NCBI GenBank assembly: GCA_022822275.1
Contig: JAJEBZ010000105.1
Span: 1-34,545 of the forward strand
Direction of reading: 5' to 3'
Length of the DNA stretch: 34,545 bases
Origin: Candidatus Poribacteria bacterium
Lineage (GTDB): Bacteria > Poribacteria > WGA-4E > WGA-3G
The first letter of the stretch is position 1. Every line of letters begins with the position of its first letter. Below are positions 1-34,545 of this stretch, piece after piece. A program made the position numbers and the translations under genes. The notes beneath the pieces were generated by a model that saw nothing but the letters and a program-made list of their open reading frames with translations, was not told where the DNA came from and made no database searches.

Positions 1-130
1 CGGTAGGTTGTTCTGGGGTAATGATCTCCAGCACTGTGATGTCCGTTGCTTCAAATCCGAAGCAGAGGTGGACAAAGTCTTGAGGATTTGTTTCAATCTG
101 TTTCTTAGAGGCAGTGTCAAAACTTGCCAT
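1..130 (-). CDS. N-terminal fragment of an unknown ORF, possibly a YhgA/Rpn-like PD-(D/E)XK protein
   Basis: The first 43 codons of a leftward gene are present; the rest lies beyond the window edge. The ATG at 130 is preceded at good spacing by AAGGAG. The peptide begins MASFDTASKKQIETNPQDF and continues with a segment ending EIITPEQPT. An N-terminus of the type 'xYDTxxKxLIExNPxDF...' followed by 'ExxxTEQPT' recalls the Rpn/YhgA-like (DUF4351-associated) recombination-promoting nuclease family, but no catalytic residue is visible in this fragment, so the family is a guess. The reading frame and start are well supported by the ribosome site. Confidence 0.55.
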   Translation of the reverse strand, partial: MASFDTASKKQIETNPQDFVHLCFGFEATDITVLEIITPEQPT

Positions 131-268
131 TTCGCTCCTTATTGAATTTGGACAGTAAACTTTTGAGTTTTTGATATGTTTATAACTTTATTAAACGGAA
201 AATGATGTGAGACTTCAAATTTTACTGATGGCTTTAATAAAATCTATTGAATATATCCTCATAGATAT

Positions 269-298
269 ATTATATCATAAATACGAATAAAACTACAA
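269..298 (-). promoter_or_regulatory. possible sigma70 promoter for the leftward gene starting at 130
   Basis: On the minus strand TTGTAG (298-293) and TATAAT (274-269) are separated by 18 nt. The site lies just beyond the end of the isomerase gene and would give a leader of about 130 nt to the ATG at 130. The -10 is perfect and the -35 is poor. The rest of 131-301 is AT-rich and shows no gene. Confidence 0.35.
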
Positions 299-301
299 TT
301 A

Positions 302-1117
302 TCAGAAATTGTCTATTACAGCCTGCATCTTTTCCAACCCAATCCGCGCAACTTCTGCGGGGTCTTCCTCCCAATAACTCGGATTGAACAACTCCAACGA
401 GATAACACCCGAATAATTTGCGTCTTTCAAAATAGAGATCATCCGTTTCAGGTCAAGAATACCATCACCCGGGTAAACCCGATCTGCATCTGTCTGTTCT
501 GCACGTGCGGGTTTTGCAGGTGCATCGTTGAAGTGGAACACAGCAATTTTTTCGCCAGGGATGCCCTCCATATCTGCTATTTCTCCGCCACCCCGATAAA
601 TATGGAACGGGTCAAGCACAATGGTACTATCTGGATGATCAGCAACCTGCATAACTTCCCATGCATGTTTCACCTGATTAACACCATCGACAAACCCGAG
701 GAATTCCATAGCAGGTTTAACACCGAACTCACGACCTAATTCAAGCAGTTTCCGGTAGTTTTCACCACCTAATTGTAGGTCTGCAACTTCGCGCGGCGGA
801 CTTGAGATTATATAGGTCGAACCGACTGCTGCGGCTTGTGCCATCCGTTTTTTGGCATCCTCCAATACACTTTGAAGATCAGAACCAGTAGCATTAAGCC
901 ATCCGTGCAAGGCAATAACGGTAGACACTGAAAGCCCATGAGCATCTAACGCCTTTTTCACATCAGACAGTGATCCCCCCTGTTCCTCATATTCAGACAG
1001 ATCGTTATTCCACAACTCAATCGCTGTATAACCTGTCTCTCCGGCAATCCGAATCTTATCCATCAAAGTGGCAGGACGGATCGTGCTTGTATTCAACCCA
1101 AACTGAAATTGTCCCAT
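302..1117 (-). CDS. sugar phosphate isomerase/epimerase (xylose isomerase-like TIM barrel)
   Basis: This 271-residue protein has the AP_endonuc_2/xylose-isomerase-like TIM-barrel pattern, with strand-end acidic and His residues typical of the divalent-metal site: ELWNND near the N-terminus, MEFLGF in the middle, LDPFHIYRGG, FHFNDAP and SLELFNPSYW near the C-terminus. The family interconverts or dehydrates sugars, inositol derivatives or hydroxypyruvate; the substrate cannot be read from sequence. The start at 1117 follows AAGGAG, and that ribosome site overlaps the TAA stop of the next gene upstream (9-nt gap), so the two are probably translationally coupled. It is followed downstream by 170 nt of gene-free sequence. 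Confidence 0.85.
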   Translation of the reverse strand: MGQFQFGLNTSTIRPATLMDKIRIAGETGYTAIELWNNDLSEYEEQGGSLSDVKKALDAHGLSVSTVIALHGWLNATGSDLQSVLEDAKKRMAQAAAVGSTYIISSPPREVADLQLGGENYRKLLELGREFGVKPAMEFLGFVDGVNQVKHAWEVMQVADHPDSTIVLDPFHIYRGGGEIADMEGIPGEKIAVFHFNDAPAKPARAEQTDADRVYPGDGILDLKRMISILKDANYSGVISLELFNPSYWEEDPAEVARIGLEKMQAVIDNF

Positions 1118-1126
1118 GCTATCTCC

Positions 1127-1927
1127 TTATTTATTCATCAAACTTCTAATAAATCGCACATCAACACGCGCAAGATCAACCACACTGTCCACAGGTTCAC
1201 CGCTATATTCACTATGAAAACTGACAGGTCCTGAAAATTCCATCGTCTTGAGTGTGTCAAGTGTTGTCTCCCAATCCACAAATCCTTTCCCCATACGTAC
1301 AACCTTACCACCCTTCATTCCAGGCGAACGCGCAAGGTCTTTGAACGCAATCACGGCAAGGTGTGAGCTGACAATATCAAGTGCCATATTTATCGGTTCG
1401 CCAACGATTGACAGGTGTCCCGTGTCTGAAAAAACACCAACATGTCGTGGGTCAAATCCCTTCACAAGGTTCATCACTGCACAGGAGTTCAACCCCATTG
1501 ATGTCCCAGAATGATTATGGAGGCAAGTTCTCGGTCCGTGTTTCTCAGAAAGGTTAGCAAAGCCGTCAAGTTGCTTCCGTATCGTATCCACCTGAGCCCA
1601 ATAACCGCCATTATTTGCATGCCAATGCCAATATCCCAGTTTAATATTTTCAACACCTGCTTCACCCGCAGCTGAATAAACACGCAATGCATCATCGCTG
1701 GAAGGATCTAAAAAATCTCCAGGTGTTGTCACAAGCGGAACAGACAACCCTGCATCTGCAAACTGTTTCGCTGCAGCAGGTAGTTGTTTCACAGCATTCT
1801 CAGGATTCACAGGATAACCCGGACGAACACAAAGGTCAGCACCTTCCACCCCAACCGATTGTAACGCATCAATGATTTCTGGTATTTCCAACCCCTGTAA
1901 GTGTTTTGTAAACATTATAAATTTCAT
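1127..1927 (-). CDS. sugar phosphate isomerase/epimerase, second TIM-barrel paralogue
   Basis: This 266-residue protein belongs to the same broad TIM-barrel superfamily as its downstream neighbour but is clearly divergent. It begins MKFIMFTKHLQGLEIPEI and carries HNHSGTSMG, VFSDTGHLS, AFKDLARSPG and SFHSEYSGE, the series of His/Asp/Glu segments that builds the metal site. The tandem arrangement with the 302-1117 gene and the mandelate-racemase-family gene upstream suggests a pathway for a sugar acid or polyol. About 110 nt separate it from that upstream gene, and the gap holds an imperfect hairpin repeat, so co-transcription is likely but not certain. Confidence 0.85.
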   Translation of the reverse strand: MKFIMFTKHLQGLEIPEIIDALQSVGVEGADLCVRPGYPVNPENAVKQLPAAAKQFADAGLSVPLVTTPGDFLDPSSDDALRVYSAAGEAGVENIKLGYWHWHANNGGYWAQVDTIRKQLDGFANLSEKHGPRTCLHNHSGTSMGLNSCAVMNLVKGFDPRHVGVFSDTGHLSIVGEPINMALDIVSSHLAVIAFKDLARSPGMKGGKVVRMGKGFVDWETTLDTLKTMEFSGPVSFHSEYSGEPVDSVVDLARVDVRFIRSLMNK

Positions 1928-1954
1928 AATAGTTATTAGTAATCCGTTTTCAGT

Positions 1955-2035
1955 TGTTAGTTATCAGTTGTCAGCCATTAGTCATCAGTTATCAGCAGCC
2001 AGTTGATAACTGACAACTAATGACTGATGACTATA
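1955..2035. repeat. imperfect inverted repeat built from CAGTTATCAG-like units
   Basis: The gap between two leftward genes is filled by repeats of AGTTATCAGTTGTCAG / AGTCATCAGTTATCAG type. Positions 1976-1995 pair with 2003-2022 (17 of 20) around a 7-nt loop, and pairing can continue weakly outwards. There is no T-run on the minus strand, so it is more likely a REP-like intergenic repeat or mRNA stabiliser than an intrinsic terminator. Confidence 0.6.
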
Positions 2036-2037
2036 TC

Positions 2038-3141
2038 TTACCAATCCACTACAGAACCATCATCTGGATGGAACGACCTTGGATTTTGCCAATCGTGATC
2101 AATCTTATCTTCAAGTGCTTCTTCATCAAGTTCAATCCCTAACCCTGGACCGGTAGGTAATTCAACAAAACCATCTTTGAATACAAACGGATTCTTCAGA
2201 TAACCCTCACCCAAAGTTGTATGTTCCTGCATCACAAAGTTTGGAATAGAAGCATCCAACTGAATGCATGCAGCTAACGAAATCGGACCTAACGGATTGT
2301 GCGGAGCAATACCACCATAGTAAGCCTCTGCCATACCCGCAATGATACGCACTTCATTGATTCCACCAGCATGACACAAATCTGGTTGTAGAATAGATGC
2401 AGCCTGTTTCTCCAAAATCTCACGGAAACCCCATTTCGTAAAAATCCGTTCCCCTGTCGCAATCGGCAAATGCGTACTACGTGCGATCTCAGCAAGTGTA
2501 TCCACATTTTGACACTGAACCGGTTCCTCAACGAACATCGGTTGATACGGTTCCAATGCCTTAATCAACACCTTTGCTGTCTGCGGACTAATTGCTCCAT
2601 GAAAATCAATTGCCAAATCTACCTCCGGTCCTGCTGCTTCACGCAAGGCGGCAAAGTGTTCCACTGCCCTATCAATAAATGCCATGTTTTCAATGATACG
2701 CGCAGGTCTACCCCCTGCAACCCCAGTCTTAAATGCCGTGAATCCTTTGTCAATCCACTCCCGAATACCTTTAGGATCACCTCCGCCTTTGTACAACCGA
2801 ATACGATCACGAGTCGGTCCCCCGAAAAGTTGGTAAACAGGAACACCCAATGATTTCCCTGCTAAATCCCACAATGCCTGTTCAACACCGCTCAAAGCAC
2901 TCGTAAGGATTGGACCACCACGGTAAAATGCATGCCGATACATCGCCTGCCAATGATGCACCACACGTCTCGGATCCTCTCCAATGAGGTATGAAGCAAG
3001 TTCATCAACAGCTTGTGCACACGTCTTTGCACGTCCCTCTAATATCGGTTCACCCAACCCTACCAGACCTTCATCCGTGTGGATTTTCAAAAAAAGCCAA
3101 CGCGGTTTTACAAGAAATGTCTCTAACTTCGTGATTTTCAT
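2038..3141 (-). CDS. mandelate racemase/muconate lactonizing enzyme family protein, galactonate dehydratase-like
   Basis: This enolase-superfamily enzyme (367 aa from the chosen start) probably dehydrates a sugar acid. An N-terminal capping domain (MKITKLETFLVKPRW, GLGEPILEGRA) is followed by the barrel with LAIDFHG (Asp and His of DxH), FVEEP and ATGERIF (second and third metal acids), LQPDLCHAGGI, and IAPHNPLGPI, whose His is the usual general acid/base in D-galactonate/rhamnonate dehydratase-like members. An in-frame TTG at 3159 would add six residues, but the ATG at 3141 has AAAGGA at proper spacing, so I take that start. It is probably in one unit with the two isomerase genes downstream. 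Exact substrate is unknown. Confidence 0.88.
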   Translation of the reverse strand: MKITKLETFLVKPRWLFLKIHTDEGLVGLGEPILEGRAKTCAQAVDELASYLIGEDPRRVVHHWQAMYRHAFYRGGPILTSALSGVEQALWDLAGKSLGVPVYQLFGGPTRDRIRLYKGGGDPKGIREWIDKGFTAFKTGVAGGRPARIIENMAFIDRAVEHFAALREAAGPEVDLAIDFHGAISPQTAKVLIKALEPYQPMFVEEPVQCQNVDTLAEIARSTHLPIATGERIFTKWGFREILEKQAASILQPDLCHAGGINEVRIIAGMAEAYYGGIAPHNPLGPISLAACIQLDASIPNFVMQEHTTLGEGYLKNPFVFKDGFVELPTGPGLGIELDEEALEDKIDHDWQNPRSFHPDDGSVVDW

Positions 3142-3227
3142 ACAAATTTCCTTTAGCAACTAACATACCTACGATCTGATTTATACTACCATTACACACA
3201 TATTCTGTCAATCAAATTGTCATAGTG

Positions 3228-3465
3228 GGGTGTGTAAAGTTTTTGTCACTATAAGTGTCAATTTAGGAATTTCATATTTCCTTGTGTGTACGGAATCGCG
3301 GATTACGCGGATTACACGGATTGCGCGGAGAAGACACCAGCCTGAAATCGTAATGGTAGCGGATAAGTGTTATCTCAGCAATGCGATTAGAGGCAGAAGT
3401 CTTCTCCGCGTCTTCCGCGTAATCCGCGATTCTGACAAAAAGGGTGCCAAAAACTTTACACATCC
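3228..3465. mobile_element. MITE copy 1, with 22-bp terminal and 18-bp subterminal inverted repeats
   Basis: The left end GGGTGTGTAAAGTTTTTG... (3228-3249) matches the reverse complement of 3444-3465 at 20 of 22 positions. A subterminal inverted repeat is perfect over 18 bp (3293-3310 with 3415-3432; GAATCGCGGATTACGCGG). GTCATAG occurs at 3219-3225 and again at 3466-3472, consistent with a 7-9 bp target duplication. No transposase is encoded; small open frames inside it are palindrome by-products. Copies 2 and 3 are at 4479 and 5194. Confidence 0.85.
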
Positions 3466-3472
3466 GTCATAG

Positions 3473-3494
3473 GGGGTGTGTAAAATTTTTGGCA
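3473..3494. repeat. solo MITE terminus next to copy 1
   Basis: GGGGTGTGTAAAATTTTTGG immediately follows the right-hand GTCATAG duplication of copy 1. It is the same terminal sequence in the left-end orientation, without an interior or partner end. It may be a remnant of an older element beside which copy 1 inserted. Confidence 0.6.
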
Positions 3495-3518
3495 TTAACC
3501 GTTTTTTTCTTCTGTACG

Positions 3519-3570
3519 ACAAAAAACAGCAGCATAAGACAATGAACCTTCATTCTCCTATACTGCTGTT
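3519..3570 (-). terminator. Rho-independent terminator of the ferredoxin-NADP reductase gene
   Basis: Read on the minus strand, a 12-bp stem (3570-3559 with 3536-3525; AACAGCAGTATA against TATGCTGCTGTT, one mismatch allowing G-U) closes a loop of about 22 nt and runs directly into TTTTTT. It lies 45 nt beyond the TAA of the reductase gene at 3615, a natural place for an intrinsic terminator. Confidence 0.7.
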
Positions 3571-3614
3571 ACAACAGAATCTAACCTAATTTGTATTTTA
3601 TCTTACTTTGCACA

Positions 3615-4385
3615 CTACTCCTTAATTACAAAGAACTTCTCCTCCTTGATTTGTTCTTCTGGGAAGCGCGCACGCGCCCAAATCGCCTTTGAATTCTCAA
3701 TCATCTGCGGATGTCCGCACGCATACACAACGGAATTTGTATGATCAAAACCCATCTGATCCCCATATTTCCGTATAACATCCTCAGCACGACCACTTTC
3801 GCCATCCCAGTCAGTATCTTCCCACGGACGACTCACCGTCGGAACAAACGAAAACCATTCCTCTTGTGCAGCAAGCTCATTCAGCTCATCCATATAATAC
3901 CCAAGTTCCCAAGAACGACTCGCACCAACAATCACAAGAATCTGATGCGGACTTGATTTTCCCTGCTCCTGTTCAATCTTCTGTGTCCGAACAATACTAA
4001 TATAAGGTGCAGCTCCAGTTACCGTCCCTGCCATAACATGACGTGTCATGCCACTTTCAGTATCCATAACAAACTTACCTACGAGACGGTCTCTGATGAA
4101 TACCTTATCACCGAGCTTCAATTCCCAAAACAGGGGCGTTGTCGCACCCTCAGGCACCAACTCCACAAAAACCTCCATAAATGGTTCGTGTGGAGATGAA
4201 ACAATAGAATAGGGACGTTGCACTATCTTCTCATCAACTTCAAATCCAATCGTAGCATATTGTCCAGGAATGAAAGGGAGTTGTTGGTCAGTCTTGAATT
4301 TAAAAGCAGCTAAATCTTCCGAAAAATCTTCACGTTCAATCAGTTCACCCATACAGTAGCGCGATCTGGAGCTTCTTCTTTGCAT
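3615..4385 (-). CDS. ferredoxin/flavodoxin-NADP(+) reductase (FAD/NAD-binding oxidoreductase)
   Basis: A 256-residue flavoprotein of the plant-type FNR superfamily, bacterial Fpr-like. It shows the FAD motif QRPYSIVSS, the nucleotide-binding GTVTGAAPYISIVR (usual form GTGTGxAPF), VIVGASRSWELGY, and the NADP-side VYACGHPQMIENSK. The C-terminus ends EKFFVIKE, like the aromatic-containing tails of subclass I bacterial FNRs. It would shuttle electrons between NADPH and ferredoxin or flavodoxin in the cytoplasm. The start at 4385 has AAGGA eight bases upstream. The gene stands alone between two MITE insertions and has its own terminator. The Val in place of the second Gly of the GTGTG motif is a small deviation. 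Confidence 0.87.
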   Translation of the reverse strand: MQRRSSRSRYCMGELIEREDFSEDLAAFKFKTDQQLPFIPGQYATIGFEVDEKIVQRPYSIVSSPHEPFMEVFVELVPEGATTPLFWELKLGDKVFIRDRLVGKFVMDTESGMTRHVMAGTVTGAAPYISIVRTQKIEQEQGKSSPHQILVIVGASRSWELGYYMDELNELAAQEEWFSFVPTVSRPWEDTDWDGESGRAEDVIRKYGDQMGFDHTNSVVYACGHPQMIENSKAIWARARFPEEQIKEEKFFVIKE

Positions 4386-4478
4386 AATCTATTCCTTAAT
4401 AATTTTAGTTTGTGGTATTTATCTACCTCCCATATATTATACTTAAAACACTATTCTTTATCAAATATTTTTTCTCAG

Positions 4479-4706
4479 GGGTGTGTAAAGTTTTTGTCAC
4501 TGTAAGTGTCAATTTATGAATTTCATATTTCTTTTGTGTGCGGAATCACGGATTACGCGGATAAGATACCAGCCTGAGATCGTCCGGCAGCAGATAAGCG
4601 TTCTCTAAGCAATACGATTAGATGCAGAGGTCTTCTCCGCGTCTTCCGTGAAATCCGCGAAATCCGTGATTCCGGACACAAAGGGTGACAAAAACTTTAC
4701 ACACCC
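4479..4706. mobile_element. MITE copy 2, perfect 22-bp TIRs and 8-bp target duplication
   Basis: Positions 4479-4500 (GGGTGTGTAAAGTTTTTGTC...) are the exact reverse complement of 4685-4706. TTTCTCAG flanks the element on both sides (4471-4478 and 4707-4714), a clean 8-bp target-site duplication. The interior resembles copy 1, with GGATTACGCGGATAAGATACC and CTTCTCCGCGTCTTCCGTG-like blocks. No coding capacity. The intact ends and duplication suggest recent movement by a transposase acting in trans. Confidence 0.9.
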
Positions 4707-4715
4707 TTTCTCAGT

Positions 4716-4731
4716 AGGGGTGTAAAGTCTT
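4716..4731. repeat. solo MITE terminus next to copy 2
   Basis: AGGGGTGTAAAGTCTT follows the right target duplication of copy 2 by one base. It matches the first bases of the element end and then diverges, as the solo end beside copy 1 does. The remainder of the 4.4-5.5 kb gap (about 4735-5050) is AT-rich with no supported gene. Confidence 0.45.
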
Positions 4732-5052
4732 ACTGGAATTTTGCAATAAATCTAAATACACATTAAACTTATTGGAAATCCCAATAACTAAACACAAAGA
4801 ACAATACTATCCTAACACCATCATAATGTATCATATTACTATGAAAACCCAAGCTTCAACATTTCAATAAAATGAACCGTCTAATAAGGCTTATCTGTCA
4901 TAGAGAAAAATACCAGAATTCTGTAGACATGAAAACATAACAAAAAATCACACAAAACTTAAAAAATGATAAAAACGCTCAAAAAAATTACGTTTTTGAA
5001 AAAAACTCCTTTCAGACCCGACTACGACTGGATTAAAAGCCAATTTGCAAAT

Positions 5053-5092
5053 CTTACCATGGTATGAAATTTCTTACCACGTGGTAAGAAAT
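5053..5092. promoter_or_regulatory. tandem palindromes, operator-like
   Basis: Positions 5069-5092 form a perfect 24-bp palindrome whose left half is ATTTCTTACCAC. Just upstream, 5055-5064 is a second perfect palindrome, TACCATGGTA, and both share the CTTACCA half-site with dyad centres about 21 bp apart, i.e. two helical turns. This is the geometry of a cooperative repressor site, but no gene starts nearby: the reductase starts 670 nt away and the WD40 gene 400 nt away. Function is unknown. Confidence 0.5.
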
Positions 5093-5193
5093 GGACAATC
5101 AGAACAACCCAAAATTGAATGCATTTATCGGTTAGAAAACACTAAAAACATGTCAAATAAGTTAGTAAAGTTTATGTCCTTTGATGAGTTTAA

Positions 5194-5389
5194 GGAGGGT
5201 GTAAAGTTTTTGGTATTCCTCAGATTATGCGGATGACACGGAGAGAGCGGATAAGACTTACGTAATTGACCGTGTTGCTTAGAAAAAACGCTTATTCTCT
5301 GCAAAAAATCATCATGCAGGTATCTTATCCGCGTAATCTGTGTCCTCTGTGTAATCTGCGATTCTGTCTACCAAAAACTTTACCCTCCA
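5194..5389. mobile_element. MITE copy 3, diverged
   Basis: The left end GGAGGGTGTAAAGTTTTTGG (5194-5213) pairs with the right end CTACCAAAAACTTTACCCTCC, apart from a two-base indel. The subterminal blocks CAGATTATGCGGATGACACG and GCGTAATCTGTGTCCTCTGT are also inverted. It is the same family as copies 1 and 2, with changed interior. I could not find a convincing target duplication, so it is probably older. Confidence 0.75.
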
Positions 5390-5405
5390 TGAAGTGAGTA
5401 AATAC

Positions 5406-5434
5406 TTGTGAACTAAAAAACTCTATGATATACT
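5406..5434 (+). promoter_or_regulatory. promoter for the WD40 gene
   Basis: TTGTGA (5406-5411) and TATACT (5429-5434) are separated by exactly 17 nt and lie about 60 nt ahead of the ATG at 5496, right after the end of MITE copy 3. Spacing and position are typical of a sigma70 promoter. Confidence 0.55.
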
Positions 5435-5495
5435 ATCACACAATTGAAGTGAAACAAAACCTTAGAACCTCAACCACCGATAAAGGATACAATAG

Positions 5496-6199
5496 ATGAA
5501 AAATAGATTATTCAAGATGTTAGGATTGTTCATTGTAATCTTTGTAATTAACACACTGAGTTATGCACAAGACTACACACAATGGCATCTACCGCAAGGC
5601 GCAACATTACGTATCGGCAAAGGTGAAATCAACGATGTGACTTTTACACCAGACGGTGAAAAATTAGCAATCGCATCAGACATCGGAGTCTGGATATACA
5701 ACGCACATACAGGAACTGAGATTTCATTATTAAAAGTACGTCCACGTGGTGTTCAGACCGCGCATTGTATAACTTTTTCGCCAGACAACAAAACGCTTGC
5801 AATAGGAAATTGGGTGTTGGGGGGTGCAGTCGAATTATGGGATATAGAAAAAGGTGAACTTATCTCTGTACTAAATGAAGATGTAGGCAGTGTGGAGGAA
5901 TTAGTGTTTTCACCTGATGGCAAAACACTTGTCAGCGGCAGTCGAAACGGCACAATCCTCATCTGGAATTTAGAAGAAATGGGTATTGCAAATAGATAAC
6001 TTGAATAACCCCGCAATCAAAACAAACTCAATTGTGGAAAGCAGAAGACCAACGCCAAATCCCATCCGTCACGCTTACTGAGCACAACGGTTGGATTAGA
6101 AACATCGAATTCTCTGCAGATGGTAAAACCTTCGCAAGTGGCAGCGATGATGGCACAATCCTCATCTGGGGTTGGGAAAATATATCACAGCTTCAGTAG
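5496..6199 (+). pseudogene. WD40-repeat secreted protein, broken by frameshift/deletion
   Basis: The gene starts at an ATG with AAAGGA upstream and an N-terminal signal peptide (MKNRLFKMLGLFIVIF...SYAQ). The intact part (167 codons, TAA at 5997-5999) carries three WD40 blades with VTFTPDGEKLAIAS, ITFSPDNKTLAIGN and LVFSPDGKTLVSGSRNG. Beyond the stop, in another frame (about 6011-6199), the blade resumes: QLWKAEDQRQ, IEFSADGKTFASGSDDG and GTILIWGWE before TAG. The last blade before the stop and the orphan blade share the same DNA (GGCACAATCCTCATCTGG), so recombination between blades could have removed the middle and shifted frame. A normal propeller needs six to eight blades. Likely non-functional, although the 167-aa product may still be made. 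Confidence 0.75.
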
Positions 6200-6261
6200 G
6201 TTCACATTTACCATATTGTTGCTGTTACACAGAGAATTAATGTGCTAAAATACAACGTTTT

Positions 6262-7698
6262 TTACATCTCCGCTAACTTCCTCTGTAACCACTTTGTCAT
6301 CGGTGCATAACTCGGATCACAAAACTCAAGCAAATGACCTGGTAGCGGCTGCCCAATTATCGCCTCTACATCGCGCCGCCGTTCCGATACGACTTCAGGG
6401 TGATCACTCGCAACATTGTTCTTTTCTTCAGGGTCATTTCTAACATCAAAGAGTTCATCGCCTCTTTCATCTCTATAGCCAACAGAAGTGCAGAAGTTCC
6501 ACTGATTGTCGCGCACACTCACACGTCCCACAGCGTTGCCAGTGGTGAAACCTGCCCAGCCGTTGATAATCCGTTCGCGGAGAAATGCCTTCTCTTGTGT
6601 CACAAGTTGCCACATATCTTCACCATCAGTCCAATCACACGGAATATCAACAAGGTTAAGCAGTGTTGGCATAATGTCATGGTTCTGTACAAATGCCGAA
6701 ATGTCCTTGTCGTGTGGTCCATTTGGATGTCGTATCATCAAATTTAACTGCGTATTGAATGGATGCAACTTGTTTGCTCCTTTACCAAAACTGCCGTGAT
6801 CTCGCAGCTGCGTACCGTGGTCTGACATCAGCAATACAACCGTCTCATCACGTAAGTCTAATGACTCAATCTTGTCCAGCAACACACCGACCCATTTGTC
6901 AACGAATGTTACTTCACCGAGATAAAGTGCTTCAATTCTGTCAAGTTCCTCGTCAGAAGGTCTTCCACCTTCATTCGCACTGCCACGAGAGATGAAGTCT
7001 TTTCCAGTATAATCAGGAGAATATATATCAGCATAAGATTTTGGCGGATCCCAAGGTTCATGTGGATCGAAACTATCTACCCACAAGAAGAAAGGTCCAA
7101 CGGTATGATTGTCCTGCAACCAATCCGCAGCAGCACGAAACACACGCGCACAACTATAGTCATCTTCCGTTTTCCGATGACGTTGTCCCAACAGATAGTT
7201 CACAAGACCTGCATGCCGTTTCCAATTGATAGGTTCGCGCACATGTTTGCGGAGCGTATCCTCAATCAACCGCGGATCACCGCTCTGCCAATTGTCAGAC
7301 TCCTGACCTCGAATAAAGTCAAAATGTGCAAACCCACGTGAGAAATTCATAGTCGGCTTGAACATGTGGTACGTGTCAGCTATGATAGCAGTAAGGTAAC
7401 CGCGTTCTATAAGCACTTCTGCGATAGTATCCTGTTCTGGTGGTATCTTGTGCCAACCAGCAGCATGATGCCAATGTCCACGACGATCAAAGTTAAACCT
7501 CCACGGAAAGGTCCGCATCCCAGTGAAGTTACCACGACGAACCTGCAGGGTAGGTTGGCACTCACCAAAGGCACGCGTAAAACGCACGCTTTCTGATGCA
7601 AACGCATCAAGGTTCGGTGTTTGCACATGGCTATATTTCTTACCTTCGCCAATTATGTCCGCACGAAATGTGTCTAAACATATACAAATAATATTCAT
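6262..7698 (-). CDS. sulfatase / alkaline phosphatase superfamily hydrolase with variant signature
   Basis: This 478-residue enzyme has the type I sulfatase/arylsulfatase fold. The N-terminal metal segment is IICICLDTFRADI, followed by TPNLDAFASESVRFTRAF, the active-site region CQPTLQVRRGNFTG, VDSFDPHEPWDPP, and the second metal segment LLMSDHGTQLRDHGSFGKG. The formylglycine-type Cys is present, but the canonical C-x-P-S-R is replaced by C-Q-P-T-L with two Arg displaced three to four residues further on. No signal peptide is apparent, so it is probably cytoplasmic. The ATG at 7698 lies only 4 nt after the pyrF stop, with AAAGGAG inside the pyrF end, implying coupled translation. Substrate unknown; Asp/His metal ligands suggest it is still a hydrolase. 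Confidence 0.88.
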   Translation of the reverse strand: MNIICICLDTFRADIIGEGKKYSHVQTPNLDAFASESVRFTRAFGECQPTLQVRRGNFTGMRTFPWRFNFDRRGHWHHAAGWHKIPPEQDTIAEVLIERGYLTAIIADTYHMFKPTMNFSRGFAHFDFIRGQESDNWQSGDPRLIEDTLRKHVREPINWKRHAGLVNYLLGQRHRKTEDDYSCARVFRAAADWLQDNHTVGPFFLWVDSFDPHEPWDPPKSYADIYSPDYTGKDFISRGSANEGGRPSDEELDRIEALYLGEVTFVDKWVGVLLDKIESLDLRDETVVLLMSDHGTQLRDHGSFGKGANKLHPFNTQLNLMIRHPNGPHDKDISAFVQNHDIMPTLLNLVDIPCDWTDGEDMWQLVTQEKAFLRERIINGWAGFTTGNAVGRVSVRDNQWNFCTSVGYRDERGDELFDVRNDPEEKNNVASDHPEVVSERRRDVEAIIGQPLPGHLLEFCDPSYAPMTKWLQRKLAEM

Positions 7699-7702
7699 AA
7701 AG

Positions 7703-8416
7703 TTATGCTCCTTTCATTTCATTTATAATTTTTTCAGCTGCTTCAAGCGGATCTTCCGCTTCTATAATCGGTCTACCGACAACAATATAATCTGCACCAC
7801 GATCAATCGCCTCTGCTGGCGTAGTAATTCTCTTTTGATCGCCTACTTCTGCCCATTTCGGGCGGATGCCAGGGGTGACAATCAGAAACTTGTCCCCACA
7901 CGCTTTTCGTATCGGTTCAATTTCCAACGGTGATGCAACAACTCCGTCCAAACCCGCTTCTTTTGCCTGTTTCGCGAGATAAACAACCTGTTCGGTGAGT
8001 TGCCGTTCTGACCCAAAGTGTGTCTGAAATCCTTCCTCATCTATGCTTGTTAGAATAGTTACACCGAGCAGAGTAGGTTTCGGAATATCTGCCTCGTATG
8101 CTGCATCATCAGCACTGATCCTTGCAGCTTGCATCATTTCTACTCCCCCCGATGCATGCATGTTTATCATGTTTGCACCATGTCTTGTCATCGTACCAAC
8201 ATCGCGTGCCACCGTATTCGGTATATCGTGAAACTTCAGGTCAAGAAAAATTAAATGTCCCCTTCCACTGAACCAGGGAAAAGACTCAGTTCCAAGAGTG
8301 CTGAATGCTTGAAAACCGATTTTAACCCACGGTACTAGTTCTATAAGTGTCCCTGATAACCAGTCAATATCCTCACCGTCGTCTGTATCCAATGCAACAA
8401 TTAACCTATTTTTCAA
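7703..8416 (-). CDS. pyrF: orotidine 5'-phosphate decarboxylase
   Basis: PyrF converts OMP to UMP, the last step of de novo pyrimidine synthesis, in the cytoplasm. The 237-residue product is full length for the short bacterial type. It shows LIVALDTDD, the catalytic LDLKFHDIPNTVA (Asp-Lys-His-Asp array), the phosphate-binding VTPGIRPKW, and the C-terminal GADYIVVGRPI. The start appears to be TTG at 8416, preceded by AGGAG at nine bases; there is no better in-frame ATG. It is co-transcribed with, and coupled to, the sulfatase downstream, an unusual partner. Confidence 0.95.
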   Translation of the reverse strand: MKNRLIVALDTDDGEDIDWLSGTLIELVPWVKIGFQAFSTLGTESFPWFSGRGHLIFLDLKFHDIPNTVARDVGTMTRHGANMINMHASGGVEMMQAARISADDAAYEADIPKPTLLGVTILTSIDEEGFQTHFGSERQLTEQVVYLAKQAKEAGLDGVVASPLEIEPIRKACGDKFLIVTPGIRPKWAEVGDQKRITTPAEAIDRGADYIVVGRPIIEAEDPLEAAEKIINEMKGA

Positions 8417-8509
8417 TTTATTACTCTCCTATGTAGGGATAACGCACGTTGCCTATTATCTAACGCAAAACGTTCTTCTGTTAGAATTACTGGCGCACTC
8501 GGTTTTCAT

Positions 8510-8818
8510 TTATCCAAGTTTTGCCAATTCTGGAATGTTTTTACGTTCATAATTTTCTATGAGCCCAAAAACGAATTGCATCAATGGAGCGAGGAGATGA
8601 TCTTCGTCGTCACGGACCACGTCCATTAATTCTCCGAGCAGGACTACCAATTGCTCGTAATCGTTTTCCGTTAAGGCTACGATAGTGTTATCTTGGCATT
8701 TACCAATTGCATTGTTTAAAATGCCTAATGCCCCTGCAAAGGATCGAGAACTACTCGAAACATTGTGCTCAAATTTAACTTGCGCCACATTAGGTGCAGC
8801 GTGTTTTTCGGTCGACAT
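8510..8818 (-). CDS. HigA-like antitoxin N-terminal domain protein without HTH
   Basis: A 102-residue acidic protein starting at an ATG with AGGAG seven bases upstream, 44 nt after the end of a HigB-like reading frame. Its second half (ALTENDYEQLVVLLGELMD...FVFGLIENYERKNIPEL) resembles the N-terminal helical region of HigA-type antitoxins that partner COG4680 HigB toxins (pattern 'T..EY..AL..VE.LMD..LLVTLIE.YE..HYP'). The XRE helix-turn-helix that normally follows is absent; the frame stops after LAKLG and the next 90 nt show no remnant. The family match is by pattern memory, not a search. It may be an antitoxin that neutralises without binding DNA, or a degraded one. Confidence 0.6.
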   Translation of the reverse strand: MSTEKHAAPNVAQVKFEHNVSSSSRSFAGALGILNNAIGKCQDNTIVALTENDYEQLVVLLGELMDVVRDDEDHLLAPLMQFVFGLIENYERKNIPELAKLG

Positions 8819-8861
8819 AGTATACTCCTGAATTTATCAATAGTAGACCTAATAAGGTTTG

Positions 8862-9143
8862 TCAAGGCCGCCATCTATCATACTCGGCGTGGGTTAACAC
8901 ATAACGAATAAACACTATCTGCTGGCCATAGTGGATAGTTGCGATGAGGCGTGCCTTGTTCCCTCCAATATTGAAAACAGTCCAACCTTCAACTTGGTCA
9001 GCGTGAGGAAAGACTTCACGCAACTCTGCAATCGAACGAAAATTTCTTCCGCTTATCAATCTATACCAATGGTCGAGTGCCGATCTGGTATTCGGATGTT
9101 TCCGTGCAAAATCACGCTATAGTTTGTACGGACCTATACGCAT
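8862..9143 (-). pseudogene. higB: HigB family toxin interrupted by an in-frame TAG codon
   Basis: From the ATG at 9143 (GAGGA six bases upstream) the frame reads MRIGPYKL, then TAG at 9119-9117, then continues without a shift as RDFARKHPNTRSALDHWYR, LISGRNFRSIAELREVF, TVFNIGGNKARLIATI and VLTHAEYDRWRP to TGA at 8862-8864. The post-stop part is a complete HigB/RelE-type mRNA interferase of the COG4680 family (KHP, NIxGNKxRLI, FIRxVxTHAEYD). Restart could only occur at a TTG much further in (9059), which would lose the conserved N-terminus. TAG ends several other genes here, so it is a true stop in this genome. A single TTG-to-TAG change would explain it, or a sequencing error. Confidence 0.75.
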
Positions 9144-9276
9144 TGATTCCTCGTATTCCTCCTCTTACAATATTGTTTCAAACCGGCACTCCCAAAACTC
9201 TGTCAACTATTCGTAGTATTTCTCAATGTGCCTCATAATTCTGCTTCATTTTGAACTTTTTGCATTTTTAATTATT

Positions 9277-9401
9277 AGGACTTACGCATTTCCCCCTTGA
9301 TAAGAGGGTTAGAGGGTTTAAATAGACAGAATTTGGCACTTTTAATCCCCTAAATGCCCCTCCCTTATCAGTGGAACTTTTAAACACATTGCGTAAGTCC
9401 T
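9277..9401. mobile_element. 125-bp MITE-like element with 12-bp terminal inverted repeats
   Basis: AGGACTTACGCA (9277-9288) is inverted perfectly at 9390-9401 (TGCGTAAGTCCT). Inside, CCCCCTTGATAAGAGGG and CCCTCCCTTATCAGTGG also pair, so the whole element can fold on itself. It has no coding capacity. Its right edge coincides with the TGA of the J-domain gene (9401-9403). The 9144-9276 stretch before it holds no recognisable gene beyond the higB leader. Confidence 0.75.
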
Positions 9402-10063
9402 CATTTTATTATGAAAACTATGAATCTTATTATGAAAATTATGAATCTTCTGATTATAATGATAATAAATCCAAGTGTCTGACTTGAGAACCAAGCTGTA
9501 ATAAAGCCTGCAAATAAAGACACAATTACCGATCCCAATAAAGACGCAATCACCGATCCAAAACTGGTTGTGTTTGTCCAAGTTGTGTTTGTCCAAATTA
9601 AATAAAAATAAATAAAGGAAGAAATTATAAAACAGGCAAAAACTAAAAGAGCCTCAATAGTTTCTTCTAATTCTTTTTGTGCAGCTTCTTCTGCTTCTCG
9701 TTTCTTCCGTTCCTCTTCCGCACGTTTGTATGCTGCTTCTTCTGCTTCTCGTTTCTTCCGTTCCTCTTCTTGCGCCCGTCTATATGCTGCTTCTCGTTTC
9801 TTCCGTTCCTCTTCCGCCTGTCTGTATGCTGCTTCTGATGTAGCTCGCTGTTGTTTTATATCTTCCGGGGCACGTTGTTCACCTACAGTGTTCTGAACGA
9901 CTACCCAGGCATCGGAAATAATCCTAAACATCACTGCGGCATTGGAAGCTGAGTTTTTGTCTGGATGGTAAGATTTTGCTAATTCACGATAAGCTTTCCT
10001 TGCATCGTCTAATGACGCATCTGGATCTAATCCTAATATTTCAAGTGCATCACCACGTGTCAT
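9401..10063 (-). CDS. membrane-anchored J-domain (DnaJ-like) protein with coiled coil
   Basis: The 220-residue product starts with a J-domain (about residues 1-60: LEILGLDPDASLDDARKAYR, then SYHPDKNS with the HPD tripeptide that stimulates DnaK ATPase). Residues about 75-140 are a highly charged helical repeat based on AEEERKKREAEEAAY, encoded by direct DNA repeats at 9691, 9742 and 9787. The C-terminal third is hydrophobic with two or three membrane segments (LLVFACFIISSFIYFYLI, VIASLLGSVIVSLFAGFI) and an Ile/Phe/Arg-rich tail. A duplicated WTNTT lies between the membrane segments. The stop is the first base of a mobile-element end, so the original C-terminus may have been different. It starts 20 nt after the argH stop with AGGATC upstream and is probably expressed with argH. 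It would recruit DnaK to the membrane. Confidence 0.8.
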   Translation of the reverse strand: MTRGDALEILGLDPDASLDDARKAYRELAKSYHPDKNSASNAAVMFRIISDAWVVVQNTVGEQRAPEDIKQQRATSEAAYRQAEEERKKREAAYRRAQEEERKKREAEEAAYKRAEEERKKREAEEAAQKELEETIEALLVFACFIISSFIYFYLIWTNTTWTNTTSFGSVIASLLGSVIVSLFAGFITAWFSSQTLGFIIIIIRRFIIFIIRFIVFIIK

Positions 10064-10082
10064 TTTGAGATCCTAAATCTTT

Positions 10083-11576
10083 CTATTCCTTTCCTAAAAC
10101 TTCATCAACAATTCGCTGTGTTTCTTTATGTGCTTCCTCAATCTGAGTCTGACAATCATAGATGTGCTTTGCATTTTCGTTCAGCTGTTCTTCTATACGC
10201 TCGATCATACGATTGACTTCAGTAGGAGACGTTCCACCAAGACTCAGGTTGTTCTCAAGTGCTAATTCCGCGTCAAGTATCTGTTTCAGTTGCTCAATCT
10301 GTATCTCAATATCCTTCTTTTTCAGCAGTTCTTGGGTTAACTCCAAGTCTAAAAACGTCTTTTCCTGTCGCACTAACTCACCCACAATCCATCCAACGAT
10401 CTCATGGCACTCCCGAAAACTAATCTGATGTTCCTTAACAAGATAATTCGCTAATTCTGTCGCAGTAGCAAAGTTGGCATTTACCAATTCAGCCATCCGT
10501 TTCGTCTTAAATTCTGTGGTTCTGAGCAGGTTTGGAAGGATATCCAAGCATCCCTTTACAATATCAAACGTTTCCCACAAAGGTGGTTTATCCTCCTGAA
10601 AATCACGATTATAGCCTAATGGTAAACCTTTGAGATTAGTAAGCATATCCATCAGTGCGCCATACACACGTCCAGTGCGACCGCGCGTGAGTTCAGCAAT
10701 GTCTGCGTTCTTTTTCTGTGGCATGATGGAACTTCCCGAACTATATGCATCATCAAGTTCTGCAATCCCAAATTCGTAAGTTGTCCAATAGATCAGTTCC
10801 TCGCTAATCCGCGATAGATTTGCCATCACAAGCGATAATGCAAAAAGGGTTTCAGCAATAAAATCACGACTGCTGATGACATCAAGCGCATGTTCCTGAA
10901 CCTCGTCAAAACCGAGGAGTTCTGTCGTCAGGTTTCGGTCAATCGGAAAGGACGTTCCCGCCAAGGCACACGCACCGAGTGGGTTTGTATTCGTTAGTTC
11001 GTAAGCAGCTTGCAGCCTTTTTTGGTCTCGTAAAAACATACTAATGTATGCAGTAGCCCAGAACCCGAGACTTATCGGTTGTGCATGCTGGGTATGCGTG
11101 TAACCGGGCATTACGGTGTCCACATGTGCTTTAGCAATGTTCAAGAACGAATCACATAAGGAGGCAACACCGCGTTGGATGTTTAGTATCTCGTCACGGA
11201 TATATAGATGTGCATCCACAAGTACTTGATCATTGCGAGAACGAGCTGTATGCAGTTTCCCACCGAATTCAATCCCCGCATTCTCTATGATGTATGACTC
11301 AACGTTCAAATGCACATCTTCTTTATTTGGATCAAGTGTGAAGTTGCCCTTTTGAAAATCATCTTCTGCTTTACAGAGCCATTGCAATATCTCTTTTAGG
11401 TCTGTATCGGATATTATCCCTTGTCGTGCAAGCATAATTGCATGCACTTGGCTTCCCCAGATATCATATCTTATGAGGCGGGTATCTACTTCAATGGAGT
11501 GAGTGAAAGCCACTGTTTCTGAGGTGAGACTTGCGCTAAAACGCCCACCCCAAAGCGTTTTCTGTTGAGTATTCAT
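10083..11576 (-). CDS. argH: argininosuccinate lyase
   Basis: ArgH cleaves argininosuccinate to arginine and fumarate, the last step of arginine synthesis. The protein opens LWGGRFSASLTSETVAFTHS, has HLNVESYIIE, KLHTARSRNDQVLVD, GYTHTQHAQPI and the fumarase/lyase signature GSSIMPQKKNADIAEL with the catalytic Ser. At 497 residues it is slightly longer than the usual 460 because of a C-terminal charged helical extension (from about residue 440). The ATG at 11576 has only a weak ribosome site (distant AGG), so translation may be modest. No other arginine gene is in the window. Confidence 0.95.
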   Translation of the reverse strand: MNTQQKTLWGGRFSASLTSETVAFTHSIEVDTRLIRYDIWGSQVHAIMLARQGIISDTDLKEILQWLCKAEDDFQKGNFTLDPNKEDVHLNVESYIIENAGIEFGGKLHTARSRNDQVLVDAHLYIRDEILNIQRGVASLCDSFLNIAKAHVDTVMPGYTHTQHAQPISLGFWATAYISMFLRDQKRLQAAYELTNTNPLGACALAGTSFPIDRNLTTELLGFDEVQEHALDVISSRDFIAETLFALSLVMANLSRISEELIYWTTYEFGIAELDDAYSSGSSIMPQKKNADIAELTRGRTGRVYGALMDMLTNLKGLPLGYNRDFQEDKPPLWETFDIVKGCLDILPNLLRTTEFKTKRMAELVNANFATATELANYLVKEHQISFRECHEIVGWIVGELVRQEKTFLDLELTQELLKKKDIEIQIEQLKQILDAELALENNLSLGGTSPTEVNRMIERIEEQLNENAKHIYDCQTQIEEAHKETQRIVDEVLGKE

Positions 11577-11609
11577 ACTGTTTTTTATATAGACCTATTT
11601 CAGTTTCTA

Positions 11610-12050
11610 TTATAAGTCTGACCAAGGATTGACAAGATTAACACCCACACCTTCAAAATCAGGAACATTTCTTGTGGCGATAGTTGCTTCTTTGGAACGC
11701 GCAATTGCTGCTATTTGACAATCAGCGTGACTTATGGGTCTACCTTGTGTCTGCCGCTGAGCAAAAATTTCAGTGTAAGCAGAAGCTGCAATACTATCAA
11801 ACACTAATATGCGTCCAATGAAAATATATGTAAAAAAATAGTCTGCTAATTCAAAAAGATTATATTTTCGTCTTCCATCTGATAAGAGTTCAATTCCTGT
11901 CAAAATCTCTGCTTGTGTAATAGTGGTGATATACAAACTGTTTATATGTTGTGCATTAAACCAGTCCAAAACTTTTTGATCAGGATTGTCACGCATCAAT
12001 TCTGACATGACATTTGTATCAAGTACAACAATAGATGGCATATTATTCAT
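11610..12050 (-). CDS. vapC: VapC-type PIN-domain toxin
   Basis: A PIN-fold ribonuclease toxin of the FitB/VapC group. It shows the four acidic positions: SIVVLDTNVMSEL (first Asp), ITTITQAEILTGI (Glu), ISHADCQIAAIA (Asp) and TIATRNVPDFEG near the end. The frame is open further upstream, but that part overlaps the antitoxin gene; ATG at 12050 or 12041 gives MNNMPSIVVL or MPSIVVL, the normal start for the family. The antitoxin stop TAA (12045-12043) lies between these two ATGs, and there is no separate ribosome site, so translation is probably coupled. It likely cleaves tRNA or rRNA when free of its antitoxin. Confidence 0.85.
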   Translation of the reverse strand: MNNMPSIVVLDTNVMSELMRDNPDQKVLDWFNAQHINSLYITTITQAEILTGIELLSDGRRKYNLFELADYFFTYIFIGRILVFDSIAASAYTEIFAQRQTQGRPISHADCQIAAIARSKEATIATRNVPDFEGVGVNLVNPWSDL

Positions 12051-12303
12051 CAAAACGAGGAGGTTCCCGCATTGGATCCCTTGGCGGAATCTCAAGGTCC
12101 ACACCACCAACCTGTTTGAAAAGATTGTGGATATACATTCCAAGTCCCACCTTTTCTATCTCGTCGGCAACCTCTTTAGGTAAATTGTTGTTTGAGTCTT
12201 CTTCTTGAAGTTCAGCCAGATAATCAATTGCCTCTCTAAGTTTTTCAATAGAGAGTTGATTAATTAACATAGTAGCTTGGTTTTGTAGTTCTATTTTTTG
12301 CAT
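12043..12303 (-). CDS. antitoxin partner of the adjacent VapC (VapB-like/DUF2281-like)
   Basis: An 86-residue protein immediately upstream of and overlapping vapC. The N-terminal part (KIELQNQATMLINQLSIEKL followed by REAIDYLAELQEED) is the amphipathic 'L..EKL.E..DFI.FL' helix found in DUF2281-type antitoxins; the C-terminal tail is Pro/Arg-rich (EIPPRDPMREPPRFDE), as expected for a disordered toxin-binding end. Of two in-frame ATGs, 12303 has AAAGGAGG at 8 bases, while 12309 is only 2-3 bases from it, so 12303 is chosen. It probably represses its own operon with VapC. Confidence 0.8.
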   Translation of the reverse strand: MQKIELQNQATMLINQLSIEKLREAIDYLAELQEEDSNNNLPKEVADEIEKVGLGMYIHNLFKQVGGVDLEIPPRDPMREPPRFDE

Positions 12304-12345
12304 TTTCATACCCTCCTTTATGGTGTCATTACTCAGTTTGTTTTT

Positions 12346-13200
12346 CTAAGCAGATTGTGGAGGTCGTCGCGGTGACATCGGTTGAATAATTGACCGTTGC
12401 GCAGGAGTCAATCTTGCTAACAACTCATCTGAATGCGGGTAATCAAAACGTTCGCGGACATATCTTGGAGAATAACGGTAGACTATAGACCGACGATGAC
12501 CAGGATTTGTCCGTTCTGCGGAACCGTGTGTAATCGCATCAGTAAACATCACAACATCACCCGCCTTCAAATGAACTTCCTGTGTTGCAAAGGCTGACCC
12601 AGCGGGTTTACCTGTATGTCCATCGTAGACAATGCCTTTTCCATCATGTTTCAAACGTGGATGTATCTCGGAACATTTATGACTGCCAGGAATTAACACA
12701 GGAGCTCCATCCCCAGGACCAATATCGTTTATTGCCATCAGTACATTTATCTGACCTACAAGCCATTCCCCCGTATTAACTTGACGGAAAGTTAGATAAC
12801 TCAAAGGAACATGACCACCACAATGGATATGAATGAAACCACCAGGACCCCGAACATTCAGGAAATTCTCGTGGATTGAAAGGCCATTTACCTCATGCAC
12901 ATACTTCCGAATCATGTTTGTCCATGCTGGGTGGTCAATCAACTTTTGAAACACATCTCCACCTTCAATGATGTTTTGAAAATTAACTCCATTCTCTATG
13001 TTATAGGTGTGTGTTTCAATGTTGCCGATCCAGCGTGGAATCCGTTTATTCTCAGGATTTGGCTCCCAAGGTTGTTCAACGTATTCCCAATGGTCATCAA
13101 TCCATTCATTGATCTTCGCAAGGTCTTCATCAGATATCGCATTCTCTAAGATCAAATATCCTTGCAGATCAAAAAGATAATCCAGTTGTTCTTGATCCAT
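12346..13200 (-). CDS. phytanoyl-CoA dioxygenase (PhyH) family protein
   Basis: A 284-residue Fe(II)/2-oxoglutarate-dependent oxygenase. The N-terminus QLDYLFDLQGYLILENAIS is the usual PhyH opening. The central iron region is GGFIHIHCGGH, then INDIGPGDGAPVLIPGSHK, and the distal part DVVMFTDAITHGSAERTNPG with the C-terminal His and an Arg (RRSIVYRYSPRY) for 2-oxoglutarate. The classical HxD is not obvious, so the exact ligands need a structure alignment. The start at 13200 has AGGAG at good spacing. Such enzymes are very numerous in Poribacteria and hydroxylate or halogenate diverse small molecules; the substrate here is unknown. Confidence 0.85.
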   Translation of the reverse strand: MDQEQLDYLFDLQGYLILENAISDEDLAKINEWIDDHWEYVEQPWEPNPENKRIPRWIGNIETHTYNIENGVNFQNIIEGGDVFQKLIDHPAWTNMIRKYVHEVNGLSIHENFLNVRGPGGFIHIHCGGHVPLSYLTFRQVNTGEWLVGQINVLMAINDIGPGDGAPVLIPGSHKCSEIHPRLKHDGKGIVYDGHTGKPAGSAFATQEVHLKAGDVVMFTDAITHGSAERTNPGHRRSIVYRYSPRYVRERFDYPHSDELLARLTPAQRSIIQPMSPRRPPQSA

Positions 13201-13268
13201 ATTCTTTCTCCTGAGTAAGTCAATGTTGATCTATTTCTTCTCATCTATGAAATAACTCAATCCTATCA

Positions 13269-14072
13269 CTACATATAAGAATTCAATTCATCTTCTGTTG
13301 GTTTAGGTGTTGTAATGCCACCGTCGGGAATCTCTACCTTTGCAGTCCAAGCAATAGCATTGAGGATAAACTTACGGAGGTTGTCATCACCCCAATTTTT
13401 ATGATAGTGACCACCTGTAAAACCGAACCCGCGTCCACCGTCTGCGCGTTCTACACACCAACCAAGATGTTGCGGTTCACCCTTAGCAACCGATGCACGC
13501 ACATGTGGGTTCCCGCTATGTGGTCCATCAGGTCTCGTGAGTGTTGACTCAGGGGCTATCGCACTCAATACGGGAGTTACTCCTTCCATATTGTCACGAA
13601 ATCTCATGTGGTAATACCATTCGTCATCGAGAGAAAATGGAACTAAACCGCGTGTTGTTGGATGTTCTGGAAAAGATGTAAATTCTGCTGTCCAATGCGG
13701 ATTGACTGAGAGATGCGTTTCAAAATATCCACCAATCCAATCCAAGAAACAATCCCCTGCTTTTCCTTTTGGTACTTCAACGGCATAATGTAACATCGCA
13801 AGTCCCATGCCTTGTGCTGTTAATTCCGATATCTGGTCAAGGTGAGGAATGCTGAGATGTCCACCGCCACCATCAGAGTAAACTATGATTGCATCTGTAT
13901 CTGCAAGAATTTTCGAATCTGAGGGCCAACCTTGATGCACAACAGCATCCATACCATCAACAAAGTTATTTAACTGATCAGCTAAAAAAGAACATCCACC
14001 CGGATGTTCATGCGACCCACTTCCGTGACTCGCTCTACCAGCAACAAAAACTATTCGTGTTTTGTTAGACAT
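13269..14072 (-). CDS. ThuA domain-containing protein
   Basis: A 267-residue ThuA-like (glutamine-amidotransferase-fold) protein. Typical segments are RIVFVAGRASHGSGSHEH at the N-terminus, DAIIVYSDGGGGHLSI, GLAMLHYAVEVPKG in the position of the amidotransferase elbow, FSLDDEWYYHMRF, and GRGFGFTGGHYHKNWGD near the C-terminus. ThuA-family proteins take part in disaccharide or heparin catabolism in some bacteria, but the reaction is poorly defined. The start at 14072 has AGGAG six bases upstream. It lies upstream of, and in the same direction as, the PhyH gene (68-nt gap), so they may be co-transcribed. Confidence 0.87.
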   Translation of the reverse strand: MSNKTRIVFVAGRASHGSGSHEHPGGCSFLADQLNNFVDGMDAVVHQGWPSDSKILADTDAIIVYSDGGGGHLSIPHLDQISELTAQGMGLAMLHYAVEVPKGKAGDCFLDWIGGYFETHLSVNPHWTAEFTSFPEHPTTRGLVPFSLDDEWYYHMRFRDNMEGVTPVLSAIAPESTLTRPDGPHSGNPHVRASVAKGEPQHLGWCVERADGGRGFGFTGGHYHKNWGDDNLRKFILNAIAWTAKVEIPDGGITTPKPTEDELNSYM

Positions 14073-14194
14073 ATAAACTCCTATCAGATTTATTCATGTG
14101 GAGAAAATAAACCGTCCTCAATGTAAAACTCCTCTAAATAGACTCTAATTCTACACCTTCTAACTGCCTATGTCAATCCATTTATCAAACAGCA

Positions 14195-14710
14195 TTAAAT
14201 TCCCATTCCAAGAGCAACTGCTGCCAACAATATCAACAACGATACTATCCCCATCAAGCTTGACACTATAGACATCCGCGTCCGGAGTGGTTTTACTTCT
14301 GGTGGTAATTCTTCTAAAGATTCGTCTAATCCATCAATTGCAGCCAGCATCTTCGGTGCAAAAACTATACTGTGCAAAAATGTCAGGATCAGTAAAGCAA
14401 TAAATAGTATGAGTTTGATAAGTAATGTCCTCATGAAAGGGTTGTTGTCAACATTAGCAGAAACATCAACAGATAAAAAATAGTTCATGATGTTTGCAAT
14501 TCCTGTAAAAAAAAGCACAAGCACACAACCCCATACGATCGGTTCAAACCTTTTCCCGATGTCTGACAAGAGTTTAATGCGTTGAACCGGGGGTAAATTC
14601 TGGCGAAAATATGGAACAATAACCATTGCTAATATGAGGTTACCCCCAACCCAGACAACAGCAGCAATTACATGAACCCATCTAATTAATAACCAAGTTA
14701 TTTCTGGCAT
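14195..14710 (-). CDS. CopD-like integral membrane protein
   Basis: A 171-residue protein with four membrane segments: WLLIRWVHVIAAVVWVGG, IVWGCVLVLFFTGIANIM, LLIKLILFIALLILTFLH and VSSLMGIVSLLILLAAVAL. The first segment, RWVHVIAAVVWVGGNL, matches the start of CopD/YcnJ and related copper-uptake or heme-associated domains, with His residues in helices 1 and 3 (LTFLHSIVF). In other bacteria it handles copper import or acts as a cytochrome b-like protein; neither can be decided here. It follows the batD-like gene by 53 nt in the same direction. Confidence 0.75.
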   Translation of the reverse strand: MPEITWLLIRWVHVIAAVVWVGGNLILAMVIVPYFRQNLPPVQRIKLLSDIGKRFEPIVWGCVLVLFFTGIANIMNYFLSVDVSANVDNNPFMRTLLIKLILFIALLILTFLHSIVFAPKMLAAIDGLDESLEELPPEVKPLRTRMSIVSSLMGIVSLLILLAAVALGMGI

Positions 14711-14763
14711 ATTCTAATTTCCCTATTTGTTTTACAAGACACCTTCATTTTATTTATTGAGTA

Positions 14764-16386
14764 TTATTCCGATCCTTCAAAATGATGGATTATTAAATCC
14801 GCTCGTGAAATGAGTGAATTGCGTTCTTCAGATGACATTAACACAGGAGAAAACCTATGATAATTGCATTTTGAGAGGATGTCTATAAACTCTTTTTGAA
14901 CACGTTTTGGTATATTTACTTTCTGACAAATTGCTTGGATTTCAGTTGTATTCAATTTACGGTAAGTTAAACCTTCCAGTTCACAAAGATATTGATATAA
15001 AATTCGGGATAGTGCTTCCTCAAAGGTTGTTCTATTCGTCTCTAATTTTCCTTCTCGCAATGATTCCAACGCAGCGAATGCGTTTGTTGCAGGAGTTGCT
15101 GTGTCTGCCTGTGTTACCCCGCGATTAGGTTTCAATTTCACACGATACAGCACAAAAATCGATAATATTATACCAGCGATAATCGGAATTACGGTTAACA
15201 CCAAAAGCGTTGATGGAGAAGTAGAATCGGTACTTACAATACCATTTGAATTAGGAAGTGCAGTAATTGAAATCGGGACTGTTTTGGAAATCTGATAGTT
15301 ACGTTCTTTCGGATTGAAATATACAAATTCAATCGCCGGAATCTGTAATATTCCAGATTTTATAGGCATTACCACATAAGTGAATATTCTGCTGTTTGGA
15401 GAATTACCTTCCGATTGAATCGGTGGTTCTATTCTGAAACCACTCACAGATGTTACTCTTGGTGACTTTACCGTATTCAGATTTCCCTTTCCACTGATTG
15501 TCAGTGATAGGGTTAATGCTTTTCTTACTTCAAGTCTATTCCGATCCACCTGTGCAGTGACTTTATAATCACCTATTGCACCGTCAAAATTTGCAGGTTT
15601 ACCAATTTCAGGCAAATCTTGAACAGTCAATGCTATGGGTTTTGTCTTTAACGTTTTTGGATTACCTTTTATCGGTAGTTTCAAATGGGCAGGATTGATC
15701 AGCACCTTACCAGTTTCTTGCGGATATAAACGTCTCACGTATTTATGAACTTGATAAGTTATCCCATTTATTGTTTCAGTGATACCATCTTGTTCTGGTA
15801 GTTCTTCAACAAAGAACTCAGGAAATTTAGGCAAAATAGGCGTAATCGCTTCCAGTGTTGGCAATACAGTTGTATAAAGGTAACGAAACTCATATTCAAT
15901 CGGTTCATTTAGATACGGTTTTGAATTACTGGTCTTAGCATCAATTTTATGGATTCCGCCTGTTACAGCGTGCCGATATGTGTCAACTGCACTGACAATG
16001 ATAGCTCCTGGATTTGCAATATAGGGGACTCCCTGATACGAGAATTGTATATCGGGCAATGTAATCTTACCAACTTTCTGCGGAATAAGTTCATAAATCC
16101 ATGCCATTTTAACTGCTATCTTGTTATCTACTAAATAAGGCGTAGCTTTGGAATGTAGTGGAACAGCAAGGAAATCTGGTAAAAGATCGAATGTCGGAGT
16201 ACCTATATGCTTCATTTGTGTATTGCCAGAAATAGTCAATTCTAAAGTGGCTTTCTCATTGAATTGGATGTGACGAGGTGTGATTGCAGCCGCAACTTGT
16301 ACATCTTGACTATATGATGCGGTTGTGCACAACATGAGTATTAGAACAAGTGATGTAATACCTGAATTAAACTGAAATCCACACAT
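14764..16386 (-). CDS. batD: BatD-like membrane protein (aerotolerance family)
   Basis: About 540 residues from the chosen start MCGFQFNSGITSLVLILMLC, a signal peptide ending SYSQ. The exported part has repeated beta-sandwich domains with the BatD pattern (FNEKATLELTISGN, QRYLxP-like RRLYPQETGKVLINP, RKALTLSLTISGKGNLNTVK, PPIQSEG). One membrane helix follows (LVLTVIPIIAGIILSIFVLY), then a cytoplasmic C-terminal domain. A longer frame runs back to 16485 through the upstream gene, but 16386 sits 7 nt after that gene's stop and begins the signal peptide. BatD works with BatA/BatB (von Willebrand domains) and MoxR ATPases in Bacteroides and spirochetes; those partners are not in this window. Confidence 0.82.
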   Translation of the reverse strand: MCGFQFNSGITSLVLILMLCTTASYSQDVQVAAAITPRHIQFNEKATLELTISGNTQMKHIGTPTFDLLPDFLAVPLHSKATPYLVDNKIAVKMAWIYELIPQKVGKITLPDIQFSYQGVPYIANPGAIIVSAVDTYRHAVTGGIHKIDAKTSNSKPYLNEPIEYEFRYLYTTVLPTLEAITPILPKFPEFFVEELPEQDGITETINGITYQVHKYVRRLYPQETGKVLINPAHLKLPIKGNPKTLKTKPIALTVQDLPEIGKPANFDGAIGDYKVTAQVDRNRLEVRKALTLSLTISGKGNLNTVKSPRVTSVSGFRIEPPIQSEGNSPNSRIFTYVVMPIKSGILQIPAIEFVYFNPKERNYQISKTVPISITALPNSNGIVSTDSTSPSTLLVLTVIPIIAGIILSIFVLYRVKLKPNRGVTQADTATPATNAFAALESLREGKLETNRTTFEEALSRILYQYLCELEGLTYRKLNTTEIQAICQKVNIPKRVQKEFIDILSKCNYHRFSPVLMSSEERNSLISRADLIIHHFEGSE

Positions 16387-16393
16387 CTGTATT

Positions 16394-17020
16394 TTACCAG
16401 TCTTTGTCACGTCTGTAACTGTTATTAAGTTGTTGTTTAAGTAAATTTTGCCGATGTTTGTTTTCATTCTGGGAAAGTCGTTCAAGAAGTTTTTGTGCTT
16501 CTGATTTTGATATATTACTCGGTTCAGGTTGCGGGGTATTATTCTGTGAATTTGAACTATTCTGTTGTCCTATCAAGTTTTCTTGTTGTTTCTTGAGCAG
16601 CTGAAGTGCTAAAGCTAAGTTATATTTCGCATCAGCATCATTCGGTTCTAAACGTAGTGAGTGTCCATAAGAATCAATTGCTCCTGTGAAATCTTGCATC
16701 TGAAACTGTGCATTACCTAAATTGTAATACACAGCTGCTTCGTTAGGTATATCCTCTTTCAACAGTGATTTCTTAAATGTTGTAGCTGCTTCTTGGTATT
16801 TTCCCTTCTTATAAAGTGCAGCACCGAGGTTATAATGAGCAATATGATTATTTGGTTGATTCAATACTGCTTCTTGATATACTTGCACAGCGACATCATA
16901 GTCCTGGTTCCAAAATGCTTCACTGCCAGATTTCATCAAGCGCGACCAACTACCAAACCAACCAACAAGAAAGACAAGCATTAGAAGGATAATTATAGTT
17001 CGTATCATCAATCTCATCAT
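16394..17020 (-). CDS. batC: BatC-like TPR membrane protein
   Basis: 208 residues: an N-terminal membrane anchor (MIRTIIILLMLVFLVGWFG), then three TPR units (DYDVAVQVYQEAVLNQPNNH, KYQEAATTFKKSLLKEDI, FTGAIDSYGHSLRLEPND), then a polar, Gln/Asn-rich tail ending RRDKDW. The TPR-plus-charged-tail layout with a terminal KDW is what BatC of the Bat aerotolerance operons looks like. Its stop is 7 nt before the batD-like start, so the two form a transcriptional unit that may continue into the CopD-like gene. It is the first gene of the unit; the region upstream (17021-17071) may hold the promoter, but I see no strong match. Confidence 0.8.
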   Translation of the reverse strand: MMRLMIRTIIILLMLVFLVGWFGSWSRLMKSGSEAFWNQDYDVAVQVYQEAVLNQPNNHIAHYNLGAALYKKGKYQEAATTFKKSLLKEDIPNEAAVYYNLGNAQFQMQDFTGAIDSYGHSLRLEPNDADAKYNLALALQLLKKQQENLIGQQNSSNSQNNTPQPEPSNISKSEAQKLLERLSQNENKHRQNLLKQQLNNSYRRDKDW

Positions 17021-17071
17021 GTGTTTATTATAATGGATAGCTTATAGTTTTGCAAGGAATTGTAATTAAAC

Positions 17072-17208
17072 TATAGTAGACTTTAGAATTAATTGGGCAT
17101 TTTGAGTTGTAGGAGGGAACTCTGATTCCCGACTATCATTGAGTTTCGTCGCGATTCGGAGATCGCTCCTACAGAAAATTCGCCTCTTTAATTTCAAGGT
17201 TCACTATA
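17072..17208. mobile_element. MITE-like element with TATAGT termini
   Basis: TATAGTAGACTTTAGAATTA (17072-17091) pairs imperfectly with the inverse of 17189-17208 (15 of 20). Nested inside, GTAGGAGGGAACTCTGATTC (17111 on) is inverted at 17149-17173 (GTCGCGATTCGGAGATCGCT...), an imperfect 25-bp stem. It contains no gene. The outer 25 bp of the left end also recur, inverted, at 17851-17875 on the far side of the VOC gene. The remaining 17209-17353 is the leader of that gene. Confidence 0.65.
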
Positions 17209-17353
17209 ATTTCTGAATCTGTTTAATAAAGATTATCATAATCATGGCAAACGAACCGAAAGTGAAACCCAACTAAAGAAAAAAACGTGAATTATATGGT
17301 AAGGTTAACAACCTGCAATTAATATTATATACACATTATTAGGAGTAATTATT

Positions 17354-17776
17354 ATGTCACTCAATCCTTACTTAACCTTAAATGGTGATTGTCAAGAAGC
17401 ATTTGAACTTTATCGTTCGGTTTTCGGTGGTGAGTTCATGACATGTCAAACATTTCGAGAAGCACCTGAAGACCTTGATATTGCAGAAGAAGATCTCGAC
17501 CGAATTATGCATGTTTCTCTACCAATCGGAGACAGTGTCTTGATGGGCAGTGATACATGCGATTCTTTCGGACCACCACGTATCATGGGTAACAATTTTT
17601 CTCTCTGTTTCAATGCAAACAGCAGAACACAAGCAGATGAAGTATTTGCAAAATTATCTAATGGTGGAAAAGTAGTGATGCCGATGCAAGATGCTTTCTG
17701 GGGTTCGTACTACGGAAAATGTATTGACAAATTTGGAATTACCTGGGATATTCTGTCTGATCACGTTAAGGAATAA
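17354..17776 (+). CDS. VOC (glyoxalase/PhnB-like) family protein
   Basis: A 140-residue PhnB-type vicinal-oxygen-chelate protein: SLNPYLTLNGDCQEAFELYR, VFGGEFMTCQTF, IMHVSLPIGDSVLMGSD, SLCFNANSRTQADEVFAKL, then DAFWGSYYGKCIDKFGITWD. These are the two beta-alpha-beta-beta-beta units of the 3-demethylubiquinone/PhnB-like subgroup, whose biochemical role is mostly unknown. The ATG follows AGGAG at a normal distance. It is the only rightward gene between 6.2 and 31 kb, and is bracketed by a 25-bp inverted repeat about 780 bp apart (17072-17096 and 17851-17875), so it may have been moved as a unit. Confidence 0.88.
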   Translation: MSLNPYLTLNGDCQEAFELYRSVFGGEFMTCQTFREAPEDLDIAEEDLDRIMHVSLPIGDSVLMGSDTCDSFGPPRIMGNNFSLCFNANSRTQADEVFAKLSNGGKVVMPMQDAFWGSYYGKCIDKFGITWDILSDHVKE

Positions 17777-17807
17777 TTACTTGAATTACTAAATCAACAC
17801 TTTCACC

Positions 17808-17875
17808 CCACGGTAGGGGAGGTTTCCTAACCTCGTCGAGTGCAGAGTATCCAATTAATTCTAAACTTTACTATA
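17808..17875. repeat. hairpin plus inverted copy of the TATAGT element end
   Basis: GAGGTTTCCTAACCTC (about 17819-17834) folds as a 6-bp stem with a 4-nt loop shortly after the VOC stop. It is followed by CCAATTAATTCTAAACTTTA (17851-17870), which matches the inverse of the element end at 17072 in 23 of 25 positions. The hairpin lacks a T-run but might still act as a weak terminator. It looks like a fragment of a related element. Confidence 0.5.
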
Positions 17876-17899
17876 ACACACAGATACTACGCTTTTATG

Positions 17900-17987
17900 T
17901 GATGTGTTGGTAAACATTTACCATTCAACTTTTGTTCTATTTTTACGATTCACGAAGTTGTGTGCCAAAATGTTTACCAACACATCA
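17900..17987. mobile_element. 88-bp element with perfect 20-bp terminal inverted repeats
   Basis: TGATGTGTTGGTAAACATTT (17900-17919) is the exact reverse complement of 17968-17987. The interior (48 bp) is AT-rich and non-coding. The last three bases (17985-17987) are the TGA stop codon of pdxJ, so the element abuts, and supplies, the end of that reading frame. It may also form a strong hairpin in the pdxJ mRNA and act as a 3' end structure. Confidence 0.75.
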
Positions 17988-18737
17988 ATTAACTTCCTGC
18001 CCCAAAGCAGAACGGTAAGCTTTCACAGCATTTTCCAACCCGATATACAACGCATCTGCCATCAAATGATGTCCAATGGATACCTCAAGCAGTCCCGGTA
18101 GTTGTTGCATTAAAGGAAGATTTTCAAGATTCAGATCATGTCCAGCATTCGTTCCTAAACCCAATTCAAGAGCCCTTTCTCCTGCATTTCGTAGCAGTGT
18201 AAACTCTCTTTGAATTTCTGCATCCGTCTGTGCCATCGCGTAAGGTGCTGTATAGAGTTCAATTCTATCCGCACCAATATCAACCGTCCGCTCAATCTGT
18301 TTCAAGTCTGTTCCACTGAACAAACTCACACGAATTCCCGCTTCCTTCAGGGAAGCTATCACCGGTTTCAGCATGTCACCATCCTGTTTAATATCCCAAA
18401 CAGTATGGCTTGTGATCTCACCAGAAACAACAGGAACGAGTGTACACTGCGTAGGTCGGACCTCTAACGCCATGTCCAGAAGATCAGGACGCGGGTCACC
18501 TTCAATATTATATTCAATTTCAACATCCATTTTTGAGTTGATTTCTTGTAGATGCTGTGCAATCTCATATACATCCGAAGGTTGAATATGCCGCTGGTCT
18601 TCACGGGGATGCACGGTAATGCCTTGTGCCCCTGCATCTATGCAGGTATCAACAGCAGTCAAGACTTTTGGGATGTCGCCCCCTCTGGAATTACGTAAGG
18701 TTGCAACTTTATTGACATTCACACTCAAACAGATCAT
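17985..18737 (-). CDS. pdxJ: pyridoxine 5'-phosphate synthase
   Basis: PdxJ condenses 1-deoxy-xylulose 5-phosphate with 1-amino-acetone 3-phosphate in DXP-dependent vitamin B6 synthesis. The 250-residue product has SVNVNKVATLRNSRGG, ITVHPREDQRHIQ (catalytic His), EIEYNIEGDP (Glu), TLVPVVSGEITS, RIELYTAPYA (Glu) and GTNAGHDLNLENL (His), ending with LEVSIGHHLMADALYIGLENAV. The usual N-x-D-H-V-A-T-L-R is N-V-N-K-V-A-T-L-R here, a change at two conserved positions. The stop codon is formed by a mobile-element end. It probably starts at the ATG at 18737 (GGGAG upstream). No other B6 gene is present. Confidence 0.94.
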   Translation of the reverse strand: MICLSVNVNKVATLRNSRGGDIPKVLTAVDTCIDAGAQGITVHPREDQRHIQPSDVYEIAQHLQEINSKMDVEIEYNIEGDPRPDLLDMALEVRPTQCTLVPVVSGEITSHTVWDIKQDGDMLKPVIASLKEAGIRVSLFSGTDLKQIERTVDIGADRIELYTAPYAMAQTDAEIQREFTLLRNAGERALELGLGTNAGHDLNLENLPLMQQLPGLLEVSIGHHLMADALYIGLENAVKAYRSALGQEVN

Positions 18738-18843
18738 CTACTCTCCCTTATGTTTGTTTTATTTCAATTGGTATTGGCATTACTTCAGTTTAGAGGCTAT
18801 AAGGCTGAAAGTTTCCCATATTACCACATAATGATTATATGTT

Positions 18844-21210
18844 TCACCGTTTCAAAGGTATCTCCAATGTCTCGGGCAGTAAGCATGATGTTTCGTTACA
18901 CGCTTGATAGTTCAACCTTAATATGATTTGTTGCACCTTCTTGAAATTGGCATTTGGTTTCTGTCTTAACTTTAGTGTGATCTTGATTGTGTTTTCATAG
19001 ACTTTCAACGTCTCATCACTAAATTCAAATTGAACTGATTTTCCTTTCGGATACGTCACATCAGCAATCTCAATCGATGTGTCATCTGCAACGGTTATTG
19101 TCGTAGGAATCAGGTTATCTTGACCAGAAGAATTTGCGTTAATATGCCAACCGTCTGCGACTTTTACCTCTAATTCCACCTGAATCGGCATGCTTCCTTT
19201 TGCTGATGTTATTTTTGCTTTAGCAGTTACATGTGATTGTTTTGAAGCAATCAATTCTTTATCTAATTTCATATATCCGAGATATGCGTAGAGCATGTGC
19301 ATGAAGGAGGATGGGGTTTCCTTCATCGCTTGTGCAAAACTCCGAAGTGTCTTCTCGCTATATGTGTTATAGTCTGAATCTACTCCAAATTTCATAAGCA
19401 ATAAGAGATTGTTGACTGCTACTGCATTGCCAGATGGAATAGCAGAATCGTGAGGTTTTTTCGTACGGACAATCAGCTGTTTCGCATCTGCTCTTGTATA
19501 AAAGAAACCACCATTTTTTTCGTCCCAAAACAGTTCAATCATCTTATCTGTAAGGCTCTTCGCTTGTTGTAACCATCGTTCCTTACCCGTTGCGTGGTAC
19601 AACCCCAACAAACCACGTACAAAAAATGCGTAATCATCAAGATAGGCATCGTAATTCGCAATACCAGCAGTAAACGTATGCCACAACTCACCATTCGGTT
19701 TCGCCATTCTGTTAAGGATAAACTGTGCAGCTTCTGATGCTGCGGTCAGATATTTTTCTTCACCTAATACCTCATATCCATAAGCAAGTGCATCTATCAT
19801 CAGACCGTTCCAACTGACAATAACCTTTGTATCAAGTAGTGGACGTTCACGTTCATACCGAGCTGCTAATAGCACGTCTCGCGCAGATTCCAATGTCTTG
19901 AGTGTTGTTTCAACCGGGCTACCTTCTGGCACGTATAGTATATTCTTACCTTCAAAATTCGGACCTTTTTCAACACCATATATTGAAGCGAACTTCTTGA
20001 AAACTTCTTTTGAAAGAGACCTTTTTATTTCATCTTCTGTCCAAACATAGTATTTTCCTTCCTCTGCATCTGTTTCTGCATCCAGCGCAGAATAGAAGCC
20101 ACCTTCAGCAGACGTCATCTCACGTGCAACAAAACCGAATATCTCCTCAGCAACACGTCGATACCGCCTTTTCCCAGTCATCTGATACACCTGAAGATAT
20201 ATCTTCGCCAATTGTGCATTGTCATATAGCATCTTCTCAAAGTGCGGTACAAGCCACTTTGCATCTACTGAATATCTGTGAAAACCTCCGCCAATTTGGT
20301 CATAAATCCCTCCATACGCCATCATATCTAATGTGTGTGTCACCATCTTCAACAGAGAACCATCTACTATGGGTTTCTTATTTGTCTGCGTCGAATCTGA
20401 ATTCATTATAGTTGTATCATCAGACAGACCCGCCTGCCTTTGATATTCTTGCAACAAGAACTCCAGATTAGCAGGACTTGGAAATTTAGGTGCAGTGTCA
20501 AATCCACCATAAGCATGACTATAACTGGACTTAAGATACGAAACTGCACTAACTATAACGGAGGGATCAAGCTCCTGAGTCGTAAGATACGTGAAACCTT
20601 TACTTGTAACCGCTTCAATGAAACTTGTGAGTTGATTAGCAGCTTCAACCACTTCTGCTTCTCGCGTCACCCATGCCTCATTCACAGCATCCAATACTGT
20701 GGGAAATCCCGGTCTATTCGGCATATCAATCGGTGGGAAATATGTGCCAGCATAAAACGGTTTCAGGTCAGGTGTAAGGAAAACGGAGTTGGGCCATCCA
20801 CCGCGCTGCGTCAACAATTGTGTCGCTGTCATATATATTTCGTCTAAATCCGGACGTTCTTCCCTATCAATTTTGATGTTGATGAAATGCTTATTCATCT
20901 GTTCCGCTATCTCAGGATTCGAAAAAACTTTACGTTCCATCACATGACACCAATAACAGGTGGAATAGCCAACAGATAGAAAGATAAGTTTGTGTTCTTT
21001 CTTCGCTCGTTCCAATGCTTCATCATTCCACGGATACCAATCTACAGGATTGTGTGCATGAAGCAGCAGATATGGACTTGTTTCATCAATCAACCGATTT
21101 GTCCACTTCCATGAACCATCTGGATTCTTGAGCGCATCTTCATCAGCAGACGCTAAAATTGCTATAAGAAACAGAATTAGGCACAATAAGCTTCGTCCAC
21201 TGTTTTTCAT
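18844..21210 (-). CDS. exported YyaL/DUF255 thioredoxin-domain protein fused to a DsbD-alpha-like domain
   Basis: 788 residues. A signal peptide ([20 protein letters not shown]) precedes the DUF255/YyaL (Spata20-like) region: [20 protein letters not shown], thioredoxin motif [12 protein letters not shown] (Cys85 and Cys88), [16 protein letters not shown] and [13 protein letters not shown]. The six-hairpin glycosidase-like region follows with [35 protein letters not shown] and the closing [12 protein letters not shown]. The last 120 or so residues are an extra domain resembling the N-terminal (alpha) domain of DsbD ([34 protein letters not shown] with a Cys pair). Usual YyaL proteins are about 680 residues and cytosolic. 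The start at 21210 has AGGAG overlapping the stop of the metal permease, so it belongs to the metal operon. Confidence 0.88.
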
Positions 21211-21222
21211 AGTTAACTCCTA

Positions 21223-22338
21223 CTATTGCACAAGCGTACGTTGTGCTTTCGCACGTCCTCGTTCCGTAAGCATCAGTTGCGATGCTTCCTGTAATACATA
21301 CCGATTGTTCAACGCATTTTTGACTACCCGTAATGCAAAAGACGGTTCCCAACGTAGGTGTTCATGAAGATGCGCGATCTCAGATTCTTCTTGTGCTTCG
21401 GGTAACCCTTCATGGTTAAAAAGGTGTATAACAAGCATCGTTTGCGCAAATTCCCACTTCTGGCGGATATGTCGGCGCGCTATGGATACAAGTCCACGAT
21501 TAGGGACAATCAAAAATACAAGAACAAAAACAAGCAATGTCACAGACGCAATAGTACCTGCAATAGATACATTCAGAAGAATGGATAGCCAATAACCGCC
21601 CAAGGCGTTAATGCTACCGATTATAACACTAAGAATAAGCATACGCGTAAGACTGTCAGTCATCAGATACGCTGTTGCTGGGGGACCAACAATCAGTGCA
21701 ACAACCAGAATTGAACCCACCGCATCAAACGCACCAACAGTAGTCATAGATACCAAAGTCATCAATCCATAATGGATTAGGGTTGGTGCAAAACCTAATG
21801 TAGCAGCCAAACTTGCATCAAATGTTACCAACTTCAGTTCTTTGTAAAATACCAGAATAAAGACAACGTTCAACACAAGCATAAAACCCATCACATAAAG
21901 TGCCACGGGACCTATTTCTCTTCCATTTATATCAAGTTGGTTTAATGGTGCATAGGCAAGTTCACCCAGAAGAACCGCATCAATATCTAAATGTATGTTT
22001 TTTGAGTACCTTGAAATTAAGATGACACCAATGCTGAAAAGTGCAGGAAATGTTAATCCAATCGCAGCATCCTCTTTCACCAGTTTCGTTTTTTGTAATA
22101 ACTCAACGAATACAACTGTTAGGATACCAGTCGCAGTTGCTGCAACAATAAGGAACGGGGATGAAACACTGTGCGTCAAAAAAAACGCAAGCACGATACC
22201 AGGAAGAATCGCATGACTAATCGCATCACTCATCAATGTCATCCTACGCAACACCAGAAAAACACCTGGTAGAGCGCATGCGGATGCACTGACAACAGCA
22301 ATAATAGCAGTAAGTAAATTAATATTTTCTGTTATCAT
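21223..22338 (-). CDS. troD: metal (Mn/Zn/Fe) ABC transporter permease with C-terminal extension, TroD-like
   Basis: A 371-residue ABC-3 family inner-membrane permease with about eight helices. Family landmarks are ALPGVFLVLRRMTLMSDAIS, HAILPGIVLAFFLTHS, LKLVTFDASLAATLGF and VGSILVVALIVGPPATAYL. After the membrane part (about residue 290) a soluble tail follows (WEFAQTMLVIHLFNHEG, then EAQEESEIAHLHEHLRW and RVVKNALNNRYVLQEAS), a winged-helix-like extension seen in some metal permeases of this class. It overlaps the preceding permease gene by 20 nt and is followed at 12 nt by the thioredoxin gene. It pairs with the other permease to form the TroBCD channel. Confidence 0.9.
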   Translation of the reverse strand: MITENINLLTAIIAVVSASACALPGVFLVLRRMTLMSDAISHAILPGIVLAFFLTHSVSSPFLIVAATATGILTVVFVELLQKTKLVKEDAAIGLTFPALFSIGVILISRYSKNIHLDIDAVLLGELAYAPLNQLDINGREIGPVALYVMGFMLVLNVVFILVFYKELKLVTFDASLAATLGFAPTLIHYGLMTLVSMTTVGAFDAVGSILVVALIVGPPATAYLMTDSLTRMLILSVIIGSINALGGYWLSILLNVSIAGTIASVTLLVFVLVFLIVPNRGLVSIARRHIRQKWEFAQTMLVIHLFNHEGLPEAQEESEIAHLHEHLRWEPSFALRVVKNALNNRYVLQEASQLMLTERGRAKAQRTLVQ

Positions 22339-23284
22339 TTTCTATAATTCGGTTATTGGCAGATGCTGATTCAACTAATCTATTGGTAACTAACTTCAAA
22401 CTACGTCTGTTTCTACGTTGTTTGATACTGTTCCACAATAATCCTCGGTTCGGTGCAAATACAATGGAAAACACCACCATAAAAGTAACACATAAAATAA
22501 TAGTTGGACCAGTGGGAATACCGGTTGCACTACTGCTGATAAAAGTACCAACTACACCAGAAAACGCACCAAAACAACCAGCAAGGATCACCATTAGGTT
22601 GAGCCTGTTCGTCCACTGCCGCGCTGCAACTGCCGGAGCTACCAACATCGCGCTCATTAATACTGCTCCTACCGCTTGCAAACCTATAACTATCGCAATA
22701 ACAAGCAAACTCGTTAGGACTATATCAAGCAAGCGAGTCTGCAGCCCAATTGAAGCAGCGAAACCCTCATCAAATACAAGCAATTTTAACTCTTTCCATA
22801 AAATGCTCGTGATTAATAGTGCAAATCCACCAAGAATCCCAATCGTTAATACATCACGTTGCAGTAAAGTCGCTGCTTGTCCAAAAATAAACGTATCTAA
22901 ACCCGCCTGATTAGCATTACCTTGACGTTGTATCAACGTCAACAAAACTAAACCGAAACCGAAAAAAGTTGACAGCACAATTCCAAGCGCGCTGTCATAT
23001 TTGATCCGTGTGAGTCTTACGATAGTCACAATAAATAGTGTTCCAATCCATCCAGCTATCGCTGCGCCGAGAACCAAAATCAGTGGTGTCTTACTTCCAG
23101 TCAATATAAATGCTATCGCAATTCCTGGTAGAGCCGCATGTGAGATCGCATCACCAAGCAGACTCTGCCTACGCAATACAGCATAAGTACCGAGCGCGCC
23201 ACTGATCGCACCCAGTAACGCAGCACCAATAGACACTATCATCAGTGTATAATCAAAACGTGTGTGAAAGAAAAAATTTAACAT
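22319..23284 (-). CDS. troC: metal (Mn/Zn/Fe) ABC transporter permease, TroC-like
   Basis: A 321-residue ABC-3 family permease paralogous to its downstream neighbour. Landmarks are GALGTYAVLRRQSLLGDAIS, HAALPGIAIAFILTGS, LKLLVFDEGFAASIGL and VGAVLMSAMLVAPAVAARQ. Eight or nine membrane helices are expected. The ATG at 23284 has no clear Shine-Dalgarno (the upstream bases are CTCCT on the mRNA), so the true start could be a few codons different; coupling to the ATPase gene 57 nt upstream is plausible. The 3' end overlaps the TroD-like gene by 20 nt. Confidence 0.9.
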   Translation of the reverse strand: MLNFFFHTRFDYTLMIVSIGAALLGAISGALGTYAVLRRQSLLGDAISHAALPGIAIAFILTGSKTPLILVLGAAIAGWIGTLFIVTIVRLTRIKYDSALGIVLSTFFGFGLVLLTLIQRQGNANQAGLDTFIFGQAATLLQRDVLTIGILGGFALLITSILWKELKLLVFDEGFAASIGLQTRLLDIVLTSLLVIAIVIGLQAVGAVLMSAMLVAPAVAARQWTNRLNLMVILAGCFGAFSGVVGTFISSSATGIPTGPTIILCVTFMVVFSIVFAPNRGLLWNSIKQRRNRRSLKLVTNRLVESASANNRIIENDNRKY

Positions 23285-23340
23285 GTCTTTAGGAGAAAAT
23301 TGAAAATCATGATTAGCGATCTAAGCGAATAACTTTATTA

Positions 23341-24081
23341 TCAATTCTTAATAAATGCTATACGTCCACCATAAGTCTCCCGCAAATTATCAGGTGTGAA
23401 CGTTTCTTCAACGGGACCACTTGCAATACGTCGTATGTTTAATAGCATCACCCAATCGAAATAATCTGTCACCGTTTGCAAATCATGGTGCACTACAACG
23501 ACAGTCTTACCATTTTCTCGGAGTTCCTGCAGGAGAGCAATAATTGTACGTTCAGTAGTTGCATCAACACCCTGAAATGGTTCATCCATCAGGTAAATAG
23601 TAGCATCTTGTACGAGAGCACGTGCTATGAAGACTCGCTGCTGTTGTCCACCAGAAAGTTGACTAATCTGACGCGTCGTATACTTCTCCATACCAACTTT
23701 CTCAATTGCATGCATTGCTAATTCGCGGTCCTGTTTCCCAGGTCGTCTTACCCAACCAAGTGCCCCATATCTTCCCATCATCACGACATCAAGCACGTTT
23801 GTCGGAAAGTCCCAGTCAACACTACCCCGTTGCGGCACATACCCAACAATCTTTCGCTGGACAGCATAAGGTTTGTTGTATATTAGGACATTTCCCGCTG
23901 CAGGACGCACTAAGCCTAAAATCGCTTTGATCAACGTTGTTTTCCCAGCACCGTTCGGACCAACGATGGATAAAAGCACTCCCGGTGGCACATCAAGGTC
24001 TATGTCCCACAATACAGGTGTTTCTCGATATGCAACGGTAAGATCTGTTACCTGGATAGCTTTAGTTTCTTGGGTATGCAA
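23341..24081 (-). CDS. troB: metal ABC transporter ATP-binding protein, TroB-like
   Basis: A 246-residue ABC ATPase energising metal uptake with the two permeases. Walker [17 protein letters not shown]-loop [20 protein letters not shown], signature [16 protein letters not shown], Walker [13 protein letters not shown] and H-loop VVVHHDLQT are all intact. The WDFPxNVxDVVMMGR segment is typical of Mn/Zn/Fe (MntB/TroB/ZnuC-like) ATPases. The start is probably TTG at 24081, because GAGGAAG lies at proper distance, partly within the end of the upstream binding-protein gene (2-nt gap to its TAG). Translation is therefore coupled to that gene. Confidence 0.93.
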
Positions 24082-24083
24082 TT

Positions 24084-25100
24084 CTAATCTTCCTCTGTCA
24101 CAGACATCTCTCTGGTCAATCCTTTTACAATTGTATCAATGTTACTCCGTATCATGCCGATATAAGTGCCTTCAGGTGTGCCTTCATTTCCCATTGCATC
24201 TGAATAGAGCGGTTCACCAAGTTCAACTTCAAGTCCTTTCGCATTCACTGCTGCTTTAACAGCATCAATCTTTCGTGTAGATACAGAGGTTTCTACAAAT
24301 ATAGTAGGGATGCGCTTTTCTACTATATAGGTTGCTAAATCCTGCACATCTGCAATGCTTGCTTCAGTCGCGGTACTAATCCCTTGCAAGCCGCGCACTT
24401 CAAACCCGTAAGCCCTACCAAAGTAGTTAAATGCGTCATGTGCTGTCACAAGTACGCGTTGTTCCGAGGGAATAAGTTCTGTCTGAGTTCTAACATATTG
24501 ATCCAGTTCCGATAGTTTCGCAAGATAATTTTCAGCATTCTCTTGATATATTGTCTTATCTTGAGGACGATACTCACTTAAAGCATCACGAACTTTTTCC
24601 ACTACCTTCATCCAAAGCCTTACATCAAACCAAATATGCGGGTCATACTGCCCTTCAAATTCATCCGGTCTTAACAACTGTGCTTTGTCTATGCTGTCTG
24701 TTACCGCAATGGTTTGTGTATCTCCCTTCATTTTCGCAAGCACCTCTCCCATTTTTGCTTCAAGTTGTAAACCGTTATAGAAAACTATATGTGCGGAACT
24801 CAATGTTTGAATATCTTTCATTGTCGGTTTATAATAATGGGGGTCAACACCAGCACCCATCATCCCTATCACTTCTACCTTATCACCTCCAACATTCTTG
24901 ACAATATCTGTAATCATACCAATAGTGCAAACTACACGAATTTTGCCATCCTTTGACGTATTAGATGACTTATTTGAATCACAACCAATATGTGTCAAAA
25001 TAGAGAAAAGAAATAGAACACATACAATATTCATTAGTAGAGGGAATTTTAATCTATTTTGTTTCATCTTATTATATCTCAACTTACCCAGTTTAGTCAT
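24084..25100 (-). CDS. troA: metal-binding lipoprotein of the ABC transporter, TroA-like
   Basis: A cluster A-I (ZnuA/TroA/PsaA) solute-binding protein. The N-terminal signal ends in a lipobox (SILTHIGC), so it is lipid-anchored outside the inner membrane. Metal ligands appear as His in [11 protein letters not shown], His in [11 protein letters not shown], His in [15 protein letters not shown] and Asp in PLYSDAMG: a three-His-one-Asp set as in TroA, which binds Zn, Mn or Fe, rather than the Glu-containing PsaA/MntC site. The continuation [15 protein letters not shown] is also TroA-like. There is no His-rich loop, unlike typical ZnuA. The start may be 25100 (4 nt after the mbfA stop) or the ATG at 25067 (MKQNRLKFP), which gives a more ordinary signal peptide. 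Confidence 0.9.
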
Positions 25101-25104
25101 AGTG

Positions 25105-26256
25105 TCAATTACCCAAAAAGTTGATTAGTACAAATCGTTCTAAGAGTTCGCCAACAAGAAAACCAAAGCCAGCAACACCTAAACCGACAACAAACATATC
25201 AATACCACTGCGAAATAGTCCACGACCTGTGAATAGACTTCGCGCAGCACCAACAACAAAGTGCGATAACATCGCAATAGAAAAAGACAACCATATCGCA
25301 GTTCCGACAGGTGCAAACAGAAACGGTGCAACCGGAATGAATGCGCCTATTGCGGTTGCAAGTCCAGTTATCCATCCCTCTTTAAAAGGTGTAGAGTGCG
25401 TTTCACCAATTTTCAACTCAGATTGGATTTTCTCCTCTAACGCTCTCTCCGGATCGCTCATCACTTCTCTTGCAAGTTGGCGTGCATGTTCTTTTGGAAC
25501 ACCCCGTGCCGAATAAATCAGTGTCAATTCATCCTCTTCAATATCTGGCATTAGCATGATTTCATCTTTTTCAATCTCAATTTCGTGTTCATATACCTCC
25601 TGTTCACTTTTTGCTGCAAGGTAACCCGACGCACCCATAGAAAGGGCATCTGCAACTGTACCAACTATTCCACCCACAAGGATTTGGGGTACATCTGAAG
25701 TGGCAGCCACAATTCCTGCAAGTAAACCGAAGTTCGCTGTCAATCCATCATTAAATCCATAGACAATATTCCCAAGTGTCCCACCAGATTCCATTTTGTG
25801 CCACGGTTCATCTCTTGTTCCTGTCAGTTCCTGTAAACTCTCTGTATGCAGCGCGGAATCCTTAGCTAAATCCAGTGCTGTTTCTTTTGCCACTTCTAAA
25901 GTACTGTTCTTATATAATGTCAGATAATCCTTAACCTCATCTCCCTCCTCTGCTAACATGCGTGAAAGGGGAAATGTCCTGTCAACATTACGAGCATACC
26001 ACGCCAACAATCTCGCTTTGTTAGTCGGACGTTGCTTCTTAACCTTTATATCGTAGGAAGTCAGAATCTCCAACCAGCGTGCGACATGCCGATTCTCTAC
26101 TTCAGCAAGCTCAAGTAAAATATCCTTACGATCTGGATCCGGTTCAAGCATCGCAAATTCACTGTATAGGTAACTTGCATCTATTTCATCTTGCAGATGA
26201 CTTCGCCATATTTTTATAGTCTTGCCATCTGGTTGGTCTATTTGCTGTTCTTCCAT
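25105..26256 (-). CDS. mbfA: MbfA-type fusion of ferritin-like and VIT1/CCC1 domains (iron exporter)
   Basis: 383 residues in two domains. Residues 1-150 or so are an erythrin-vacuolar-iron-type ferritin-like bundle (RSHLQDEIDASYLYSEF, ELAEVENRHVARW with an ExxH, LAEEGDEVKDYLTL, DSALHTESL). From about residue 155 follows the VIT1/CCC1 membrane transporter (GNIVYGFNDGLTANFGLLAG, GTVADALSMGASGYLAAKSE, the cytoplasmic metal-binding helix region rich in Glu, and LATAIGAFIPVAPFLF). MbfA of rhizobia and Agrobacterium exports Fe(II) under high iron and protects from peroxide. The ATG at 26256 has GAGGA upstream. It is second in the metal operon, between the regulator and the importer genes. Confidence 0.92.
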   Translation of the reverse strand: MEEQQIDQPDGKTIKIWRSHLQDEIDASYLYSEFAMLEPDPDRKDILLELAEVENRHVARWLEILTSYDIKVKKQRPTNKARLLAWYARNVDRTFPLSRMLAEEGDEVKDYLTLYKNSTLEVAKETALDLAKDSALHTESLQELTGTRDEPWHKMESGGTLGNIVYGFNDGLTANFGLLAGIVAATSDVPQILVGGIVGTVADALSMGASGYLAAKSEQEVYEHEIEIEKDEIMLMPDIEEDELTLIYSARGVPKEHARQLAREVMSDPERALEEKIQSELKIGETHSTPFKEGWITGLATAIGAFIPVAPFLFAPVGTAIWLSFSIAMLSHFVVGAARSLFTGRGLFRSGIDMFVVGLGVAGFGFLVGELLERFVLINFLGN

Positions 26257-26296
26257 TTGAGTTCCTCATGAGGATATGCGCGCCTTCAAAGCGCGA

Positions 26297-26968
26297 TTAT
26301 ACATTTACAACTTCGTTCACTTTACCTACATATATGTTCTTCGCCACCTCGCGTCCAATAACTGCTTGCTGCCCAGCAATATCAATAGTAAAAGGACCAT
26401 CAAATGGTGCCACTTCAATAACTCGGAAAGCTGTCCCAGGATAAAGGTTAAAACTACCCAGATGCCGAAGCAATGCAGAATCGTTATCACTGACTTCAGC
26501 AACGACACAAGATTGCCCATCCTGCAGTTCTGTCATCGGGATGGAGAATGTTTCAGGTACAACACCATTCTTATCTGGGATAGGTGAACCATGGGGATCT
26601 TCAGTCGGGTAACCGAGAATCTCGTCCATTCGTGCCTCTACTTCTTCCGAGATTACATGTTCTAACTTCTCCGCTTCGTCATGAACGCCATCCCACGGCA
26701 CTCCCAATGCCTTGTAAAGGTACAGCTCTAACAAACGATGATGTCGGATGATTTCCAACGCAATCGCTTTACCTGCCTTTGTTAGCGTAACACCTTGATA
26801 ACGTTCATGTTTGACAAGATTCATTGATTTTAACTTCTTGATCATTCCAGTTGCAGATGCAGGTTTAACATCAAGATATTCTGCTAATATACCGGTAGAA
26901 ACTTTACCTTCTTTCTCCTGCAACTTGTAGATTGACTTCAGGTAGTCTTCAGCAGCGTGTGAGAGCAT
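26297..26968 (-). CDS. DtxR/MntR/TroR-family metal-dependent repressor
   Basis: 223 residues: winged helix-turn-helix (about 1-65; AAEDYLKSIYKLQEKEGKV, TGILAEYLDVKPASATGMIK, GVTLTKAGKAIA), the metal/dimer domain (about 66-145), and an SH3-like FeoA domain (about 150-223; SALLRHLGSFNLYPGTAFRV). Metal residues recall MntR/TroR: Asp8, His77, Glu100, Glu103 and His104 (AEKLEHV), while position 11, Glu in Bacillus MntR, is Lys here. The C-terminal SH3 domain is present in DtxR/IdeR and TroR but not in Bacillus MntR. Ribosome site AGGAAAG precedes the ATG. As first gene of the metal operon behind an operator-like palindrome it is probably autorepressing. Mn, Fe or both could be the co-repressor. 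Confidence 0.93.
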   Translation of the reverse strand: MLSHAAEDYLKSIYKLQEKEGKVSTGILAEYLDVKPASATGMIKKLKSMNLVKHERYQGVTLTKAGKAIALEIIRHHRLLELYLYKALGVPWDGVHDEAEKLEHVISEEVEARMDEILGYPTEDPHGSPIPDKNGVVPETFSIPMTELQDGQSCVVAEVSDNDSALLRHLGSFNLYPGTAFRVIEVAPFDGPFTIDIAGQQAVIGREVAKNIYVGKVNEVVNV

Positions 26969-27044
26969 TCGTCTTTCCTATCCGCAAGGGACACGCAACG
27001 TGCACCCTAATAATGCGGTCAATGGCAGGTATTACCCACCAGAA

Positions 27045-27064
27045 TTTAGGCAATATATCCTAAA
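27045..27064. promoter_or_regulatory. second DtxR-type operator candidate
   Basis: TTTAGGCAATATATCCTAAA: two perfect 6-bp half-sites, TTTAGG and CCTAAA, with an 8-bp spacer. The same half-site appears in the palindrome at 27090. It is 25-45 bases downstream of the promoter -10 on the minus strand. The overlapping 27060-27072 (CTAAA-ATA-TTTAG) is a further small dyad. Confidence 0.55.
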
Positions 27065-27089
27065 ATATTTAGAAACATTGAGAATTATT

Positions 27090-27105
27090 TTTAGGTATAA
27101 CTAAA
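27090..27105. promoter_or_regulatory. DtxR/TroR-type operator at the metal-operon promoter
   Basis: TTTAGGTATAACTAAA is a 16-bp palindrome matching its reverse complement at 14 of 16 positions. TTTAGG/CCTAAA-like half-sites are what DtxR, TroR and related metalloregulators recognise. It begins at the last base of the -10 box and covers the transcription start region, so a bound repressor would block initiation. The linked regulator gene is the obvious binder. Confidence 0.75.
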
Positions 27106-27133
27106 TTATAGAATAATGTCAATTTAATGTCAA
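27105..27133 (-). promoter_or_regulatory. consensus sigma70 promoter of the metal operon
   Basis: On the minus strand TTGACA (27133-27128) and TATAAT (27110-27105), both perfect, are separated by exactly 17 nt. Transcription would start near 27098, giving a leader of about 130 nt to the regulator ATG at 26968. A consensus promoter this strong is usually repressible, in agreement with the operator beside it. Confidence 0.85.
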
Positions 27134-27141
27134 GAAAAAAT

Positions 27142-27158
27142 GGGGTGTAAAGTTTCAG
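27142..27158. repeat. solo terminus related to the 3-5 kb MITE family
   Basis: GGGGTGTAAAGTTTCAG resembles the ends of the elements at 3228, 4479 and 5194 (GGGTGTAAAGTTT). No partner end is nearby. It lies nine bases upstream of the -35 box of the metal operon. Outside the promoter and operators, 26969-27302 shows no gene. Confidence 0.45.
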
Positions 27159-27302
27159 GTATTTGTCCGAACAAGGATTTTTAATAAGAAATCAACGGTA
27201 TGAAGGTTCCTTATGGCATTCACCGGGATTTATAGATTACCGCATAAATGTCTATTGCTGAAGTTTAGTTCTATGCACATTAATTTGTAGCCATGAGTTA
27301 AT

Positions 27303-29102
27303 TTATATTCGGAAGATTTCACCTAATTTTCCGCCTAACACGCGTCCTGCTGCAAGTAAGCAAGCGATTAGGATAAACATGCCTACTACACCAAGTGCAC
27401 TTGCAATGTAGGGTCCTTCTCTAAGCTCTTGTGATAGCACATATATCGCTTTTGTTATGGGATAAAACTTTTTTTCTTGTGCTAAGATGAGACTGTCACT
27501 AACTTCAAGCATTGAGAACGAGAATACCAAAATTGCTCCCGCGAGAATATTCGCAAACACCAAAGGTAAAGTGATCTTATAGAGTGTTCGCAGGGGTGTT
27601 GCCCCCATGTTTTGCGATGCTTCTTCATAAGTAATGCTTGTTTGTTGGAAACCCGCATAAATGGATCGTAACATATAGGGTAACCTTCGTACTGCATAAC
27701 TGATTATCAACAAGAAAGTTGGATTTACTCTGGGATCAACCATATTGATGAAACCCTCTGGCAAGTATTTTAAGATTGGAGCGGTAGACGAAAAACTACC
27801 CATATAACCGAAGGCGATTGCAACACCTGGCAGTGCTAATGGCAACATCGCTACTGCATCTAATAGGTTTTGAAATGGCAATCGTTTTCGTGTAAGTAGA
27901 TATGCTATTGCAACCCCGACTATTAGTGCAATTATAGTACTGAATATACTATAATTTAGACTGTTGAGAATGCTTGGAAATGTAATGTCATGTGTGAAAA
28001 CTGCAATATAGTGCTGAAATGTTAAGGATTTTGGAAGTACGGTCATATTCCATTCACCGGCATTTGGTGTTAGAGAATACAGTACGACACTGATGTGTGG
28101 TAAAATAGCCATGAATGTCAATCCGCAGATAAACAGATATATTACCGAACGCATTCCCCACTTTGTGTTCACTTCGCGCGACGTGACATGTCCTCTTCCT
28201 AACATTTCATAGTGTTTGCTACCCGTCCACCGTTTTGATACATAAAATGCAAATGCTGTGAGTACGATGACCAGTACAACAAGGGCATATCCCATAGGAT
28301 TTAAGTTAGAAGCAACCACAAGCTTAAAGATTTCAACTGCAATTACTTGATTGTAGTTGAAAATTAGAGGCGTGCCAAGGTCAGTGAATGCCCAAATAAA
28401 AACAAGAATTGCACCTGCGAAATATCCTGGCATCATTAATGGCAATGTAATCTTTCTGAATATTTGGAAACGGGAAGCACCAAGGTTTTCTGCTGCTTCC
28501 TCTAAACTCGGATCAACATTCGCTAATGCAGCGACAATATTTAGATACATTATCGGGTATAAATGCAAAGTTGACAGAAGCACTACTCCCCAAAATCCAC
28601 TACCGAACCAGTCGATCGTTTCTTTAATATCCATCAGATTGAGTTTTACCAGTAACATGTTGATACTTCCATAATTTCCAAAAAACTTTATCATGCCCAA
28701 TGCACCAACGAAGGGTGGCATTATCATTGGAATTAGGATTATCGATCTAAACAAATTACGTCCGGGGAAGCGGTAACGTGTTAGGAAAAAGGCAAGTGGC
28801 AGACTAACAATGCTTGTGAGAATTGTAACCATCGCGCCGATTTTGAAACTATTGACAACCAATACCCGCTTATTCGGATCAGTCACCATAAGTTTAAAAA
28901 ACGATAGGTCAAACTTATTATTTATCCAGAATGCTTCTTTGAAAACATATAGGAGGGGATAGATGAGGAAAACGAGAAAGAAAAGTGCTATTAGACTGAG
29001 AATTAATGTGGTAGCAGGCGTTAAATCGTATTTTCGTCTAATTTTATCCAGTAGAGGTAGTTTATTTTGTGAAGTTTTCTTTTCCTCATGGCGGTTGAAC
29101 AT
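27303..29102 (-). CDS. fused two-domain ABC permease, iron(III)/FbpB type
   Basis: A 599-residue inner-membrane protein with two homologous BPD_transp_1 domains, each with six or so helices. EAA-loop motifs are LEEAAENLGASRFQIFRKIT (first half) and YEEASQNMGATPLRTLYKIT (second half). The tandem architecture and length are those of FbpB/SfuB-type Fe3+ (or thiamine) permeases. Charged N-terminus MFNRHEEKKTSQNKLP, then the first helix. No substrate-binding or ATPase gene is adjacent, so partners must lie elsewhere. TGGAG precedes the ATG at 29102. It lies 90 nt downstream of the polysaccharide-export gene and could be read from the same transcript; its relation to the metal operon downstream is suggestive only. 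Confidence 0.9.
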   Translation of the reverse strand: MFNRHEEKKTSQNKLPLLDKIRRKYDLTPATTLILSLIALFFLVFLIYPLLYVFKEAFWINNKFDLSFFKLMVTDPNKRVLVVNSFKIGAMVTILTSIVSLPLAFFLTRYRFPGRNLFRSIILIPMIMPPFVGALGMIKFFGNYGSINMLLVKLNLMDIKETIDWFGSGFWGVVLLSTLHLYPIMYLNIVAALANVDPSLEEAAENLGASRFQIFRKITLPLMMPGYFAGAILVFIWAFTDLGTPLIFNYNQVIAVEIFKLVVASNLNPMGYALVVLVIVLTAFAFYVSKRWTGSKHYEMLGRGHVTSREVNTKWGMRSVIYLFICGLTFMAILPHISVVLYSLTPNAGEWNMTVLPKSLTFQHYIAVFTHDITFPSILNSLNYSIFSTIIALIVGVAIAYLLTRKRLPFQNLLDAVAMLPLALPGVAIAFGYMGSFSSTAPILKYLPEGFINMVDPRVNPTFLLIISYAVRRLPYMLRSIYAGFQQTSITYEEASQNMGATPLRTLYKITLPLVFANILAGAILVFSFSMLEVSDSLILAQEKKFYPITKAIYVLSQELREGPYIASALGVVGMFILIACLLAAGRVLGGKLGEIFRI

Positions 29103-29192
29103 TTAATACTCCAAAGCAATCTGTGTATTTAGCACGCCTACCTCTTGTGCATAGGTCCTAAAGATGTTGAAATCATAAGTTGGGTTGTAAGA

Positions 29193-30434
29193 TCAGTCAT
29201 TGGTGAGGTTAATAACGAAATAGGTGATAGCTATGGCAGTAGAAGAGATCGTGCTAATTAACCCCCAATTGATTTCAAATCGTTTGTGAGTCTCTAAAAT
29301 GTCACCGGGATAAAGTAATGTTGTATCAGTACCAGGTTTATAGTGATGTATTGATGTTGTTCCATCTGTACGGTGTAAATGAAATTTCTCACGGTTTGCT
29401 TCTTCAACAAAACCGCCTGCTAATGCTATTGCTTTCTGTAATGTTATGGGACCGCGCACTTTATGTGCACCTGGCGTTTGCACATAACCCATGACATATA
29501 CCGGTTCAACTTTGAGTGCGTTTGGGACAAATAGTACATCACCATCAGACAATGTGTATTTATCATCAGTATTTTCTTCAGATTTCCAAAATTGTTCATC
29601 AACACCCAATTCAATTAGTGTACCATCTCTATCAACCTTTACTAATGAAGTTAGGTTTGCTTCATCAGTAAATCCACCAGCTCTTGCCAATGCGTTCGCG
29701 ATGCTGATATTATTCGTGACAAAAAACTTTCCTGGATTTTTGACCTCACCTTGAATTTCAATGGTAGCCAAAGGTTTTACGTATACAAGGTCTCTTGCAT
29801 TCACGCTTATGTCAAGATAATGCTGGTCTATTGATAGGTTATAAGTTTCATATAGGACAGGCGGTCTTTTTTCTTTAGGTAAATTTGGACCAGAAGTTTC
29901 TGAGAGTAATTTTGGGGCATTCACACGTATCAACTGGACCTGTTGAACATCCGCTCTTTCTGTCATCCCACCAGCAAGGGCAATGGCACGATATAGGTCA
30001 ATGTCGGATTCGGGTGATATGATATAACGTCCTGGGTTGTTAACTGCACCAGCAATATAAACAGAATGCTCTTGTGATGTGACAGATACCAATACAATTG
30101 GATTATTTACAAGTTTCTGATTCAACAAGTAATCACGAATAATTTTATTTACATCTTCGGTGTTTTTTCCGGCAACTTCAAGGTCACCGCCGAAGTAACT
30201 AATCCTACCGTCATCGCGTACTTGGACAGTGTGTGTATATTCGGGTTGACCTATCACTGCAATAAGCAGCATGTCTCCTTGCTTGATACGGTAAACCGAA
30301 TTCAATTCTCCCCAGGTGGAATAAATGTCACCGAATAGTATAGTACTGGAAATCAGTAATAATATTACAGCAAAAACTTGCAAGCGACACGTTGTTGTGT
30401 ATAGGACTTGCAAGTTTCGTTTAATATTGTTCAT
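29193..30434 (-). CDS. polysaccharide export protein (Wza/OPX-like, SLBB domains)
   Basis: 413 residues. A signal-anchor (LQVFAVILLLISSTILFG) is followed by the Poly_export domain (YRIKQGDMLLIAVIGQPEYT, VQVRDDGRISYFGGDLEVAG) and three SLBB repeats, visible as VYIAGAVNNPGRYI, IEIQGEVKNPGKFFV and VYVMGYVQTPGAHKV, each with a following ALALAGGF-type helix. A hydrophobic C-terminal segment (GLISTISSTAIAITYFVI) closes the protein, as in the OPX proteins whose C-terminal helix crosses the outer membrane. It has no lipobox Cys. Partners such as the Wzc-type kinase or glycosyltransferases are not in the window. The start at 30434 lacks a strong ribosome site. Confidence 0.88.
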   Translation of the reverse strand: MNNIKRNLQVLYTTTCRLQVFAVILLLISSTILFGDIYSTWGELNSVYRIKQGDMLLIAVIGQPEYTHTVQVRDDGRISYFGGDLEVAGKNTEDVNKIIRDYLLNQKLVNNPIVLVSVTSQEHSVYIAGAVNNPGRYIISPESDIDLYRAIALAGGMTERADVQQVQLIRVNAPKLLSETSGPNLPKEKRPPVLYETYNLSIDQHYLDISVNARDLVYVKPLATIEIQGEVKNPGKFFVTNNISIANALARAGGFTDEANLTSLVKVDRDGTLIELGVDEQFWKSEENTDDKYTLSDGDVLFVPNALKVEPVYVMGYVQTPGAHKVRGPITLQKAIALAGGFVEEANREKFHLHRTDGTTSIHHYKPGTDTTLLYPGDILETHKRFEINWGLISTISSTAIAITYFVINLTND

Positions 30435-30464
30435 AATATATTTCTAATCAAGTTTATAACAAAC

Positions 30465-30665
30465 TTATTGATGCGTGAAGAGCAGGAGTTGTTCTTTGAA
30501 TATAGTCGCATGTCTACGTGCACCAATCTGCCTACCCGGATGTTTACGCCAATAGGGTTTGACGTAAGTACCATTCCCACGGCGGTATCCATGAACATAA
30601 ACTTTTCCGCTTGTATCGGTTCGGGGTTTCATTTCTTTGAATAGGTAGAGTTGTGTCGCCTTCAT
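30465..30665 (-). CDS. small basic protein of unknown function
   Basis: A 66-residue, Arg/Lys/Tyr-rich peptide with the segment KVYVHGYRRGNGTYVKPYW followed by RKHPGRQIG. A 'GYxRxxGTYVxPYWR' motif recurs in short hypothetical proteins of diverse bacteria; its function is not known to me. The ATG at 30665 has only a weak AGG upstream. It is 19 nt after the zinc-ribbon gene and points the same way, which supports it as real. Confidence 0.55.
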   Translation of the reverse strand: MKATQLYLFKEMKPRTDTSGKVYVHGYRRGNGTYVKPYWRKHPGRQIGARRHATIFKEQLLLFTHQ

Positions 30666-30684
30666 GGCAGTCTACCTGTAGATG

Positions 30685-31032
30685 TTATTCTTCTTTAATT
30701 GAATCGTAATATGCCTTGATACTCTCCAAAGCATGATTCACACTATATGTCGGGACGAGGAGATCACCCCATTCGGATTTTCCTACGTTTCCCTTTACAC
30801 CAGCGTATCCTGGCATTTCATTAGTTCGCAAATAAACCTCAATTCCTTCATCCTCTAACACATTCTTGAGGATAAGTCCTGCGATTTCATTAGGGACAGA
30901 TTCCACTACGTACCAGTCAACCTTATCTGGAACTTGTGTTGGAGCCAAACCTGGCAGAAGGTCTTCTTTACATTGTGCACAGGTAAAGACATTTTCTTTA
31001 TAGTCTGTGTTGCATTCTGGGCAAAAGGGCAT
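30685..31032 (-). CDS. zinc-ribbon protein with DUF2007-like domain
   Basis: 115 residues. The N-terminus MPFCPECNTDYKENVFTCAQ is a zinc ribbon (CPEC...CAQC). Residues about 35-105 (WYVVESVPNEIAGLILKNVL, DEGIEVYLRTNEMPGY, GDLLVPTYSVNHALESI) look like DUF2007, a small alpha/beta domain described as a putative signal-transducing or prokaryotic signalling domain. GAGGAGG precedes the ATG at 31032 at good distance. It is the first gene of a leftward unit with the small basic protein and possibly the export gene. Confidence 0.8.
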   Translation of the reverse strand: MPFCPECNTDYKENVFTCAQCKEDLLPGLAPTQVPDKVDWYVVESVPNEIAGLILKNVLEDEGIEVYLRTNEMPGYAGVKGNVGKSEWGDLLVPTYSVNHALESIKAYYDSIKEE

Positions 31033-31140
31033 AGTCTTTCCTCCTCATAGATTGTGTTATATATTCAATTATACCACATCAAAAAAAAATATGCAAATGG
31101 CGGTTGTGGGAAGGGGGGAATGCAGGGCTATAGAAACAAT

Positions 31141-31169
31141 TTGCGATGTGGTGTGCGTTATGCTATACT
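31141..31169 (+). promoter_or_regulatory. promoter of the PIN-TPR gene pair
   Basis: TTGCGA (31141-31146) and TATACT (31164-31169) are 17 nt apart and point right towards the PIN gene. This is the divergent intergenic region between the zinc-ribbon gene and the PIN gene. A short frame ATGAACCAAAAAATAG... (10 codons) follows but has no evident role. Confidence 0.6.
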
Positions 31170-31234
31170 TATGTATGAACCAAAAAATAGAAAATAAAGG
31201 ACTATAAATTACCCTTAATATGATTTGACGAGGT

Positions 31235-31723
31235 TTGGATACACGTTTGCAAATTTATCAGCAATCTTTTAGAATTTATCTTGATACCTGTTGTTTGAGT
31301 CGGCGTTTTGACGATCAAACGCAAATTCGGATTCACGAAGAAACTGAAGCAATCGGACAGATACTTAATTATTTTCAAGATGGACATTGGCTTTGGATAT
31401 CCAGCGGTGTTTTAGTTGAGGAAATTGAAAATAATCCTAATGAAACAAAACGGATTCAAATCAAAAGATGGCTAATTCATGTTGACCAAGATATTTCTGT
31501 TGAAACAAGTGAAATGTCAAGAGGCAGACAGATAGAAACATTGACGTTTCAAGCAATGGATGCTTTACATCTTGCTTGTGCTGAGAGCGGATCGGCAGAT
31601 GTTTTGTTAACAACAGACGACAAGTTACTCAAGAAAGCGAAAAGTGTGCAAACCCAACTCAACATCCAAGTTGATAATCCGCATGAATGGTTGCAGAAGG
31701 TAACAAAAAATGAAAATACTTGA
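31235..31723 (+). CDS. PIN-domain ribonuclease-like protein
   Basis: A PIN-fold protein of up to 162 residues. Acidic site: RIYLDTCCLSRRFDDQT (first Asp), ISSGVLVEEIENNP (Glu), AMDALHLACAESGSADVLL (Asp) and TTDDKLLKKA (Asp). No ATG precedes the domain; in-frame TTG at 31235 or 31247 are the candidate starts, and a GAGG near 31230 is better spaced for the second. Its 3' end overlaps the next gene by 14 nt, so they form one unit. No classical antitoxin gene lies upstream; the downstream partner, which carries antitoxin-like repeats, may fill that role. Start uncertain, domain certain. Confidence 0.8.
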   Translation: MDTRLQIYQQSFRIYLDTCCLSRRFDDQTQIRIHEETEAIGQILNYFQDGHWLWISSGVLVEEIENNPNETKRIQIKRWLIHVDQDISVETSEMSRGRQIETLTFQAMDALHLACAESGSADVLLTTDDKLLKKAKSVQTQLNIQVDNPHEWLQKVTKNENT

Positions 31724-32792
31724 AATGACAGATAAAGAACTTTATGAACTCGGTCAAAAGACACTTGCAGATAAACTTGGCACCGATCAGGTCGATCGGT
31801 TTATTCGCCAATGCAAACCGGGTGAGGGGGATTATTCTCTTGACAGACATAAGTTGTTGGAAAATGAACCTGATATAGACACCATCGTCAAGCGGATTCA
31901 AGAAAGGCGAGAAACCAGAAAAGTAGAAGAAAGGGAACGTGCGATAAGATTCGCTGCACCACAAAGCGAAATCCGAAAAATGACGGATATTGAAATTTTT
32001 GAAATCGGGCTTAAAGTTCTTATTGATAAACTTGGAGTCGCTGGATACTGGCGTTTTTTTCAACAGTGTCAAGAGATTAACAGAGGTTATCCTATTGAAC
32101 ACATTCAAAATAGAGAAGATGCCGAAAAAGAAATTGCGCTTTACACGGCAGGCTTAACGCTTAATCCGAAAATGGTTGAGAATTATATCAAGCGAGGCAA
32201 TGCCTATAGTTACATTGGAGAATACGACAAAGCCATCGTAGATTATAATGAAGCGATAAAGCTCAAACCTAATTATGCCGAGGCATACAGCAATCGCGCA
32301 AAAGCCCACCTTAAAAAAAATGATTTTGACAACGCCATTGCAGACTATACGAAGGCAATAGAACTTAACCCCAAAGATGCTGATGCGTATTACACACGCG
32401 GTAAACTTTACGTCGAGGGTAGTGAGTATGATAAAGCAATTGAAGATTTCAGCATGGCAATAAAACTTGAATCTGAGCATGCTGATGCACATGGTTACCG
32501 CGCGACCCTTTACAATGAACAAGGTGAGTATGATAAAGCAATTGAAGGATTTAGTAAAGAAATAAAACTTCGTCCCTACGATGCTGAGACTTATGAAGAA
32601 CGCGGTAAAATATACGTAAAAATAGGCAAGTATGACAAAGCAATCGTTGACTTTACTGAAGCAATTAAACTAACCCCAGACTTCACAGAGGCTTATTTTC
32701 AACGCGCTATGGCTTACTTCCGATTAGACAATTTGGAGTCCGCAATGCAAGATTTTGATAAGATTTCAGAGTTGAAACAGGATTCTACCTAA
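31710..32792 (+). CDS. protein with two antitoxin-like N-terminal repeats and TPR repeats
   Basis: 360 residues. Two related N-terminal units: EMTDKELYELGQKTLADKLG with VDRFIRQCKPGEGDYSLDR and DIDTIVKRIQERR, then KMTDIEIFEIGLKVLIDKLG with YWRFFQQCQEINRGYPIEH. The pattern 'TxxEIxELGxxxLxxxLGxxxxxRFxxQ...GDY' is what I know from small standalone proteins encoded next to PIN toxins in cyanobacteria and Poribacteria. From about residue 138 come five or six canonical TPRs (e.g. EYDKAIVDYNEAIKLKPN, DFDNAIADYTKAIELNPK). It overlaps the PIN gene by 14 nt, with AAGG upstream. No signal peptide, so cytoplasmic. A role as fused antitoxin or adaptor is inference. Confidence 0.85.
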   Translation: MKILEMTDKELYELGQKTLADKLGTDQVDRFIRQCKPGEGDYSLDRHKLLENEPDIDTIVKRIQERRETRKVEERERAIRFAAPQSEIRKMTDIEIFEIGLKVLIDKLGVAGYWRFFQQCQEINRGYPIEHIQNREDAEKEIALYTAGLTLNPKMVENYIKRGNAYSYIGEYDKAIVDYNEAIKLKPNYAEAYSNRAKAHLKKNDFDNAIADYTKAIELNPKDADAYYTRGKLYVEGSEYDKAIEDFSMAIKLESEHADAHGYRATLYNEQGEYDKAIEGFSKEIKLRPYDAETYEERGKIYVKIGKYDKAIVDFTEAIKLTPDFTEAYFQRAMAYFRLDNLESAMQDFDKISELKQDST

Positions 32793-32849
32793 ATTTTTAT
32801 GTTTGAGACACTATTTTACAGTTAAATTTTTTGCTGAGGAATAAATCTA

Positions 32850-33449
32850 ATGAGTAATGGTGTTGAGGAAAGGCTTAATGAGATTAAGAAAGACTTAGAA
32901 AACAATCTATCACCAATTGAGATTGTGAGAAAACACATTATTTTCGGAGAATGTTGTGAATTATCTCCACAAGATTATTTTAATTTACGGTCTGAAGTTG
33001 CTAAGAACTTTGACTTACATCCAAATGAAGTATTAGTTGTTGGATCAGCCAAATTAGGGTTTAGTATTGCTCCAAAGAAAGAGTACGAGCTATTTAACGA
33101 TGAATCTGATATTGATATTGCTTTAGTATCTTCCACACTTTTTGAAAAGTATTGGAGACAAGCTTATGATTTTAAGGATAGTGTTCCATATTGGCGTGAT
33201 TATTGGGAAGGATATGATGAATTTATTGCATCTCTATTTTATGGGTGGATAAGACCTGATAAATTTCCTAATTCAGAATATTTTCCATTAGGGAAAGATT
33301 GGTGGGATTTTTTTGAGGATATTGCGAGTAGTGGAAGATATGGTCATTATGATATTAGAGGAGGGTTATATCAGTCATATTTCTTTTTAGAGAACTATCA
33401 GAAAATTAGTATAGAGAAATGGAAGAAAAAACTTGGAGGAACAGAATGA
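32850..33449 (+). CDS. nucleotidyltransferase-fold protein, partner of the DUF262 gene
   Basis: 199 residues with a minimal nucleotidyltransferase signature: VLVVGSAKLGFSIAP (Gly65-Ser66), then NDESDIDIALVSSTLFEKYW (Asp87 and Asp89, the GS...DxD pattern). The rest is rich in aromatic residues (YWRDYWEGYDEF, GKDWWDFFEDI). It is too short and too diverged to assign to CD-NTases, MNT antitoxins or kanamycin-type enzymes. GAGGAA precedes the ATG. Its TGA overlaps the next gene's ATG in ATGA, so both are co-translated. Base composition from 32.85 kb onward is visibly more AT-rich than the genes to the left, a sign of transfer. I do not know the function. Confidence 0.8.
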   Translation: MSNGVEERLNEIKKDLENNLSPIEIVRKHIIFGECCELSPQDYFNLRSEVAKNFDLHPNEVLVVGSAKLGFSIAPKKEYELFNDESDIDIALVSSTLFEKYWRQAYDFKDSVPYWRDYWEGYDEFIASLFYGWIRPDKFPNSEYFPLGKDWWDFFEDIASSGRYGHYDIRGGLYQSYFFLENYQKISIEKWKKKLGGTE

Positions 33450-34483
33450 AAACAACAGTGACTAGTAGAACCATACGAGAGTTATTGACAGCTATTCGAA
33501 ACGACACTTTGTATCCAAGGCCTGAATTTCAAAGAAATTTAGTGTGGTCGAATAAACATAAAAATGCATTTATTAGGACTGTTTTAGATGGATATCCCTT
33601 TCCAGAAATATATGTTGCGGCTGGTGAAGTAGATCCTGTTACCGCAGAAGCAAAGGAGATGTTAGTAGACGGTCAACAGAGGTTGACTACATTGCAACAG
33701 TATTTCTATGCATCACCAGATTTAAAATTGTCGGGCGAGATTCCTTCTTACTCTGACCTTACCCATAAACAAAAATTATCCTTTTTAGAGTATGAAGTTG
33801 TTGTCCGATACTTAGGTAAAATGGATCATGACAACATGGTAGATATTTTTGAACGAATAAACTCAGTGAATTATGCATTGAATACAATGGAGATTCACAA
33901 TGCCAGATTTGATGGAGAAATCAAGCAATTCGCAGAAGAACTTGCAAGCCATTCTTTTTTTGAAAACCACTTTGTGTTTAACACAAAGGAAATACAACGT
34001 ATGAGTGATATTCGCTTTATGTTGTCTGTGATTATAACTGTAATGTCAAACTATTTTTCCTTAGATGAGAAATTTGAAGATTATCTTCGAAAATATAACG
34101 ATGAATTTATAGAGAAACGTAAATTAGAAACAGAATTTGAAGAAGTTTTTCGGTTTATAGATGATTGCGGTATCCATGAAAATTGCCGCGCATGGAAAAA
34201 ATCAGACTTATTCACGCTGCTTGTAGAAGTTTATAATGCTTTATTTGAAACAGAGAAGAGAATTAAAGCAGCAGAAGTAGGAGAACGACTACAAAGGTTC
34301 TATGATTTAGTAGATAAGTCAGCTCGTACAGATGAGGATTTTGGAACAGAAAATGGCAGGTTACAGGAATATTATAAGGCTGCTCTTCAGGGAACTAATA
34401 GTAAGACGAACCGCATAAGAAGAGGAAAAATCATACAAGATGTCATCAATGGTGATTTCGTGTTTGATAGAACAGAAAAATAG
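33446..34483 (+). CDS. DUF262 (GmrS/ParB-like N-terminal) protein without HNH domain
   Basis: 345 residues from the ATG at 33446, which has GGAGG inside the end of the preceding gene; a longer in-frame start at 33419 would overlap it and has no ribosome site. It shows the DUF262 core: ELLTAIRNDTLYPRPEFQR, NLVWSNKHKNAFIRTVLDGY, FPEIYVA, the hallmark VDGQQRLTTLQQYF (DGQQR at about 75-79), and FERINSVNYALNTMEIHNA. DUF262 forms the N-terminal domain of GmrSD and SspE-type restriction proteins, where DGQQR handles nucleotides or DNA modification. The C-terminal half is helical with no HNH (DUF1524) nuclease motif, so any cleavage must come from the DUF262 domain itself or another partner. 34484-34545 holds no gene start. 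Confidence 0.88.
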   Translation: MKTTVTSRTIRELLTAIRNDTLYPRPEFQRNLVWSNKHKNAFIRTVLDGYPFPEIYVAAGEVDPVTAEAKEMLVDGQQRLTTLQQYFYASPDLKLSGEIPSYSDLTHKQKLSFLEYEVVVRYLGKMDHDNMVDIFERINSVNYALNTMEIHNARFDGEIKQFAEELASHSFFENHFVFNTKEIQRMSDIRFMLSVIITVMSNYFSLDEKFEDYLRKYNDEFIEKRKLETEFEEVFRFIDDCGIHENCRAWKKSDLFTLLVEVYNALFETEKRIKAAEVGERLQRFYDLVDKSARTDEDFGTENGRLQEYYKAALQGTNSKTNRIRRGKIIQDVINGDFVFDRTEK

Positions 34484-34545
34484 CTGCCTTTAATTATGTG
34501 GTTAGTTTAAATTGTAGATATAAGATAAACAAAATTCAGCGTGTC

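What the first reader, a model, noticed from the sequence alone, without database searches (positions are those of the whole stretch)
32850..34483. Two-gene candidate defence cassette: nucleotidyltransferase-fold protein overlapping a DUF262 protein
Seen: ATGA overlap, GS...DxD motif in the first gene, DGQQR and FQRNLVW in the second, no HNH domain, and a more AT-rich composition than the flanking genes. Known: DUF262 domains occur in GmrSD type IV restriction, BrxU and SspE; nucleotidyltransferase-fold proteins act in CBASS, in MNT-type antitoxins and in other anti-phage systems. Inference: the pair forms an anti-phage or toxin-antitoxin module in which the NTase either modifies/silences the DUF262 effector or makes a signal for it. 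I do not recognise this exact pairing as a named system.
Basis: partly seen in the sequence, partly recalled or inferred. Interest (0 to 1): 0.7.

Follow-up and report, generated by a model that had tools for sequence, protein, structure and literature searches.

The report
Nucleotidyltransferase-like and DUF262 phage-defence pair
Two tightly overlapping bacterial genes, one resembling nucleotide-transferring enzymes and one resembling the control part of known anti-virus systems, travel together through many bacterial phyla and turn up in a known virus-defence hotspot, so they are very probably an unnamed two-gene defence system whose mechanism is still open.

Summary
At 32850-33449 and 33446-34483 two genes overlap by ATGA. 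The first is a 199-aa protein (NT) with GS...SDID and no Pfam, PADLOC or NCBIfam match. The second is a 345-aa DUF262/GmrSD_N protein with DGQQR and no HNH domain. The window is a whole contig from a Candidatus Poribacteria MAG. Homologues bear out the pairing: wherever the contig continues, a full-length NT homologue is followed by DUF262 in many phyla, prophages, plasmids and E. coli. Searched blind from the DUF262 side in viral contigs, 13/13 high-scoring DUF262s have NT upstream and 0/54 lower-scoring ones do. The two proteins' distance matrices agree (r=0.91). In E. coli strain 1500 the pair lies between gpA and gpQ of a P2-like prophage, a published defence hotspot. One Poribacterial copy abuts type I R-M genes. 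The DUF262 resembles Menshen NsnA, but NsnB/NsnC are absent. So this is very probably an unnamed two-gene defence module. Mechanism remains inference: I favour a DUF262 NTPase switch gating a nucleotidyltransferase effector, with an AMPylating-antitoxin arrangement as main rival. NT lacks a conserved third catalytic carboxylate and no solved fold matches it.

The parts
32850..33449 (+). NT: 199-aa nucleotidyltransferase-like protein, first gene of the pair
   Evidence: ORF; homologues in Poribacteria, other bacteria, plasmids, viral contigs and E. coli, followed by DUF262 where the contig continues; dN/dS about 0.13-0.38; AF2 pLDDT 92.9; phrog_32008, unknown function
33446..34483 (+). DUF262 / GmrSD_N protein (345 aa) with DGQQR and a helical C-terminal half; no HNH/DUF1524
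   Evidence: Pfam PF03235 7.6e-23; PADLOC NsnA 2.7e-35 and PD-T4-2_A 2e-17; Foldseek best hit BrxU 7p9k, E 4.8e-4
33446..33449 (+). ATGA stop/start overlap
   Evidence: sequence; gaps of -8 to +13 nt in the 16 distant homologous pairs measured; same 4-nt overlap in E. coli strain 1500
33042..33065 (+). GSAKLGFS motif of NT (residues 65-72)
   Evidence: GSxK[LM]GFS nearly invariant in 29 divergent NT proteins
33105..33116 (+). SDID motif of NT (residues 86-89; D87 and D89)
   Evidence: both Asp invariant in all 29 NT proteins; aligns in register with MNT SDxD
33243..33260 (+). GWIRPD motif of NT (residues 132-137)
   Evidence: invariant in the 22-member alignment, not kept in the deepest branch
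33527..33547 (+). FQRNLVW motif of DUF262
   Evidence: F28, Q29, R30, V33 and W34 invariant
33668..33682 (+). DGQQR motif of DUF262 (predicted NTP pocket)
   Evidence: invariant in paired members; role as described for GmrS/BrxU/SspE (PMC10952713)

Best explanation
A self-contained, horizontally moving two-gene anti-phage module. DUF262 is a ParB/Srx-fold NTPase switch that senses an infection cue (modified phage DNA or altered nucleotide pools, by analogy with GmrSD, BrxU and SspE). Its HNH effector has been replaced by a separate nucleotidyltransferase-like protein (NT), made at matched dose from an overlapping gene. In quiet cells the two form an inactive complex. On infection, DUF262 NTP turnover frees or activates NT, which transfers nucleotides onto a host or phage target (tRNA, another RNA or a protein) and stops infection. 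SHOWN: the conserved pair, its co-inheritance, mobility, placement in defence loci, and retention of the DGQQR and SDxD motifs. INFERRED: complex formation, sensing, which protein is the effector, and the target. I hold about 0.85 that it is a real two-gene defence-type module and about 0.35-0.4 for this mechanism.
For: Pairing: all 16 NT loci in genome contigs that continue; 13/13 from the DUF262 side in viral contigs against 0/54 lower scorers; mirror-tree r=0.91, P 0.0002; gaps -8 to +13 nt. Defence placement: P2-like gpA-gpQ hotspot in E. coli 1500 (hotspot in PMC9122126); a viral-contig copy near a P2-type gpA gene (L053); type I MTase + PD-T7-4 + specificity subunit next door; HsdR_N and FRG genes next door; integrase-adjacent copies; a 6.2-kb plasmid. 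Patchy distribution: NT-profile match in 18 of 85 genomes of the phylum, about ten of them true pairs. DUF262 gates an effector in GmrSD/BrxU/SspE and occurs without DUF1524 in Menshen and PD-T4-2. D87 and D89 are invariant in NT, so metal-NTP chemistry is probably kept.
Against: No toxicity or phage data exist for this pair. NT has no conserved third carboxylate and no Foldseek match below E 0.001 in PDB or BFVD, so catalysis is uncertain. Nothing in the sequence says which protein is the effector. No complex was modelled. The defence context was not measured against a background rate.
Confidence: 0.4

Rival explanations
1. Toxin-antitoxin arrangement of the HEPN/MNT type: NT is the antitoxin that nucleotidylates (for example AMPylates) DUF262, the toxin or effector; infection stops or reverses the modification.
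For: NT aligns in register with MNT proteins (E 0.003). The one full-length DUF262 that lost NT (G012) carries F135L and R185S at residues otherwise universal in paired and unpaired DUF262s, and its split cousin in G046 shares them, as expected if an uncontrolled DUF262 is harmful. Tight overlap and matched dose.
Against: Only one orphan lineage. An orphan NT fragment is also broken (it lacks the GS motif), which fits the opposite polarity equally well. DUF262 alone has no recognised toxic domain.
Confidence: 0.27
2. NT is a non-catalytic nucleotide-binding or sensing subunit, and DUF262 is the effector (NTP depletion or DNA nicking by the ParB/Srx fold).
For: No third carboxylate in the strand where NTases carry it. 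ParB/Srx proteins with nicking and NTPase activity are described (PMC12839542).
Against: D87 and D89 are invariant down to about 30% identity, which a dead fold would not need.
Confidence: 0.15
3. CBASS-like signalling: NT makes a nucleotide messenger that activates DUF262.
For: One family member has a weak match to CBASS cyclase profiles (best 9.8e-4). GS...DxD is shared with CD-NTases.
Against: NT is about 199 aa against 331 aa for the CD-NTase in G012, lacks a conserved third acid, and DUF262 has no known messenger-binding domain.
Confidence: 0.07
4. Not defence: a phage or mobile-element housekeeping or conflict pair that merely rides in prophages.
For: No functional data; several copies are in phage contigs.
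Against: Chromosomal copies in many phyla, some among other defence genes and outside any obvious prophage.
Confidence: 0.08

Closest known systems
Menshen (NsnA-NsnB-NsnC)
   Same: The DUF262 protein aligns along residues 5-335 with NsnA (E 2.7e-35)
   Different: No AAA ATPase NsnB or NsnC next to the pair; partner is NT; no NsnA N-terminal extension. A Menshen NsnA/B/C operon annotated in a Vibrio phage shows the contrast
PD-T4-2 (DUF262 + HEPN-like protein)
   Same: DUF262 lacking DUF1524 (PMC10952713); PD-T4-2_A profile hit 2e-17
   Different: The partner here is NT, not a HEPN protein
GmrSD / BrxU / SspE
   Same: DUF262 with DGQQR; nearest solved fold is BrxU (E 4.8e-4)
   Different: No DUF1524/HNH nuclease domain or gene
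HEPN/MNT toxin-antitoxin
   Same: GS...SDxD nucleotidyltransferase-like small protein in a two-gene operon
   Different: No HEPN gene; NT is about twice MNT size with a helical insert and no conserved third acid
CBASS
   Same: GS...DxD nucleotidyltransferase-like protein plus partner in defence loci
   Different: NT is not a CD-NTase by size or profile; partner is not a CBASS effector

Membership tests
Menshen | NsnA-type DUF262 gene | tested here: met
   PDLC03877 2.7e-35; 21/21 members match. It is a separate subfamily without the NsnA N-terminal extension
Menshen | NsnB AAA ATPase and NsnC genes adjacent | tested here: not met
   None in window, L017 or other loci by ORF inspection. NsnB is detectable next to a true NsnA (8.3e-111)
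GmrSD type IV restriction | DUF262 with DGQQR | tested here: met
GmrSD type IV restriction | DUF1524/HNH domain or adjacent GmrD | tested here: not met
HEPN/MNT toxin-antitoxin | MNT nucleotidyltransferase with GSx(n)DxD | tested here: inconclusive
   motif in register, hhalign E 0.003 but low probability, spacing longer; only sub-threshold Pfam hits
HEPN/MNT toxin-antitoxin | HEPN partner gene | tested here: not met
   partner is DUF262
CBASS | CD-NTase matching cyclase profiles | tested here: not met
   window NT 0 families; 1 of 22 homologues weak, 9.8e-4
PD-T4-2 | DUF262 component | tested here: met
   PDLC04027 2e-17
PD-T4-2 | HEPN-like second component | tested here: not met
   NT has no PADLOC or Pfam HEPN hit
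Polbeta-type nucleotidyltransferase fold | GS, DxD and third carboxylate | tested here: inconclusive
   GS nearly invariant and DxD invariant; third acid not conserved; confident AF2 model but no fold match
Anti-phage defence system (function) | reduces phage infection | not testable with these tools
   needs phage challenge

The most novel reading that the evidence does not exclude
A widespread, unnamed class of bacterial immunity in which a DUF262 NTPase switch controls a two-aspartate nucleotidyltransferase instead of a nuclease, so that the output of a type-IV-restriction-like sensor is nucleotide transfer. The same NT family, in a second form linked to stand-alone GT51 transglycosylase genes, would mark a larger group of NTase-based conflict systems.
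Probability: 0.35. Interest if true: 0.8.

Novelty: new variant of a known kind. Interest (0 to 1): 0.6.

Why it matters
DUF262 is a recurrent switch domain in phage defence, and its best-studied outputs are nucleases. A near-obligate NTase-like partner in many phyla, prophages and plasmids would add a new output. It also comes as a compact two-gene unit, already present in an E. coli P2-like prophage hotspot, that can be cloned and tested directly. Profile searches as used here match the DUF262 gene to Menshen NsnA or PD-T4-2 and miss NT altogether.

Tried and rejected
Rejected: a truncated Menshen or GmrSD operon (no NsnB/NsnC/HNH at this locus or in relatives). A missing third gene beyond the contig end (L017 shows an ordinary isomerase-like gene). 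The upstream TPR and PIN genes as system members (not seen with the pair outside Poribacteria). CBASS membership. The first viral scan used NT patterns only, so distant members were missed until the DUF262-side scan. Repeat and promoter scans gave nothing of note.

Full report
OBSERVATION. NT (32850-33449, 199 aa) ends in an ATGA overlap with DUF262 (33446-34483, 345 aa). The second protein has Pfam GmrSD_N at 7.6e-23 and nothing nuclease-like; the first has no match in Pfam, PADLOC or NCBIfam. The pair has GC 0.340 against 0.406 for the window. The window is the whole of contig C7 of a 4.5-Mb assembly, and its nearest relatives are Candidatus Poribacteria MAGs.

REAL GENES, REAL UNIT. In Poribacteria both genes are under purifying selection (dN/dS about 0.13-0.38). 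Every full-length NT homologue found is followed by a DUF262 gene wherever the contig continues: eight Poribacterial loci including the window and, outside them, Ktedonobacter-type bacteria, Pseudomonadales, Thiocapsa, Bacteroidota, Asaia, Mycobacterium, Rhodospirillales, a delta-proteobacterium, Nitrospirota and viral contigs. Two plasmids also carry the pair (Cronobacter, 6.2 kb; Pseudoalteromonas THAF3), as does E. coli strain 1500. Gaps in the 16 distant pairs measured are -8 to +13 nt. To test the reverse direction I searched viral contigs with the DUF262 alignment only. All 13 DUF262s scoring 195 bits or more have NT immediately upstream; none of the 54 lower-scoring ones does. Pairwise distances of the two proteins over 28 loci correlate at r=0.91 (0.89 without Poribacteria; Mantel P 0.0002). 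Flanking genes differ from locus to locus, so the unit is two genes. In the 97-98% identical relative L017 the next gene is an ordinary isomerase/epimerase-like gene, which also answers the question of a third gene beyond 34545.

ORPHANS. Among 85 genomes of the phylum, 18 have an NT-profile match, about ten of which are true pairs. Exceptions to pairing are damaged. In G012 a full-length DUF262 stands without NT at the same chromosomal spot, next to a type II restriction-modification pair. It has lost F135 and R185, residues universal in the NT-paired and unpaired DUF262s compared; the G046 copy shares the losses and is split across two contig ends, with an NT remnant beside it. G010 keeps only a broken DUF262, and G043 keeps a second NT fragment without the GS motif. 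This fits functional dependence, but it is few lineages and does not say which protein is harmful alone.

DEFENCE CONTEXT. In E. coli strain 1500 the pair lies between the replication endonuclease (gpA) and the portal (gpQ) of a P2-like prophage. That interval is the anti-phage hotspot described by Rousset et al. (PMC9122126). A query spanning the pair and its flanks matches part of 2,106 of 5,426 E. coli genomes, but only this genome covers most of it. In viral contig L053 the pair is near a P2-type gpA gene, and in L050 and L051 near integrases. In Poribacterium G030 (L021) the neighbours are a type I methyltransferase (6e-282), PD-T7-4 (8.6e-77) and a specificity subunit. In L023 they include HsdR_N and FRG-domain genes. 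In G012 the orphan DUF262 sits beside a complete type II CBASS (cyclase 9e-146, E1-E2, JAB, SAVED-nuclease) and a type II R-M pair. I did not compute a background rate of defence genes, so the enrichment is qualitative.

WHAT THE PROTEINS ARE. The DUF262 protein aligns with Menshen NsnA (2.7e-35) and PD-T4-2_A (2e-17). That NsnA is the Menshen DUF262 gene is shown by a Vibrio phage annotated Menshen NsnA-NsnB-NsnC. All 21 paired members match NsnA, but no NsnB or NsnC accompanies them, so it is not Menshen. Its nearest solved fold is BrxU. Residues E54, R121 and N152 distinguish the NT-linked subfamily from unpaired DUF262s. NT gives a confident AF2 model (pLDDT 92.9) but no PDB or BFVD match below E 0.001. 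Its assignment to the nucleotidyltransferase fold rests on three things: GS and SDxD kept over 29 divergent members; sub-threshold NTP_transf_2, Polbeta and cyclase hits; and in-register profile alignment to MNT proteins (E 0.003). The last is strengthened by its relative, the transglycosylase-linked NTd family (NT-NTd probability 98.8%; NTd-MNT E 7.5e-5), with unrelated controls weaker. The predicted third strand (residues 168-174) carries no conserved acid, so it looks like a two-aspartate NTase. NT belongs to phrog_32008, unknown function.

MECHANISM. Established knowledge: DUF262 binds and hydrolyses NTPs and gates a nuclease in GmrSD, BrxU and SspE; DUF262 without DUF1524 occurs in Menshen, PD-T4-2 and Dazbog (PMC10952713). 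By that logic NT takes the effector's place, and I commit to a DUF262-gated nucleotidyltransferase (about 0.35-0.4). The antitoxin reading, NT modifying DUF262 as MNT modifies HEPN toxins (own knowledge of HEPN/MNT), is close behind (about 0.27). Sequence data cannot separate them.

VERDICT. A real and probably unnamed two-gene defence module, a new variant of DUF262-based defence rather than a new kind. No paper in the library searched names the pairing, but that library is incomplete and the PADLOC copy here dates from 2023, so a later name elsewhere cannot be excluded.

Noticed in passing
L028 6597-7986, L029 6631-7933, L030 6704-8120, L032 7244-8498: A second gene pair: a stand-alone GT51 peptidoglycan transglycosylase domain (Pfam Transgly 4.7e-28 in L029) overlapping a 220-240 aa NT relative (NTd), followed by variable genes (DNA methyltransferase, DUF4365). 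A recurrent coupling of a cell-wall enzyme domain with an NTase-like protein in Poribacteria and an Aliarcobacter plasmid.
   Followed up: partly
L213 3001-4712, L126 4884-6724, L127 5001-6711, L128 3814-5557, L129 5001-6718: A sister DUF262 class in phage contigs is followed, overlapping or nearly so, by a roughly 220-aa protein with no meaningful Pfam or PADLOC match in those tested; possibly another unnamed DUF262 two-gene system.
   Followed up: partly
L109 81-7570 (G012:C156) against window 31235-34483 and L017, L023: The Poribacterial spot just upstream of the isomerase-like gene is a variable defence-rich site: NT-DUF262 in some genomes, type II CBASS plus type II R-M plus orphan DUF262 in another.
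   Followed up: partly
window 31235-31723 and 31710-32792: A weak PIN-domain gene (PF01850, 2.3e-4, below cut-off) overlapping a TPR-repeat gene; the PIN gene is duplicated in relatives, and the two lie next to the pair only in Poribacteria.
   Followed up: partly
L067 6042-7552 (G000:C308): The same genome has another DUF262 gene (413 aa, NsnA profile 1.1e-41) overlapping a small HNH-like ORF, a GmrSD-like layout.
   Followed up: no
L041 10102-14168 and L065 1486-5508: A metallophosphoesterase-like gene next to an HATPase-like gene recurs near NT-DUF262 in Thiocapsa and near NsnA/NsnB in a Poribacterium; possible further defence pair.
   Followed up: partly
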